Assembly (NCBI GenBank): GCA_016182915.1
Contig: JACPFP010000003.1
Span: forward strand, 454,390 to 506,665
Reading direction: 5' to 3'
Length of the DNA stretch: 52,276 nt
Source: Candidatus Dojkabacteria bacterium
GTDB lineage: Bacteria > Patescibacteriota > Dojkabacteria > SC72
Shown here: in pieces, positions 1-52,276 of the stretch
Position numbering within the stretch: position 1 is the stretch's first letter
Layout: each line of letters starts with the position of its first letter
Notes under the pieces: model-generated
What the model was told of the DNA's origin: nothing
Databases searched by the model: none
Seen by the model: only the letters and a program-made list of their open reading frames with translations
Position numbers and translations under genes: made by a program

Positions 1-386
1 GGATAGATAGGATTTCTGAGGTATTCAATATCCCATCTCATCAATTATTACAAAAAGATAACAATGCAAGTGAATATAAATTCTACGAAGTTCCCTTGTT
101 CACATCCCTACCGGAATCTAAAATGTTTCTCCCTTCCGAAACTAAGCTCTTCTACTCTGCCCCCAAGTGGATACATGAGATAGGAGTCACTGTGTTTGCA
201 GTTGAAAGTAAACTTATTAAGAATTCTACAATTGATATCAGAGATAATGGGATTGTCTATGTAAGCAGTAAAGTAATTAGTGATAAGGGAATATATCTAA
301 ACATTGAGAACGGATCTTTTAGGTTTACAGATAGATCTGACGGTGCCGTCGGACAGGTACTAGCACAAGAGATTAGATATATATAG
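1..386 (+). CDS. C-terminal part of a possible XRE/S24-like regulator (5' end outside window)
   Basis: The reading frame is open from the window edge (codons in phase from base 3) to TAG at 384-386, so the protein starts upstream and a TTG at 96 is not a real start. About 127 residues are visible. The first part (IDRISEVFNIPSHQLL) resembles the last helix of an XRE-type DNA-binding domain. The rest is beta-rich, ends in a GQVLAQEIRYI segment, and is reminiscent of the S24/LexA-like C-terminal domain of phage-type repressors. I see no clear catalytic Ser/Lys pair, so self-cleavage cannot be claimed. It converges on groEL with a 61-bp gap. The family assignment is a weak inference. Confidence 0.45.
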   Translation, partial: IDRISEVFNIPSHQLLQKDNNASEYKFYEVPLFTSLPESKMFLPSETKLFYSAPKWIHEIGVTVFAVESKLIKNSTIDIRDNGIVYVSSKVISDKGIYLNIENGSFRFTDRSDGAVGQVLAQEIRYI

Positions 387-393
387 AACATAA

Positions 394-415
394 AGGAGAG
401 AGTTTCCTCCCTCCT
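394..415 (-). terminator. Possible terminator of the groESL operon
   Basis: An imperfect GC-rich hairpin lies between groEL and the convergent upstream gene: AGGAGAGAG (394-402) pairs with the pyrimidine run 407-415 with one mismatch and a 4-nt loop. Read on the minus strand it is followed by TTTATGTT, a weak U-tract. Position and orientation fit the end of groEL transcription, but the U-tract is poor. Confidence 0.35.
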
Positions 416-447
416 CAATGCCAAAGATTTCTCTTTTACTCTCAAGA

Positions 448-2100
<1,653 letters not shown>

Positions 2101-2115
2101 TTAAAACTTATATAT

Positions 2116-2409
2116 CTATTTAGCAACTGCGAGAATATCTTCTTCTTCAATGATGAGATATTTTTTTCCATCTACCTCTACCTCTTCAGGTGAGTATTTT
2201 TTAAAATATACCTTATCACCAACGGAGACGGAGAACTTGAAATCTGCATCTGTGCTAACTCCCAATGCAACTACAACACCTGTTGCAGGCTTCTTATCTT
2301 CATTTGCACTTGCAGGGACGTATAGACCACCCTTTGTCTTCTCTTCAACTTCTGTTGGAGTTAAAAGAACTCGCTCACCTATTGGCTGTAATGGAACTTT
2401 GTTTGCCAT
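2116..2409 (-). CDS. groES: Co-chaperonin GroES (HSP10)
   Basis: Heptameric lid of the GroEL chamber, 97 residues, the normal size. It begins MANKVPLQPIGERVLL and contains the mobile-loop region EVEEKTKGGLYVPASA and the GDKVYFKKYSPEEVEVDGKKYLII core. It is the first gene of the groES-groEL operon, under a sigma70 promoter with an overlapping CIRCE. The predicted leader of about 45 nt has no clear Shine-Dalgarno sequence. Confidence 0.97.
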   Translation of the reverse strand: MANKVPLQPIGERVLLTPTEVEEKTKGGLYVPASANEDKKPATGVVVALGVSTDADFKFSVSVGDKVYFKKYSPEEVEVDGKKYLIIEEEDILAVAK

Positions 2410-2435
2410 ATTAACGTTATATTATAATTTAGCTA

Positions 2436-2462
2436 TTAGCAATCTTTAAAAGTGACTGCTAG
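2436..2462 (-). promoter_or_regulatory. CIRCE operator of groESL (HrcA-binding inverted repeat)
   Basis: On the sense strand it reads CTAGCAGTC, 9 nt, GATTGCTAA. The established CIRCE consensus is TTAGCACTC-N9-GAGTGCTAA; the half-sites match 7/9 and 8/9 with exact spacer length. The repeat begins immediately after the -10 box, so it covers the predicted transcription start. HrcA is encoded at 13069-13794, where a second copy lies, which makes repression by HrcA a strong inference. Confidence 0.88.
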
Positions 2463-2491
2463 ATTTTAGAAAGGAAGATTGAAATTGTCAA
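2463..2491 (-). promoter_or_regulatory. Sigma70 promoter of groESL
   Basis: On the minus strand TTGACA (2486-2491) is followed by a 17-bp spacer and TAAAAT (2463-2468). The -35 box is a perfect match. The promoter lies in the 3' end of the upstream glycosyltransferase gene, and the -10 box starts with that gene's TAA stop codon. The CIRCE begins directly downstream. Confidence 0.88.
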
Positions 2492-3296
2492 GTGAGTGTG
2501 AGCCTTCTTCAAAATACTCCGCCTCATCGAAAGAAAAGAAGGAAAGATTCTCAGCATATTTAAAATAAAGGATGGGGAAACTAAGGAAAGGAACGACCCC
2601 ATATTTATAGGTAAGCCTAGGAATATCTAAAAGAGGATATCTCCACCCCTCCCTCTTTGAAACCGCATCATGTCTGTGTCTGAAAACTGAGAAGTTAGCA
2701 TTAGTTAAAAGAATTTTATATCGACCTTTTAGTGCTGTTATAAGGAAATCAAGATCCATACTTATCTTTAGATTTTCATCGTACATTCCAATTTTATCGA
2801 AAATATCCCTACTGAAGAATGTATTCTGATGGCTTATTGGCATACGATACGTTAGAGCAAGAATATAGCTGGCGATGGCATGTTTCGTAAAACGAGGGCG
2901 GGTAAAAACTGTTTTATATTGTTTTACAGTCTCTCCATGCATAATATCAACCTTATTTGAACTGAGTATTTGGAAGGCTTTTTCAAGGGAGTATCTATCT
3001 GTGAAGTAGTCGTCTGTACCCATGAAAATAAGGTACTCTCCATTTGACTGTCTAATTCCTTCATTGAATGCAGATGATACTCCTCTTGGCTTCTGAGAGA
3101 CTACTTTTACATCTATATTTACTAACCTACTTCTAAATTCACTTATCATCTCCAGCGTCCTATCCTTAGACTCTCCATCAACGAAGATTACCTCAAAATC
3201 TGTATACGTCTGCTTCTCAATAGAGGCGAGAAGCTCTCCTATATATTTCTCATTATTTAGAGTTGGAACGATAATGGTTAGATACGGTTTCTTCAT
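2466..3296 (-). CDS. Family 2 glycosyltransferase
   Basis: Predicted cytoplasmic GT-A inverting glycosyltransferase, 276 residues, transferring a sugar from a nucleotide donor to an unknown envelope acceptor. The N-terminus YLTIIVPTLNNEKYIGELL is the typical GT2 nucleotide-binding start, followed by FVDGESKDRT and the metal-binding region MGTDDYF near residue 95. A later SMDLDFL segment resembles the acceptor-side acidic motif. It starts 1 nt after the stop of the upstream membrane-protein gene and has a good Shine-Dalgarno (GGGGGAG, about 7 nt before ATG), so it is probably translated from a murJ-membrane protein-GT2 transcript. The substrate is unknown. Confidence 0.87.
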   Translation of the reverse strand: MKKPYLTIIVPTLNNEKYIGELLASIEKQTYTDFEVIFVDGESKDRTLEMISEFRSRLVNIDVKVVSQKPRGVSSAFNEGIRQSNGEYLIFMGTDDYFTDRYSLEKAFQILSSNKVDIMHGETVKQYKTVFTRPRFTKHAIASYILALTYRMPISHQNTFFSRDIFDKIGMYDENLKISMDLDFLITALKGRYKILLTNANFSVFRHRHDAVSKREGWRYPLLDIPRLTYKYGVVPFLSFPILYFKYAENLSFFSFDEAEYFEEGSHSLDNFNLPF

Positions 3297-3297
3297 A

Positions 3298-3957
3298 CTA
3301 CTTCTCCCCCTTTATAACAATATTTTCTTCATCAAGCTCGATATTTCTGATAGTACGTCCTGTAAAGTCTTTCTGAGTAATAAGTATCATAGCCTCTTTA
3401 ATACCCTCGTTTATATTTACAACAATATTCTCTCCACCCCAATCCTTGACCGAAAGGTTACCAACTTTAAAGTCGGTAATATAGAGATCAGTACTCTCTA
3501 CCTGATCTTTATTCAGATCAAAGTATAGCCAGAAGTCTCCAAACCCTTTTACATTAACCTTGTAATATATCTTCCAGAAACCCTGAGCAGGTTCAACATA
3601 CATCTTCTTTATAGAGAGTCTTGAAGGGAGATTTTCATTGATTTTAGTAGCGAGAAGGTTAACAAAGTGAACATGATTGATCTCAACGAAATCCACCTCC
3701 TTCGTACTAGCTTTGAAACTCTCTATTTTCTTTTCTACTTCTTTATTAGTACTCTTCTGCACATTTAGATAGTCCACAGAGAGGTGGGAGTTTTCAAACT
3801 CAGTTTCCCAGGAGAGATAATTAGAACGAAGGACAAGGAAGACAAGTCCAACAAAGAGTATAAGAGCAATGAGAAGGGAGACTGGAAGGGCAACAAGAAA
3901 GAAGCTCAGGCCTAAGCTTTTTCTCTTTCCCCTGCTTGTACTACTTCTTTTCTTCAT
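3298..3957 (-). CDS. Single-pass membrane protein of unknown function
   Basis: 219 residues. The first 16 are very basic (MKKRSSTSRGKRKS), followed by one hydrophobic helix at about 17-47, which predicts a type II protein with a roughly 170-residue external domain. That domain has regularly alternating beta-strand-like segments (FWKIYYKVNVKGFGDFWLYF, NIVVNINEGIKEAM). I recognise no family. Its start overlaps the 3' end of murJ by 17 bp and it is followed after 1 nt by a GT2 gene, so a role in envelope assembly is plausible from context only. Confidence 0.75.
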   Translation of the reverse strand: MKKRSSTSRGKRKSLGLSFFLVALPVSLLIALILFVGLVFLVLRSNYLSWETEFENSHLSVDYLNVQKSTNKEVEKKIESFKASTKEVDFVEINHVHFVNLLATKINENLPSRLSIKKMYVEPAQGFWKIYYKVNVKGFGDFWLYFDLNKDQVESTDLYITDFKVGNLSVKDWGGENIVVNINEGIKEAMILITQKDFTGRTIRNIELDEENIVIKGEK

Positions 3958-5782
3958 TTCTTTTAGCTCTTATAACTGACTTTAGAGTATCAAGAAGTGG
4001 GGAGACAACTGATACAACCTTCTTTGAGACAGATTCAAATTCATGAACCTTCATTACTTTAGACCCTACAACATATACAAGAAGACCGTAGAGGGAGGTT
4101 ATGACTGTTACTCCTATAACTGAAACGGTCCTTGTTGTATCAAGGTTGAAGTCTGAAAGCTTAAAGACATAGTACATACTGATTGTCATAATTAAGGTAT
4201 TGGCAAGAATCTTCAAAAGTGGTTTGTATGTATACTTCCAACTGAAAATTCTAATCTTTCTCTGAAGTAACCAGCCTGCTACAAACATCTCAGCAACAAA
4301 GGAGATACTTAAACCAAGGGCAAGTCCTCCAACAGCCGCATCAGAGAGATTACGGGTTTGCATCCATCTAAAGGTATCTTGGATAAATGACATAATTACC
4401 TGGAAAAGAGTTTGGGCGTCAATATAACTTAGCTGTGATGCTATCTGGGCAAGTATAGGTCTCCAATCCCAATAGTGACTGAAGAAGTTGGTGAGGTAGT
4501 ATCCACAAAGTATATTTACAATTATAGAAACAAAGGTTGCAATAAGAGGAAGTTTTGTTTCGTGAATAGCATAGAAAGCTCTTAGGATGATAGAAACGGC
4601 GGACTGTGCCACGATTGAGATTGCGAGAAGAGCAAGACACCAAGAGGTAATTACAGTTGCCCACCAGTCGAACTGACCGACCCCATACGCTAAACGAACA
4701 AGCGGTAATCTCAAAACAAGAATGATAGCGGCAATCGGCAAGATGATAAAGAGGGTTTGCCTTAAAGCACGATTGAAAGTTCTCATGAACTTATCCTTCT
4801 TACCCTTTGCATACTCCTCTGAAAGTTTTGGTAAAACTACCTGTGATATTGCTCCTGTAAATATCTGTATAGGAAAAAGATGCAAGCTTAAAGCAAATTT
4901 ATATGCACTCAGAGCCCCTGCAGAAAGTGTAAAACTAATCACGGTATTAACAATAACATTGACCTGTTCTCCAAGTAATCCAATTATCCTTGGAAGGGCA
5001 AGCTTGAATACGCTAACAATCTCTTTAGACCAGAGATGTGAAATTAGTCTATGTAGCTTGCTTCCCAGGCTCTCAGGAACAGACTTATATATATGAAGGA
5101 ATTCAGGAATTTGTATAAGGAGATGGAATAGAGAGGCAAGTACAACAGACCAGGCAATACCATAAATTCCAAGGTTAGAGTACTTAACAAGTATGAGAGA
5201 ACCAAGAATCATTCCAAGGTTGTAAAGAAGTGGGGCAAGGGTTGCAGTGAAGAATCTCTTATGAGCCTGCAAATAGGCACCAATTAAGCTGCTAACTCCC
5301 AACAGGATTGGAGATACAAGCATTATTCTCATAATGTTTGAAAATAGATCTACATTTTCAAGACTAACTGATGCTGCAGTTCCAAGATATTGATGTAGAT
5401 TATCTGCATTAATAAGCCACTCACCTATCTCCCTTGAAAATACAAAGAGGATTATAGAAGCAATAATAAAGAATGATGTATATACAATAGTCAATCTCTT
5501 AAAGATATCTTTTAATTTTGTTTCATCTGTGTGAAGGAAATTTGTGAAAACAGGGATTATAGCTGCGTTTATAGCTCCAGCGACAAGAACATTGAAGATA
5601 GTATCAGGAATTGTAAATGCTGCCCAGAAAATATCCAGTTCTCTAGATGTACCGAACAGCTGAGCAATAATACGAACTTTAATAAACCCTAAGGCTTTAA
5701 TAAACAGAAGAAGGAGTGTGATAGCGCCGACGGAGTTAACAAGATAATAGATTTTTTTGAAAAAGCTCTTAATTACGTTCAT
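3941..5782 (-). CDS. murJ: MurJ/MviN-family lipid II flippase
   Basis: Polytopic inner-membrane protein of the MOP superfamily that moves lipid-linked peptidoglycan precursor across the membrane. 613 residues with about 14 hydrophobic helices. Typical MurJ features are the N-terminal region with AQLFGTSRELDIFWAAFTIP (family consensus F.R..G.s...DAF..A..ip), the VAGAINAAIIPVF stretch, ISQVVLPKLSEEYAKGKKD and FYAIHETKLP. The length exceeds the usual ~510-530 mainly through an inserted amphipathic segment near residues 440-480 and a basic C-terminal tail. It heads a minus-strand operon with the membrane protein and GT2. Confidence 0.92.
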   Translation of the reverse strand: MNVIKSFFKKIYYLVNSVGAITLLLLFIKALGFIKVRIIAQLFGTSRELDIFWAAFTIPDTIFNVLVAGAINAAIIPVFTNFLHTDETKLKDIFKRLTIVYTSFFIIASIILFVFSREIGEWLINADNLHQYLGTAASVSLENVDLFSNIMRIMLVSPILLGVSSLIGAYLQAHKRFFTATLAPLLYNLGMILGSLILVKYSNLGIYGIAWSVVLASLFHLLIQIPEFLHIYKSVPESLGSKLHRLISHLWSKEIVSVFKLALPRIIGLLGEQVNVIVNTVISFTLSAGALSAYKFALSLHLFPIQIFTGAISQVVLPKLSEEYAKGKKDKFMRTFNRALRQTLFIILPIAAIILVLRLPLVRLAYGVGQFDWWATVITSWCLALLAISIVAQSAVSIILRAFYAIHETKLPLIATFVSIIVNILCGYYLTNFFSHYWDWRPILAQIASQLSYIDAQTLFQVIMSFIQDTFRWMQTRNLSDAAVGGLALGLSISFVAEMFVAGWLLQRKIRIFSWKYTYKPLLKILANTLIMTISMYYVFKLSDFNLDTTRTVSVIGVTVITSLYGLLVYVVGSKVMKVHEFESVSKKVVSVVSPLLDTLKSVIRAKRNEEKK

Positions 5783-5791
5783 TATTTATGA

Positions 5792-5820
5792 AGAATACCA
5801 TAGGAACTAATCATACACAA
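5792..5820 (-). promoter_or_regulatory. Probable murJ promoter with very short leader
   Basis: On the minus strand an extended -10 TGG-TATTCT (hexamer 5792-5797) ends 9 nt before the murJ ATG. A poor -35 (TTGTGT, 5815-5820) sits 17 bp upstream. The predicted leader is only about 2-3 nt. Confidence 0.5.
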
Positions 5821-5863
5821 AGCTATTTAATATACATTTAATCTTTTCCTGAGACAATAGGAT

Positions 5864-6610
5864 ATGGGGAATAATTTTCTTTCAATAAGGTTCTGTATAG
5901 GATGTCTTAAGCATGGCTCCTGGGTATGCAACCAGTGTAGAAACAACTTTATAAAACAGATTCCACACTGCTTTGTCTGCGGGAAGATAGCTAAAAGCTA
6001 TAGTACACACGAGAAATGCCTTCGTTTATCAAATGGGATTCACTCTCTCTTTGTGTGTTTTCAGTATAACAAGACAACGAGAAAGTATTTAAAATATATC
6101 AAGTTTAAATCTTCTTATGCCCTTCTTGAAGAGATTCTTGAGATTATCAAGAGAGAGATAACTGAGTATGTGAGAATTTCAGGTATAAGCTACGTAGATA
6201 CAATACTAGTTCCAGTACCTCTACACCGCAAAAGATTGAGGGAGAGAGGGTTTAATCAGAGTGAGATACTCGCCAGAAAACTATCGGCACTACTAAATAT
6301 AAAGGTCGGGAACGGCATACTAGAGAAGGTTATAAATACAAAACCACAGACAAAAGTAACACATGAGACGAGGCAGAGGAATGTAAACAACGCCTTCTCA
6401 TTCATAGCAGAGAGGGAGATAATGAGCTGTATAAAACATATAATCCTCATTGATGACGTAACGACAACAGGATCTACCCTTAAAGAGTGTGCAAAGGTTA
6501 TAAAAGCAGCGTATCCAGAGATTACTCTCTATGGTCTTGTACTATTTAAGCCCAAGCCTAAGTTTAGTGTAAACATACTCGTTCCAGAGGGCGATAGGGA
6601 TAAAATCTAA
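5864..6610 (+). CDS. comF: ComF/GntX-family phosphoribosyltransferase-like protein
   Basis: 248 residues. An N-terminal zinc-ribbon-like region has CxxC pairs at C11/C14, C22/C25 and C37/C40. The C-terminal type I phosphoribosyltransferase domain has DTILVPVPLHRKRLRERGFNQSE, highly typical of ComF, and the PRPP-binding loop IILIDDVTTTGSTLKEC at about residues 190-205. ComF family members support DNA uptake or recombination in competent bacteria; the biochemical reaction is not settled. Competence in this organism would fit the PilN/PilO-like genes at 40-41 kb. Its 3' end overlaps the convergent HAD-like gene by 69 bp. Confidence 0.9.
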   Translation: MGNNFLSIRFCIGCLKHGSWVCNQCRNNFIKQIPHCFVCGKIAKSYSTHEKCLRLSNGIHSLFVCFQYNKTTRKYLKYIKFKSSYALLEEILEIIKREITEYVRISGISYVDTILVPVPLHRKRLRERGFNQSEILARKLSALLNIKVGNGILEKVINTKPQTKVTHETRQRNVNNAFSFIAEREIMSCIKHIILIDDVTTTGSTLKECAKVIKAAYPEITLYGLVLFKPKPKFSVNILVPEGDRDKI

Positions 6611-6955
6611 ACCTAATTCCTTACAAGCAACTCCCTCCTTTGAGACATTATCTCCAATTACCAAAATCTCCTCCTTATTCAGCTTGTAAGTTTCAATAAC
6701 TTCCTTAAAAAGCTCTACCTTATCCCCTTTCTTTATAACAATCCCTTCAAAATACTGAGATAGTCCGAATCTCCTTATGAGCTCTGTTCTTTTTTGGGGA
6801 GTATTTGCATAGCTGATTATGAAGTTTTTAGAATCTTTTCCGTAAGTTTCAAAATACTCATTGACCCAACCAAAGAGTCTGTTGTCCTTCCTTGAGTACA
6901 AGGTCCAAAGCCAATCCCATATGATTACTTTATATTCTCTGCCTCTATATTCCAT
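6542..6955 (-). CDS. HAD-like hydrolase family protein with altered motif I
   Basis: 137 residues, a compact HAD-fold protein. Motif I reads WDWLWTLY: the nucleophile-position Asp is present, but the second Asp of DxD is Leu. Motif II may be the Ser in IISYANTP, motif III a Lys in KKGDKVE, and motif IV is VIGDNVSKEG. Loss of the second Asp, the usual general acid/base, suggests weak or non-phosphatase activity. The closest general look is the YjjG/phosphoglycolate-phosphatase type without a full cap. It is transcribed from a leaderless promoter divergent from dcd, and its last 69 bp overlap the 3' end of comF. Confidence 0.75.
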   Translation of the reverse strand: MEYRGREYKVIIWDWLWTLYSRKDNRLFGWVNEYFETYGKDSKNFIISYANTPQKRTELIRRFGLSQYFEGIVIKKGDKVELFKEVIETYKLNKEEILVIGDNVSKEGVACKELGLDFIPIALWNEYVYTKLRLGLK

Positions 6956-6959
6956 TTAA

Positions 6960-6968
6960 ATTATAGCA
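6960..6968 (-). promoter_or_regulatory. Extended -10 promoter of the HAD gene (leaderless)
   Basis: On the minus strand TGC-TATAAT (hexamer 6960-6965) ends 4 nt before the ATG at 6955. No -35 is recognisable, as is common for extended -10 promoters. Transcription should start at or next to the start codon. Confidence 0.65.
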
Positions 6969-6976
6969 ATAGTTTA

Positions 6977-6985
6977 TGTTATACT
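6977..6985 (+). promoter_or_regulatory. Extended -10 promoter of dcd
   Basis: TGT-TATACT (hexamer 6980-6985) lies 28 nt before the dcd ATG, predicting a leader of about 20 nt. It is back-to-back with the HAD-gene promoter and only 11 bp from it, so the two polymerase sites should compete. Confidence 0.55.
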
Positions 6986-7013
6986 TTAAGGTTTTAATTC
7001 TCAGTAGTTACCT

Positions 7014-7580
7014 ATGATTTTGTCAGATAAATCCATTAAAAACAAGTTAAAGAGCGGAGCGATAACAATAGAACCGTTCGTACTGGAGAATCTTCAGCCT
7101 ACTTCCTATGATTTACATCTTGGTAATGAGTTTATGAGGTTCAATACCAAGAAGCATAAGATGATTGATGTTAAAAAGCCCGTATCTGATCTCATGGAGA
7201 AGATACATCTGGATAAGGATGACGATAGTTATATTCTTCAGCCTGGCGACTTTGTACTAACCCATACAGTGGAGTATGTAGGCGTTGACGATTGTCATGT
7301 AGGAAGGCTGGAAGGAAAAAGCTCACTTGCTCGTCTTGGGCTGATTATTCATACTACAGCAGGGTTTTTAGACCCAGGTAATTGCCTGCGTATGACATTG
7401 GAAATTGTAAATCTCTCCCCCCTACCAATTAAGTTATATTCAGGGATGAAAATCGCTCAGATGGCTTTTGAGGAGGTAGATGAGAAAGTTGAGAAATCAT
7501 ATGGACATAAGTCACTAAATAGTAAATACTATAGAGATAGTACTGTAGCAGAGAGCAAGTATTATAAGAACTTTAAATAA
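7014..7580 (+). CDS. dcd: dCTP deaminase (possibly bifunctional DCD/DUT type)
   Basis: 188 residues, the normal length for the trimeric dUTPase-fold family that deaminates dCTP to dUTP for thymidylate synthesis. The N-terminus MILSDKSIKNKL, LQPTSYDLHLG, the signature EGKSSLARLGL and TTAGFLDPGN followed by LEIVNLSPLPIKL place it firmly in the family, with the catalytic Glu in TLEIVN. The segment AGFLDPG differs from the HRIDPG of the E. coli monofunctional enzyme and looks more like proteins that also hydrolyse dUTP, but sequence alone does not settle this. The C-terminal tail SKYYRDSTVAESKYYK would close over the active site. Confidence 0.93.
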   Translation: MILSDKSIKNKLKSGAITIEPFVLENLQPTSYDLHLGNEFMRFNTKKHKMIDVKKPVSDLMEKIHLDKDDDSYILQPGDFVLTHTVEYVGVDDCHVGRLEGKSSLARLGLIIHTTAGFLDPGNCLRMTLEIVNLSPLPIKLYSGMKIAQMAFEEVDEKVEKSYGHKSLNSKYYRDSTVAESKYYKNFK

Positions 7581-7597
7581 AATATAACTCATTGACT

Positions 7598-8221
7598 ATG
7601 AATCTACATCCTAGAAACTTTTATAATCCAATTCGTCAAAAGCAAAGAAGGTATGACAAGATAGTTAAACTCCTTAATTTAAAACCTACGGACAGAGTTC
7701 TTAATGTTGGGTGTGGAGAAGGTCTAACCTTTGAGTATTTTAATAAGGAGAATCCAATAACTGGTGTAGATCTTTTTAAAGAGAGTAAAATCAACAGGCC
7801 AAACTTCATATATCTTCAAATAAAAGGAGACGGAACTCTTCCATTCAAGGATGAGGAGTTTGACGCAGTTGTATGTATTGGGGTTTTAGAGCATGTAAAG
7901 CCATACGAGGCGCTTCAAAAGACATGCAAAGAAATACAGAGAGTTGGAAAGAAATTCTTAATCCTTGTTCCTGATTATAATACTATAATAGAGCCCCACT
8001 ATGCATTTCCATTCTTCCAACATCTTCCGATATCTGTGCAAAAATGGTTACACAGTATTTTAAATCTGAGGCTTGAACTAGATGAGAGAAAAGAAAATCC
8101 CTACGAGGAGATAAACTACTTTCCAACAAAGAAATGGTTATCACTTTTTAATGGGGCGAAAGCTACTATTCACAGACATATAGGAATATTTATAACCAAT
8201 CTCATTATCTGGAAAAGCTAG
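7598..8221 (+). CDS. Class I SAM-dependent methyltransferase
   Basis: About 207 residues. Rossmann motif I is VLNVGCGEGLTFEYF, motif II has the acidic GVDLF, and motif IV is FDAVVCIGVLEHV, typical of the Methyltransf_11 group acting on small molecules or lipids. The acceptor is unknown. I prefer the ATG at 7598 over an in-frame TTG at 7592. The gene follows dcd by 17 nt and probably shares its transcript. Its TAG stop lies in a CTAG shared with the stop of the convergent ligase/TPR gene. Confidence 0.85.
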   Translation: MNLHPRNFYNPIRQKQRRYDKIVKLLNLKPTDRVLNVGCGEGLTFEYFNKENPITGVDLFKESKINRPNFIYLQIKGDGTLPFKDEEFDAVVCIGVLEHVKPYEALQKTCKEIQRVGKKFLILVPDYNTIIEPHYAFPFFQHLPISVQKWLHSILNLRLELDERKENPYEEINYFPTKKWLSLFNGAKATIHRHIGIFITNLIIWKS

Positions 8222-10503
8222 TTTTGATTTTCGAGTCCAGTACTATTGTTAAGATTCGTTTCCGTAGTTTTGGTATCACCATTACTCGTCTCATCCTCTT
8301 TCTTTGGTAGATTTGGCGATATTTCAGTAAGCCTCTTCACTACATATTTGTATAATTCTGTATCTGTGCTTCCATATTTGTCCATCACTTCTTTGGCTTT
8401 CGCAAAATATCTATCTGCTTGTTTGTAATCTTTATCATTCAAAGATAACTCACCTGCAAGAACGTTAGACGGAATGTGCTCTGGGTTAATTGTGAACACC
8501 TGAGTCAATGTCCTTATAGCGGAATCATTATCGTTATTTACGACGTAAAGCTGAGCCGCATTATAGTATAGCTCGTAATTTAAAGGATTTAACGAAGCGG
8601 CTGTCTGCATAGAACTTAAGGCTGACTTACTGTACACTTTGAATCCAATTCCAACTATATTTGAGTACACATTTGCTCTTGTTCCCCAGTTCGCGTATAC
8701 CTGTGGAGCCCTGTCTGTCGCTATTTTAGATTCTTCTACTGCTATATCTGCATAGGCGGTAATATCGTCAAAGAGTTCTTTCTTTTCGCTTTCTATATCT
8801 GTTTTATTGTATTTATCGACAAGAAGCTGTACATACTGCCCTACAATTAAACTCGCTCTTCTGTGGTACATGTCGTTCAAAGGGGCTTTGTTTATTGCCT
8901 TTCCATAGAGGTTGGAGGCCTTTACAATTCTCCTCGCTCTATCTTCTTCGCTTAATTTCCCCCTGTCGCTCAACTCCCTACCCTCAGCCGTTATCCTCTC
9001 CGCTTCCAATACATCAAAGCCAGCAAGGGTATAATTAACGGTTTGTGAATATAACCATATTGTAGGGAGAAGAACAAATACTCCTGCAAAAAGGAGATTT
9101 CTATTTAAACTCTCATTCTCTCTCTGAATTGAAAATCCTAGACTGAGTACAAATGTTTCATCTTTCTCATCCTTTTTCATATGCCTAAGAACCACCCCAA
9201 GAGTTATGAAGAGGAATAGCAGAAGGAATATAAGGAAGGAGAAATATATAAATACAGAAGAAACTAAGAGAAAGAGAGATAGAACATCTAACATTAGTAG
9301 AAGGAAATCCTCAGTCTCTGTGAAAGCTCTCTTCTTAACATCTGTTATGAGTTGCATAAACACAAGGTAGAAGAGATAGATCCACACCAAGACACCGAGG
9401 ACCCCGAGGGATATAAAAATATTAAGGAATTGATTATTGGGGTAGGTAAAATTAGTATTATTAAGGACTAAAATTTCTTCCGTTAAGGGTCTATAAAGAT
9501 TATATGCAATGGAGAAGGTATCTGGTCCATATCCTGCAACACCATTCCAGAACGACTCACTTATTGTATTTGTGGCTATTTTCCAACCTGTCTCAGGTGA
9601 AATAGTAACCTGAGTAATCAAGTTACTTGAATCCTTTACAACTAAATCTTTAAACTGAGGTATTTTAAGGAGGACAATCCCCGAGAGAACAATTAGAAAT
9701 GTGAAAACGGAGACATTAACAAATACTTTACTTAATGGTCTTTTTCTAAAAAAAGGTATTAAAAGGAAGCATGCAAACATAACAAGAAGAAGGATTACCT
9801 GCTCAGAACCCTGTACTAGAGAATACAAAAGAAATGCAAGAAGGTTAGTAAGGAACATTAGTATCCCTGTTATAACAAGGCCTAAATTATATTTTTTGAA
9901 AGCGTAGAAAAGAAGCCCTGAAGATAGGATTACTGCACTTCCAAAGATAATAATAGATATTCTTGCAGAACTAAATAATGGAAGGCCAACGGTGAAGAGG
10001 TCTTTGAACGAAGGTATGAACTGTAAAAGGTTCATTCCCCAGAAAGAGAGGATACTGAATATGGCAGCAAGTGTAACCCCAATAAGTAGATATATGAACG
10101 AGTATATAACCCCTTCTATCCCCCTCACAAAATTACGGGCAGAGTATGTAAATATAAGCAGGGTACAAAGTCCAACGAGTCCACCTCCAAGTCTGGAATC
10201 AAATCCTAAAAAGCTTGTTATAGGGGATTTTGAGAGAATAGTTGAGAGACAAAAAAGAACAAAGAGAAGAAGGATGGCGGTATCAATCTTATTCTTTGGA
10301 TATATGAGAGAACCGTTAATAAAGGTCTTGGATATTTCTAAAGCAAGGATTGGAATAGTAAACAGAGCAAGGGAAAGAGTCATAGAGTATTCTGTCAAAT
10401 CCCAAGGCAATGGGAGAATACTGAGGGGAACGACTATTAAGGCTAAAAGATAAAGGATTCTTTGAGCAGTTTCAAGGCTGTTATTTAAGCTTCTATTCGA
10501 CAT
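8218..10503 (-). CDS. O-antigen ligase/polymerase-like membrane protein with C-terminal TPR domain
   Basis: 761 residues. About residues 1-480 contain roughly 11-12 hydrophobic helices with a large loop after position 280 (ISPETGWKIATNTISESFWNGVAGYGPDTF), the layout of the Wzy_C/O-antigen-ligase family, whose conserved GxGxxxF-type loop is visible here. Residues about 500-730 are soluble, with tetratricopeptide-like helices (YELYYNAAQLYVVNNDNDSA, HIPSNVLAGELSLNDKDYKQ), followed by a charged low-complexity tail. Such proteins ligate or polymerise lipid-linked sugars, or transfer glycans to pilins and S-layer proteins. The acceptor is unknown. It lies downstream of dnaK, separated by a strong hairpin. 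Confidence 0.85.
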   Translation of the reverse strand: MSNRSLNNSLETAQRILYLLALIVVPLSILPLPWDLTEYSMTLSLALFTIPILALEISKTFINGSLIYPKNKIDTAILLLFVLFCLSTILSKSPITSFLGFDSRLGGGLVGLCTLLIFTYSARNFVRGIEGVIYSFIYLLIGVTLAAIFSILSFWGMNLLQFIPSFKDLFTVGLPLFSSARISIIIFGSAVILSSGLLFYAFKKYNLGLVITGILMFLTNLLAFLLYSLVQGSEQVILLLVMFACFLLIPFFRKRPLSKVFVNVSVFTFLIVLSGIVLLKIPQFKDLVVKDSSNLITQVTISPETGWKIATNTISESFWNGVAGYGPDTFSIAYNLYRPLTEEILVLNNTNFTYPNNQFLNIFISLGVLGVLVWIYLFYLVFMQLITDVKKRAFTETEDFLLLMLDVLSLFLLVSSVFIYFSFLIFLLLFLFITLGVVLRHMKKDEKDETFVLSLGFSIQRENESLNRNLLFAGVFVLLPTIWLYSQTVNYTLAGFDVLEAERITAEGRELSDRGKLSEEDRARRIVKASNLYGKAINKAPLNDMYHRRASLIVGQYVQLLVDKYNKTDIESEKKELFDDITAYADIAVEESKIATDRAPQVYANWGTRANVYSNIVGIGFKVYSKSALSSMQTAASLNPLNYELYYNAAQLYVVNNDNDSAIRTLTQVFTINPEHIPSNVLAGELSLNDKDYKQADRYFAKAKEVMDKYGSTDTELYKYVVKRLTEISPNLPKKEDETSNGDTKTTETNLNNSTGLENQN

Positions 10504-10514
10504 TTTCCATGGGC

Positions 10515-10554
10515 AGTAACATAAAATGACATACTCATTGATAGTAACATAAAA
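10515..10554. repeat. 12-bp direct repeat upstream of the ligase/TPR gene
   Basis: AGTAACATAAAA occurs at 10515-10526 and again at 10543-10554, 28 bp apart start to start, in the 107-bp gap before the gene starting at 10503. The position suits duplicated promoter or operator elements, since the minus-strand copies contain TATGTT. Chance or a local duplication is equally possible. Confidence 0.4.
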
Positions 10555-10562
10555 GCATCATA

Positions 10563-10594
10563 TGTACAAAAGGGAGCTAACTCCCTTTTGTACA
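10563..10594 (-). terminator. Perfect 14-bp hairpin after dnaK
   Basis: TGTACAAAAGGGAG (10563-10576), a 4-nt loop, and its exact complement (10581-10594) form an uninterrupted stem 16 nt beyond the dnaK stop. The descending arm on the minus strand contains CCCTTTTGTACA, so the U-run is inside the stem rather than after it. It could be a terminator for hrcA-grpE-dnaK or a 3' mRNA stabiliser. Confidence 0.6.
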
Positions 10595-10610
10595 GTAATG
10601 ACCTATTGAA

Positions 10611-12500
10611 TTACTCTACAACGTCTCCCTCTTTTACCTCGTCCTCTTTCTTCTCTTCTGGCTTCTTTTCCTCTTCCTTACTCTCTTTTGCTGCATCTTC
10701 GTAGAGCTTCTTCCCTATCTCCTGCAGTTTGTCTGAAAGTTTTGTCGTTAATTCCTTAACCTTCTCTTTATCAAAGTCGTCTTTGGAGATAAGCTCCTTG
10801 AGATCTTTAATCATAGCCTCAATCTCTTCCCTCTTCTCCTTCTCAACCTTTTCCCCACTCTCTTTTAGAAGGCTCTCTGCACTAAAGCAAAGGGTATCTG
10901 CTTCATTCCTTGTTTCAGCTCTCTCCCTCTTCTCCTTATCTTCCTTGGCGTGTTCAGCCGCCTCATTTACCATTTTTTCAATATCCTCGTCTGAAAGACC
11001 TGTGGTTGCAGTAATAGTGATCTTTTGTTCCTTGTTTGTCGCTTTATCAACTGCTTTTACATTTAGAATTCCGTTTGCATCAATTGAGAATGAAACCTCA
11101 ATCTGAGGAACTCCTCTTGGTGCAGGTGGAATACCGTCTAATATGAATGTTCCAAGGGTTTTGTTATCTGAAGCCATCTCTCTTTCACCTTGAAGAATGT
11201 GTATCTCAACTCCAGGCTGATTGTCTGCAGCAGTAGAGAAGACCTGTTTCTTCTCAACTGGGATTGTTGTATTTCTATCGATAAGTTTGGTCATAACTCC
11301 ACCAAGGGTCTCAAGACCCAGGGAAAGTGGGGTTACATCAAGGAGGGTAATGTCTTTAACGTCACCGCCAAGTACTCCACCTTGAATTGCGGCTCCAACA
11401 GCAACGACCTCATCTGGGTTAACCCCTTTATTAGGTTCTTTATTGAATATCTCCTGAACTTTTTTATAAACGGCAGGCATTCTCGTCATTCCACCAACAA
11501 GAAGGACCTCATTAATATCTGATAGATTTAATTTTGCATCCTTAATTGCCTTCTTACATGGTTCAACGGTCTGCTCTATAAGGCTGGCAACAAGCTTCTC
11601 AAGGTCAGATCTTGTCATAGTTTTTCTTAAATGTCTTGGCCCTTTGGAATCGGCTGTAATATAAGGGATGTTTATTTCTGTACTCTCTGAAGAAGACAGC
11701 TCAATCTTTGCTTTCTCTGCAGCTTCCTTCAATCTTTGTAATGCAGTTCTATCATCCTTAAGATTAATACCATCTGTATTTTTGAAATCTTCTACAAGAT
11801 ATTCAATAATCTTCTCGTCAAAGTCATCGCCACCAAGGTGGGTATCACCATTTGTAGATAGCACCTCAAACACTCCATCGCCTATCTCTAGAACAGAAAC
11901 ATCAAATGTTCCACCACCAAGATCGAATACTACGACAGTTTCATCCTTCTTACTATCCAATCCGTAAGCTAGAGCTGCTGCTGTAGGCTCATTTACAATC
12001 CTTTTAACATCAAGACCTGCAATCTTTCCCGCATCCTTAGTTGCCTGTCTCTGTGAGTCATCAAAGTATGCTGGTACCGTTATTACGGCCTCTGTAATGG
12101 ATTCACCTAAAAAGGTCTCTGCATCCTTCTTGAGTTTGGCAAGAACCTTCGCAGAGATTTCTTGTGGTGAATACCATTTATCACCCATCTTTACCTCTAC
12201 ACCCCCACTCTTTGATTCTTGCATTTCAAAAGGCAGTACATCTTTATCCTTTTTAATCTCAGGATCACTCCACTTTCTTCCTATTAACCTTTTAACAGAA
12301 TATATCGTTCCTGTTGGATTTATTACAGACTGATTCTTCGCAGGGGTTCCGACAAGAACCTCTCCTTTATCGTCAACAGCTACAATCGAGGGAGTTAGTC
12401 GTCCACCCTGAGCATTTGCGATTACAGTTGGCTTTCCACCTGACATGTATGCCATTACTGAGTTTGTTGTACCGAGATCTATTCCTAATATTTTTCCCAT
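10611..12500 (-). CDS. dnaK: Chaperone protein DnaK (HSP70)
   Basis: 629 residues. The N-terminal ATPase domain starts [18 protein letters not shown] and contains the phosphate-2 region [20 protein letters not shown] and the adenosine motif [19 protein letters not shown]. The interdomain linker [17 protein letters not shown] leads to the substrate-binding domain and a helical lid. The charged C-terminal tail is rich in Glu/Lys and ends in EGDVVE. It is the last gene of hrcA-grpE-dnaK; dnaJ is not in this window. Start at ATG 12500, 17 nt after grpE. Confidence 0.98.
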
Positions 12501-12517
12501 ATTTTTATAATAATAAT

Positions 12518-13063
12518 TTAAATTTTAGGTTGGGATATAATGACCCTTGCAGGTCTAACTATGATGTCGTTTAGCATGTATCCAGGCTGAACAACCTCAT
12601 AGATAGTACCAGCAACTCCCTCAGGAACAGTTCCAAGTGCCTCATGCATACTTGAATCGAACATGTCTCCCTTTTTAGTCTCCATTTTAATAATACCGAA
12701 CTCTCCCACAGCTTTCTCAATATCAAAAAGTGTCGCTTTAACACCTTCAACCCACTTAAGAGTCTCTTCACTCATCTTCATATTTGCGGAGTTAACTACA
12801 GCAAAGTTAACATCATCGAGAACATTTAAGAGTGTCCTCGTAATCTGTAATTTAATCTGTATAGATCTATTCTCAACTCTTTTCTCAATATCTCTTTCTA
12901 GGTTTGAGTAGTCTGCAAGGGCTTTAACTAACTGATTTCTCATTACTAGCTTCTCATCCTCCACCTTATCAATGGTAGTTGCGAGAGTCTTTAAGTCGTT
13001 CTCAAGTTCCTTAATCTTCTTATCGTAGTCTTTCATAGTATTTGAGTTACTTCCATTTTTCAT
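12518..13063 (-). CDS. grpE: Nucleotide exchange factor GrpE
   Basis: Dimeric cofactor that releases ADP from DnaK. From the ATG at 13063 the protein has 181 residues; an in-frame TTG at 13078 would add five and overlap hrcA. Residues about 15-90 form a long charged coiled coil ([20 protein letters not shown]). The C-terminal beta-wing domain carries the family signature [20 protein letters not shown] and ends [18 protein letters not shown]. It sits in the conserved order hrcA-grpE-dnaK, 5 nt after the hrcA stop, under CIRCE control. Confidence 0.95.
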
Positions 13064-13068
13064 ATTAT

Positions 13069-13794
13069 TTAGTTCCAACCTTTAAGTGAATTTTCAATAG
13101 ATTCCCTTATAACTGAGAGTATTGATACTACTTTAGAATAGTCGAGACGTCTTGAACCGATAACTCCCATGTGGCCAGCTCTGTTATTTAATAGCTTTAC
13201 TTCAACAAAGGCAATTGAGCAGTTTTCTAGATCCTGAATACCTGTTTCTGCTCCGATTAGAAGAGAGACCTGCTGTCCTTCATATCTGGAGAAGATTTTT
13301 CTTAATATATCTCTATCCTCTAAAACATCTAGGACCCTTTGTAATATCTCAACATTTCTTAGCTCATCATACTTCATAAGAGAGGAGACTCCGTAGTATC
13401 TTCTATCATCGTCCGAGAGGAAAAAGGCAGCACAATCGGTTTTCTTAACAAGAATATCTAGAATATCTCTAATTAGTTGGTCTTGTGAGAATCTAAGTTT
13501 GAATATTCCCTGTCTTATTTCGACCTCGTCCATCTGTGATAATCTTTTGGTGTCTGCAACTTCCTTTACATAGAGACGGATAGCTTGGTCTGTTGGGTGT
13601 CTTCCAGAGGAGATATGGCTTTTTTCAAGGAGGCCTTCCTGCATGAGCTTAACCATTTCACTTCGAATTGTAGCAGAGCTTATACCTAGGTTATGTTTCT
13701 TCATTAGAGAAACAGACCCTATTTCATCTGCATTGCTCATGAATTCCTCCATGATTGCCATGAGAATATTTTTCTGTCTTTCTGATAGTGTCAT
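13069..13794 (-). CDS. hrcA: Heat-inducible transcription repressor HrcA (short form)
   Basis: 241 residues, against about 340 in typical HrcA. The N-terminal winged helix is clear: LSERQKNILMAIMEEFMSNADEIGS, then GISSATIRSEMVKLMQEGLLEKSHISSGRHPT, the hallmark HrcA stretch. A shortened middle domain and a C-terminal part with GQQVSLLIGAETGIQDLENC and GVIGSRRLDYSKVVSIL follow, so the loss is internal rather than a truncation. It binds CIRCE; copies sit directly upstream of this gene and before groES. First gene of hrcA-grpE-dnaK and therefore autoregulated by inference. Confidence 0.95.
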   Translation of the reverse strand: MTLSERQKNILMAIMEEFMSNADEIGSVSLMKKHNLGISSATIRSEMVKLMQEGLLEKSHISSGRHPTDQAIRLYVKEVADTKRLSQMDEVEIRQGIFKLRFSQDQLIRDILDILVKKTDCAAFFLSDDDRRYYGVSSLMKYDELRNVEILQRVLDVLEDRDILRKIFSRYEGQQVSLLIGAETGIQDLENCSIAFVEVKLLNNRAGHMGVIGSRRLDYSKVVSILSVIRESIENSLKGWN

Positions 13795-13821
13795 TTAGCA
13801 CTCCAAACAATTGATTGCTAG
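13795..13821 (-). promoter_or_regulatory. CIRCE operator of hrcA-grpE-dnaK, right half doubling as ribosome-binding site
   Basis: On the sense strand CTAGCAATC, 9 nt, GAGTGCTAA, then directly the hrcA ATG. The right half matches the consensus 9/9 and the left half 7/9. The G before the right half makes GGAG, 6 nt from the ATG, so the operator includes a plausible Shine-Dalgarno. It starts immediately after the -10 box and therefore spans the predicted transcription start and the whole leader. Confidence 0.92.
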
Positions 13822-13850
13822 AGGATAACATTTGAAAAGAAGAGAGTCAA
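13822..13850 (-). promoter_or_regulatory. Sigma70 promoter of hrcA-grpE-dnaK
   Basis: On the minus strand TTGACT (13845-13850), a 17-bp spacer and TATCCT (13822-13827), preceded by TGT to give an extended -10. The arrangement relative to the CIRCE is the same as at groESL. Confidence 0.85.
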
Positions 13851-13861
13851 GTTCAGAGACT

Positions 13862-15034
13862 TTATTTCATAGAGTGAGCAAAAGAGTTGCGTTTACCCCT
13901 TATATTGAATAAAACTCCTACGAAAAGAAAGAGTCCAAGAACGAGACCTATACTTGTTGCAGGGACCTTATCCGTTAATGAAGTTATGAAAAATACAGTT
14001 AATGCATAAGGTATCTTACTTAACATTGAAAAAGTAGACAGACTCGTTGCACGATATTTTGATTCAATATTTCGGTTAAGAATTCCTGAAATCCTATTCC
14101 CTATTATTGGTTCCAAGACAAACCTTACAAGAACCATGGAAGCACCAATATACATTCCCACGAAAGGTGAAACGAGAAGACTAATCACATAGAGGCCAAC
14201 CGAAATTAGCAGAAAGTTTCTAATCCTACCTTTCTGTTGAAGTCTCCCTGCCCAAATTGAGCCTAATCCCCCACACAAAGCAAAGATAGCACTTGTGATT
14301 CCAAGGATTTCTTCACTGAATCCATACTCAACCATCAGAATATCGTTATAGCCCTCGTTCATGATTATCATAATAACGGCAATAAACAGTAATCCAAAAG
14401 TTATTTTCTTTAGGGTCACATTTCTAAATAGGTGCTTAGAACCTTCAATATTCTGTTTAAAATACGTAGAAAGGGTAAATTTTTCAGTATCAACCCTAGG
14501 TTCCCTAAGGAAGAATGTTAGTATCCAAGCAACTGCCATACCAACTCCGTTCATTATAAATGGCAATCCAGGAGATAGTTTATAGAGGAAACCTCCAATT
14601 ACACCGCATACCGCAAATGATACATATGTAATTGCTGTTACATTTCCCAGAACCCTATCATATTCGTCCTCTTTTCCGTTATCTTTCAAAGTGTCGTATA
14701 TCATAGCCTCAAATGTTCCTGACATGAAAGCATAACCAATGTTTAATGTAATAAGCGAGAGTGCCACCTGAAGTAGATCCGGTGCAAAACCCATCCATAT
14801 TTGGGAAAAAGCAAGTACAAATGTGGCAATAATTAACGTTGTTCTTTTACCTAATAAATCACCGACTGCTCCCGTTGGTATCTCTGCAAGAATTCCAGTT
14901 ACTACCATCACAACCTCCAAAATTCCTACTGCAGTATATCCCCCAAATCCTTTGTAGTATAAAATCCATATTCCAAGCCAAAACCATGAATATTTAAGTC
15001 CCGTAATCCAATATGCAAGTCTAATATTTCTCAT
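13862..15034 (-). CDS. Major facilitator superfamily transporter
   Basis: 390 residues with about 11-12 hydrophobic helices. Between helices 2 and 3 is GDLLGKRTTLIIA, the MFS motif A (GxLaDrxGrrxxl), preceded by EIPTGAVGDL. The central loop after helix 6 is FLREPRVDTEKF. The general look is that of drug-efflux-like or uncharacterised MFS proteins; the substrate cannot be read from sequence. It stands alone, divergent from the L25 gene across a 96-bp gap containing TATAAT 28 nt before this start on the minus strand. Confidence 0.88.
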   Translation of the reverse strand: MRNIRLAYWITGLKYSWFWLGIWILYYKGFGGYTAVGILEVVMVVTGILAEIPTGAVGDLLGKRTTLIIATFVLAFSQIWMGFAPDLLQVALSLITLNIGYAFMSGTFEAMIYDTLKDNGKEDEYDRVLGNVTAITYVSFAVCGVIGGFLYKLSPGLPFIMNGVGMAVAWILTFFLREPRVDTEKFTLSTYFKQNIEGSKHLFRNVTLKKITFGLLFIAVIMIIMNEGYNDILMVEYGFSEEILGITSAIFALCGGLGSIWAGRLQQKGRIRNFLLISVGLYVISLLVSPFVGMYIGASMVLVRFVLEPIIGNRISGILNRNIESKYRATSLSTFSMLSKIPYALTVFFITSLTDKVPATSIGLVLGLFLFVGVLFNIRGKRNSFAHSMK

Positions 15035-15130
15035 AACATGAAAAACAAAATAAATCGTACAAATTATACAGGAATAGTCATATCCTTAGTAGACAAAGCC
15101 TACCAATTCTGATAAACTCACGTACTGAAT

Positions 15131-15775
15131 ATGGAGAAAATAGTATTAAACAAAAGAGAAGTAACTGGTAAGAGAGCAGGCAAACTTGCCGCTCAAGCAA
15201 TCGTACCTGCAGTTGTATATAACGAGAAGACAGAATCTTTTAATGTACAAATTACCTTAAAAGAAGCTAACTGGTTAGATGCACACGCAACATCTACAAC
15301 CATCCTCGATGCAGAACTAAACGGAAAAATGGTTAAGACTGTTGTTAAAGACATTGACCATAATCCTAGAACGGGAGCTGTAAGGCACGTTGCATTCTTC
15401 CAGATCGATGAGAATAAGGAGATGATTTTCTCTATTCCATTCACATTGGTAGGTGTATCTCCTGCAGTTAAAAATAACCTTGGTATTCTTGTTAAAACCC
15501 TCCAATCAGTTGATGTTAAATGTAAACTCGCAGACCTTGTTAAGGATATTGAGATTGATATCTCAGGTCTTGAGCACCCAGGTCAAACTATTTCTATTTC
15601 AGATATATCCCTTCCTAAAGGTATGTCCCTTCCAAATGAGGAGCATGCAAATAGCGCAATAGTAACTATTACACAGTTGCAAAAGATTGAAGAAGTTACA
15701 ACGACTCCTGTAGAAGGAGAAGAAGGTGCAGAGGCTCCAGTAGCAGAGACAGAAGAAACAGCTAAAACGGAGTAA
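15131..15775 (+). CDS. rplY: 50S ribosomal protein L25/TL5/CTC family
   Basis: 214 residues, the long CTC/TL5 form. The N-terminal 5S rRNA-binding domain (about 1-90) reads EKIVLNKREVTGKRAGKLAA, then IVPAVVYN and VVKDIDHNPRTGAVRHVAFF. The C-terminal beta domain (about 95-185) includes VGVSPAVKNNLGILVKTLQS and LEHPGQTISISDISLPKGM. A Glu/Ala/Thr-rich acidic tail follows. It binds the 5S rRNA of the large subunit. Followed after 10 nt by a glycosyltransferase gene, possibly co-transcribed. No clear promoter was identified. Confidence 0.95.
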   Translation: MEKIVLNKREVTGKRAGKLAAQAIVPAVVYNEKTESFNVQITLKEANWLDAHATSTTILDAELNGKMVKTVVKDIDHNPRTGAVRHVAFFQIDENKEMIFSIPFTLVGVSPAVKNNLGILVKTLQSVDVKCKLADLVKDIEIDISGLEHPGQTISISDISLPKGMSLPNEEHANSAIVTITQLQKIEEVTTTPVEGEEGAEAPVAETEETAKTE

Positions 15776-15785
15776 TCCATACATT

Positions 15786-16718
15786 ATGATTTCAATCATA
15801 ATAACCTCATATAAAGAACCAAGAACAATAGGGAAAGCTATATTAGCCATAGCGGATCCTGCTTTTTCAGGAATTACGGGACCATTTGAGGTAATTCAAG
15901 TGTCACCAGATCAGGAGACTCTCGATGCGGGCCTTAAGGCTGCAAAGAAACTGAAACTGGGTAAATCCTTTAAACTGATAAAGGACGTAAGAAGGGGAAA
16001 ACCATATGCATTAAAGCTAGCCTTTAAAGAGGCAAAAGGAGATATTGTAATCCTTACAGATGGAGACGCAAGATTCCAACGAAATGCTGTAAAAGAGATT
16101 CTTAAACCGTTTTCAAATAAAAGGGTGGCTGGTGTAACAGGAAGACCAGTTGCAAGAAACAAAAGGGATAGTTTCTATGGGTATATGGGGAATCTTCTTG
16201 CAGATTCTGCTCATCATAGAAGGACCCACACAATGGTACCTGAATCTGGGTATTATATATCTGGGGATACATTCTTTCCTATGAGTGGATATATTATGGC
16301 TGTAAGAAGAATTATAAAGAGTATTCCAAAGGATGTTCTCTCCGATGATGCATATATATCATACATAATCAGGAACAAAGGCTTCGAAATTGCTTATAAT
16401 CCAAAGGCAGAGGTAAAGCTTAAGTACCCTACTACACTTCAAGACTACTATGATCAGAAAGTTAGATCACTTGGAGGTTTTATACAGTTAGAGAAATATG
16501 GAATATTTAAAAGGGACAAACAGAGTAGAAGTTTTTTTATAGAACTACCTTATGCACTATTCGTACTCACCTATCCAAAGAGTATCAGAGAACTATACTG
16601 GTCTCTACTAATGTTCCCTACTCGATTAATTGTATGGGCAGGAATATTTGTAGAAAGAGTTCTGCTAAGGAAAGGAATGCCTAATAAGGGTTGGAAACGA
16701 ATTGAGAGTACAAAGTAG
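15786..16718 (+). CDS. Family 2 glycosyltransferase, membrane-associated
   Basis: 310 residues. The GT-A core starts ISIIITSYKEPRTIGKAI, has RRGKPYALKLAFKEAKGDIV and the metal-binding TDGDARF near residue 96, and the later acidic motif LSDDAYISYI near 180. The C-terminal region (about 245-290) is hydrophobic and amphipathic (PYALFVLTYPKSIRELYWSL), suggesting membrane attachment. Donor and acceptor are unknown; processive lipid-linked or exopolysaccharide synthesis is possible. It begins 10 nt after rplY. The -10 box of the next gene starts right after its TAG stop. Confidence 0.88.
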   Translation: MISIIITSYKEPRTIGKAILAIADPAFSGITGPFEVIQVSPDQETLDAGLKAAKKLKLGKSFKLIKDVRRGKPYALKLAFKEAKGDIVILTDGDARFQRNAVKEILKPFSNKRVAGVTGRPVARNKRDSFYGYMGNLLADSAHHRRTHTMVPESGYYISGDTFFPMSGYIMAVRRIIKSIPKDVLSDDAYISYIIRNKGFEIAYNPKAEVKLKYPTTLQDYYDQKVRSLGGFIQLEKYGIFKRDKQSRSFFIELPYALFVLTYPKSIRELYWSLLMFPTRLIVWAGIFVERVLLRKGMPNKGWKRIESTK

Positions 16719-16724
16719 TATAAT
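16719..16724 (+). promoter_or_regulatory. -10 box, leaderless promoter of the 16730 gene
   Basis: TATAAT begins at the base after the GT2 stop codon and ends 5 nt before the next ATG (16730). No -35 is clear. The predicted transcript starts at the start codon. Confidence 0.55.
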
Positions 16725-16729
16725 ATAGG

Positions 16730-17314
16730 ATGCATTTAGGTAGCAATCCACAAATTACCCACTCTTTCCAATCAAATCAATCTTCGCTATCGAAAGGAGT
16801 TTTTTACAAAGACACTGAAGATTGGGTAATTTTTGCTGGTTCTCGAGAGGAGAGAGATTTAGTTAAGCCAATTGAGGAAATTGAAGCTCATATTGATGCC
16901 CTTCTTGCAGATGGACATAAAATTGCATATATAACAGGCGGATTTGAGGGTACGATGGCCCATATTCAGTTACTAGGACAGTTTTCCAACCCGGTAGTAC
17001 TTGGGCTAGAACCAGATAAATATATCCTAAACAAAGGGCGTTTACCCCTCAATACACTTGATCAACGAATAGATTTTTGGTCAAAACTTCTCCCTGAAGG
17101 AAGCATAATTTTTGTGGTACCAGATCATTCCGAGGACGGTTTCTACGATAGTCTGGCGAAAGAAATTGGTGTATTCAGAAGACAAAATGTTTATCACATA
17201 GGTTGCAACGATGATAGAGAAGATGTGAAAATTGCGAGAAGGAGTAGAGCGGCCTCGGGCTATTATTTAGAAGTATCCTTTGGAGAGAACCTTCATGCGT
17301 CCAACTATAATTAA
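16730..17314 (+). CDS. Nucleotidyltransferase-like protein with degenerate HxGH motif
   Basis: 194 residues. No exact family is recognised. The middle part resembles the cytidylyltransferase/RfaE-type fold: IAYITGGFEGTMAHIQLL lines up with GxFDxxHxGHxxLL, and VVLGLEPDKYILNKGR-PLNTLDQRIDFW lines up with the VVGLNSDxSV..KG.xRPINP..DR region. In the HxGH site only the second His remains (TMAH). The N-terminal 35 residues and the C-terminus (EDVKIARRSRAASGYYLEVS) have no obvious counterpart. It may bind nucleotide without the usual transfer chemistry. Transcribed from its own leaderless-type promoter. Its TAA stop is shared with the convergent coiled-coil gene in TTAA. Confidence 0.6.
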   Translation: MHLGSNPQITHSFQSNQSSLSKGVFYKDTEDWVIFAGSREERDLVKPIEEIEAHIDALLADGHKIAYITGGFEGTMAHIQLLGQFSNPVVLGLEPDKYILNKGRLPLNTLDQRIDFWSKLLPEGSIIFVVPDHSEDGFYDSLAKEIGVFRRQNVYHIGCNDDREDVKIARRSRAASGYYLEVSFGENLHASNYN

Positions 17315-17703
17315 CTACCGTATCCTTTCCCCAGGTGGAGAATTCTCTTTTCAAGAAAACTGTCTTTCTTCTCTAAAGAATGTAAGTAGACAGTAAGCTC
17401 CCCTTGAATATAATTACTAATTCCAACTACAACATCCTGCAACGTCATAATCCTACTATTATGATCCTCTAACATCTCCTCCACGACCATTAAACGACTA
17501 TCTAAGCTGGTAAGCTGAATCTCTATAGTTGCAAACCTTTTATCTATGTCATCAAGCCTCTTATCCACTCTATCAAGTCTCCTCTCCACCCCATCAAGTC
17601 TCCCCTCAACTCTATCAAGTCTCTTCTCTATTCCTTCAAATTTTCCGTTTATAGGATCAAAGAAGGTTTCCTTTAGTATTTGAATATCCTGTTTGGTTAA
17701 CAT
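17311..17703 (-). CDS. Coiled-coil protein built from a 7-residue repeat
   Basis: 130 residues. From about residue 20 to 60 the sequence is a regular heptad ladder, RLDRVEG-RLDGVER-RLDRVDK-RLDDIDK, encoded by 21-bp DNA repeats at 17551-17634; a less regular coil continues to about residue 85. No membrane segment or enzymatic motif is visible. Similar short coiled-coil proteins with RLD repeats are widespread in bacteria, without an assigned role. It probably forms a homo-oligomeric bundle. Function unknown. Confidence 0.75.
   Translation of the reverse strand: MLTKQDIQILKETFFDPINGKFEGIEKRLDRVEGRLDGVERRLDRVDKRLDDIDKRFATIEIQLTSLDSRLMVVEEMLEDHNSRIMTLQDVVVGISNYIQGELTVYLHSLEKKDSFLEKRILHLGKGYGS
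17551..17634 (-). repeat. Tandem 21-bp repeat inside the coiled-coil gene
   Basis: Four consecutive 21-bp units starting at 17551, 17572, 17593 and 17614, each beginning ATCAAG(C/T)CTC on the plus strand. Each encodes one heptad (RLDxVxx). The period is exact, with no indels, and most changes fall in the second half of each unit. This fits growth by slippage or unequal recombination in steps of one heptad. Confidence 0.85.
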
Positions 17704-17827
17704 TTTGTATAAATGATAATTTAGGCAGATATAATTGTAAACAAAAGATATGAAATATTTCTTAAGTCACAGTATCTGGAGATTCCCACCTGGCAAGAGT
17801 TCTCTATTTAAGGAAGAAACTAATATA

Positions 17828-17856
17828 AATAAAAAACACCCCATTTCTGGGGTGTT
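17828..17856 (-). terminator. Intrinsic terminator after rpsG
   Basis: AACACCCC (17835-17842), a 6-nt loop and GGGGTGTT (17849-17856) form a strong 8-bp stem. On the minus strand it is followed by TTTTATTTATAT. It ends the rpoB-rpoC-rpsL-rpsG transcription unit 25 nt after the rpsG stop. The clearest intrinsic terminator outside the T-box. Confidence 0.92.
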
Positions 17857-17881
17857 CCAAATTCAAAGATTTAGTTGAAGA

Positions 17882-18349
17882 CTACCATCTGAAATGTGCA
17901 AATGCTTTGTTTGCATCTGCCATCTTCTCAACGTCTGCCTTCTTCTTCATTGCATCTCCTTCTCCATTGAATGCCGCAACGAGTTCAGTCTCCAATAGTT
18001 TAGCAAATGACTGTCCACTCTTCTTTCTTGTGTTATCTACAATCCATCTGATTGCCAATGTTTCCTGTCTTGCGGCTGGAACTGGAACAGGAACTGCATA
18101 GTTAGCACCACCAACTCTCCTAGTTCTTACTTCCAATGATGGTCTTACCTTTGCAACAACTTCTTCTAGAAACTTATCTGGTTCAATTTTAAACTTCTTT
18201 GCACCACTCTCAATAGCTTCGTATACAAGTGCAGATGCAGTACTCTTCTTTCCATGCTGCATTACCTTACTTATAAGTCTTGCAACAAGATAGCTACCAT
18301 AGATAGCGTCCTTCTGTTGTACTCTTCTTTTTGCCTTATGTCCTCTCAT
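17882..18349 (-). CDS. rpsG: 30S ribosomal protein S7
   Basis: 155 residues, the usual length for this primary 16S rRNA-binding protein of the small-subunit head. Typical stretches are MRGHKAKRRVQQKDAIYGS, ISKVMQHGKKSTASALVYEA, KVRPSLEVRTRRVGGANYAV-PVPV and LAIRWIVDNTRKKSG. It follows rpsL by 22 nt in the classic str-operon order, though fusA and tuf do not follow here: the unit closes with a terminator. Confidence 0.98.
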   Translation of the reverse strand: MRGHKAKRRVQQKDAIYGSYLVARLISKVMQHGKKSTASALVYEAIESGAKKFKIEPDKFLEEVVAKVRPSLEVRTRRVGGANYAVPVPVPAARQETLAIRWIVDNTRKKSGQSFAKLLETELVAAFNGEGDAMKKKADVEKMADANKAFAHFRW

Positions 18350-18371
18350 TTCTTAAACTTTTAAAATATAA

Positions 18372-18794
18372 TTATTCTTTGTGAGCTTTTGCTTTCTTAG
18401 CTCCATACTTTGATCTTGCTTTCTGTCTTCCTTGAACTCCCTGTGTATCATACTTTCCTCTTACAACTATATACTTAACACCCGGCAAGTCTCTCTTCCT
18501 ACCTGCTCTAACAAGAACAACTGAGTGTTCCTGCAGGTTATGACCTTCACCAGGAATGTAAGCAACAACTTCCATTCCGTTGGAGAGTCTAACCTTAGCA
18601 ACCTTTCGAAGGGCTGAGTTAGGTTTTTTAGGAGTCATAGTCTTTACTTGAATACAAACTCCTCTTTTGAAAGGATTGTCTGCTTTCTTGTACCTTTTCT
18701 TCAAAGTATTAAAGTTTGTTCCCAAAGCTTTAAATCTCAATTTCTTAGGTTTCGACTTTCTAGGTTTTCTTATTAACTGATTTATCGTTGGCAT
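18372..18794 (-). CDS. rpsL: 30S ribosomal protein S12 with Arg at the Lys88 position
   Basis: 140 residues, about 15 longer than E. coli S12 because of an extended basic N-terminal segment ([21 protein letters not shown]). The decoding-site loop [11 protein letters not shown] (Lys57 equals E. coli Lys43) and [17 protein letters not shown] are intact. The second loop reads [11 protein letters not shown], so the residue matching E. coli/M. tuberculosis Lys88 is Arg101, a substitution known to reduce streptomycin sensitivity. It has its own -10 box 7 nt before the ATG, between rpoC and rpsL. Confidence 0.98.
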
Positions 18795-18801
18795 GCTTGG
18801 T

Positions 18802-18830
18802 ATTATACTACAATATTAACTAATTTTTAA
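18802..18830 (-). promoter_or_regulatory. Promoter between rpoC and rpsL (leaderless)
   Basis: On the minus strand TTAAAA (18825-18830, 4/6 match), a 17-bp spacer and a perfect TATAAT (18802-18807), ending 7 nt before the rpsL ATG. The -35 lies inside the end of rpoC. It would let rpsL-rpsG be expressed separately from rpoBC. Confidence 0.7.
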
Positions 18831-21800
18831 CCTCTTCTAATTGAGATAGATCTTCTATCAAGGCACTCTCCCCAGAAGGGATTGGTTTTCCGATTATAAC
18901 GCTCTCTTTCATACCTCGTATATAGTCAATCTTCCCTAAGATACTGGCATCGGTTAGTACTTTAACCTGCTGTTCGAATGACATAGCAGAGAGGAAGCTT
19001 TCTGTATACAATGCAGAAGCCTTAATACCCATAAGTTTAGGAAGGATGAGAGAAACGTTCTTTCCTGCCTTAACTAAAAGATCATTTTTAACATCTCCAA
19101 CAAATCTATTAACAAGAGCTCCAACTAGGTAGCTAGAGTCTCCTGACTCACGTACTCTTCCAAGTCTAGCCATCTGTCTTAGGATTACTTCAATGTGAAC
19201 ATCTGAGATTGATACACCCTGTTCATTGAACACTTTTTGTACTCCATCTAGGATATACTTCTGCGCAGTTACAATATCTGTAAAGGCTGCTAGCTTCTTT
19301 GGGTCGAGAGCCCCCTCAGTAATCTGTTGGCCAACTTCAATATCGTCTCCATCATTAACGAGAAGAGTCTGTCCAGGTAGTACGTTAATTGTCTCCTCAG
19401 CTTTCTTCAAACCTTCGAGTTTAATAAGTCCACCTTCTACAACTACTGTTCCATCAAATGGAGCCTGTTTCTCTACTCCCTCGTGGTCAAGGTACATAAC
19501 CTCACCATTCTTAACTTTTGAATCGTGGCTTACGTTAACTTTCTTAGCATCTGAAACAACATAGTATCTTACAAGTGGTCTCAACCCCTTGATTGAAACA
19601 ATTGCAGATCCATCTTCCTGGGTTTCTACCTTAGCCTTACCGTTAACAGTAGACATCTCTGCCTCAACCTTTGGAGTTCTAGCTTCAAAGAGTTCTTCAA
19701 CTCTAGGTAGTCCTTGTGTGATGTCAGTTCTCTGTACACCACCCTTATGGAAGGTCTGCATGGTCATCTGTGTTCCAGGCTCTCCGAGTGACTGAGCTGC
19801 GATTACACCGACGGCTTTTCCAGACTCAATTGTTTTATTCTGTTCTAGGTCAAATCCATAGCACTTCTTACACACTCCAAGAGGTGTTTTACAGGAGATT
19901 GGGGTTCTTACAAAGATCTCGTTTACTCCTTCTTTGTCGATTTTCAATGCAGCTTCTCTATCAATTACCTCATTCTTAGCAACTATAACGTTACCCTTTG
20001 AGTCCTTAACATCCTGAGCAGCATATCTTCCAAACACTCTATCCTCGAAGGAAAGTCTTCTATAATCATCTCTTGCAACCTTTAATCCAACTCCGTCGTA
20101 TCCACAATCTTCTTCTCTAACGATTACTTCGTGAGCGACATCTACCAACTTTCTTGTTAGGTATCCAGAAGATGAGGTTCTCAAAGAACGGTCAGCGATA
20201 CCTTTTCTTCCAGAGTTTGCAGCTACAAAGTATTCGAATCCATTCAATCCATCTCTGAAGTTACCCTTAATTGGAAGAGGTACCCAGTTTCCTGAAGAGT
20301 CTCTAACCATTCCCTTAAGAGTTAAGATCTGTCTTGCCTGAATCTTTCCACCGTTTGCACCTGACTGAATCATCTCGTATACAGAGTTGTTCTTGTCTAA
20401 CATCTTCCATGCATCTTCACCCGATTCATCTGCGAAGTCGTTCCACATGTCAGTTGAGAGTTTGTTCTTCTCTTCCTCGGTTATCAATCCCTGAAGGTAG
20501 TTCTCCTGCAGTTGAGTTTCTTTCTCTTCAATCTGGCCAATCTTTGTCTTTAGGTCATAATCAACTTCACAATCTTCCATTGCAAAACTGAAGGCAAGAT
20601 CTGTTGCATATTTGAAACCTAAAGTTTTGAGGTCATCAAGAAGTTTAACAACTACCTCTAATGGGTACTCTGCTTTAACAGTATCGACAATCTTTCCTAC
20701 GATTCCTGATTCAACTCTCTCATTTACAAATTCGTAGTCCTTTGGAAGTACCGCATTGAAGATAATTCTTCCAACTGTTGTTCTCCAAGTTTTACCCTTT
20801 CCACGAACGAGAATCTCTTCTGTTATTGGGAGGGTTCCTCTCTGATGAGCACGAACTGCATCTTCAAATGTACCTACAATTCTTGGTTTCTTTGTTTCAA
20901 CCATATCTGTTAAAAGGAAGAATCCTAGGAGCATATCCTTTGCAGGGTTTGCAAGCATCTTACCGTTTGCAATAGAAACAATGTTTCTCTCTGCAAGCAT
21001 AACGCTTCTTCCTTCCTCAATTGCTTCTTCTGTTAGAAGGACGTGTACTGGCATCTGGTCACCATCGAAGTCAGCGTTGAATGCCTTACATACTAATGGA
21101 TGGATTCTGATTGCCTCACCTTCAACGAGCTTAGGATAGAAAGCCTGAATACTATATTTGTGAAGTGTAGGGGCACGGTTTAGAAGTACAGGTCTATTCT
21201 GAATTACATTTTCAAGAATATCCCAAATTACATCTTCATTTGAATCAATTATATCTTTGGCAACTCTTATGTTAGGAGCCAACTCTTTTTCAAGAAGCTG
21301 ATTTATAACAAATGGTTTGAAGATTTCCAAAGCGATAGACTTAGGAAGGCCGCACTGGTTCAAGTTCAAGGTTGCATCTCCAATGATAACTGCACGTCCT
21401 GAGTAGTCGACTCTCTTACCAAGAAGGTTTCTTCTAAAGATACCTTTCTTTCCTCTAAGTTCATCTGTCAGGGACTGATATGGAAGCTTCTTATTATTCA
21501 TCATAGGTTTACTTGGCCTATGTGAGTTATCAATCAATGCATCCACTGCCTCCTGAAGCATTCTCTTTTCGTTTCTAAGAATTACTTCTGGTGCACCTAT
21601 CTCAATTAATCTCTTCAAACGATTATTTCTGTTGATTATTCTTCTATAGAGATCGTTTAAGTCTGATGTTGCAAATTTTCCACCTGGTAGAGGGATAATA
21701 GGCCTCAAATCTGGAGGAAGAACAGGAAGGATATTCATTACCATCCATTCTGGTTCAATTCCATTCTTTTTGAATCCTTCAAGATACTGTAGTCTTCTTA

Positions 21801-22719
21801 TTACGTTTGATTTCTTCTCTAGTTTCTCTGACTTGATAATTTTCTGAAGTTTTGAGATTTCTGCATCTAAATCTAAGTTCTTAAGAAGTGTATCAACTGC
21901 CTCTGCACCCATCTTAGACTCAAAGAATAGGAGTTCTCTATCTTGTAGGTCTACATACTCATCTTCTGTAATGATACTTCCAACCGCAACCTTCTCAAGA
22001 ATTGTCTGAAGTTTTGTGTAGAAGCCCTGTAGAACTTCCTCTTCCTCTGCGTATTCTCTTCTAATTTTTGCAAGAGACTGATTCTTCTTATGTTCTAACT
22101 GGCTCTGTTTGAATTCTACAGCTCCCTTATCTTTCTCCTTCTTACTTATTACTTTCTTCTCATCTGTAAAACCATCTTCCTCAACCTTTAATGCTGCATT
22201 TAATTTCTCCTGAAGCTGGCCAAATTCCTCTTTTCTAAGTTCTTCGAGTTTAGAAAGGGTTGTAGCTCTCATCTCTTCATCTAATCCAACAACCATATAT
22301 CTTGTGTAATATATAACTGAAAGAAGCTGTTTGTGAGACATATCAAGAACTATAGACATCTTGTTTGGAACTCCGTATGCAAACCATACATGAGCAACAG
22401 GAACGGACAATCTAATGTGTCCCATTCTCTCTCTTCTTACATCGTGAGTTGTGACCTCAACACCACACTTATCACAAACTATTCCTCTATATCTAATCTT
22501 CTTATATTTTCCACAGTAACACTCATAGTTCTTACTTGGTCCGAAGATCTTCTCACAGAACAAACCCTCAGGTTCTGGTCTTAAAGTTCTATAGTTGATT
22601 GTCTCAGCTTTAGTAACCTCACCATATGACCAGGTAAGGATATCTTCAGGTGAAGATAGAGTAATCTTAAGGGCATCAAAGTCCTTAAAGTTTTCTTTTT
22701 TATTCTGTCTGTTCATCAT
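18820..22719 (-). CDS. rpoC: DNA-directed RNA polymerase subunit beta'
   Basis: 1299 residues. The N-terminal zinc site is CYCGKYKKIRYRGIVCDKCG. The catalytic Mg-binding motif NADFDGDQMPVHV is intact. The second zinc cluster reads SCKTPLGVCKKCYGFDL, followed by the trigger-loop/bridge region GVIAAQSLGEPGTQMTMQTFHKGG. The coil between about residues 130 and 260 is lineage-specific and rich in Glu/Lys. Its start overlaps the rpoB stop by 20 bp (ATGATG; either Met is possible), consistent with translational coupling. Core transcription enzyme, nucleoid-associated. Confidence 0.98.
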   Translation of the reverse strand: MMNRQNKKENFKDFDALKITLSSPEDILTWSYGEVTKAETINYRTLRPEPEGLFCEKIFGPSKNYECYCGKYKKIRYRGIVCDKCGVEVTTHDVRRERMGHIRLSVPVAHVWFAYGVPNKMSIVLDMSHKQLLSVIYYTRYMVVGLDEEMRATTLSKLEELRKEEFGQLQEKLNAALKVEEDGFTDEKKVISKKEKDKGAVEFKQSQLEHKKNQSLAKIRREYAEEEEVLQGFYTKLQTILEKVAVGSIITEDEYVDLQDRELLFFESKMGAEAVDTLLKNLDLDAEISKLQKIIKSEKLEKKSNVIRRLQYLEGFKKNGIEPEWMVMNILPVLPPDLRPIIPLPGGKFATSDLNDLYRRIINRNNRLKRLIEIGAPEVILRNEKRMLQEAVDALIDNSHRPSKPMMNNKKLPYQSLTDELRGKKGIFRRNLLGKRVDYSGRAVIIGDATLNLNQCGLPKSIALEIFKPFVINQLLEKELAPNIRVAKDIIDSNEDVIWDILENVIQNRPVLLNRAPTLHKYSIQAFYPKLVEGEAIRIHPLVCKAFNADFDGDQMPVHVLLTEEAIEEGRSVMLAERNIVSIANGKMLANPAKDMLLGFFLLTDMVETKKPRIVGTFEDAVRAHQRGTLPITEEILVRGKGKTWRTTVGRIIFNAVLPKDYEFVNERVESGIVGKIVDTVKAEYPLEVVVKLLDDLKTLGFKYATDLAFSFAMEDCEVDYDLKTKIGQIEEKETQLQENYLQGLITEEEKNKLSTDMWNDFADESGEDAWKMLDKNNSVYEMIQSGANGGKIQARQILTLKGMVRDSSGNWVPLPIKGNFRDGLNGFEYFVAANSGRKGIADRSLRTSSSGYLTRKLVDVAHEVIVREEDCGYDGVGLKVARDDYRRLSFEDRVFGRYAAQDVKDSKGNVIVAKNEVIDREAALKIDKEGVNEIFVRTPISCKTPLGVCKKCYGFDLEQNKTIESGKAVGVIAAQSLGEPGTQMTMQTFHKGGVQRTDITQGLPRVEELFEARTPKVEAEMSTVNGKAKVETQEDGSAIVSIKGLRPLVRYYVVSDAKKVNVSHDSKVKNGEVMYLDHEGVEKQAPFDGTVVVEGGLIKLEGLKKAEETINVLPGQTLLVNDGDDIEVGQQITEGALDPKKLAAFTDIVTAQKYILDGVQKVFNEQGVSISDVHIEVILRQMARLGRVRESGDSSYLVGALVNRFVGDVKNDLLVKAGKNVSLILPKLMGIKASALYTESFLSAMSFEQQVKVLTDASILGKIDYIRGMKESVIIGKPIPSGESALIEDLSQLEEVKN

Positions 22720-25700
22720 TGCTTTCGATTACCTCTTCGAACTGAGGTTTACTAGAAATTAAATCAATTTTAAGTGAGAGTGCATTTAGTTCCTTTATAA
22801 GAACTTTGAATGACTCTGGCACATTAACGTTCTGAATCTTCTCCCCTTGAATAATTGCTTTATAGGCAGAAGATCTTCCCTTAACATCATCTGATTTGAT
22901 TGTAAGCATTTCCTGTAGAGTTCCTGGAGCTCCGTGAGCCTCAAGTGCCCACACTTCCATTTCTCCGAATCTCTGTCCACCCATCTGTGCTTTTCCACCT
23001 AATGGCTGTTGGGTAACAACTGTGTATGGTCCAGTAGATCTTGCATGTACTTTCTCATCTGCAATATGGTGTAGCTTCAAAACATACTTAACACCTACAG
23101 TAATCTTTCTTGGGAACTTCTCACCTGTTCTACCGTCAAAGAGGTCAACCTTCTGTTCCATCTTATATCCACCCTTCTTCATCTCTTTTGCCAACCATTC
23201 TGTATTTATATCCTCGAATAGTGGGAGAGCAAGCTTCTCACCTAAGAGAGATGCATACTGACCGAAGTGTACCTCTGCTGCCTGTCCCATGTTCATTCTC
23301 TTAATGAATGTTGGGGTTAAAACAATATCAACCGGCTTTCCATCTGCTGTGAATGGCATATCTTCAACTGGTTTAATTGCAGCAACTGTATTCTTATCTC
23401 CATGCCTTCCAGAGATCTTATCTCCGTAAGAGATCTTCTTTGTCTTTGCTACCCATACTTTTATCTCATGTAGTACTCCTGGAGATAGTTTATCGTCTTT
23501 ATCTGAGGAGAGTATCTGTGTATGAATAACGATTCCAGACTCACCGTGAGGTAGTCTTAGAGAGTTATCTCTAACATCACTTGATGCCTCACCAAAGATT
23601 GCTCTTAAAAGCCTCTCCTCTGCAGTCAGTTCCTGTTCTCCTCTTGGAGCAACAACACCAACTAGGATATCTCCTGACTTAACCCTTACTCCTGTTCTTA
23701 CAATTCCTCTATCATCGAGTTTCTGAAGAATCCTCTCATTTACGTGAGGAATATCCGCGGTTATGACCTCTGCACCAAGTTCTGTATCTCTAACCTCAAC
23801 AGTGTGTTCTCTAATGTGAATAGACGTTAAAAGATCCTCTTTAACAACTCTCTCTGAGATAATGACTGAGTCTTCATAGTTATAACCATCATAGAACATT
23901 AATGCTGCTCTAAGGTTGGTTCCTAATGCCAACTCTCCATCAACCATTGTTGGGCCATCAACGAGGAGATCACCCTTACCAAACTTCTGTCCTTCCTCTA
24001 CCCTCACATACTGTGAGAAGGATGTATTATCATTTGATCTGTAGAACTTTCTTAGTGTGTAATCTCTTCTTCCTGCATTCTTATACTTAACTGTCAATCT
24101 TGTTGCATCTGAGTATTCAACAATACCATCATCTTCTGCAAACACCGACCAAATAGACTGCCTTGCGACAACATCTTCAAGGCCTGTTCCTATGAGTGGA
24201 GCTTCCTGCTTAACAAGAGGAACCGCCTGCCTCTGCATGTTTGAACCTGCCAAAGCACGCATTGAATCGTCATGAGCTACAAACGGAATCAATGCCATAC
24301 CAAGACCTGCCTGCTGTGCAGCCATAAGATCCATATGAGTAACCTGCTGAGTATCTTCAAGTACAAATGATCCTTTATTTCTTGTTGGGACAAATGCATC
24401 TGTTATGTTTCCGTATTCATCTGTATTTACAGTTGACGCGGTAACGGTTAAATCTTCCTCATCCTTTGCATCAAAGTATTCGATACTGTCTGTCATGTAT
24501 GAAACAACTCTTACATTTTCTAATTGAGGAACTTCTGTTAAAGCTTTAGCCATATCCTTAGTTATCAATTGGCCTGCCTTAACAATTATCTTATTTCCCG
24601 CCTTAACATCATCAAGTGATACTCTATCAATTGGAGACTTCCCGTCATTCTTAGCTGTCTGAAGAACTCTTCTATATGGGGCCTCAATAAAGCCAAAGTC
24701 ATTAACTCTAGCTAAGATTGCAAGTTGAGTAACAACACCGATTGCCTGACTTTCAGGACTGGTTACTGGGTCGAATCTTGAGTAGTGTGAGTTATGGACT
24801 TCACGAACAGAGAAGGTAGCCCTCTCTTTAACAAGTCCACCCTGACCTGAAGCTGTAACCTTTCTCTTATTCTCTAATTCAGATAGAACATTTGACTGTT
24901 CCATGAATGTAGATAACTGGTTTGAACCGAAGAAAGACTGCATTGCTGCTGAAACAGGTTTAGTACTTATAAGCATTGATGGAGTTAGCTTAGCATCTTG
25001 GCCGTACATGCTCATCTTATCTTTAATATTCTTCTCTAATCTTCTAACACCAACGGAAAGTTGCTTTAGAAGAACCTCCCCAACACTTCTAATTCTTCTA
25101 TTTGAGAGGTGATCAATATCATCTGGCTGTACAACACCATTGTTAACTTCGATAAGTCTTCTTACAAGAGCAATTAAGTCTTCAATGTGAAGTCTTGAAT
25201 CATGGCCATCAACTGGGTAATCAAGTCCTAATTTTCTATTAATCTGATACCTACCAACTCTTCCCAAATCAAACTTTCTTACATTAAAGAAGTGCCCTTT
25301 AATATACTTTTCAGCACTATCTAATGTAACCGATTCATCTGGTCTAAGTTTATTGTATATACTTATAACGGCCTCTTCCTTACTCTTTGTAAAATCTCTA
25401 GCCAGGGTAGACTCTATATATTTATACTCTTCATGATCATCAACCTTCTCAAAGAGAGCTTTAATCTCTTCATCTGTTTCATAACCAAAAACCCTGAATA
25501 GCTCAGTTATTAATACTCTTGGTCTTTTTGGAATCAATCTTAGAGAGATTACATTATACTTACTTACTTCAAATTCATACCATGGTCCACCACCCGGCAT
25601 TAATCTTGCCTTATATAAAACTCTGTTTGGCATAACCTCATTAGCCTCAAAGAGAACACCTTCTGCTCTAACAATCTGGTGAGTAACGACCCTTCTAACT

Positions 25701-26086
25701 CCATTTACAACAAAGAATCCATCGTTTGTCATTAATGGGAGATCAGCAACAAAAATTTCCTGTTCCTTAATCTCGCCAGTCTTATTATTTAGAAGTTGAA
25801 CGGTAGAATAAATAGGAGCTTCATATGAAAGCCCCTTATCAGTTGCATCATCTATTGATCTATATGGATCACCAACTCTATAGTCCTTAAACTCGAGAGT
25901 CCACATTCTTTCCATCGTATCCTTCACAGGATTTATCTCATTAAAGAGGGTTTTAACCCCGGCTTCCATGAAAGATTCGAAAGATTTAATCTGAGCTTCG
26001 ATAAGGTTTGGGAAAGAAATTTCCCTAGTAGAGCCAAGTCCAAGGTTTACTCTTCCGGCTCTATTTTTCATAGGTTCTTTTGACAT
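22700..26086 (-). CDS. rpoB: DNA-directed RNA polymerase subunit beta, with altered rifampicin pocket
   Basis: About 1128 residues from the ATG at 26086 (MSKEPMKNRAGRVNLG); an in-frame TTG at 26116 would add ten. Conserved parts include GLGMALIPFVAHDDSMRALAG-SNMQRQAVP, DGYNYEDSVIISERVV, GDKISGRHGDKN, MPFTADGKPVDIVLTP and the C-terminal GGQRFGEMEVWALEAHGA. The rifampicin region reads QLSTFMEQSNVLSELENKRK (about 24859-24925) with changes at the positions matching E. coli 513, 516, 526 and 531. The nearly universal ETPEGPNIG is replaced by TSPESQAIG. Transcribed with rpoC from a strong promoter at 26215-26243. Confidence 0.98.
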   Translation of the reverse strand: MSKEPMKNRAGRVNLGLGSTREISFPNLIEAQIKSFESFMEAGVKTLFNEINPVKDTMERMWTLEFKDYRVGDPYRSIDDATDKGLSYEAPIYSTVQLLNNKTGEIKEQEIFVADLPLMTNDGFFVVNGVRRVVTHQIVRAEGVLFEANEVMPNRVLYKARLMPGGGPWYEFEVSKYNVISLRLIPKRPRVLITELFRVFGYETDEEIKALFEKVDDHEEYKYIESTLARDFTKSKEEAVISIYNKLRPDESVTLDSAEKYIKGHFFNVRKFDLGRVGRYQINRKLGLDYPVDGHDSRLHIEDLIALVRRLIEVNNGVVQPDDIDHLSNRRIRSVGEVLLKQLSVGVRRLEKNIKDKMSMYGQDAKLTPSMLISTKPVSAAMQSFFGSNQLSTFMEQSNVLSELENKRKVTASGQGGLVKERATFSVREVHNSHYSRFDPVTSPESQAIGVVTQLAILARVNDFGFIEAPYRRVLQTAKNDGKSPIDRVSLDDVKAGNKIIVKAGQLITKDMAKALTEVPQLENVRVVSYMTDSIEYFDAKDEEDLTVTASTVNTDEYGNITDAFVPTRNKGSFVLEDTQQVTHMDLMAAQQAGLGMALIPFVAHDDSMRALAGSNMQRQAVPLVKQEAPLIGTGLEDVVARQSIWSVFAEDDGIVEYSDATRLTVKYKNAGRRDYTLRKFYRSNDNTSFSQYVRVEEGQKFGKGDLLVDGPTMVDGELALGTNLRAALMFYDGYNYEDSVIISERVVKEDLLTSIHIREHTVEVRDTELGAEVITADIPHVNERILQKLDDRGIVRTGVRVKSGDILVGVVAPRGEQELTAEERLLRAIFGEASSDVRDNSLRLPHGESGIVIHTQILSSDKDDKLSPGVLHEIKVWVAKTKKISYGDKISGRHGDKNTVAAIKPVEDMPFTADGKPVDIVLTPTFIKRMNMGQAAEVHFGQYASLLGEKLALPLFEDINTEWLAKEMKKGGYKMEQKVDLFDGRTGEKFPRKITVGVKYVLKLHHIADEKVHARSTGPYTVVTQQPLGGKAQMGGQRFGEMEVWALEAHGAPGTLQEMLTIKSDDVKGRSSAYKAIIQGEKIQNVNVPESFKVLIKELNALSLKIDLISSKPQFEEVIESNDEQTE

Positions 26087-26214
26087 GAATGTTTTAAAAG
26101 GCCTTAAATTAAACAAAATTTATGATCTTCACTTATTCTCAATAACTGACTGCAATCCTCTAGAACCTATTAAAATCGTTTTCCTAACTGCATTAATCGG
26201 AAATTATCGTGGCA

Positions 26215-26243
26215 ATCCTATCACATTTAACCTTCTTTGTCAA
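26215..26243 (-). promoter_or_regulatory. Strong sigma70 promoter of rpoBC
   Basis: On the minus strand a perfect TTGACA (26238-26243), a 17-bp spacer and TAGGAT (26215-26220) preceded by TGA, an extended -10. The predicted leader of rpoB is about 90-120 nt, one of the longer ones in the window; I see no recognisable riboswitch or attenuator in it. Confidence 0.82.
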
Positions 26244-26295
26244 AACGTTTTTTAGATGGAAGTTTAGTATCTAATACTATATTATGGAAGGACTA

Positions 26296-26324
26296 TTGTC
26301 AAAGATACATTATAATAATATAAA
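26296..26324 (+). promoter_or_regulatory. Promoter of ftsK (near-leaderless)
   Basis: TTGTCA (26296-26301), a 17-bp spacer and TATAAA (26319-26324), ending 9 nt before the ftsK ATG. An overlapping TATAAT at 26311-26316 lacks a spaced -35. Either choice gives a very short leader. Confidence 0.65.
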
Positions 26325-26333
26325 TAAAGTAGT

Positions 26334-28526
26334 ATGGGCAGAAAGAAGAGATCTAAGAAAATAAAAGATATCAATATACATAGCGATGAGACTCGAGTTC
26401 TTGGAGCAATCATATTGCTTCTAATTAGTCTTGCACTAATAATTTCTCCCTTCTTTGACTCACAATTATTAAGAAAAGTTGTGGAACTCTTCGGGTACAG
26501 CTCAATTGCCTTTGGTATTACAACTCTATATCTGGCAATGAGGTTTTTCAGTTCAAAGGCTGTTTTTAAATCATGGAAGCTTCAGTTTGGACTTCTTCTT
26601 TTTTCCCTTGCTTTTGCTACATTCCTAACCTTCTGGGTCCCAACAGACCAGCTCCAAAGCAGTGTGACTTATGAACTTCCAGCAGGAGAGATTGGATACT
26701 CACTTCATATACTTCTTCTCTCATATTTAGGAAAGTTCCTTGAATTTGTAGTTTTAATTGTAACATTTGTAATATCTATATCTCTAATAACAAGTATCAA
26801 ACTCACTCAGCTTAGAGATTATGTCGAGAAATCGTTTGAAGGTGGAGAGGGCTTTCAGTTCAAAGGGGCACTAGAAGAACAGATTAAACCTGAACATGCA
26901 GAGGATACGGGTGAAGACCAGTCTAGAATGGATAGCCTGATTAAGGGCCTTGGACAGAAGAAAGATGAGGAAGAGATTATATTTAGTAACAATACGGAAC
27001 AGCAACAGGGACAAAGGGAGTTGCAAAGATATACTCCTGATGGAAGTCAAAGCTCACTTGAACTGGAGACAGACGCTCCAAAATATGCAAACTGGAGGTT
27101 TCCATCTCTCGACCTTCTTCAAGATCCTGTAGTTCAGCCACAAAACAAAGAAGTTTTTAAGAAGAATGCATTGATAATTGAACAGACTCTCAGAAGCTTC
27201 GGAGTTCTAGCCAAGGTTGCAGAGATATCAGTAGGACCAACGGTTGTACAATATGCCCTAAGTATAAGTGTAGGTATAAAAGTGTCAAAGGTTAGAAACC
27301 TGACCAACGACCTCGCCCTTGCCCTTGCAGCTCCAGCCTCAAGTGTAAGAATTGAAGCACCAATACCTGGAACATCACTAATTGGAATAGAAGCTCCAAA
27401 CCCAACTCCTAACTATGTATATGCAAAAGAAATGGCAAACCAACTCCTTAAAGACAAGGATAAATACCAGTTACCATTGATTCTAGGAAAAGATGTAGCG
27501 GGGAAGTTAATAATCAGGGACCTTGCAGACCTTCCTCACATCCTTGTTGCTGGTGCCACAGGAACTGGTAAATCTGTTGGTATTAACTCAATCCTTCTTG
27601 GACTTCTTTTAACTAAGTCCCCTGATGAGCTTAGGTTCATACTTGTAGATCCTAAGATGGTAGAAATGGCACCGTATAACGGGATTCCGCATCTTCTAAC
27701 TCCCGTAATTACAGATATGGAACTTGTCGTTAATGCCCTTCAGTGGGCCATTGAAGAGATGTTGAAGCGATATAGAATCTTAAAACAGATGGGAGTAAAA
27801 AAGATAACTGAATATAATCAGAGAATGGGATTCAGCGCTATGCCATATATCGTAATTGTAATCGATGAAATGGCCGACCTGATGCTTTCAACAGGCGTTG
27901 ATGTAGAAACGAAGATTGTAAGACTTGCACAGATGGCAAGAGCTGTGGGTATACATCTAATTCTTGCAACACAGAGGCCATCAGTAAATGTAATTACAGG
28001 ACTCATCAAAGCAAACATGCCTGGAAGGTTAGCATTTAGTGTTACAACAGCAATAGATTCAAGGGTCGTAATCGATCAGATTGGCGCAGAAACTCTCCTT
28101 GGAAAAGGCGATATGCTCTTCAAATCACCATCGCATCCTAGACCAATCAGAATTCAAGGCTCCTTTACAGATAACAACGATCTCGACAATGTAATTAATT
28201 ATATAAAAGATCAGACCGATGTAATTGAATATAGCGAGGAAATAACAAAAACACAGACAGCAGAGAAGAAGGGAAGTGATGTTCCGACAGAGGATGACCC
28301 AATCTTCCGAGAAGCCCTAGATGTGATTGTAAACGCACAGAAGGCTTCAGCCTCACTTCTTCAGAGAAAACTTCGAATAGGGTATAACAGAGCCGCAAGA
28401 CTGATGGACGAGCTCGAGGAGGCAGGAGCAATTGGCCCCCAGGATGGAAGTAATGCTCGAAAGGTGCTAATCTCTAGTCCACAACAGATACTTGGTAATG
28501 ACCAAGGCGATTCACTGCCCCAATAA
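26334..28526 (+). CDS. ftsK: DNA translocase FtsK/SpoIIIE
   Basis: 730 residues. After a basic N-terminus come about four membrane helices (roughly 24-45, 55-70, 84-103, 122-150), a linker of about 100 charged residues, and the motor. Walker A is GATGTGKSVG near residue 410, Walker B is VIVIDEMADLM near 510, followed by ARAVGIHLILATQRPSVNVITG, the FtsK signature. The C-terminal gamma winged helix (about 660-705) reads ASASLLQRKLRIGYNRAARL-MDELEEAG. It pumps DNA during chromosome segregation at the septum. Divergent from rpoB. Confidence 0.97.
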   Translation: MGRKKRSKKIKDINIHSDETRVLGAIILLLISLALIISPFFDSQLLRKVVELFGYSSIAFGITTLYLAMRFFSSKAVFKSWKLQFGLLLFSLAFATFLTFWVPTDQLQSSVTYELPAGEIGYSLHILLLSYLGKFLEFVVLIVTFVISISLITSIKLTQLRDYVEKSFEGGEGFQFKGALEEQIKPEHAEDTGEDQSRMDSLIKGLGQKKDEEEIIFSNNTEQQQGQRELQRYTPDGSQSSLELETDAPKYANWRFPSLDLLQDPVVQPQNKEVFKKNALIIEQTLRSFGVLAKVAEISVGPTVVQYALSISVGIKVSKVRNLTNDLALALAAPASSVRIEAPIPGTSLIGIEAPNPTPNYVYAKEMANQLLKDKDKYQLPLILGKDVAGKLIIRDLADLPHILVAGATGTGKSVGINSILLGLLLTKSPDELRFILVDPKMVEMAPYNGIPHLLTPVITDMELVVNALQWAIEEMLKRYRILKQMGVKKITEYNQRMGFSAMPYIVIVIDEMADLMLSTGVDVETKIVRLAQMARAVGIHLILATQRPSVNVITGLIKANMPGRLAFSVTTAIDSRVVIDQIGAETLLGKGDMLFKSPSHPRPIRIQGSFTDNNDLDNVINYIKDQTDVIEYSEEITKTQTAEKKGSDVPTEDDPIFREALDVIVNAQKASASLLQRKLRIGYNRAARLMDELEEAGAIGPQDGSNARKVLISSPQQILGNDQGDSLPQ

Positions 28527-28534
28527 GTATATTT

Positions 28535-28540
28535 GATAAT
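28535..28540 (+). promoter_or_regulatory. -10 box of the RodZ-like gene (leaderless)
   Basis: GATAAT ends 6 nt before the ATG at 28547, with a weak -35-like TTCACT at 28511-28516 (18-bp spacer). It lies in the 20-bp gap after ftsK. Confidence 0.45.
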
Positions 28541-28546
28541 TAAAGT

Positions 28547-29503
28547 ATGTTAACTCCTGGACAGATATTACAAAAGCGAAGAACTTCCCTTAGAAAAAGC
28601 CTCTCCCAAGTCTCACTAGAGACAAAGATACAGGAGAAGTATTTAAAACTGCTTGAATCTGAGGAATACTCCCAATTTGATTCCAACGTTTTCATCAGTG
28701 GATTTATAAAGATATACTCCGAGTATTTAGGTTTGGATGTGAATAAGATGCTTGCCCTATATAGAAGGTCAGATAAAGCACTGAAAGAACATTCAAAGGA
28801 TATAAGCATAACAAAGAGAAAGAAACTAAAGTTTGATTTCAAAAAACTCATAACACCCGTCAACGTAATAATTCTCCTTGCCATAGTAATTCTTAGTGTG
28901 TTCATAGTATCAACAGTAGACAAGTATAATCAGCTTAATGAGAAACCAACAATAGTAGTAACCTCTCCAAAAAATAACGAGGCAACTGAAAGCGATAAGG
29001 TAACGATTAAAGGTCAAACCGATAAGGGTAACCTTCTCCATATTAATGACGAAAAGATAGTTCTTAAACGAGATGGGAGCTTTGAAAAAATCGTAGCACT
29101 GAAACTAGGTGAGAATATATTCACTATAACCAGTGAAAACCCGGATACAGAGACTAAAAACACTAAAACAATAAGAGTAGAAAGGAAACTGGTTGAAGAA
29201 AAAGTTGTGAAGCCTGTAGAACAGGTGAAGCCTACAACCTTCTCCGTATATGTTGAAATTGCACAGGAAGCTACATGGATTCAGCTATCAGTAGATGACC
29301 AGCAGAAGATTGCGCAGGCACTTCTTCCCGGCAAATCAGCAGTATTCACAATGAAAGAATCCTTGGATATTCTTACCGGTAAACCATCAATTACAAAGCT
29401 TTTCGTTAATGGAAAAGAGATAGCCCTCAATGTAAACTCATCATCGGGAACAGCCTCACTCTCATGCACAATTCAAGACAATGAATTAAACTGCCCGCGT
29501 TAA
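28547..29503 (+). CDS. RodZ-like helix-turn-helix membrane protein
   Basis: 318 residues. The N-terminal HTH_25 domain (about 1-80) reads GQILQKRRTSLRKSLSQVSL-ETKIQEKYLKLLE and FISGFIKIYSEYLGLD, typical of RodZ-family cytoplasmic domains. One membrane helix spans about 102-124. Outside are a beta-sandwich-like domain (TIVVTSPKNNEATESDKVTI) and a C-terminal DUF4115-like region (TFSVYVEIAQEATWIQLSVD). RodZ links MreB filaments to the cell wall machinery in rod-shaped bacteria; neither mreB nor other rod genes are in this window, so the exact role is inferred. Located between ftsK and dnaG. Confidence 0.85.
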   Translation: MLTPGQILQKRRTSLRKSLSQVSLETKIQEKYLKLLESEEYSQFDSNVFISGFIKIYSEYLGLDVNKMLALYRRSDKALKEHSKDISITKRKKLKFDFKKLITPVNVIILLAIVILSVFIVSTVDKYNQLNEKPTIVVTSPKNNEATESDKVTIKGQTDKGNLLHINDEKIVLKRDGSFEKIVALKLGENIFTITSENPDTETKNTKTIRVERKLVEEKVVKPVEQVKPTTFSVYVEIAQEATWIQLSVDDQQKIAQALLPGKSAVFTMKESLDILTGKPSITKLFVNGKEIALNVNSSSGTASLSCTIQDNELNCPR

Positions 29504-29508
29504 AGATA

Positions 29509-29514
29509 TATAAT
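29509..29514 (+). promoter_or_regulatory. -10 box of dnaG (leaderless)
   Basis: A perfect TATAAT ends exactly 6 nt before the dnaG ATG at 29521, in the 17-bp gap after the RodZ-like gene. With normal sigma70 spacing the first transcribed base is the A of ATG. No convincing -35. Confidence 0.6.
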
Positions 29515-29520
29515 GTATAC

Positions 29521-31203
29521 ATGAACAATGACAATAGCACTATCGAGCTAATAAAAGAGAAGGCCGATATTGTAACAATCGCAGAAAGATACATTCAACT
29601 AAAGAAGGCCGGAAAAAACTTTGTAGGATTATGTCCATTTCATTCAGAGAAGACCCCCTCGTTTAATATCAGTCCAGATATACAAATATTCAAGTGTTTT
29701 GGATGTGGTAAATCAGGAGATGTTATTACATTCATACAAGAGATTGAGAAGTTAGATTTCAAGGAGGCCATTGAAAAGCTTGCAAAGGAAACTGGAGTTG
29801 AGCTTAAAAATACCTCCGAAAACGAACCTTATAAGATATTTTACGATATGAACTATCTTGCCTCTGAAATATACATTAGACTCTTAAAGAATAGTAAAGG
29901 GGCTATGGAGTACGTTAGAAGCAGGGGAATTACGGATGAGGATATAGAGAAATTCAGAATTGGATTCGCTCCAGCAAATAACATTGTGCTTAGTAAATGC
30001 AAAGAGAAGTTCAAACTCACAAAGGCTCAGTATCTTCAATCTGGCCTATTTATCGAGAAAGATGGTGTCCTCAGAGATAAATTCCGTGATAGGATAATAT
30101 TTCCAATGATGTCAGCAAACGGGAAGATAATTGGCTTTATTGGAAGAATCCTCCCAGGCAATAACTATGGACCAAAGTATCTACACTCTCCAGAAACTGT
30201 TTTATTCCACAAATCCTCAAGTGTTTACGGACTATTTCAAGCAAAGCAGAGTATAAGGAAGGAAGATCTTTGCATAATTTGTGAGGGTTCAACTGATGTA
30301 ATTTCGGCTCACCGCATTGGTATTTCAAATATTGTAGCCCCATTAGGAACGAGCCTGGTGTTAGATCAGCTTCAGAAGGTTTCACATTTTACCAAGAATA
30401 TCCTCTTTATCTTTGATTCAGACCTTGCTGGACAGAAAGCGCTGGAAAGAGCCTTTCTTCTTGCAGAAAAACTTGGCCTCAATTCCTATGCCGTTAATAC
30501 ATCCCCAGCAAAGGATATTGACGAACTTATTCAGAAAGATGAGAAGGAGCTTGCAAAGCGAATTGCAAAGAAAGGCGAGGCCTTTACATATCTTATAAGT
30601 GCATTCATTGAGAAGCTCAACCTCTCAAGCCTTCAAGATCAGGTTAAACTCACAAACTACGTTAGGCACCTAACTGAAAATCTTAATAGCTCGCAGAGGA
30701 GAGCTTTCTATATAAACAAAGTTAATGCAATTGTTCCAGCACTGAATATGCCAATAGAGAACCTAGAGCAAAGAAATGAAGTCAATGAGAATAAAGTTCG
30801 TCACATAGATCTATCCTTTGAGGAACTCTATCTGAAATTACTCCTTGAAAGGGAGGTCCTCAGCATACCTGAGAATCATGACATTGGTATATTTAAGAAT
30901 AAGAATATAATAGATATTCTATCTACAATAAAGGATAATCAGCCAATTATAACAAAATTGTTACACAAGAAACTGGAAAATAGGCTCAGGGAGTACCTTG
31001 AGGACATTGCATTGGTGGAAAGCTTTGTTACGCCAGAGGAATTAGAGGATATATACTCTAGAATAAAAGAGCTTGAATTACAGGTAAGGGTTGTAAACCT
31101 ACAGGCGCAGCTTGCAGTTGCCGAAGGTTTAAAAGATAATAAGAGGGTAGAAACCCTATTCAATGAGCTTAATGAGCTGATGGCTAAGTTAAAAAGGAAA
31201 TAA
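29521..31203 (+). CDS. dnaG: DNA primase DnaG
   Basis: 560 residues, near the usual ~580. The zinc-binding domain is GLCPFHSEKTPSFNISPDIQ followed by KCFGCGKSGDVITFI (Cys/His/Cys/Cys). The TOPRIM catalytic core has ICEGSTDVISAHRIGI and LFIFDSDLAGQKALERA, the acidic metal-binding pairs. The C-terminal ~130 residues are helical, the position of the helicase-interaction domain. It makes RNA primers at the replication fork. In a tight run with an SAM methyltransferase and rsmA downstream. Confidence 0.97.
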   Translation: MNNDNSTIELIKEKADIVTIAERYIQLKKAGKNFVGLCPFHSEKTPSFNISPDIQIFKCFGCGKSGDVITFIQEIEKLDFKEAIEKLAKETGVELKNTSENEPYKIFYDMNYLASEIYIRLLKNSKGAMEYVRSRGITDEDIEKFRIGFAPANNIVLSKCKEKFKLTKAQYLQSGLFIEKDGVLRDKFRDRIIFPMMSANGKIIGFIGRILPGNNYGPKYLHSPETVLFHKSSSVYGLFQAKQSIRKEDLCIICEGSTDVISAHRIGISNIVAPLGTSLVLDQLQKVSHFTKNILFIFDSDLAGQKALERAFLLAEKLGLNSYAVNTSPAKDIDELIQKDEKELAKRIAKKGEAFTYLISAFIEKLNLSSLQDQVKLTNYVRHLTENLNSSQRRAFYINKVNAIVPALNMPIENLEQRNEVNENKVRHIDLSFEELYLKLLLEREVLSIPENHDIGIFKNKNIIDILSTIKDNQPIITKLLHKKLENRLREYLEDIALVESFVTPEELEDIYSRIKELELQVRVVNLQAQLAVAEGLKDNKRVETLFNELNELMAKLKRK

Positions 31204-31205
31204 AC

Positions 31206-32126
31206 GTGAAAATTTCAAACTACGACGAATATGATTACGACTACTCCAAGTACTGGGAGAATAGAGGATATGAGGATAAGGCAGAACGTAACTATCTTGA
31301 GAAAGTTCTGAAAAATGTTCGAGGAGATTGGTTTATTGATATAGGTGGTTCATACGGAAGAAATCTTGATCTCTATTATGAAAGGTTTAAACATCCAGTA
31401 ATTATCGACTACTCGCTACAAACTCTTCAGAAAAACTACGTTGAAATTATGGAGAGATTTCCAAATACCACTCTAATTGCGGCCAATGCCTATTTCCTAC
31501 CATTTAGAGATAACTCTTTCGATGGAGGACTCATGGTGAGAGTGTTGCATCACATAGAGAATACACAGAGATACTTTAAAGAGGTCTCTAGAATCCTCAC
31601 CCCTGGCTCTCTTTATATCCAGGAGTTTGCAAATAAACTACATTTTAAAGCTATTGTTAGAAATAAACTGAAGTTAAATTTCTCTTTCTTCAACCAAAAA
31701 CCGTACCAACAACCTACCCATGGGAATTTCGAGGGGACAAAGGGAGAATCTACCCTCTTTTACAACTTCCATCCTAAATATATTAAAAAGCAGATGAAGG
31801 AGAATGGATTCAATATTATAGACAGACAAGGGGTTTCTTTTCTAAGAGTACCTATATTGAAAAAAGTATTAGGAGAAAAGATCTTAATAAAAACGGAAAG
31901 TATACTTCAAAAGTTCTTTAAGGGGATATATTTCACACCAAGCATCTTCTATACCTCATACAAAGCAGGAACGCTCATCCCTGAAAGTGCCGAAACTTTG
32001 ACTGATATTCTCGTATGCCCACATTGCAAGGCAGACCTAAGAATCGAAAGTAAGAAAGCGGTATGTACAAAGTGTATGATGAACTTCAATAAAGAGGGAA
32101 ATATTTGGGACTTTAGAGTCCAATGA
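31206..32126 (+). CDS. SAM-dependent methyltransferase with C-terminal zinc ribbon
   Basis: 306 residues from a GTG start 2 nt after dnaG, with an AAGGA Shine-Dalgarno about 8 nt upstream. Motif I is FIDIGGSYGRNLDLYYERF, motif II has VIIDYS, and motif IV is FDGGLMVRVLHHIEN. The C-terminus carries LVCPHCKADLRIESKKAVCT-KCMMNF, a CxxC...CxxC ribbon resembling Trm112-like domains, which is fused here in one chain. The acceptor could be RNA, a lipid or a quinone-like molecule; context (dnaG, rsmA) does not decide it. Confidence 0.82.
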   Translation: MKISNYDEYDYDYSKYWENRGYEDKAERNYLEKVLKNVRGDWFIDIGGSYGRNLDLYYERFKHPVIIDYSLQTLQKNYVEIMERFPNTTLIAANAYFLPFRDNSFDGGLMVRVLHHIENTQRYFKEVSRILTPGSLYIQEFANKLHFKAIVRNKLKLNFSFFNQKPYQQPTHGNFEGTKGESTLFYNFHPKYIKKQMKENGFNIIDRQGVSFLRVPILKKVLGEKILIKTESILQKFFKGIYFTPSIFYTSYKAGTLIPESAETLTDILVCPHCKADLRIESKKAVCTKCMMNFNKEGNIWDFRVQ

Positions 32127-32860
32127 GATTAAATAAAGCCTTAGGGCAAAATTTCTTTAACAATCATAATCTTGCAGACTGGATAGTAGCCGAGGTTGCA
32201 AAAAGTAATCCAAAAACGGTAATTGAGATAGGCCCTGGCGACGGTTATTTCAGCAAAAGATTGGAGTTAATAGCAGAGAAGCTACTTCTAATAGAGAAAG
32301 ATACTGAACTTGCCGAATTTCTGAGGTTAAAACTACCGAAGGCTGAGATTGCAAATGAGGATGTAATGGAATATGAAATTGACCTAGATAGATATACCAA
32401 ACCAATTGTTATATACGGATCGCTTCCCTACAATATTTCAAAACTAATTATCGAGAAATTTATACAGACAGCTGGTATTGATTCTATGTATTTCATCATT
32501 CAAAAGGAAGTCGCAGAGAAATATACTTTTGCCGAGGGAAAGTCATCAATACTTTCGCTCATTACCTCGTTATATGGAGATGTAGAAATCCTCAAGCTAA
32601 TTAAACCTGGGAACTTCATTCCAAAACCAAAGGTAGAGAGTGCATTAATTAAGATAAAGTACAACAGTAACTCCGGAGGAATAGATGTTGAAAAGTTTAA
32701 AATCATTGTAAAAACAGCATTTAGTAACCCCAGGAAAACCCTTCGTAATAACCTTAAAAAGTTTGATACATCACAAATAGATTCGCTGATACTTGCAAGA
32801 AGGGCAGAAACTCTAAACCTTAATGAATATAAAGATTTGGTAAGTAAAATAGTGATATAA
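32123..32860 (+). CDS. rsmA: 16S rRNA dimethyladenosine transferase RsmA/KsgA
   Basis: 245 residues. It dimethylates two adjacent adenines in the 3'-terminal loop of 16S rRNA. The N-terminus LNKALGQNFFNNHNLADWIV is the family hallmark. SAM motif I is VIEIGPGDGYFSKRL, and the catalytic motif is GSLPYNISKLIIEKF (NxPY type, here SLPYN as in other KsgA proteins). FIPKPKVESALIKI matches the family FxPxPxVdSavv. Its start overlaps the preceding stop by 4 bp (ATGA). The stop TAA forms part of the next gene's TATAAT. Confidence 0.95.
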   Translation: MRLNKALGQNFFNNHNLADWIVAEVAKSNPKTVIEIGPGDGYFSKRLELIAEKLLLIEKDTELAEFLRLKLPKAEIANEDVMEYEIDLDRYTKPIVIYGSLPYNISKLIIEKFIQTAGIDSMYFIIQKEVAEKYTFAEGKSSILSLITSLYGDVEILKLIKPGNFIPKPKVESALIKIKYNSNSGGIDVEKFKIIVKTAFSNPRKTLRNNLKKFDTSQIDSLILARRAETLNLNEYKDLVSKIVI

Positions 32861-32861
32861 T
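32853..32861 (+). promoter_or_regulatory. Extended -10 promoter of the 32870 gene
   Basis: TGA-TATAAT (hexamer 32856-32861) ends 8 nt before the GTG at 32870 and includes the rsmA stop codon. The predicted leader is 0-2 nt. Confidence 0.5.
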
Positions 32862-32869
32862 CAGGAATC

Positions 32870-33325
32870 GTGAAGAGAAAAAACAAAGAAGAATTTAAAC
32901 AATTGAATTTAGGCCTTAAGTCCCCACTTTCTAACTACCTGTTAAAGATTGGAAGTAAAGTTTCTGAATCGTTTCGTATATTCGACTTAATGAAATATGG
33001 GAAAGACTCAATGGTTTGGTTTCTTAATACAGTATCAACCTCTCTTGTTGCTCTCCAAGTGTATTTAATTCTCACAACAATCAAAGATCTTCCAAGTTCG
33101 CTACCAATTATAAATTACTACAATATAGACTCAATGAGGCTTCTAGAAAGAGACTTTACTCTTGCTATACCGATAATTTCAATATTAATACTTATAATTT
33201 CATTTCTATTGAGTTATAGGTGGTACAATAGGGAGAAGGAGTTAGTTAAACTACTCCTGTATATCCAATTGCTTAGTATTCTTGCCTTGACGGTGCACCT
33301 TCTTAAAATAGTAGCTATATATTAA
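32870..33325 (+). CDS. Small membrane protein, three predicted helices
   Basis: 151 residues from a GTG start. The N-terminal 45 residues are charged and soluble. Hydrophobic segments lie at about 53-71, 96-117 and 125-148, so the C-terminus should end outside or at the membrane face. No motif or family is recognised. It precedes the WecA/MraY-like gene by 6 nt and may belong with the envelope module that follows. Confidence 0.65.
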   Translation: MKRKNKEEFKQLNLGLKSPLSNYLLKIGSKVSESFRIFDLMKYGKDSMVWFLNTVSTSLVALQVYLILTTIKDLPSSLPIINYYNIDSMRLLERDFTLAIPIISILILIISFLLSYRWYNREKELVKLLLYIQLLSILALTVHLLKIVAIY

Positions 33326-33331
33326 TACTTT

Positions 33332-34579
33332 ATGAATGAACTACTTGCGAACACATCTAATCTCCTTCAGAATCTTCTACTGTCAAGCAATCACATAACC
33401 TCAGTAACCCCAGAATACTTTAAATACATTCAATTTATCCCGCTGTTTATACTCTTCTTTCTTATAGCCTTCCTTCTAACCCCAATCATAGGAAGATTTG
33501 CAAAAAAAGTCGATGCAATAGACTATCCTGCAAATATGAGGAAAGAGAAACTGAACAAATATGATCAGACTGTTGGCGTGAAAGCCATTCATAAAACACC
33601 AACTCCACTCCTTGGCGGAGTAGCGGTACTGCTTCCAGTTCTCATTGCAATACCATTCTTTATAACTTCAAAAGAGCTTGTTATACCTTTTTTAATTGCA
33701 TCAGGTATACTTTTCCTTATTGGATTTCTCGATGATGTTTATAACCTTCCCGCTCCTGTCCAACTAGCTGGACAGCTCATTGCAGCATCTGTAATTGCAC
33801 TTTCCATGATTGATATTCCCTTTGTTAATAATCCCTTCGGAGGGACAGTGAACTTGAACTGGTTTGAAACTACTTTTAGAGTCCTCACAGTAGATTGGAG
33901 AATAATTCTACCTGGAGATTTGCTTGTAGTTGCCTGGATAATGATCTGTACGAATGCGGTTAAATGGGTTGGAGGAATCGGCGGACTGCTTGAAAGCAAC
34001 ATGTTAGTGGCCTTCGCCCTGCTTTTCATTTTAGGTGTAAGAACAGAGAGTTCTTTTGTAATAATAATCGCAATAATGCTTGCCGGAGCAATTGCTGGAG
34101 GTTGGATCTTTGATTTCCCACCATCTAAGATATTTACAGGTTCAACAGGAAAAACCCTTTATGGTTTTATAATAGCAGTATTAGCAATTGCCAATGGAGC
34201 AAAAGTTGCGGCTACAATCATCATACTCGCTCTACCCCTTGTTGATGCTATTTACGTTATATATTATAGATATACACAGTTTAAGCCTAAAAACATTATT
34301 GAATTGATGCGAATAAATGGGCCAATGCACCTTCATCATCAGCTGAATAATATGAATTTTACAGCCCCACAAATACTCCTTATAGAAACAAGTATCTCGC
34401 TGTTTTTTGGAATAATTGCCGTTTTAACAACGGGAGCATATAAGTTTGTATTCCTTCTTGTAATCATATTTGTAACAATTGTAGGGATAATTATCCTTAA
34501 TCAAAGGGCAAAAAAGAGAAAAGAGGAGGGAATTAAACAGTCCGCAGGGAAGACCCCCGAATCTAAATATTCATACTAA
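33332..34579 (+). CDS. WecA/MraY-family glycosyl-1-phosphate transferase homologue lacking key Asp residues
   Basis: 415 residues with about 10-11 membrane helices. The fold is clear: HKTPTPLLGGVAVLLPV, then FLIGFLDDVYNLPAPVQLAG (Asp134-Asp135 retained) and MHLHHQLNNMNF (His333, His335, His336 retained). The loop normally NxxNxxDGxDG reads NAVKWVGGIGG: Lys211 replaces Asn, and Gly214 and Gly217 replace the two Asp. The GDTGS loop reads GSTGK, with Ser271 for Asp. Active family members transfer sugar-1-phosphate to undecaprenyl phosphate; this set of losses suggests altered or absent catalysis. DNA codons at 33950-33990 and 34136-34153 confirm the readings. Upstream of a PEGA protein and an SDR-DUF4012 fusion. 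Confidence 0.85.
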   Translation: MNELLANTSNLLQNLLLSSNHITSVTPEYFKYIQFIPLFILFFLIAFLLTPIIGRFAKKVDAIDYPANMRKEKLNKYDQTVGVKAIHKTPTPLLGGVAVLLPVLIAIPFFITSKELVIPFLIASGILFLIGFLDDVYNLPAPVQLAGQLIAASVIALSMIDIPFVNNPFGGTVNLNWFETTFRVLTVDWRIILPGDLLVVAWIMICTNAVKWVGGIGGLLESNMLVAFALLFILGVRTESSFVIIIAIMLAGAIAGGWIFDFPPSKIFTGSTGKTLYGFIIAVLAIANGAKVAATIIILALPLVDAIYVIYYRYTQFKPKNIIELMRINGPMHLHHQLNNMNFTAPQILLIETSISLFFGIIAVLTTGAYKFVFLLVIIFVTIVGIIILNQRAKKRKEEGIKQSAGKTPESKYSY

Positions 34580-34586
34580 AACCTTA

Positions 34587-34615
34587 TAGACAGAGTTTAA
34601 TCGCTAGCATATAAT
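34587..34615 (+). promoter_or_regulatory. Promoter of the PEGA gene (leaderless)
   Basis: TAGACA (34587-34592, 5/6 match), a 17-bp spacer and a perfect TATAAT (34610-34615), ending 6 nt before the ATG at 34622. The best case in the window where both boxes are good and the leader is predicted to be absent. Confidence 0.8.
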
Positions 34616-34621
34616 GAATTT

Positions 34622-35269
34622 ATGCCAAAGATTAAAACTGCCACAATTATAATTCTTTCTATATTTATACTTTCTGCTATTATCTTTTTCCTTCCTACAG
34701 AGCAGATACTATCCAAAATCCCATACCTAAACCAATTCTACAACAATACTACAGTAACCGTTACATCAAGAAATTCAAAAGTTGAGGTATTTTTAGGATC
34801 CAAGAGCTATGGTGAGACGCCTGTATCAATTTCAGACCTTAGTCCTGGAGAATATACATTTAAACTAAAAAGGTTAACCGACGTCTCTGAAGCATATGAG
34901 GTTAGGTATGTTCAGATTGATCTAGCAAGAAATACTGAAGCAATTATTGATTTGGAGGTAGGGCCAGAGAATATCTCTGCTGGCTATATTTTATATTACA
35001 CAAAATCACCTGTCACTGATGGGAAAGGCTATCTAAGTCTTGTTTCTGAACCAAACGATGCTACCGTATATATTGACGGTGAATATGCGAATAAAGCCCC
35101 TATCAATGCATATTTAACCAACCCTCAGTCGTATACAATTAAAGTAAGTAAGACAGGTTATGAAAATTTGGAATTTCCAGTTATAGTTAGAGAGGGATAT
35201 AACCTTAACATCAAAACCTACCTATTCCCTATACCGATAAATATAAACGAGAAAATAGATGAGAAGTAA
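34622..35269 (+). CDS. Membrane-anchored PEGA-domain protein
   Basis: 215 residues. One N-terminal helix (about 6-26) anchors or exports it. Two PEGA-type beta modules follow: VEVFLGSKSYGETPVSISDL-SPGEYTFKL (about 55-85) and LVSEPNDATVYIDGEYANKA-PINAYL (about 140-165), the second continuing SYTIKVSKTGYENL. PEGA modules occur in surface proteins and bind other envelope components. The C-terminus overlaps the start of the SDR-DUF4012 gene by 11 bp, implying co-translation. Probable envelope partner protein. Confidence 0.85.
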   Translation: MPKIKTATIIILSIFILSAIIFFLPTEQILSKIPYLNQFYNNTTVTVTSRNSKVEVFLGSKSYGETPVSISDLSPGEYTFKLKRLTDVSEAYEVRYVQIDLARNTEAIIDLEVGPENISAGYILYYTKSPVTDGKGYLSLVSEPNDATVYIDGEYANKAPINAYLTNPQSYTIKVSKTGYENLEFPVIVREGYNLNIKTYLFPIPININEKIDEK

Positions 35270-38200
35270 CTTCAGTGACATTAAAATTAACACGACAGTT
35301 TCAGTACTGGTACACGGAGGGAACCCTCTCGGATTCAAATTAGCGAAAACCCTTCTTGAACAGGGCGGTCGTGTAATTATAGTTGATAATTTCAATGCAA
35401 GATCCAGAAGTGTTGTAAGCGATCTGAAAAAGATCGGAAGCGCAGATTTCATCGATTTTTCAGGTATAGAATCTCTTTTTAAAACTATAAAAAGAATCGA
35501 TTATATATACTATATGCTCTCAGAGTATCTAATCAGGCAAGAGAACTTCTCAAGCAGAGATTTTTTAGAGGAATCAAACTACCTGAATCAAACTCTTAAG
35601 TCTGCATTAAAGAATGATGCAAAGATTTCACTAATAACGTCTGTGAAGCTAAATGAACTTCTTTCCGCTCATATACTTAATAGTAATTTTTCAGCACCGT
35701 CACCATATTCTGCCATAGAACTACAAAAGTATTGTGAGACACTAACTGCAGAATATAGAGATAAATCAAAAATGAATGCCCGAATTATTAGACTGGGCAC
35801 CCTTCTTGGCGCTGATATTGAAGATATCACCGATCCTGTAATTAATGAAATGATTGATGAGAGTTCCAACAAAGGATTTATTACTATTGAAGGCGAAGGA
35901 CTCGGAATCCATTACATTGTAAATATTGAGGATGCAATCTACGGCATTCTTAAACTAACCTTCCATTCAAAAACCGAAGGAGAGGTCATAACCCTTGCAA
36001 ACAGCAACGATTACACGACCCTTTCCCTTGCATATAAACTCCTTGAAATTAATGATGAGATCTCAGATATAAAGTTCATACAAAGTAAAAAGAATGAGAA
36101 GTACATTAGTTATGATAATTATGTACCAGCTCCTAATGCCAGTAATTTCGGTTGGAAACAAAGCCAGACGCTAGAACAGACATTAATCAGTACAATTGAG
36201 AAACTCCATCCCAAGACAGGACAGATTATTAAGAAGAAAATTGATACACCGAAGAAAAGTGAAGACGAAATCCAAGAGGTAGTTAAGGTTAAAAGCGTGA
36301 AAACTCCACTTGGTAACTTCATTGAAACAATAGCCAAACCTTTTTCAAGAATAACAAGATCATCCTCAAATAGTATAGAGGCTTTCAAAAGAGATTTGAC
36401 TCCACAAAAAGCTGCTTCCCTCTCTATAGTAACCTTTCTCATCCTACTCCTTACATACTTCATAATATATCCTGTAATGACAATTGCCCTTGGTGGATAT
36501 CTAACTTTCAATTCTCTGAAAAGCGCTAAAACACACGCAGCAGAATTTGAGATGGACTCCACCCAGAAGGATCTTGAAAAAGCGAGTGGATATATAGATA
36601 AAATCTCTACTTCTTTTGGACAGATGAGATGGATATTCACAATATCAGGTGCATCTGACACATATGAGAATGCAACACAGCTCATATTCGCTTCAGAGTA
36701 TGGCATTAAAGGGGCTAGAGAGGTTGCACAAGCCGTAGAACCGCTTTCACAATACATACAGAACTTCGAGCCTGCACTGAACTTCCAGGCCTCTCTCCCG
36801 TCCTCCAGTAGAGAATACAGAGAGTACCTAACCTCATTAAAGGAAAATAAAACCCTTCTACAAAAGGGCGTCTATAATTTGAATATAGCATCGGATTTGA
36901 TCGGATCTGTAAAAACGAATACATTCCCTAAACCAATACAAAACTACGTTCTCAAACTAAAACAGTATAACGATGAACTGAGTAAACAGATTCTCCCTAT
37001 GGAGAAGGTGGTAACCTTCCTCCCTGACATACTTGGAATTGATGGAAGGGTTAGATACCTTATTCTCCTCCAGAATCCGGATGAGTTAAGAAGTACTGGT
37101 GGATGGCTTTCAAGCTATGCCCTAATCTCTTTTGAAGGAGGTCAGATTAGAGAGTTAAAGGTGGACGACATATATAATTTAGACGGCTCACTAACAAATG
37201 AAAAGATAGAGGTTCCGACATCACTTCCAATGAGACGCGCACTTGGAGTAGATATTCAAACCTTTTCACTTTCAAACTGGGAGCCCGATTTACAATCAGT
37301 CACGGCATTAAATGAAATTTTGATTAACAAAACCGACCCTGGGACTGAAATAGACGGAACAATTGCCATTGACACCGAACTCCTGAAAAACCTTTTAACA
37401 GTTTGGGGAGAGGTAATAATCCCTGGAGAAACCAAACCTATTACAGCAGAAAACCTTGATGAAAGGATTTTTAATCTACACAAACAGTTTACCCCAGGAG
37501 AAAGCTTGAAGACTCCATTCCTCGCAAACCTAGCGAATACAATCCTTCAGAAGGTTCTAACCGCAAGTACTCAAGAGTATGCAAAGATTGGTGGGGTGCT
37601 CTTGGATTCACTCGAAAGCAAGAGTACAAGTATATATCTAAAAAACAAAGAAGCTTTTGAATACCTAAACGAGAATGGATGGTCAGGGACATTGAAAGAG
37701 AGCTATAAATCGGCTCCCTTCTCAATTGAATGGAACTGGGGTGCAAACAAAGTAAATTCGAAAATAGAGAGAAGTATCAATCTCAATGTAGATATTTTAA
37801 ATACAGAAACGATTGATTACACATATGCGTTAGCAATAAAAAATAGTGCAACAAGCAAGGTATACCCACTCGGTGACTATACTAACTACCTTAGAGTATA
37901 TCTTCCTGAGAATGCACAGATAAAATCTGTAAAGGGATTCACCGATACGGACTACCAAATATACTTAGAGAATGGATTTAAGATTGTTGGAGGATGGATG
38001 AATGTCCCAATTCAAGCATCAAAGAGTTTTGAAATTAAGTATACTTTGAATGAGGAGAGTTCGTATAAACCAATTGCTGTTAATAACGAAGATATCGAAT
38101 TTAACCTTTCACTGTATAAACAACCTGGAACAAAAGATAGCACACTTTCCGTAAACGTAACCTACCCAGATAGCTGGGCTACAGTGAGCAATGGAGGATT

Positions 38201-38282
38201 AGATAATGTCCTAAATCAACTAATTACTCAAACCAAACTAGATTTGGACTATAATTACAGTATTATTTGGAATACAAAATAG
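35259..38282 (+). CDS. SDR-like (nucleotide-sugar epimerase-type) domain fused through a membrane helix to DUF4012
   Basis: 1007 residues. About 12-290 are an extended SDR fold: VSVLVHGGNPLGFKLAKTLL (degenerate GxxGxxG), VIIVDNFNARS, and PYSAIELQKY, where the usual YxxxK is Tyr150-xxx-Glu154, so the catalytic Lys is missing. A charged linker leads to a membrane helix at about 386-412. From about 430 to the end is an external DUF4012 region, with the signature YLILLQNPDELRSTGGWLSS near residue 600. DUF4012 proteins are common in CPR and some Gram-positive bacteria, with no known activity. The fusion suggests sensing of a nucleotide or nucleotide-sugar inside coupled to a surface function. Confidence 0.85.
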   Translation: MRSNFSDIKINTTVSVLVHGGNPLGFKLAKTLLEQGGRVIIVDNFNARSRSVVSDLKKIGSADFIDFSGIESLFKTIKRIDYIYYMLSEYLIRQENFSSRDFLEESNYLNQTLKSALKNDAKISLITSVKLNELLSAHILNSNFSAPSPYSAIELQKYCETLTAEYRDKSKMNARIIRLGTLLGADIEDITDPVINEMIDESSNKGFITIEGEGLGIHYIVNIEDAIYGILKLTFHSKTEGEVITLANSNDYTTLSLAYKLLEINDEISDIKFIQSKKNEKYISYDNYVPAPNASNFGWKQSQTLEQTLISTIEKLHPKTGQIIKKKIDTPKKSEDEIQEVVKVKSVKTPLGNFIETIAKPFSRITRSSSNSIEAFKRDLTPQKAASLSIVTFLILLLTYFIIYPVMTIALGGYLTFNSLKSAKTHAAEFEMDSTQKDLEKASGYIDKISTSFGQMRWIFTISGASDTYENATQLIFASEYGIKGAREVAQAVEPLSQYIQNFEPALNFQASLPSSSREYREYLTSLKENKTLLQKGVYNLNIASDLIGSVKTNTFPKPIQNYVLKLKQYNDELSKQILPMEKVVTFLPDILGIDGRVRYLILLQNPDELRSTGGWLSSYALISFEGGQIRELKVDDIYNLDGSLTNEKIEVPTSLPMRRALGVDIQTFSLSNWEPDLQSVTALNEILINKTDPGTEIDGTIAIDTELLKNLLTVWGEVIIPGETKPITAENLDERIFNLHKQFTPGESLKTPFLANLANTILQKVLTASTQEYAKIGGVLLDSLESKSTSIYLKNKEAFEYLNENGWSGTLKESYKSAPFSIEWNWGANKVNSKIERSINLNVDILNTETIDYTYALAIKNSATSKVYPLGDYTNYLRVYLPENAQIKSVKGFTDTDYQIYLENGFKIVGGWMNVPIQASKSFEIKYTLNEESSYKPIAVNNEDIEFNLSLYKQPGTKDSTLSVNVTYPDSWATVSNGGLDNVLNQLITQTKLDLDYNYSIIWNTK

Positions 38283-38285
38283 AGG

Positions 38286-38642
38286 TTATATTTTGATAAT
38301 AGGATCCTTAGAAAGAAGAGAATATATAGAAAGAATATCATCAACTAAAACCTCTTTCTCTCTTGAGAATTTACTTATCTCATCAACTGTAAGGTCACTA
38401 TTTACTGGCATTCTACTGCTAACCCCCAATGGTTTTACGAAAGTTGCAATGTGACGGGATTTACAATTATTACAACTGAAGTGTATAATGCTCGAGAAAT
38501 CATTTTCTTTTATAATTTGCAGATTATCAACGCTATAAGGGCTACCACACTTATCGCAAAACTTAGCAATCGTTTCGATAAAGAACTTAAGATGATCAGA
38601 ATTATTTTTTTGTTTATCTTTATTTCCTCTCTTATTAGTCAT
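38286..38642 (-). CDS. Small zinc-ribbon protein of unknown function
   Basis: 118 residues from the ATG at 38642, chosen because a TATAAT ends 6 nt before it; a longer frame to 38729 would overlap rpoD. The N-terminus MTNKRGNKDKQKNN is basic. A FCDKCG and HFSCNNCK pair of CxxC motifs form a four-Cys zinc ribbon at about residues 28-60. The C-terminal half (LTVDEISKFSREKEVLVDDI) is helical and resembles the kind of tail seen in small nucleic-acid- or protein-binding adaptors. No family recognised. Convergent with the SDR-DUF4012 gene (3-nt gap) and divergent from rpoD. Confidence 0.7.
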   Translation of the reverse strand: MTNKRGNKDKQKNNSDHLKFFIETIAKFCDKCGSPYSVDNLQIIKENDFSSIIHFSCNNCKSRHIATFVKPLGVSSRMPVNSDLTVDEISKFSREKEVLVDDILSIYSLLSKDPIIKI

Positions 38643-38648
38643 ACATAA

Positions 38649-38657
38649 ATTATACCA
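38649..38657 (-). promoter_or_regulatory. Extended -10 promoter of the zinc-ribbon gene (leaderless)
   Basis: On the minus strand TGG-TATAAT (hexamer 38649-38654) ends 6 nt before the ATG at 38642. It lies in the 27-bp space shared with the rpoD start, so the two genes are transcribed back to back. Confidence 0.65.
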
Positions 38658-38669
38658 CAGAAAATAGAT

Positions 38670-39758
38670 ATGAAAGCGGACGCAAACAATCTCGCAATTA
38701 AGAAACTTATTGAGAAAGGCCAAGAACAAGGTTTCTTGAATCAGGATGATATACTTGCCCAGCTTCCTACATTAGAAGAAGATATTGAGCTTCTTGATAA
38801 CGTTTTTCAAAAATTGCAACAAGAGGGAATTGAAGTAATCGAAACTGAGGAAGAAACACAGGCCGCATCTGAGGAAGATCTAACCCTTGAGAAAAAGATT
38901 AGAATTCTTAAAACCATCCAGTCAAACCTTTCAACAGATGCAATAAGGTCATATCTATATGAAATTGGTAAAATCCCTTTACTTACTGGAGCAGAAGAAG
39001 TAATTCTGGCAAAGAGACTTGAGGCCGGAGAAAGAGAGGCATCCCAACTACTTATAACTGCAAATCTAAGACTCGTAGTAAGTATTGCAAAGAAATATGC
39101 AAAAAGTGGTCTAGAGCTTCTCGACCTTATTCAGGAGGGAAACATGGGATTGATGAGGGCGGTTGAAAAATTTGATTACCTAAGAGGGTTCAAGTTCTCA
39201 ACTTATGCAACATGGTGGATTAGACAGGCAATTACAAGAGCAATTGCGGACCAGGCAAGAACTATCAGAATTCCAGTCCATATGATTGAAACTATCAATA
39301 AGTTCAATAAGATTAATTCCACATTAACAACAAAGCTAGGAAGAAAACCAACGGACTTAGAGATTGCAAAAGAAATGGACATTGAGATTGAAAAGGTTGT
39401 TGAAATTAGAAAGATTTCACAGAATCCATCCTCACTTCAAACACCTATTGGTGATGAGAAAGATAGCCAGCTTCTCGATATTATCCCTGATGACTGGTCA
39501 CAGTCTCCAGAGGAGTATGCAACTCTTGAATATTTAAAGAACCAGATTCATGAAATTCTAGACTCCCTCCAAGAGAGAGAAAGGAGAGTCCTATCTTTGA
39601 GATTTGGATTAGAGGATGGTGTAACAAGAACTCTTGAAGAGGTCGGGAAAGAATTCGGAGTGACAAGAGAGAGAATTAGACAGATAGAAGCAAAAGCACT
39701 TAAGAAATTAAAAGAGAAATCTACATCAAAGAAGTTAAATAACTATATAAATAGTTAG
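38670..39758 (+). CDS. rpoD: Primary RNA polymerase sigma factor (RpoD/SigA)
   Basis: 362 residues. A short acidic region 1.1 (about 1-70) includes [13 protein letters not shown]. Region 1.2 reads [16 protein letters not shown]; regions 2.1-2.4 read [39 protein letters not shown] and [20 protein letters not shown]. Region 3 is [16 protein letters not shown] and region 4.2 is [21 protein letters not shown]. All DNA-contact residues for TTGACA/TATAAT boxes look standard, which agrees with the promoters found in this window. Stop codon shared with the convergent 84-aa gene (TTAG). Confidence 0.97.
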
Positions 39759-40009
39759 TTTTGAGTCTCAAGAGTAGCTTTACCTATAATACTTAGGAAC
39801 TCATCAGGAGAAACAGGAAGGTTCTCCTGTACTTTCTCCTTCATCTCTGTTAGACCTTTAGTATCAAAAGTCGGGTTAATACCCTGCATATAACTAGTTG
39901 CGTTCGGATCAATATCCAACTCACTACTTTCAAAGTAAATACCTAGCCCAATCCAGGCCACACAGACAATCAGGAGAAGTATTAATACTGGTAATGCATT
40001 TAGTTTCAT
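39755..40009 (-). CDS. Small single-pass membrane protein in the pilN-pilO cluster
   Basis: 84 residues. One N-terminal hydrophobic helix (about 6-27, [20 protein letters not shown]) is followed by a short polar domain with no recognised motif. It starts 3 nt after pilO-like stop and is surely in the same transcript. By position it could replace PilP or another small assembly subunit, but no sequence similarity supports this. Confidence 0.65.
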
Positions 40010-40012
40010 AAT

Positions 40013-40615
40013 CTAATCAATATAAAATTTAGGGTCATCAATTCTAAATATTAACAGCTCAACGCTATATTGTGTTAATCTAGTTTCTCTATCTGCTTCT
40101 CCAAAGTTCAGTTTGTTGACAACAGGGTACATAGGCATAGACTCATACGCCTTTAGAAGTTTAACAATATTCGATCTATTACCTACCACTGTAAGTCTAA
40201 CACTCCATGGTTTCAAGGTAGTAAGATTCATATCAAACTCACTATCACCACCAAAAGTTATGTGACTTAATGTATACCCATTTGCCTTTGAAATATCTTC
40301 TACATTGGACATAAAGAGGCTGAAGTTGCCATGTGTGGGAAAGAGAAGTGGAAGAGCTTTTGCATCAAAACTAATATTCGAGTATAAGTTACTCAAAGTT
40401 CCTAAGTTATCAAGTTTAAGATCTAACTGCTCATTAATATATTTTTTATCCTTTATATCCTTGTTAATCTTTGTAATAGTGAGAAGGGTTGGCCTAATAG
40501 CTCCAATAAGTAGGATAATAACGACAATAATCGTAAAAATGGCAAAGCTATACGTCTTGTTTTGTATAGAGCTATTAATAATTTTTAAGTAGTCCAATCT
40601 CTTAGTCTCTGCCAT
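40013..40615 (-). CDS. PilO-like type IV pilus assembly protein
   Basis: 200 residues, about the usual PilO size. One membrane helix at about 24-46 is followed by a coiled-coil segment (ITKINKDIKDKKYINEQLDL) and a ferredoxin-like beta/alpha domain with FSLFMSNVEDISKANGYTLS and SVRLTVVGNRSNIVKLLKAY, the pattern of the PilO periplasmic domain. Starts in a TAATG overlap with the pilN-like stop. PilN and PilO heterodimerise in the inner membrane and link the pilus motor to the cell surface. Confidence 0.75.
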   Translation of the reverse strand: MAETKRLDYLKIINSSIQNKTYSFAIFTIIVVIILLIGAIRPTLLTITKINKDIKDKKYINEQLDLKLDNLGTLSNLYSNISFDAKALPLLFPTHGNFSLFMSNVEDISKANGYTLSHITFGGDSEFDMNLTTLKPWSVRLTVVGNRSNIVKLLKAYESMPMYPVVNKLNFGEADRETRLTQYSVELLIFRIDDPKFYID

Positions 40616-41184
40616 TATTTTTTGTCTTCATCCGAAATTAACGAGAATGAAACCCCTACATCATATACCGTTTGGTTGGCGCCTGATTTAGAAACCGTAA
40701 CGCTAACATCCTTATATCTTGTATCCTGTCTGAGTGAGAATTCATAGTCACGAATATCTTTTATTTCATCCCCTGTTAAAAAGAGAGATATCTTTGTTCC
40801 ACTGAACGAGAACTTATCTAACGTTAATTCCTCAGGGATAGAGCTCAGTAGAAGGGATATCTCTTCTGAGTTAAGTAGCTGATTATTGCTTAGCTTTGTT
40901 ATATCATTAAGAAGTAACTGAGTATTTCTAAATTTAATTTCCTGATTTCGAAGACTTTCATTTGAGAGTATAAATGCTTTATCGTTAATCTCTTCTGTTA
41001 GGTCGTGATTCTGTTTATCCAAGATAAACCTTGAGAAAAACACTACTAGAACAATCACTTCAATACTCAACATAAGATATCTACCGACATTGAAAACCCA
41101 ATTATAAATCACACTCCAGGTATCACTGGGTGTACCAATAGGCTCAAGGAGGTTTATTGTTCTTCTATTAACTTTTGATGGCAT
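40615..41184 (-). CDS. PilN-like type IV pilus assembly protein
   Basis: 189 residues. The N-terminus NRRTINLLEPIG is the short motif by which PilN docks on PilM (family INLLP). One membrane helix at about 30-52 follows, then a coiled coil and a ferredoxin-like domain with IPEELTLDKFSFSGTKISLF. It is the first gene of a minus-strand pilN-pilO-small membrane protein unit. No pilM lies next to it; a PilM/FtsA-like ATPase is encoded 10 kb away at 51246. Divergent from metG, with TATAAA 19 nt before the start on the minus strand. Confidence 0.78.
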   Translation of the reverse strand: MPSKVNRRTINLLEPIGTPSDTWSVIYNWVFNVGRYLMLSIEVIVLVVFFSRFILDKQNHDLTEEINDKAFILSNESLRNQEIKFRNTQLLLNDITKLSNNQLLNSEEISLLLSSIPEELTLDKFSFSGTKISLFLTGDEIKDIRDYEFSLRQDTRYKDVSVTVSKSGANQTVYDVGVSFSLISDEDKK

Positions 41185-41230
41185 TGGGCAGTGTCACGAC
41201 ATTTTATAGCTACTAATACAGAATATATTG

Positions 41231-41236
41231 TATAAT
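41231..41236 (+). promoter_or_regulatory. -10 box of metG (leaderless)
   Basis: A perfect TATAAT preceded by TTG ends 6 nt before the ATG at 41243. It lies where an upstream TTG start would put coding sequence, which supports the ATG as the true start. No clear -35. Confidence 0.62.
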
Positions 41237-41242
41237 GCAATT

Positions 41243-43015
41243 ATGCAAGTTACAAATAACAAGCAGGAAAAAATATTTATAGGAGTTTCATGGCCTTATG
41301 CAAATGGGAATATCCACCTTGGGCATCTTGCCGGCCAAAATGTTGTAACTGATGTATTTGCAAGATATCACAGGCTTAAAGGAAACAGCGTTTTAATGGT
41401 ATCTGGAAGTGACAGCCATGGTGCACCAATTTTAACTAAGGCAGAAGAAAGAGGGATACCTCCTGAGCAACTAGTTGAGGAATCTCATGCAAAGATAGTT
41501 GAGACGTTTAAAAAGCTCGGTTTCCTCTACGAGAACTACACCAAAACGACTACAGAGAATCATAAAATTGTAGTGCAAAATATATTCAACGTACTTAACG
41601 AATTGGGATATCTAGAAGTAAAAGAGACAGAGCAATATTATGATGGAAAAGTTAAAAGATTTCTTCCGGATAGATACGTAAAAGGGACATGCCCGAACTG
41701 TAAAGCAACAAACGCAAGAGGAGACGAGTGCCCTGAGTGTGGAGCATATCTAAATCCAACCGATCTTATTGATCCATACAGTACCCTTTCAGACGCCAAA
41801 CCAAAATTAAAAAAGACTAAGCACTTCTACCTCAATCTATCAAAACTTCAACCAGAAATTTCAAAGTGGGTGAAAGCAAGCGACAAGCCTTGGAGGAAAT
41901 GGGTAAGAGAATTTACAAGGGGGTGGTTAAAACAAGGGCTAGAGCCTAGAGCCGTAACAAGAGACCTCACGTTTGGAGTTAAGGTGCCAATTGAAGGATG
42001 GGAGGATAAAGTTATCTATGTTTGGATTGAAGCTGTTGTTGGATACCTGTCTGCAGCCATTGAGTGGGCAGAGAAGCAGGGATCACCATCTCTCTGGGAA
42101 AGCTTCTGGAAGGATGAGTCTGCCAAACACTATTACTTTGTTGCAGGAGGTAATGTTCCTTTCCACACAGTAATGTGGCCAGCAGAGATTGTTGCATATA
42201 ATGAAAAATATGGAAATTCTGAACTTCGAGAGAAATATAAACTGCCAGGAGAAACATCTAGCAAACCTTTAAACCTTCCTTTCGATGTTCCTGCAAATAA
42301 GATGTTGCTGTACAAAGGGAAGAAAATGTCTAAAGGAGATGGAACAGGTATTAATCTCGATGCGGTTATAGATAAGTACAATCCTGATCTATTAAGGTAC
42401 TTTTTTGTGAGGTATGCTCCAGAGAATCACGATAGGGAATATACCTGGAAGGACTTTATAGATTCAAACAACAATGAACTGGTTGCAAATATCGGCAATT
42501 TCATAAACAGAGTCCTCACCTTCACAGAGAATAAATTCGATGGGGTAGTTCCTGAAGGATACCTCGAGGATGATGTGAGGGAGGCAATACAGAGCACCTT
42601 TAAAAAGGTAGGGAAAAGCATCGAAGCGTGTAAATTTGTACAATCAATAGAGTATATCCTTGAGCTTGGTAAGTTCGCTAACAAGTATTTTAATGACCAA
42701 GCACCTTGGGAGAGGATAAAATCAGATAAGGAGATTGCAGGAAATACCATCTATAATAACGTTCAGATAGTAAACGCTCTAAGAACTCTCATAAAACCAT
42801 ACCTTCCATTTGCATCAAGGAATATATCAACGTTCTTAAATATCAAAGATGAGTACGATCAAAATGAAGAATTAGAGGCAAATGGGTACGTAAGTAAGGT
42901 AGTGAATAACTGGAACTTTACGGAAATACCAGCAGGTACGAAACTAAACAAGGCAAATATTCTTTTCGAGAAGCTTGAATATGGTGATGAGTTAAAGGGA
43001 GTAGATGAAGGATAA
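41243..43015 (+). CDS. metG: Methionyl-tRNA synthetase
   Basis: About 590 residues from the ATG at 41243. Class I enzyme: the HIGH motif is WPYANGNIHLGHLAGQ, and the signature loop is KGKKMSKGDGTGI, so KMSKS ends in Gly instead of Ser. A four-Cys zinc knuckle is CPNCKATNARGDECPECG. The anticodon-binding helical domain follows to the end (EYTWKDFIDSNNNELVANIG, FINRVL). No C-terminal EMAP-like tRNA-binding domain is present. It charges initiator and elongator tRNA(Met). Upstream are the divergent pilN-like genes. Confidence 0.96.
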   Translation: MQVTNNKQEKIFIGVSWPYANGNIHLGHLAGQNVVTDVFARYHRLKGNSVLMVSGSDSHGAPILTKAEERGIPPEQLVEESHAKIVETFKKLGFLYENYTKTTTENHKIVVQNIFNVLNELGYLEVKETEQYYDGKVKRFLPDRYVKGTCPNCKATNARGDECPECGAYLNPTDLIDPYSTLSDAKPKLKKTKHFYLNLSKLQPEISKWVKASDKPWRKWVREFTRGWLKQGLEPRAVTRDLTFGVKVPIEGWEDKVIYVWIEAVVGYLSAAIEWAEKQGSPSLWESFWKDESAKHYYFVAGGNVPFHTVMWPAEIVAYNEKYGNSELREKYKLPGETSSKPLNLPFDVPANKMLLYKGKKMSKGDGTGINLDAVIDKYNPDLLRYFFVRYAPENHDREYTWKDFIDSNNNELVANIGNFINRVLTFTENKFDGVVPEGYLEDDVREAIQSTFKKVGKSIEACKFVQSIEYILELGKFANKYFNDQAPWERIKSDKEIAGNTIYNNVQIVNALRTLIKPYLPFASRNISTFLNIKDEYDQNEELEANGYVSKVVNNWNFTEIPAGTKLNKANILFEKLEYGDELKGVDEG

Positions 43016-43040
43016 TGAATTTAAGAGCACACCTTAGGAT

Positions 43041-43487
43041 TTAGAATATCTGCTCATCAACTGGTAAAGGAAGACAACCTTCTCCAGAAGAGAAGCCATA
43101 GCTTACAACTCCATTCTGATCGATATCAACGACTAAAATGTAGCCTCCATCTTCCCCTGGAGCTGACACCGCATATCTTCCCGGATCTTCAGTTGTAACA
43201 CTCCCTTCTGCAATAGCCTCATCTCCTCTAAAAGTATATACATAAAGACGGCCGGGTCTAGTTTGTAAGGAGTATAAAAGGCCATTTTCTGGGTTAAAAG
43301 TTTCTGTATAAATATAATCCTGCAAAGTTTTCATATTGAAAACCTCACCATTTGCACATAATCTACTATCAAATTTCTGGGATTGGATTCCTCCTTTGAA
43401 TCCACTACCCTCAGAATTAGCAGTTCCACAGGCCGAAAGAACTAGACTTGCAATCATAGTTGTGCGAAGTAGTGGATTAGGCCTCAT
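43041..43487 (-). CDS. Putative lipoprotein
   Basis: 148 residues. A short signal peptide ends in the lipobox LSAC with Cys20, followed by a Gly/Ser-rich linker (GTANSEGSGFKG), so processing by Lgt/Lsp and membrane anchoring are expected. The mature part has two Cys (C43 region RLCANGE and C-terminal EGCLPLP) that could form a disulfide. It is rich in beta-strand-like segments (RLYVYTFRGDEAIAEGSV). No family recognised. Last of a row of minus-strand genes downstream of valS. Confidence 0.75.
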   Translation of the reverse strand: MRPNPLLRTTMIASLVLSACGTANSEGSGFKGGIQSQKFDSRLCANGEVFNMKTLQDYIYTETFNPENGLLYSLQTRPGRLYVYTFRGDEAIAEGSVTTEDPGRYAVSAPGEDGGYILVVDIDQNGVVSYGFSSGEGCLPLPVDEQIF

Positions 43488-43542
43488 TTTTGTAAAATAA
43501 TAAATAATTGTTGATTATAACCTATAACATGGTTTTTGAAAA

Positions 43543-43926
43543 CTAATCCCCAAGCTCTTTAATCTCAACATCAACCTTTTTTTGCCCATACTCTCGGAAT
43601 AGGGTATGAATCTGATCAGAAATTTCAGCCGAGTCAGTTTTATCCCATACCTCTATACCCAATTCCATGCCATCGGGAGGGGTGGCGGTTACAAGAATAA
43701 AACGAATCTCATGGGGTAAGTTTCCAACAAGACTTAAGACTTCCTTCCATTTCTTATGTAATCCATCGCAAAGCACCGTATCAATTTGACTACTATAGTC
43801 GTTAAGAACGTCTCTAACCGCATCATTATCAAGGTAGAAAAGTGGGAGAAATTCGGCTCCCAGTTTTGTTGCTTGCTCGGATGTTTGCTTTAGTACACTT
43901 TCATCATCATCTATAATTAGAATCAT
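43543..43926 (-). CDS. Stand-alone receiver-like domain protein
   Basis: About 127 residues from ATG 43926. MILIIDDDESVLKQTSEQAT has the acidic triad of response-regulator receivers, VLCDGL places an Asp at the phosphoacceptor position, ILVTATPP supplies the conserved Thr, and WDKTDSAE the conserved Lys. The fold and all four key positions therefore match a CheY-like receiver, without an output domain. No histidine kinase is in the window. Downstream of a similar-sized unknown gene and valS. Confidence 0.7.
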   Translation of the reverse strand: MILIIDDDESVLKQTSEQATKLGAEFLPLFYLDNDAVRDVLNDYSSQIDTVLCDGLHKKWKEVLSLVGNLPHEIRFILVTATPPDGMELGIEVWDKTDSAEISDQIHTLFREYGQKKVDVEIKELGD

Positions 43927-43970
43927 TCGTATAAACAATCAATTTATATTATTCCCTATTGCTAGAGTAA

Positions 43971-44333
43971 TTAATCTTTTGCCTCTATATTTCTTGGCAT
44001 ACTTTCTTTCCACTCTCCAATAATAGTAATTAACCTTCTTGGTTCTATATTGTTAATATAGTGGTCCGATCCAAAACGCTCACTATAGCTATAATCTATT
44101 CCAGAGTAGACTGCCCACCCTTTACCAGAGTCTTGAGCAACCTCAACCATATCTGAAAGATTAGGAATGGAACCTCCTATTAGTACTCCAGCAACATCAT
44201 CTTCACGAACTAAGGTGCCAAGAGCTTCCTCATCGCCACTACTGAATAGCTGAAGTTCAATATTTGCAAGCTTGGTGACGGGAACAATATTTTGATACTG
44301 ATCCACACTTGTATGTACAAATATAACTTTCAT
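43971..44333 (-). CDS. Small receiver-fold-like protein of unknown function
   Basis: 120 residues. The alternating pattern MKVIFVHTS..., IELQLFSSGDEEALGTLV, VAGVLIGGSIP, GWAVYSGIDYS, RRLITIIGEW looks like a five-stranded alpha/beta receiver-type fold, but the acidic and phosphoacceptor positions are missing. Starts 17 nt after valS and may be read from the T-box-controlled transcript. It could be a degenerate partner of the receiver-like protein next to it. Function unknown. Confidence 0.55.
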   Translation of the reverse strand: MKVIFVHTSVDQYQNIVPVTKLANIELQLFSSGDEEALGTLVREDDVAGVLIGGSIPNLSDMVEVAQDSGKGWAVYSGIDYSYSERFGSDHYINNIEPRRLITIIGEWKESMPRNIEAKD

Positions 44334-44350
44334 ACGTAAAAATTATTAAT

Positions 44351-46660
44351 TTATATCTGCTCAATCATTAATATACCATCTGCAAGCCCTAACCCTACAA
44401 GTTCCTGCCATACAGATTCCGTAATATATGGGATAAATGGATGCATAATCTTCAAATTCTCTTTGAGAAGATAAACAAGCTCAGAAAGAAGTTCTATTCT
44501 CTTCTCTGAATTTACCTTCTCATCCTTAATTGCACCCTTTACCTCTTCAATCCACTTATCACAGTATTCATGCCAGAAGAACTCTCTAATATCCTCTGTA
44601 CCAAGATTGTACTGATGCTTCCCCAAATATCTTTTTACTCTCGCAATATGAGCGTTACTCTGTGTAACTCTCTCTGACTTTATATTTCCTTCTGCAAGCC
44701 TCTTTGAAATCTCCAAAATCTCTGAATCATCAATATTCATCAGTACAAATCTACTCGCATTCCATATCTTATTTATGAAATTTCTATTTCCTTTAATCTT
44801 CTCCTCTCGAAGTGGTGCATTTGCACCTGGTAGAGCATCGGAGTAGTACCAGAGACGAAGGGAATCAACTCCATATCTATCGAAAAGTTCTATCGGCGAA
44901 ACAGTATTACCCTTGGATTTTGACATCTTTGAACCATCAGGCGCATTGATTATTCCATGTAGAAAAACTGTATGGAAAGGAGTCTTCCCAGTTCTGTAAA
45001 GACTTAACATCATCATTCTTGCACTCCACCAGAAAAGAATATCCCTTCCGTGTACCATAACATCTGTAGGGTAGTATTCATCGAAACCATTAATACTCAT
45101 TGTAGTTGAGAATGGCCACTGACCTGAACTAAACCAGGTATCAAACACATCACTCTCTGATTCAAACTCAAGGTTCTTCTCGTTCTCCCAATCGGGATCT
45201 ACCTCAGGTTTCTCAACCGATGCAAATACCTTTCCACTTCCATGGGCTTCCTTCCCAACCTCTTTCTCAAAATCTTGCGTTGTCTTTCCTGGATTATCTG
45301 CTAGCCAATCATGAAGCTCCTTGCTTCCGCTATACCAGATAGGGATTCTATGTCCCCACCAAAGTTGTCTTGAAATACACCATGGTTCAATATTTTCAAA
45401 GAAATATGTTAGGGCCTTCTGCTGACCATCAGGTATAACCTTGGTATCTCCTTTCTTTAATGCCTCAAGAGCTTTCTGTGCTAATGGTTTTGTATTTACA
45501 TACCACTGGAAGGAGATTATTGGTTGAATTGGGGTATCGCATCTCTCACATACAGCAACCTCATGTTTTATCCTTTCCAATTTTACAAAGAGGCCCAGTT
45601 CATCGAGTTCTTTCACAAGAGCTTTTGAACATTCAAGTGTATCCATTCCTAAAAATCTCTCAGGAATATTTCCACTCATCTTTCCTTCCTCATTGATTAC
45701 GTTGATAATCTCAAGATTATTTCTCTTCGCAATCTCAAAATCGACAGGGGAGTGGGCAGGAGTTACCTTCAACGCTCCGGTTCCAGTTTCAATATCAATA
45801 TCATCATCCGTTATAATAGGTATCTCTCTATTGGCGATTGGAAGAAGAACTTTCTTACCAACAAATTCTTTATATCTATCGTCTTTAGGGCTTACTGCTA
45901 CAGCTGTATCTCCCAACATAGTTTCAGGGCGAGTAGTGGCAACGGTAATTCCCTCAACTCCAAATTTATCCTTAGCTCTCTTTTTATCTTCTTCTTCTAC
46001 AAATGGATATACAATGTATGCGAATATCCCAGGAAGTTCTTTATGGTATGTATCAATATCTGCAAGAGCCGTTCTACAGTTTGGACACTGGTTTATAATT
46101 CTCTTATCTCTATATATTAGTCCGTCATTTAACATTCTAAAGAAGGTGTCGTACACAACAGATGTTAATCTAGGGTCCAGAGTGAAGAATTCTCTATCCC
46201 AATCTGTGGAAAGCCCGATTCGTTTCTCCTGACTCCTAGCATTGTTAGACGCATTTAGACAGAACTCGTAGCAACGTTTATTGAACTCATCCCTTCCTAA
46301 ATCCCATTTATCTATACCCTCTGATCTAAGAATTTTTGTATAAACGCTCTCTGTTTGTATACCAGCATGATCTTTACCTGCGATTAGTAGGGTTGGGTGG
46401 CCTGTCATCCTATTAAACCTTGCCATTGCATCATGAAATGAGTATCCGCATGTATGTCCCATATGTAGATCTCCGTTTGCATTAGGAGGGGGGAGGGTCA
46501 TGACAAAAGGTTTCTTAATCTCTTTATTGGATTTCTCAAGATATTCCTTTACGTTTTCAGGTTTGAAATATCCACTATCTTCCCAAAGTTTATACATTTT
46601 CTCTTCCTGACTCTTTGAATCAAACGCTTTTGGTATTAGCTCTGCTTTACTGCTTTCCAT
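44351..46660 (-). CDS. valS: Valyl-tRNA synthetase, short form
   Basis: 769 residues against the usual ~880-950. Class I motifs: PPPNANGDLHMGHTCGYSF (HMGH) and GSKMSKSKGNTVSPIELFDR. The editing domain with TTRPETMLGDTAVAV and the zinc-type pairs CPNC and CERCD are present, and DVFDTWFSSGQWPFS is the ValRS signature region. The C-terminus stops after HPFIPYITESVWQELVG, so the coiled-coil arm found in most bacterial ValRS is absent. Expression is controlled by a T-box leader of about 250 nt. Two small genes follow. Confidence 0.96.
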   Translation of the reverse strand: MESSKAELIPKAFDSKSQEEKMYKLWEDSGYFKPENVKEYLEKSNKEIKKPFVMTLPPPNANGDLHMGHTCGYSFHDAMARFNRMTGHPTLLIAGKDHAGIQTESVYTKILRSEGIDKWDLGRDEFNKRCYEFCLNASNNARSQEKRIGLSTDWDREFFTLDPRLTSVVYDTFFRMLNDGLIYRDKRIINQCPNCRTALADIDTYHKELPGIFAYIVYPFVEEEDKKRAKDKFGVEGITVATTRPETMLGDTAVAVSPKDDRYKEFVGKKVLLPIANREIPIITDDDIDIETGTGALKVTPAHSPVDFEIAKRNNLEIINVINEEGKMSGNIPERFLGMDTLECSKALVKELDELGLFVKLERIKHEVAVCERCDTPIQPIISFQWYVNTKPLAQKALEALKKGDTKVIPDGQQKALTYFFENIEPWCISRQLWWGHRIPIWYSGSKELHDWLADNPGKTTQDFEKEVGKEAHGSGKVFASVEKPEVDPDWENEKNLEFESESDVFDTWFSSGQWPFSTTMSINGFDEYYPTDVMVHGRDILFWWSARMMMLSLYRTGKTPFHTVFLHGIINAPDGSKMSKSKGNTVSPIELFDRYGVDSLRLWYYSDALPGANAPLREEKIKGNRNFINKIWNASRFVLMNIDDSEILEISKRLAEGNIKSERVTQSNAHIARVKRYLGKHQYNLGTEDIREFFWHEYCDKWIEEVKGAIKDEKVNSEKRIELLSELVYLLKENLKIMHPFIPYITESVWQELVGLGLADGILMIEQI

Positions 46661-46679
46661 TTATATTTAATGTTAGGTT

Positions 46680-46735
46680 AAATAAAAAGCCCTCATCTAA
46701 ATAAAAATATACTATATATTTATACTTAGATAAGG
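46680..46735 (-). terminator. T-box attenuator terminator of valS
   Basis: On the minus strand CCTTATCTAA pairs with TTAGATGAGG (plus-strand arms 46726-46735 and 46691-46700; one G-U pair), with a further AAATATA/TATATTT helix inside and a following GCTTTTTATTT tract. The first arm shares CCTT with the antiterminator at 46732-46759, so the two structures exclude each other. Confidence 0.9.
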
Positions 46736-46911
46736 ACGGATATTCCGTGGTACCACCTTATTTCCCTATATTATTACTAATACAGACTTTGTCCCATACT
46801 TTTTAATATGGAGATGCATTTACAGTACATCTTCTGATGAGTTCTACTAAGTTAGTATTAATACTAACTTTTCTTCTCATACCTCCAGAGTGACTGGCTC
46901 TGTACAATCGG
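46680..46911 (-). promoter_or_regulatory. T-box riboswitch controlling valS
   Basis: The leader contains the T-box core AAGGTGGTACCACGG. The antiterminator (46732-46759) folds as AAGG, the 7-nt bulge UGGUACC, ACGG, a small loop, CCGU, CCUU. The bulge UGGU is complementary to the ACCA end of uncharged tRNA, as expected for tRNA(Val) with A73. A 7-bp stem III (CTGTATT/AATATAG) precedes it. Upstream is a stem I region with a perfect 22-nt palindrome at 46849-46870. Uncharged tRNA should stabilise the antiterminator and allow valS transcription. I could not fix the specifier; GUA triplets lie at 46845-46847 and 46826-46828. Confidence 0.9.
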
Positions 46912-46918
46912 TTAGGGA

Positions 46919-46948
46919 ATTATAGCAAAAAAAGCGGTAGCATTACAA
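46919..46948 (-). promoter_or_regulatory. Promoter of the valS T-box transcript
   Basis: On the minus strand TTGTAA (46943-46948), an 18-bp spacer and TGC-TATAAT (hexamer 46919-46924), an extended -10. The -35 is inside the last codons of the upstream gene. The predicted start near 46911 gives a leader of about 250 nt, the right size for a T-box. Confidence 0.82.
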
Positions 46949-47293
46949 ATCTTCTTCTTCACTGCTTCTAAATGCACCTAAAAGGTCATAGTATATCTTT
47001 TTATCATCGGCATATACTTCATCTTCCGAAACATATTCTACATTTTCAGAAAGAACTAATACAGAAATTACCCGAATAGAATCATTTCGATAAGGATTTA
47101 AATGAAGAATCAAAGAATAGACATCTCCTTCGGGGTCACGATCGATTGCTATGACTATTCCATAGCTACCAGGATCTACAATGTACTCACCAAACTGATA
47201 TGGATCGCTTGAATCAGGAAGTTTAACAAAACTCCCTGGTACGATACCTTCACTCTCACTCGTACGTTTTTCTTTTTTTCTTTTTTCTGGCAT
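46943..47293 (-). CDS. Conserved-looking hypothetical protein
   Basis: 116 residues. The N-terminus MPEKRKKEKRTSESEG is basic and disordered; the centre (GSFVKLPDSSDPYQFGEYIV, YGIVIAIDRDPEGDVYSLIL) suggests a small beta-barrel domain similar in style to SH3/KOW-like folds; the end is acidic (FRSSEEEDL). No family is recognised and no membrane segment is present. A TTAGTGCACTAA palindrome overlaps its start. Same strand as the 47363 gene. Confidence 0.6.
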   Translation of the reverse strand: MPEKRKKEKRTSESEGIVPGSFVKLPDSSDPYQFGEYIVDPGSYGIVIAIDRDPEGDVYSLILHLNPYRNDSIRVISVLVLSENVEYVSEDEVYADDKKIYYDLLGAFRSSEEEDL

Positions 47294-47304
47294 TAGTGCA
47301 CTAA
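47293..47304. repeat. 12-bp palindrome at the start of the 46943-47293 gene
   Basis: TTAGTGCACTAA is a perfect inverted repeat ending on the ATG. It could be an operator or a start-site hairpin; a single short palindrome in AT-rich DNA is weak evidence. Confidence 0.35.
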
Positions 47305-47362
47305 CTGAGTATTAATTAGAAATACTTATAACTGGATCAAGTGCGAAGGAAGCGCAAGTTCT

Positions 47363-47857
47363 TTATTCTAGGATTTCCGGATTCTCGAAACTGTAGTAGT
47401 CTACAATTACATTACCTTCTGCTTCTTTCACAGAGAGTTCGTAATATTTGCTCCCGACGATGACTCGGAGATCAAGCCCTCGAAGTCCGTCAACCGAAGG
47501 GGCAAAACCATGTACTATAGCGAATACCTTATATGTATCCTGACTATCAACTATTACCGGCTCTCTGTCTCTTGATTTATAGTTCTCTGTGGTTAATACT
47601 CCTCTAGAAATTCTTTCTTGAAGAATATATAAAACTGTATCAACAAGCTTTTCCGGGATATCGAAAGGGAAGTTCTCGTATTTATCTGAGTACTCACCAA
47701 TGTAATTATTAAGCGCAGTGACGGTATTTAAAACGAATTTCTCAGGAGGACCGTCAAAGCTATCACTAAAAGGGCCATCCTTCTCCTTGAACAACTCATT
47801 TAGAAATGACATCTTCTCTGGTGTCATAGTCTCGGCTAAAAATGTTTGGGTTGTCAT
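47363..47857 (-). CDS. Hypothetical protein
   Basis: 164 residues, soluble and acidic. No signal peptide, membrane helix or known motif is visible. Segments such as ENFPFDIPEKLVDTVLYILQ and LRGLDLRVIVGSKYYELSVK suggest a mixed alpha/beta domain. On the minus strand a TATAAT lies about 20 nt before its ATG, divergent from the RNase J promoter. Function unknown. Confidence 0.6.
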   Translation of the reverse strand: MTTQTFLAETMTPEKMSFLNELFKEKDGPFSDSFDGPPEKFVLNTVTALNNYIGEYSDKYENFPFDIPEKLVDTVLYILQERISRGVLTTENYKSRDREPVIVDSQDTYKVFAIVHGFAPSVDGLRGLDLRVIVGSKYYELSVKEAEGNVIVDYYSFENPEILE

Positions 47858-47903
47858 TGCTATTTTCTATACAAAATTATAATAAGTTCTTTGTTAATTA
47901 TAC

Positions 47904-47921
47904 CCTATAGTACCTTATAGG
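47904..47921. repeat. Small hairpin in the divergent promoter region
   Basis: CCTATA (47904-47909), a 6-nt loop and TATAGG (47916-47921) form an inverted repeat between the divergent 47857 and RNase J starts. It is short and AT-rich; a regulatory site is possible but not supported further. Confidence 0.3.
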
Positions 47922-47964
47922 TAAACATTAAACCCCCTTATGCAATATACCTATATCTATTTAA

Positions 47965-47973
47965 TGCTATAAT
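47965..47973 (+). promoter_or_regulatory. Extended -10 promoter of the RNase J gene (leaderless)
   Basis: TGC-TATAAT (hexamer 47968-47973) ends 6 nt before the ATG at 47980, so the transcript should begin at the start codon. No clear -35. Confidence 0.65.
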
Positions 47974-47979
47974 ACCCCT

Positions 47980-49650
47980 ATGAATTATTTTAATAGAAGA
48001 AAAGAGGAAGACCTAATCCTCTGTACCCTCTCGGGAACAAACGAAACAGGTGGTAGGAATTCAAACTTTATTGAATACAAGGATAACATAATCATAATTG
48101 ATGCAGGATTCGCATTCCCAGATCAAGACATGTATGGTATCGATTATCTAATTCCTAACTTTTCATATTTAAAGAAGAAGAAGGATAAGATTAAGGCAAT
48201 ATTAATTACCCATGGACACCTGGATCATACAGGAGCCCTTCCATATGTTTTGGAAGAGTTAGGATTTCCACCTATATACGCAGGAGGATTTCCATTAGCA
48301 TGGATTAAAGAGAGGTTAACTGAATTCGGATTGGAGAAGAAGGTAAAGTTAATTGAGATAACTGAGAAATCTATCCTGAACTTCGGACAGATGAAGGTCT
48401 CATATCTGACAAACGCACATAGTATTCCAGACTCTTTCTCCATGTTTATAGAAACCCCTGAGGGAAATATATTCTTTTCCGGAGACTATAAAATTGAAAA
48501 CCCTAAGACTGATATGCAGGCATTGGAGAAGATTACGGGAAATGTTCATGTTGCTCTTGTAGATAGTACTAATGTATATAGACCTGGAAAGGCAAAACCG
48601 GAAACCCTCGCTCACGATACACTACTAAAAGTGATTTCTGCGCATCAAGGTAGAGTCATTGTTGGGGCATTTGCATCTTTGGTGGATAGACTCCTCACTC
48701 TTGTAGATATAGCTAAAAAGACGAACCGTAAAATTTACATTTCAGGAAGAAGTATGTTAATGATCCTCGAGATTGCGAAAGGAGAGGGTTTGATAACGGT
48801 TGGACCTGAGATGTTCATTAAAGAAAGGGACCTTAACAGTGTTGAAGACAACAAGATCATCATGTTAATAACCGGAAGCCAAGCAGAGCGATACGCCGCA
48901 ATGAACAGAATTGCCCTTGGCGAACATAAGTACATTAAAGCTAAACCAACAGATCTAGTTATTCTTTCTGCCTCAGAGGTTCCAGGTAATGAGTCCAAAA
49001 TTGGAAAAATGACAGACGACCTGATAAGGCAGGGAGTGGAGCTTGTAAAAGGTGCTGAAATTGATGTTCATTCCGGCGGACACGGACTACAAGACGATAT
49101 GAAAATAATGTATGAGGTATTAAGGCCTAAATACATTATTCCTATACATGGCTCCCTTACATATAGATACCATAGTAAGAAGTTACATACGAAGTGGGGA
49201 CATCCTAAAGAAAATGTTCTTTTAACCGAAGACGGCCAGACATGGAAACTCAGCAAAGGTATACTACGTAGGGGTATAAAAGTTGAGTCTAAGCCTATAC
49301 TAATCGATGGATTAGGAGTTGGAGATATTGGAGATATTGTTCTAAAAGATAGAGCACAGCTCTCCGAATTCGGAATGTTCATTGTAGTTCTTAATATCAA
49401 CTACAAGGACAAGAGGATAATGTCTAAACCAAGATTTGTTTCAAGAGGTTTCGTATATATGAAAACCTCACAGCAGCTTCTTAAAGAGATTGATACTATA
49501 TGTACTGACACCCATAGAGAATGGCTTGAGAAATGGAGATCTAAACAGGCTAAAGAGCAGGATCTTGTAGATGAACTTGAGAAGAGAATCAAGAAATATA
49601 TATATAAGAAGACTCAAAGAGAACCAATAATATTACCTGTATTAATATAG
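47980..49650 (+). CDS. rnj: Ribonuclease J
   Basis: 556 residues, the standard size. Metallo-beta-lactamase/beta-CASP nuclease with 5'-3' exo- and endonuclease activity in RNA decay and processing. Metal-binding motifs: ITHGHLDHTGALPYV (HxHxDH), TNAHSIPDSF, and FSGDYKI. Beta-CASP motifs include VDSTN, EVPGNE and VHSGGHGLQDD, then IPIHGSLTYRYHSKK. The C-terminal domain follows from about 450. Transcribed from a leaderless-type promoter with a membrane glycosyltransferase gene 3 nt downstream. Confidence 0.96.
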   Translation: MNYFNRRKEEDLILCTLSGTNETGGRNSNFIEYKDNIIIIDAGFAFPDQDMYGIDYLIPNFSYLKKKKDKIKAILITHGHLDHTGALPYVLEELGFPPIYAGGFPLAWIKERLTEFGLEKKVKLIEITEKSILNFGQMKVSYLTNAHSIPDSFSMFIETPEGNIFFSGDYKIENPKTDMQALEKITGNVHVALVDSTNVYRPGKAKPETLAHDTLLKVISAHQGRVIVGAFASLVDRLLTLVDIAKKTNRKIYISGRSMLMILEIAKGEGLITVGPEMFIKERDLNSVEDNKIIMLITGSQAERYAAMNRIALGEHKYIKAKPTDLVILSASEVPGNESKIGKMTDDLIRQGVELVKGAEIDVHSGGHGLQDDMKIMYEVLRPKYIIPIHGSLTYRYHSKKLHTKWGHPKENVLLTEDGQTWKLSKGILRRGIKVESKPILIDGLGVGDIGDIVLKDRAQLSEFGMFIVVLNINYKDKRIMSKPRFVSRGFVYMKTSQQLLKEIDTICTDTHREWLEKWRSKQAKEQDLVDELEKRIKKYIYKKTQREPIILPVLI

Positions 49651-49653
49651 GAA

Positions 49654-51231
49654 ATGGATGTAGGAACTCCAGAAATAATTATATCTCCAAAGGAGTTAAG
49701 ACCCTCAGACAGAATGAACGGGTATCCTCTTGGAGTACCAAGATGGTACACAAAGATTTTTGAGGCTATACCAGGAATTATAACCTGGTTCTTCCTTCTC
49801 CTTCCCTTCGCTGTCGGACTAGCAGGATACCCAGAGATACTTGTCGGATATATTGCCTTCCTCACTGTATATTGGGCGCTTAAAGGTTTCAAATTTGTAA
49901 CAGCTCTCATCATTGGATATAGAAGACTACAACGAGATCTACAGATAGATTGGGTAGCTAAAATGAAAGATGAAAATCTTCCTATGGGCGATGTTAAGTA
50001 TGTGTTCCTTTTTCCTGTGACAGCAGAAGGTCTTGATGTACTCATCCCTTCATTGGATGCATGGGCAAAACAAGATATAGGGGCGGAGAAAATCTCCCTG
50101 GTTTTTTCATTAGAAGAGAGATTCAAAGAGGTCAGTACTGAAAATATACAAGTTCTAGAAGAGAGATATAAGGGAGTATTCAGAGAGATGATTAAATATG
50201 TACATCCGATTGATATTGAAGGGGAAGTGGTAGGGGTAAAGAATCCCAACATTAATTGGGCAGGTAGACACTTCAGCGAAAGGGTTAAACATAGAGGAGA
50301 GAAACTGGAGGAGTACCTTCTAATAACCTGCGACAGCGATCTGAGACCTCATTCGAAATATCTCTCCGCAATCACATATAAATTCCTAACTGATAGTAAT
50401 CCACTAAGAAAGTTCTATGCAACCGCAGTTCATAACTTCAATAATAATCTATATAAAGTCCCAACCCTCATACGAACGTTTTCCAGTTTTCTAACCCTTG
50501 CTGTAATGCAACAGTGGATATTCTCAAAAAAAATAAACGAGACATGGTCATCCTATGTTGTAAACCTAAAGACTGTAGATGACGTAGGGTACTGGGATCC
50601 ACAGATACCAAACGACGATACCGCCTTCTACTATAACGCCCTAATCCGTTTCGATGGAGATTTTGGAGGGGAAGAGGTGTACATTCCTACGTACAACGAT
50701 GCGGTTGAGAATGTTAGTTATGTTAAAACCCACCAGTCACTATATAAACAGCAGCTTAGATGGGGATGGGGAGGAATAGTATTTCCAATGACTTTTGCAG
50801 GTCTATATAAAAATAAGAGGATTCCTAAGTTAAGAAGGCTGAAGATTATTCTAACTATGTTCGATGACAGGATGATTCTGAAAACGGTTGTATACCTCCT
50901 CACCTTAGGAATTCCAATCCTGACTCTTGTAAGCCCTGAATTCCAATATAGTTCTGCTTCATACAACCTTCCAAGGATAATGAGTATAATCCTAACCTCA
51001 GTAATGTTCCTTAATATACCTATATACCTAATAAGGTTGAAACTTTCTCCAACACCTAGTGAATGGGGTATTTTTAGGAGACTCCTCGATATGTTAGAAA
51101 CCCTCGTCGTTACAGTAAATATGCTCACTTTTGCATTCCTCCCATATATCCAAGCACAAACGGAGATGATGGTGGGAAGGGGAGTGAAGAAGAACCACTA
51201 CGTAACAGAGAAAGTTTCAATAAAAAAATGA
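49654..51231 (+). CDS. Membrane glycosyltransferase, family 2-like
   Basis: 525 residues. Two N-terminal helices (about 35-75) are followed by a GT-A-like domain with ITCDSDLRPHSKYLSA (DxD-type metal site), QIPNDDTAFYYNALI and a QQLRWGWGG segment matching the Q(Q/R)xRW motif of processive and bactoprenol-linked GT2 enzymes. About three to four C-terminal helices follow (410-510). The donor is unknown; envelope polysaccharide synthesis is likely. Start ATG 49654, with AGGA just ahead, and its gene lies 3 nt after RNase J. Confidence 0.85.
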   Translation: MDVGTPEIIISPKELRPSDRMNGYPLGVPRWYTKIFEAIPGIITWFFLLLPFAVGLAGYPEILVGYIAFLTVYWALKGFKFVTALIIGYRRLQRDLQIDWVAKMKDENLPMGDVKYVFLFPVTAEGLDVLIPSLDAWAKQDIGAEKISLVFSLEERFKEVSTENIQVLEERYKGVFREMIKYVHPIDIEGEVVGVKNPNINWAGRHFSERVKHRGEKLEEYLLITCDSDLRPHSKYLSAITYKFLTDSNPLRKFYATAVHNFNNNLYKVPTLIRTFSSFLTLAVMQQWIFSKKINETWSSYVVNLKTVDDVGYWDPQIPNDDTAFYYNALIRFDGDFGGEEVYIPTYNDAVENVSYVKTHQSLYKQQLRWGWGGIVFPMTFAGLYKNKRIPKLRRLKIILTMFDDRMILKTVVYLLTLGIPILTLVSPEFQYSSASYNLPRIMSIILTSVMFLNIPIYLIRLKLSPTPSEWGIFRRLLDMLETLVVTVNMLTFAFLPYIQAQTEMMVGRGVKKNHYVTEKVSIKK

Positions 51232-51237
51232 TATACT
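51229..51237 (+). promoter_or_regulatory. Extended -10 promoter of the FtsA/PilM-like gene
   Basis: TGA-TATACT (hexamer 51232-51237), where TGA is the stop codon of the upstream glycosyltransferase, ends 8 nt before the ATG at 51246. The predicted leader is 0-2 nt. Confidence 0.5.
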
Positions 51238-51245
51238 GAAATATT

Positions 51246-52276
51246 ATGATAAAACTGCCAAACCTCATAAAAAAATCCATTCACAAGATTAATCCTCAAG
51301 AAAGGGTTGTTGCTCTTGATATTGGTACAGAGGTACTTAAAGCTGTTCTTTTCAATATTGAGGAAGGAAAGAATATCGTTGTTGAAAAGGTATCAAGAAT
51401 ACAGCAACAGCAAAACGCCATGGATAAAGGAGTAATAACAAACTTAAACACAGTTCTCGAAAACTGCAGGCTTGCAATGAGAGAGATTGTAAATGACCTC
51501 CCTTTGGAGAAAAATCCAAAACATATCGTAATGGGAATAGCAGGTGAATATATCCAGGGAGTTTCCATAATTGTAAACTACGAGAGAGAACAAAAATTTA
51601 ACGATGAGGTCACGCTAAAAGAACAGGCAGATATTATATCCAGAATTCACAGTAAAATACTTGCTTCTGGTAAAGAGGATCTTGCAAAGAGAACCGGCCT
51701 TGTTAATGAAGATATTGATATCCTCCATGTAACAATTACAGGAATGGAGATAGGCGGAATGAGTGTAGATTCCCTTGTCGGTTTTAGAGGTAGGGACGTA
51801 AAACTATACTTCTATGCGTCCTTCGCCCCAAAAACATATACCGCAGCTCTTCAAAATGTTTCTAAATCTCTCTCCCTAAATCTGCTTGGTGTTGTATCCC
51901 AACCTTTCGCTGTAGCAAGAGCTTTTAAGGGAGCAAAAAGTAAGGAGTTCTCTGGTATTTTTGTTGATATTGGAGGTGGAACAACTGATGTAGCAGTAGT
52001 GCAGAGGGGAAGCGTTGTCGATACACAAATGTTTGCATTTGGAGGTAGGGTGTTCACAAAACAGATTGCTAAATCACTGAACCTCGACCATAGACATGCC
52101 GAACTAAGAAAGATTAAATACTCAGAAGGGACGTTAGAAGCGAAATTGGAGAAACAGGTAAAGAAGATTACATACCCAACAACCCAGATATGGATGAAAG
52201 CCCTTAAATCATCTTTGGAAGTAGCAGACGAATTAGACTCTCTTCCAAGTAGAATATACATGTGTGGAGGTGGTGC
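51246..52276 (+). CDS. FtsA/PilM-like actin-fold ATPase (3' end outside window)
   Basis: About 343 residues are visible; the frame is open at the window edge. ERVVALDIGTEVLKAVLF is the phosphate-1 motif and FVDIGGGTTDVAVVQRG the phosphate-2 motif of the actin/HSP70 fold. An SHS2-type inserted region lies between (HIVMGIAGEYIQGVSIIVNY). NLLGVVSQPFAVARAF matches the FtsA pattern just before phosphate-2. YMCGGG at the edge begins the adenosine motif. FtsA tethers FtsZ to the membrane and PilM docks to PilN; the two share this fold. The order of motifs favours an FtsA-type assignment, but a PilM role with the PilN/PilO-like proteins is possible. Confidence 0.82.
   Translation, partial: MIKLPNLIKKSIHKINPQERVVALDIGTEVLKAVLFNIEEGKNIVVEKVSRIQQQQNAMDKGVITNLNTVLENCRLAMREIVNDLPLEKNPKHIVMGIAGEYIQGVSIIVNYEREQKFNDEVTLKEQADIISRIHSKILASGKEDLAKRTGLVNEDIDILHVTITGMEIGGMSVDSLVGFRGRDVKLYFYASFAPKTYTAALQNVSKSLSLNLLGVVSQPFAVARAFKGAKSKEFSGIFVDIGGGTTDVAVVQRGSVVDTQMFAFGGRVFTKQIAKSLNLDHRHAELRKIKYSEGTLEAKLEKQVKKITYPTTQIWMKALKSSLEVADELDSLPSRIYMCGGG

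Follow-up and report, generated by a model that had tools for sequence, protein, structure and literature searches.

We report that, in an uncultured bacterium of the Candidate Phyla Radiation (CPR) with a tiny genome, the gene for valyl-tRNA synthetase (valS) is very probably preceded by a transcription-attenuating T-box riboswitch, predicted from its sequence to sense tRNA-Val(GAC); we put the probability of this reading at roughly 0.93. The full transcriptional T-box leader occupies positions 46916-46680 on the minus strand of the window (the whole stretch of 52,276 nucleotides that was analysed), 5' of valS. It has a conserved structure, a cognate codon and a competing terminator, and the genome holds a cognate tRNA with an encoded CCA. 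The leader's tRNA reader belongs to Class III, and its output is at the level of transcription. The genome (889 kb in four contigs, about 95% complete) was placed via its nearest named relatives, and close relatives of its valS, at 84-86% identity, are Candidatus Dojkabacteria/WS6 records. The identification of the gene as valS, made in an initial annotation based on the sequence, holds, since two protein-family models match it above their cut-offs (Table 1).

Organization of the valS leader

Firstly, we located the parts of the leader. The initial annotation had described a T-box core, a 28-nt antiterminator with a UGGU bulge and a mutually exclusive terminator with a U-tract before valS, and all of these are present, on the minus strand. 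The antiterminator and the terminator exclude each other because GUCCUU (46737-46732) is common to both. The terminator is kept, with altered sequence, in all valS homologues; a rule-based terminator scan missed that of valS, its loop/stem rule being unsuited to it. The extended -10 promoter described along with these elements is present as a sequence, but the quality of the match is by itself no rarer than chance, one occurrence of the pattern being found in the window for 1.6 expected. Folded, the leader is more stable than its dinucleotide shuffles (z -5.5). The Stem I region had been noted as compact, with the usual signatures unseen, and an unusual subtype had been suspected. Both impressions were sound: a long Stem I is absent, and an ultrashort Class III stem, overlooked in that first reading, carries the specifier GUC in its apical loop rather than in an internal loop. 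The S-turn in Stem II was assigned as a sequence pattern, and ileS leaders of relatives carry the equivalent Stem II motif AAGAAA/GUAGA.

Table 1 Features of the valS leader and the regulated gene, in positions of the window
Feature	Position	Strand	Evidence or detail
Promoter TTGTAA, 18 nt, extended -10 TGcTATAAT	46919-46948	-	Consensus match 10/12
Ultrashort Stem I, 32 nt	46881-46912	-	Two-sided changes in both helices (7 valS leaders; alignment A1); aligned by ileS-built model R1
Stem I base helix ACC/GGU	46912-46910 with 46883-46881	-	
Stem I asymmetric K-turn-like loop GAUUGUA/GA	Between base and upper helix	-	
Stem I upper helix CAGAG/CUCUG	46902-46898 with 46890-46886	-	
Specifier GUC in 7-nt apical loop CCAGUCA (46897-46891)	46892-46894	-	Invariant in 6/6 aligned valS leaders, also in G005; complementary to anticodon GAC
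Stem II AUGAG/CUCAU with purine-rich S-turn-like internal loop AAGAA / UUAGUAGAA	46837-46880	-	4 pairs with two-sided changes among valS leaders
Stem IIA/B H-type pseudoknot	46813-46836	-	CAG/CUG (46836-46834 with 46825-46823); GAUGUA/UGCAUC (46831-46826 with 46818-46813)
Accessory hairpin CCAUAU/GUAUGG, between pseudoknot and Stem III	46794-46811	-	5 pairs with two-sided changes
Stem III hairpin CUGUAUU/AAUAUAG, flanks AAAG 5' and GGAAA 3'	46766-46785	-	valS-leader alignment; Rfam alignment places stem III here
T-box core AAGGTGGTACCACGG	46759-46745	-	1 match in the 52-kb window, 0 in 100 shuffles
Antiterminator AAGGUGGUACCACGGAAUAUCCGUCCUU, 28 nt	46732-46759	-	Rfam alignment, core match, exclusive pairing with terminator
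T-box bulge UGGUACC	46755-46749	-	UGGU (46755-46752) complementary to tRNA ACCA end
Competing intrinsic terminator with U-tract UUUUUAUUU	46737-46689; U-tract 46688-46680	-	-22.0 kcal/mol
valS, valyl-tRNA synthetase, 769 aa, regulated gene	44351-46660	-	NCBIfam NF004349 793.9 bits, TIGR00422 769.3 bits, both above cut-off

The specifier codon and its tRNA

Secondly, we compared the specifier hairpin between leaders. GUC is invariant in the 5'-proximal hairpin of all six family genomes aligned, and the seventh leader, that of G005, likewise has it. Across the valS leaders the stem varies and the codon is constant: the hairpin reads CAGAG-CCAGUCA-CUCUG here, CGAAG-CUUGUCC-CUUCG in G001, UAGAG-CUUGUCA-CUCUA in G002, CAAG-AGUAGUCAC-CUUG in G017 and CAGG-AGUAGUCGU-CCUG in G016. 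The alignment with relatives thus provided both a covarying Stem I and the specifier. The tRNA-Val anticodons of the genome are GAC and UAC. The 3' end of tRNA-Val(GAC) reads ...GCCCACCA, with CCA encoded in the gene; its anticodon therefore fits the GUC loop and its acceptor end the UGGU bulge. The earlier proposal that valS is regulated via tRNA(Val), with a GUN specifier suggested as the feature to look for, is supported by the match between this valine codon and the anticodon of one tRNA-Val encoded in the genome, and a response to charging would be expected by analogy with known T-boxes. Among the 30 of 36 tRNA matches that were identified in the genome, there is no tRNA-Ala, tRNA-Ile or tRNA-Met, so that the tRNA which the ileS T-box of this genome would sense is likewise unseen among them; the missing tRNAs may be interrupted by introns, fall below threshold or lie in gaps.

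It is very unlikely that the leader uses a conventional internal-loop specifier, with the hairpin 46880-46837 as Stem I and GUA at 46848-46846 (in UUAGUAGAA) read by tRNA-Val(UAC). GUA, too, codes for valine, a tRNA-Val(UAC) with ACCA is present in the genome, and the triplet is kept in 5/6 aligned valS leaders. However, G017 has UUA at this position, and the same GUAGA occurs in ileS leaders (AGUAGAAUCC), where it cannot code for isoleucine; it therefore belongs to the S-turn motif rather than acting as a specifier. In addition, the apical-loop triplet varies with the downstream gene whereas the Stem II-loop GUA does not. As a candidate specifier, GUA was discarded both in the base and in the Stem II loop, on its absence in G017 and its presence in ileS leaders.

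The agreement between codon and gene extends beyond valS. Twenty-four CPR leaders with a specifier hairpin were chosen among the best matches of R1 (the ileS-built covariance model, see below), a selection that does not cover every T-box of the CPR; under a fixed rule, which takes the triplet preceding the final base of the loop, we obtained the cognate codon in 21, and in the other three the cognate codon is likewise within the loop but shifted by one base towards the 5' end. The loop triplet is GUC before valS, AUC before ileS, and AAC (three leaders) or GAC (three) before genes scoring as non-discriminating aspartate--tRNA(Asn) ligase (ND-AspRS). A non-discriminating aspartyl-tRNA synthetase charges both tRNA-Asp and tRNA-Asn. 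The ultrashort ND-AspRS T-boxes L166, L171 and L176 versus L168, L172 and L174 differ in their codon, which is AAC (Asn) in some and GAC (Asp) in others; judging by these codons, it is as if the lineages differed in which of the two tRNAs charged by the enzyme they monitor.

Covariance models and compensatory changes

Thirdly, we assessed the leader with covariance models. RF00230, the Rfam T-box model, matches 46971-46729 with E=2.5e-7, but its 40 bits lie below the gathering score of 93, and nothing appeared at the gathering threshold. That score is set largely by members with a long Stem I: 10/14 control genomes match at E<=10 and only 2/14 pass it. The second model, R1, was built solely from 16 ileS leaders of relatives. 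Over the window R1 has a single match, the valS leader (68.3 bits, E=7.9e-14, its E-values being rough), and its alignment sets the AUC of ileS against the GUC of valS. Phylum-wide, 53/380 genomes match R1, some of the matches, such as lysS leaders, being without a specifier hairpin and resting on the shared core. Leader-peptide attenuators likewise place a terminator right before a synthetase gene, and under such an arrangement valS would be controlled through a ribosome or a protein rather than by sensing tRNA. This is extremely improbable, as three conserved elements, the core, the bulge and the pseudoknot, are specific to T-boxes, T-box models match, and no valine-codon-rich short ORF was noticed on a non-systematic reading of the leader sequence.

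Compensatory changes occur in nearly every helix of the seven homologous valS leaders. The Stem I base helix ACC/GGU becomes GUC/GAC in G017, antiterminator helix A2 changes from ACGG/CCGU to GCGA/UCGC in G017 and G016, and the second pseudoknot helix varies on both sides (ACCU/AGGU in G017, GGUA/UACC in G002), the equivalent pseudoknot of the ileS leaders covarying as well. The accessory hairpin is missing in G017 and is thus lineage-specific. In alignment A1, 14 pairs show two-sided changes, against a shuffled mean of 5.0 and with 0/500 shuffles reaching this number, in a control that ignores relatedness and with a structure read from these same sequences; the few, phylogenetically dependent valS leaders limit such statistics. 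In the same alignment 88.7% of cells are paired, versus 35-51% when partners are slid. The 16 ileS leaders, which have the same architecture, are paired at 94.1% versus 34-52% slid, with 10 two-sided pairs versus 5.6 shuffled. In a manual alignment of the seven leaders, helix pairing is almost full within species, and the variable helices pair at 56-83% when strands are swapped between species. The sliding control and the independent model R1 are safer arguments than the shuffles. The leader thus has both covariance-model matches and compensatory changes. That it is a decayed, non-functional T-box remnant, as the sub-threshold Rfam score and the short Stem I could suggest, has a negligible probability, nearly all helices carrying compensatory substitutions with the specifier invariant and the terminator kept across six genera.

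For a tRNA-sensing T-box, the course of events can be proposed on the model of known T-boxes, from which tRNA binding, the sensing of charging and the control of termination are borrowed. Transcription would start at about 46914 and the ultrashort Stem I would be made first, its apical loop displaying GUC. The anticodon of deacylated tRNA-Val(GAC) would pair with GUC and, because there is no elbow-binding apical module, the purine-rich S-turn of Stem II and the IIA/B pseudoknot would brace the codon-anticodon duplex. Pairing of the tRNA 3' ACCA with the UGGU bulge would then stabilise the antiterminator, and the polymerase would continue into valS. Charged tRNA would be unable to stabilise it in this way, so the terminator would form and valS expression would be low.

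T-boxes in the genome, the family and the CPR

The genome contains at least eight T-boxes. Seven are found by RF00230 at E<1e-6, before argS, trpS, tyrS, aspS, lysS, valS and proS; the eighth, before ileS (L170), was added by R1, and the identity of ileS was confirmed. RF00230 matches at E<=1e-3 in 26/32 genomes of the family and at E<=1e-4 in 126/380 sampled CPR genomes, thirteen of which are above the gathering score; the idea of a transferred element, raised in the initial annotation, is unsupported by these counts as regards the switch type. Among the control genomes, Bacillus, Lactococcus, Corynebacterium, Thermus and Deinobacterium responded in both searches, and E. coli, Caulobacter, Synechococcus, Bacteroides and archaea gave no response at the search threshold. 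The valS T-box is patchy, being found in 7 genomes of the family; there is none in the valS leaders of L011-L015, nor in most other family valS leaders inspected. The valS copy may have derived from an ileS T-box by a change of specifier. At G005:C10:7545-8180 (L092, L127), a 153-aa ORF lies between the valine T-box and valS.

Other T-boxes and synthetases showed further arrangements. At G000:C4:205044-208261 of the genome studied here (L001, L046; also L054, L077), a T-box is directly followed by tRNA-Arg(UCU), tRNA-Arg(GCG), tRNA-Arg(UCG) and then argS; G000 and G001 share this order, and the T-box of G007 is followed by the same three tRNA genes. The arg T-box may therefore control genes for tRNAs of the kind that it senses. 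TATAAT lies between its terminator and the first tRNA in G000, G001 and G007, and the tRNA-Arg genes may also have their own promoter. In L051 (G004:C37) and L053 (G027:C24), a tRNA-Tyr(GUA) gene lies 3' of a long T-box and is itself followed by a protein; that of L051, the one of the two that was scanned, has no NCBIfam match at E<=1e-10. Very short T-box leaders, with about 60 nt from the promoter-like sequence to the T-box core, precede aspS-like genes in L087 (G031:C40) and L089 (G017:C1) and are possibly minimal T-boxes without a recognisable Stem II. Among the synthetases of the genome, AspRS (L049:5133-7016) has a YbaK-like C-terminus (NCBIfam match at 478-616), LysRS (L050:4851-6857) about 170 additional C-terminal residues and ArgRS (L046:6545-9151) about 300 additional N-terminal residues.

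Comparison with known T-boxes

According to earlier work, T-boxes are abundant in Firmicutes alone and confined to few phyla (PMC2494555). Our literature search returned no paper on T-boxes in CPR, Patescibacteria or Dojkabacteria, most subscription journals lying outside its coverage, so that earlier reports may exist. As one third of the sampled CPR genomes have a T-box, these streamlined, probably host-dependent bacteria appear to track amino acid supply through tRNA. We consider it likely that in a CPR-wide T-box subclass an ultrashort Class III reader without IDTM is coupled to the termination of transcription, and that changes of the apical-loop codon have altered the specificity of this subclass (Val, Ile, Asn, Asp). 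If so, the elbow-binding Stem I would be dispensable for co-transcriptional tRNA sensing, and T-boxes would be a major regulatory system of CPR bacteria. The specifier also serves as a functional annotation, for example AAC and GAC before the gene of a dual-specificity aspartyl-tRNA synthetase. A long Stem I has been said to be necessary in transcriptional T-boxes, where tRNA binding has to precede the arrival of the polymerase at the terminator (PMC7583486); since the ultrashort CPR leaders lack it, this kinetic idea becomes directly testable.

With Class I transcriptional T-boxes (RF00230; type B. subtilis tyrS), the valS leader shares the UGGN bulge, the antiterminator/terminator switch and the position 5' of a synthetase gene. 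Unlike these, it lacks a long Stem I, an apical double T-loop module (IDTM) and an internal-loop specifier, and the Rfam alignment leaves most of its Stem I region unmatched. The T-box before tyrS in this genome (G000:C2:33800-33972) is alike in organism and switch type but, read by eye, has a long Stem I, an apparent internal-loop specifier UAC and a conserved distal loop. The long and the ultrashort architecture therefore coexist in one genome.

Class III T-boxes have a short Stem I without IDTM, a specifier in a 5-6 nt apical loop and a required Stem II, and Classes III and IV regulate mostly translation (PMC10482949). The valS leader resembles the Class III type of Nocardia farcinica and Mycobacterium tuberculosis ileS in its short IDTM-free Stem I, its apical-loop specifier, its Stem II with S-turn, its IIA/B pseudoknot, its Stem III and its T-box discriminator. 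It differs in its loop of 7 nt instead of the 5-6 nt described, in the atypical form of its K-turn (GAUUGUA/GA), in its valine specificity (Ile, Asn and Asp in relatives) and in its CPR host. It also has an intrinsic terminator with a U-tract, whereas Class III acts mostly on translation, by sequestering the Shine-Dalgarno sequence. Exceptions to this 'mostly' are possibly already known to specialists, and we claim the valS leader as a new variant, not a new kind, of T-box.
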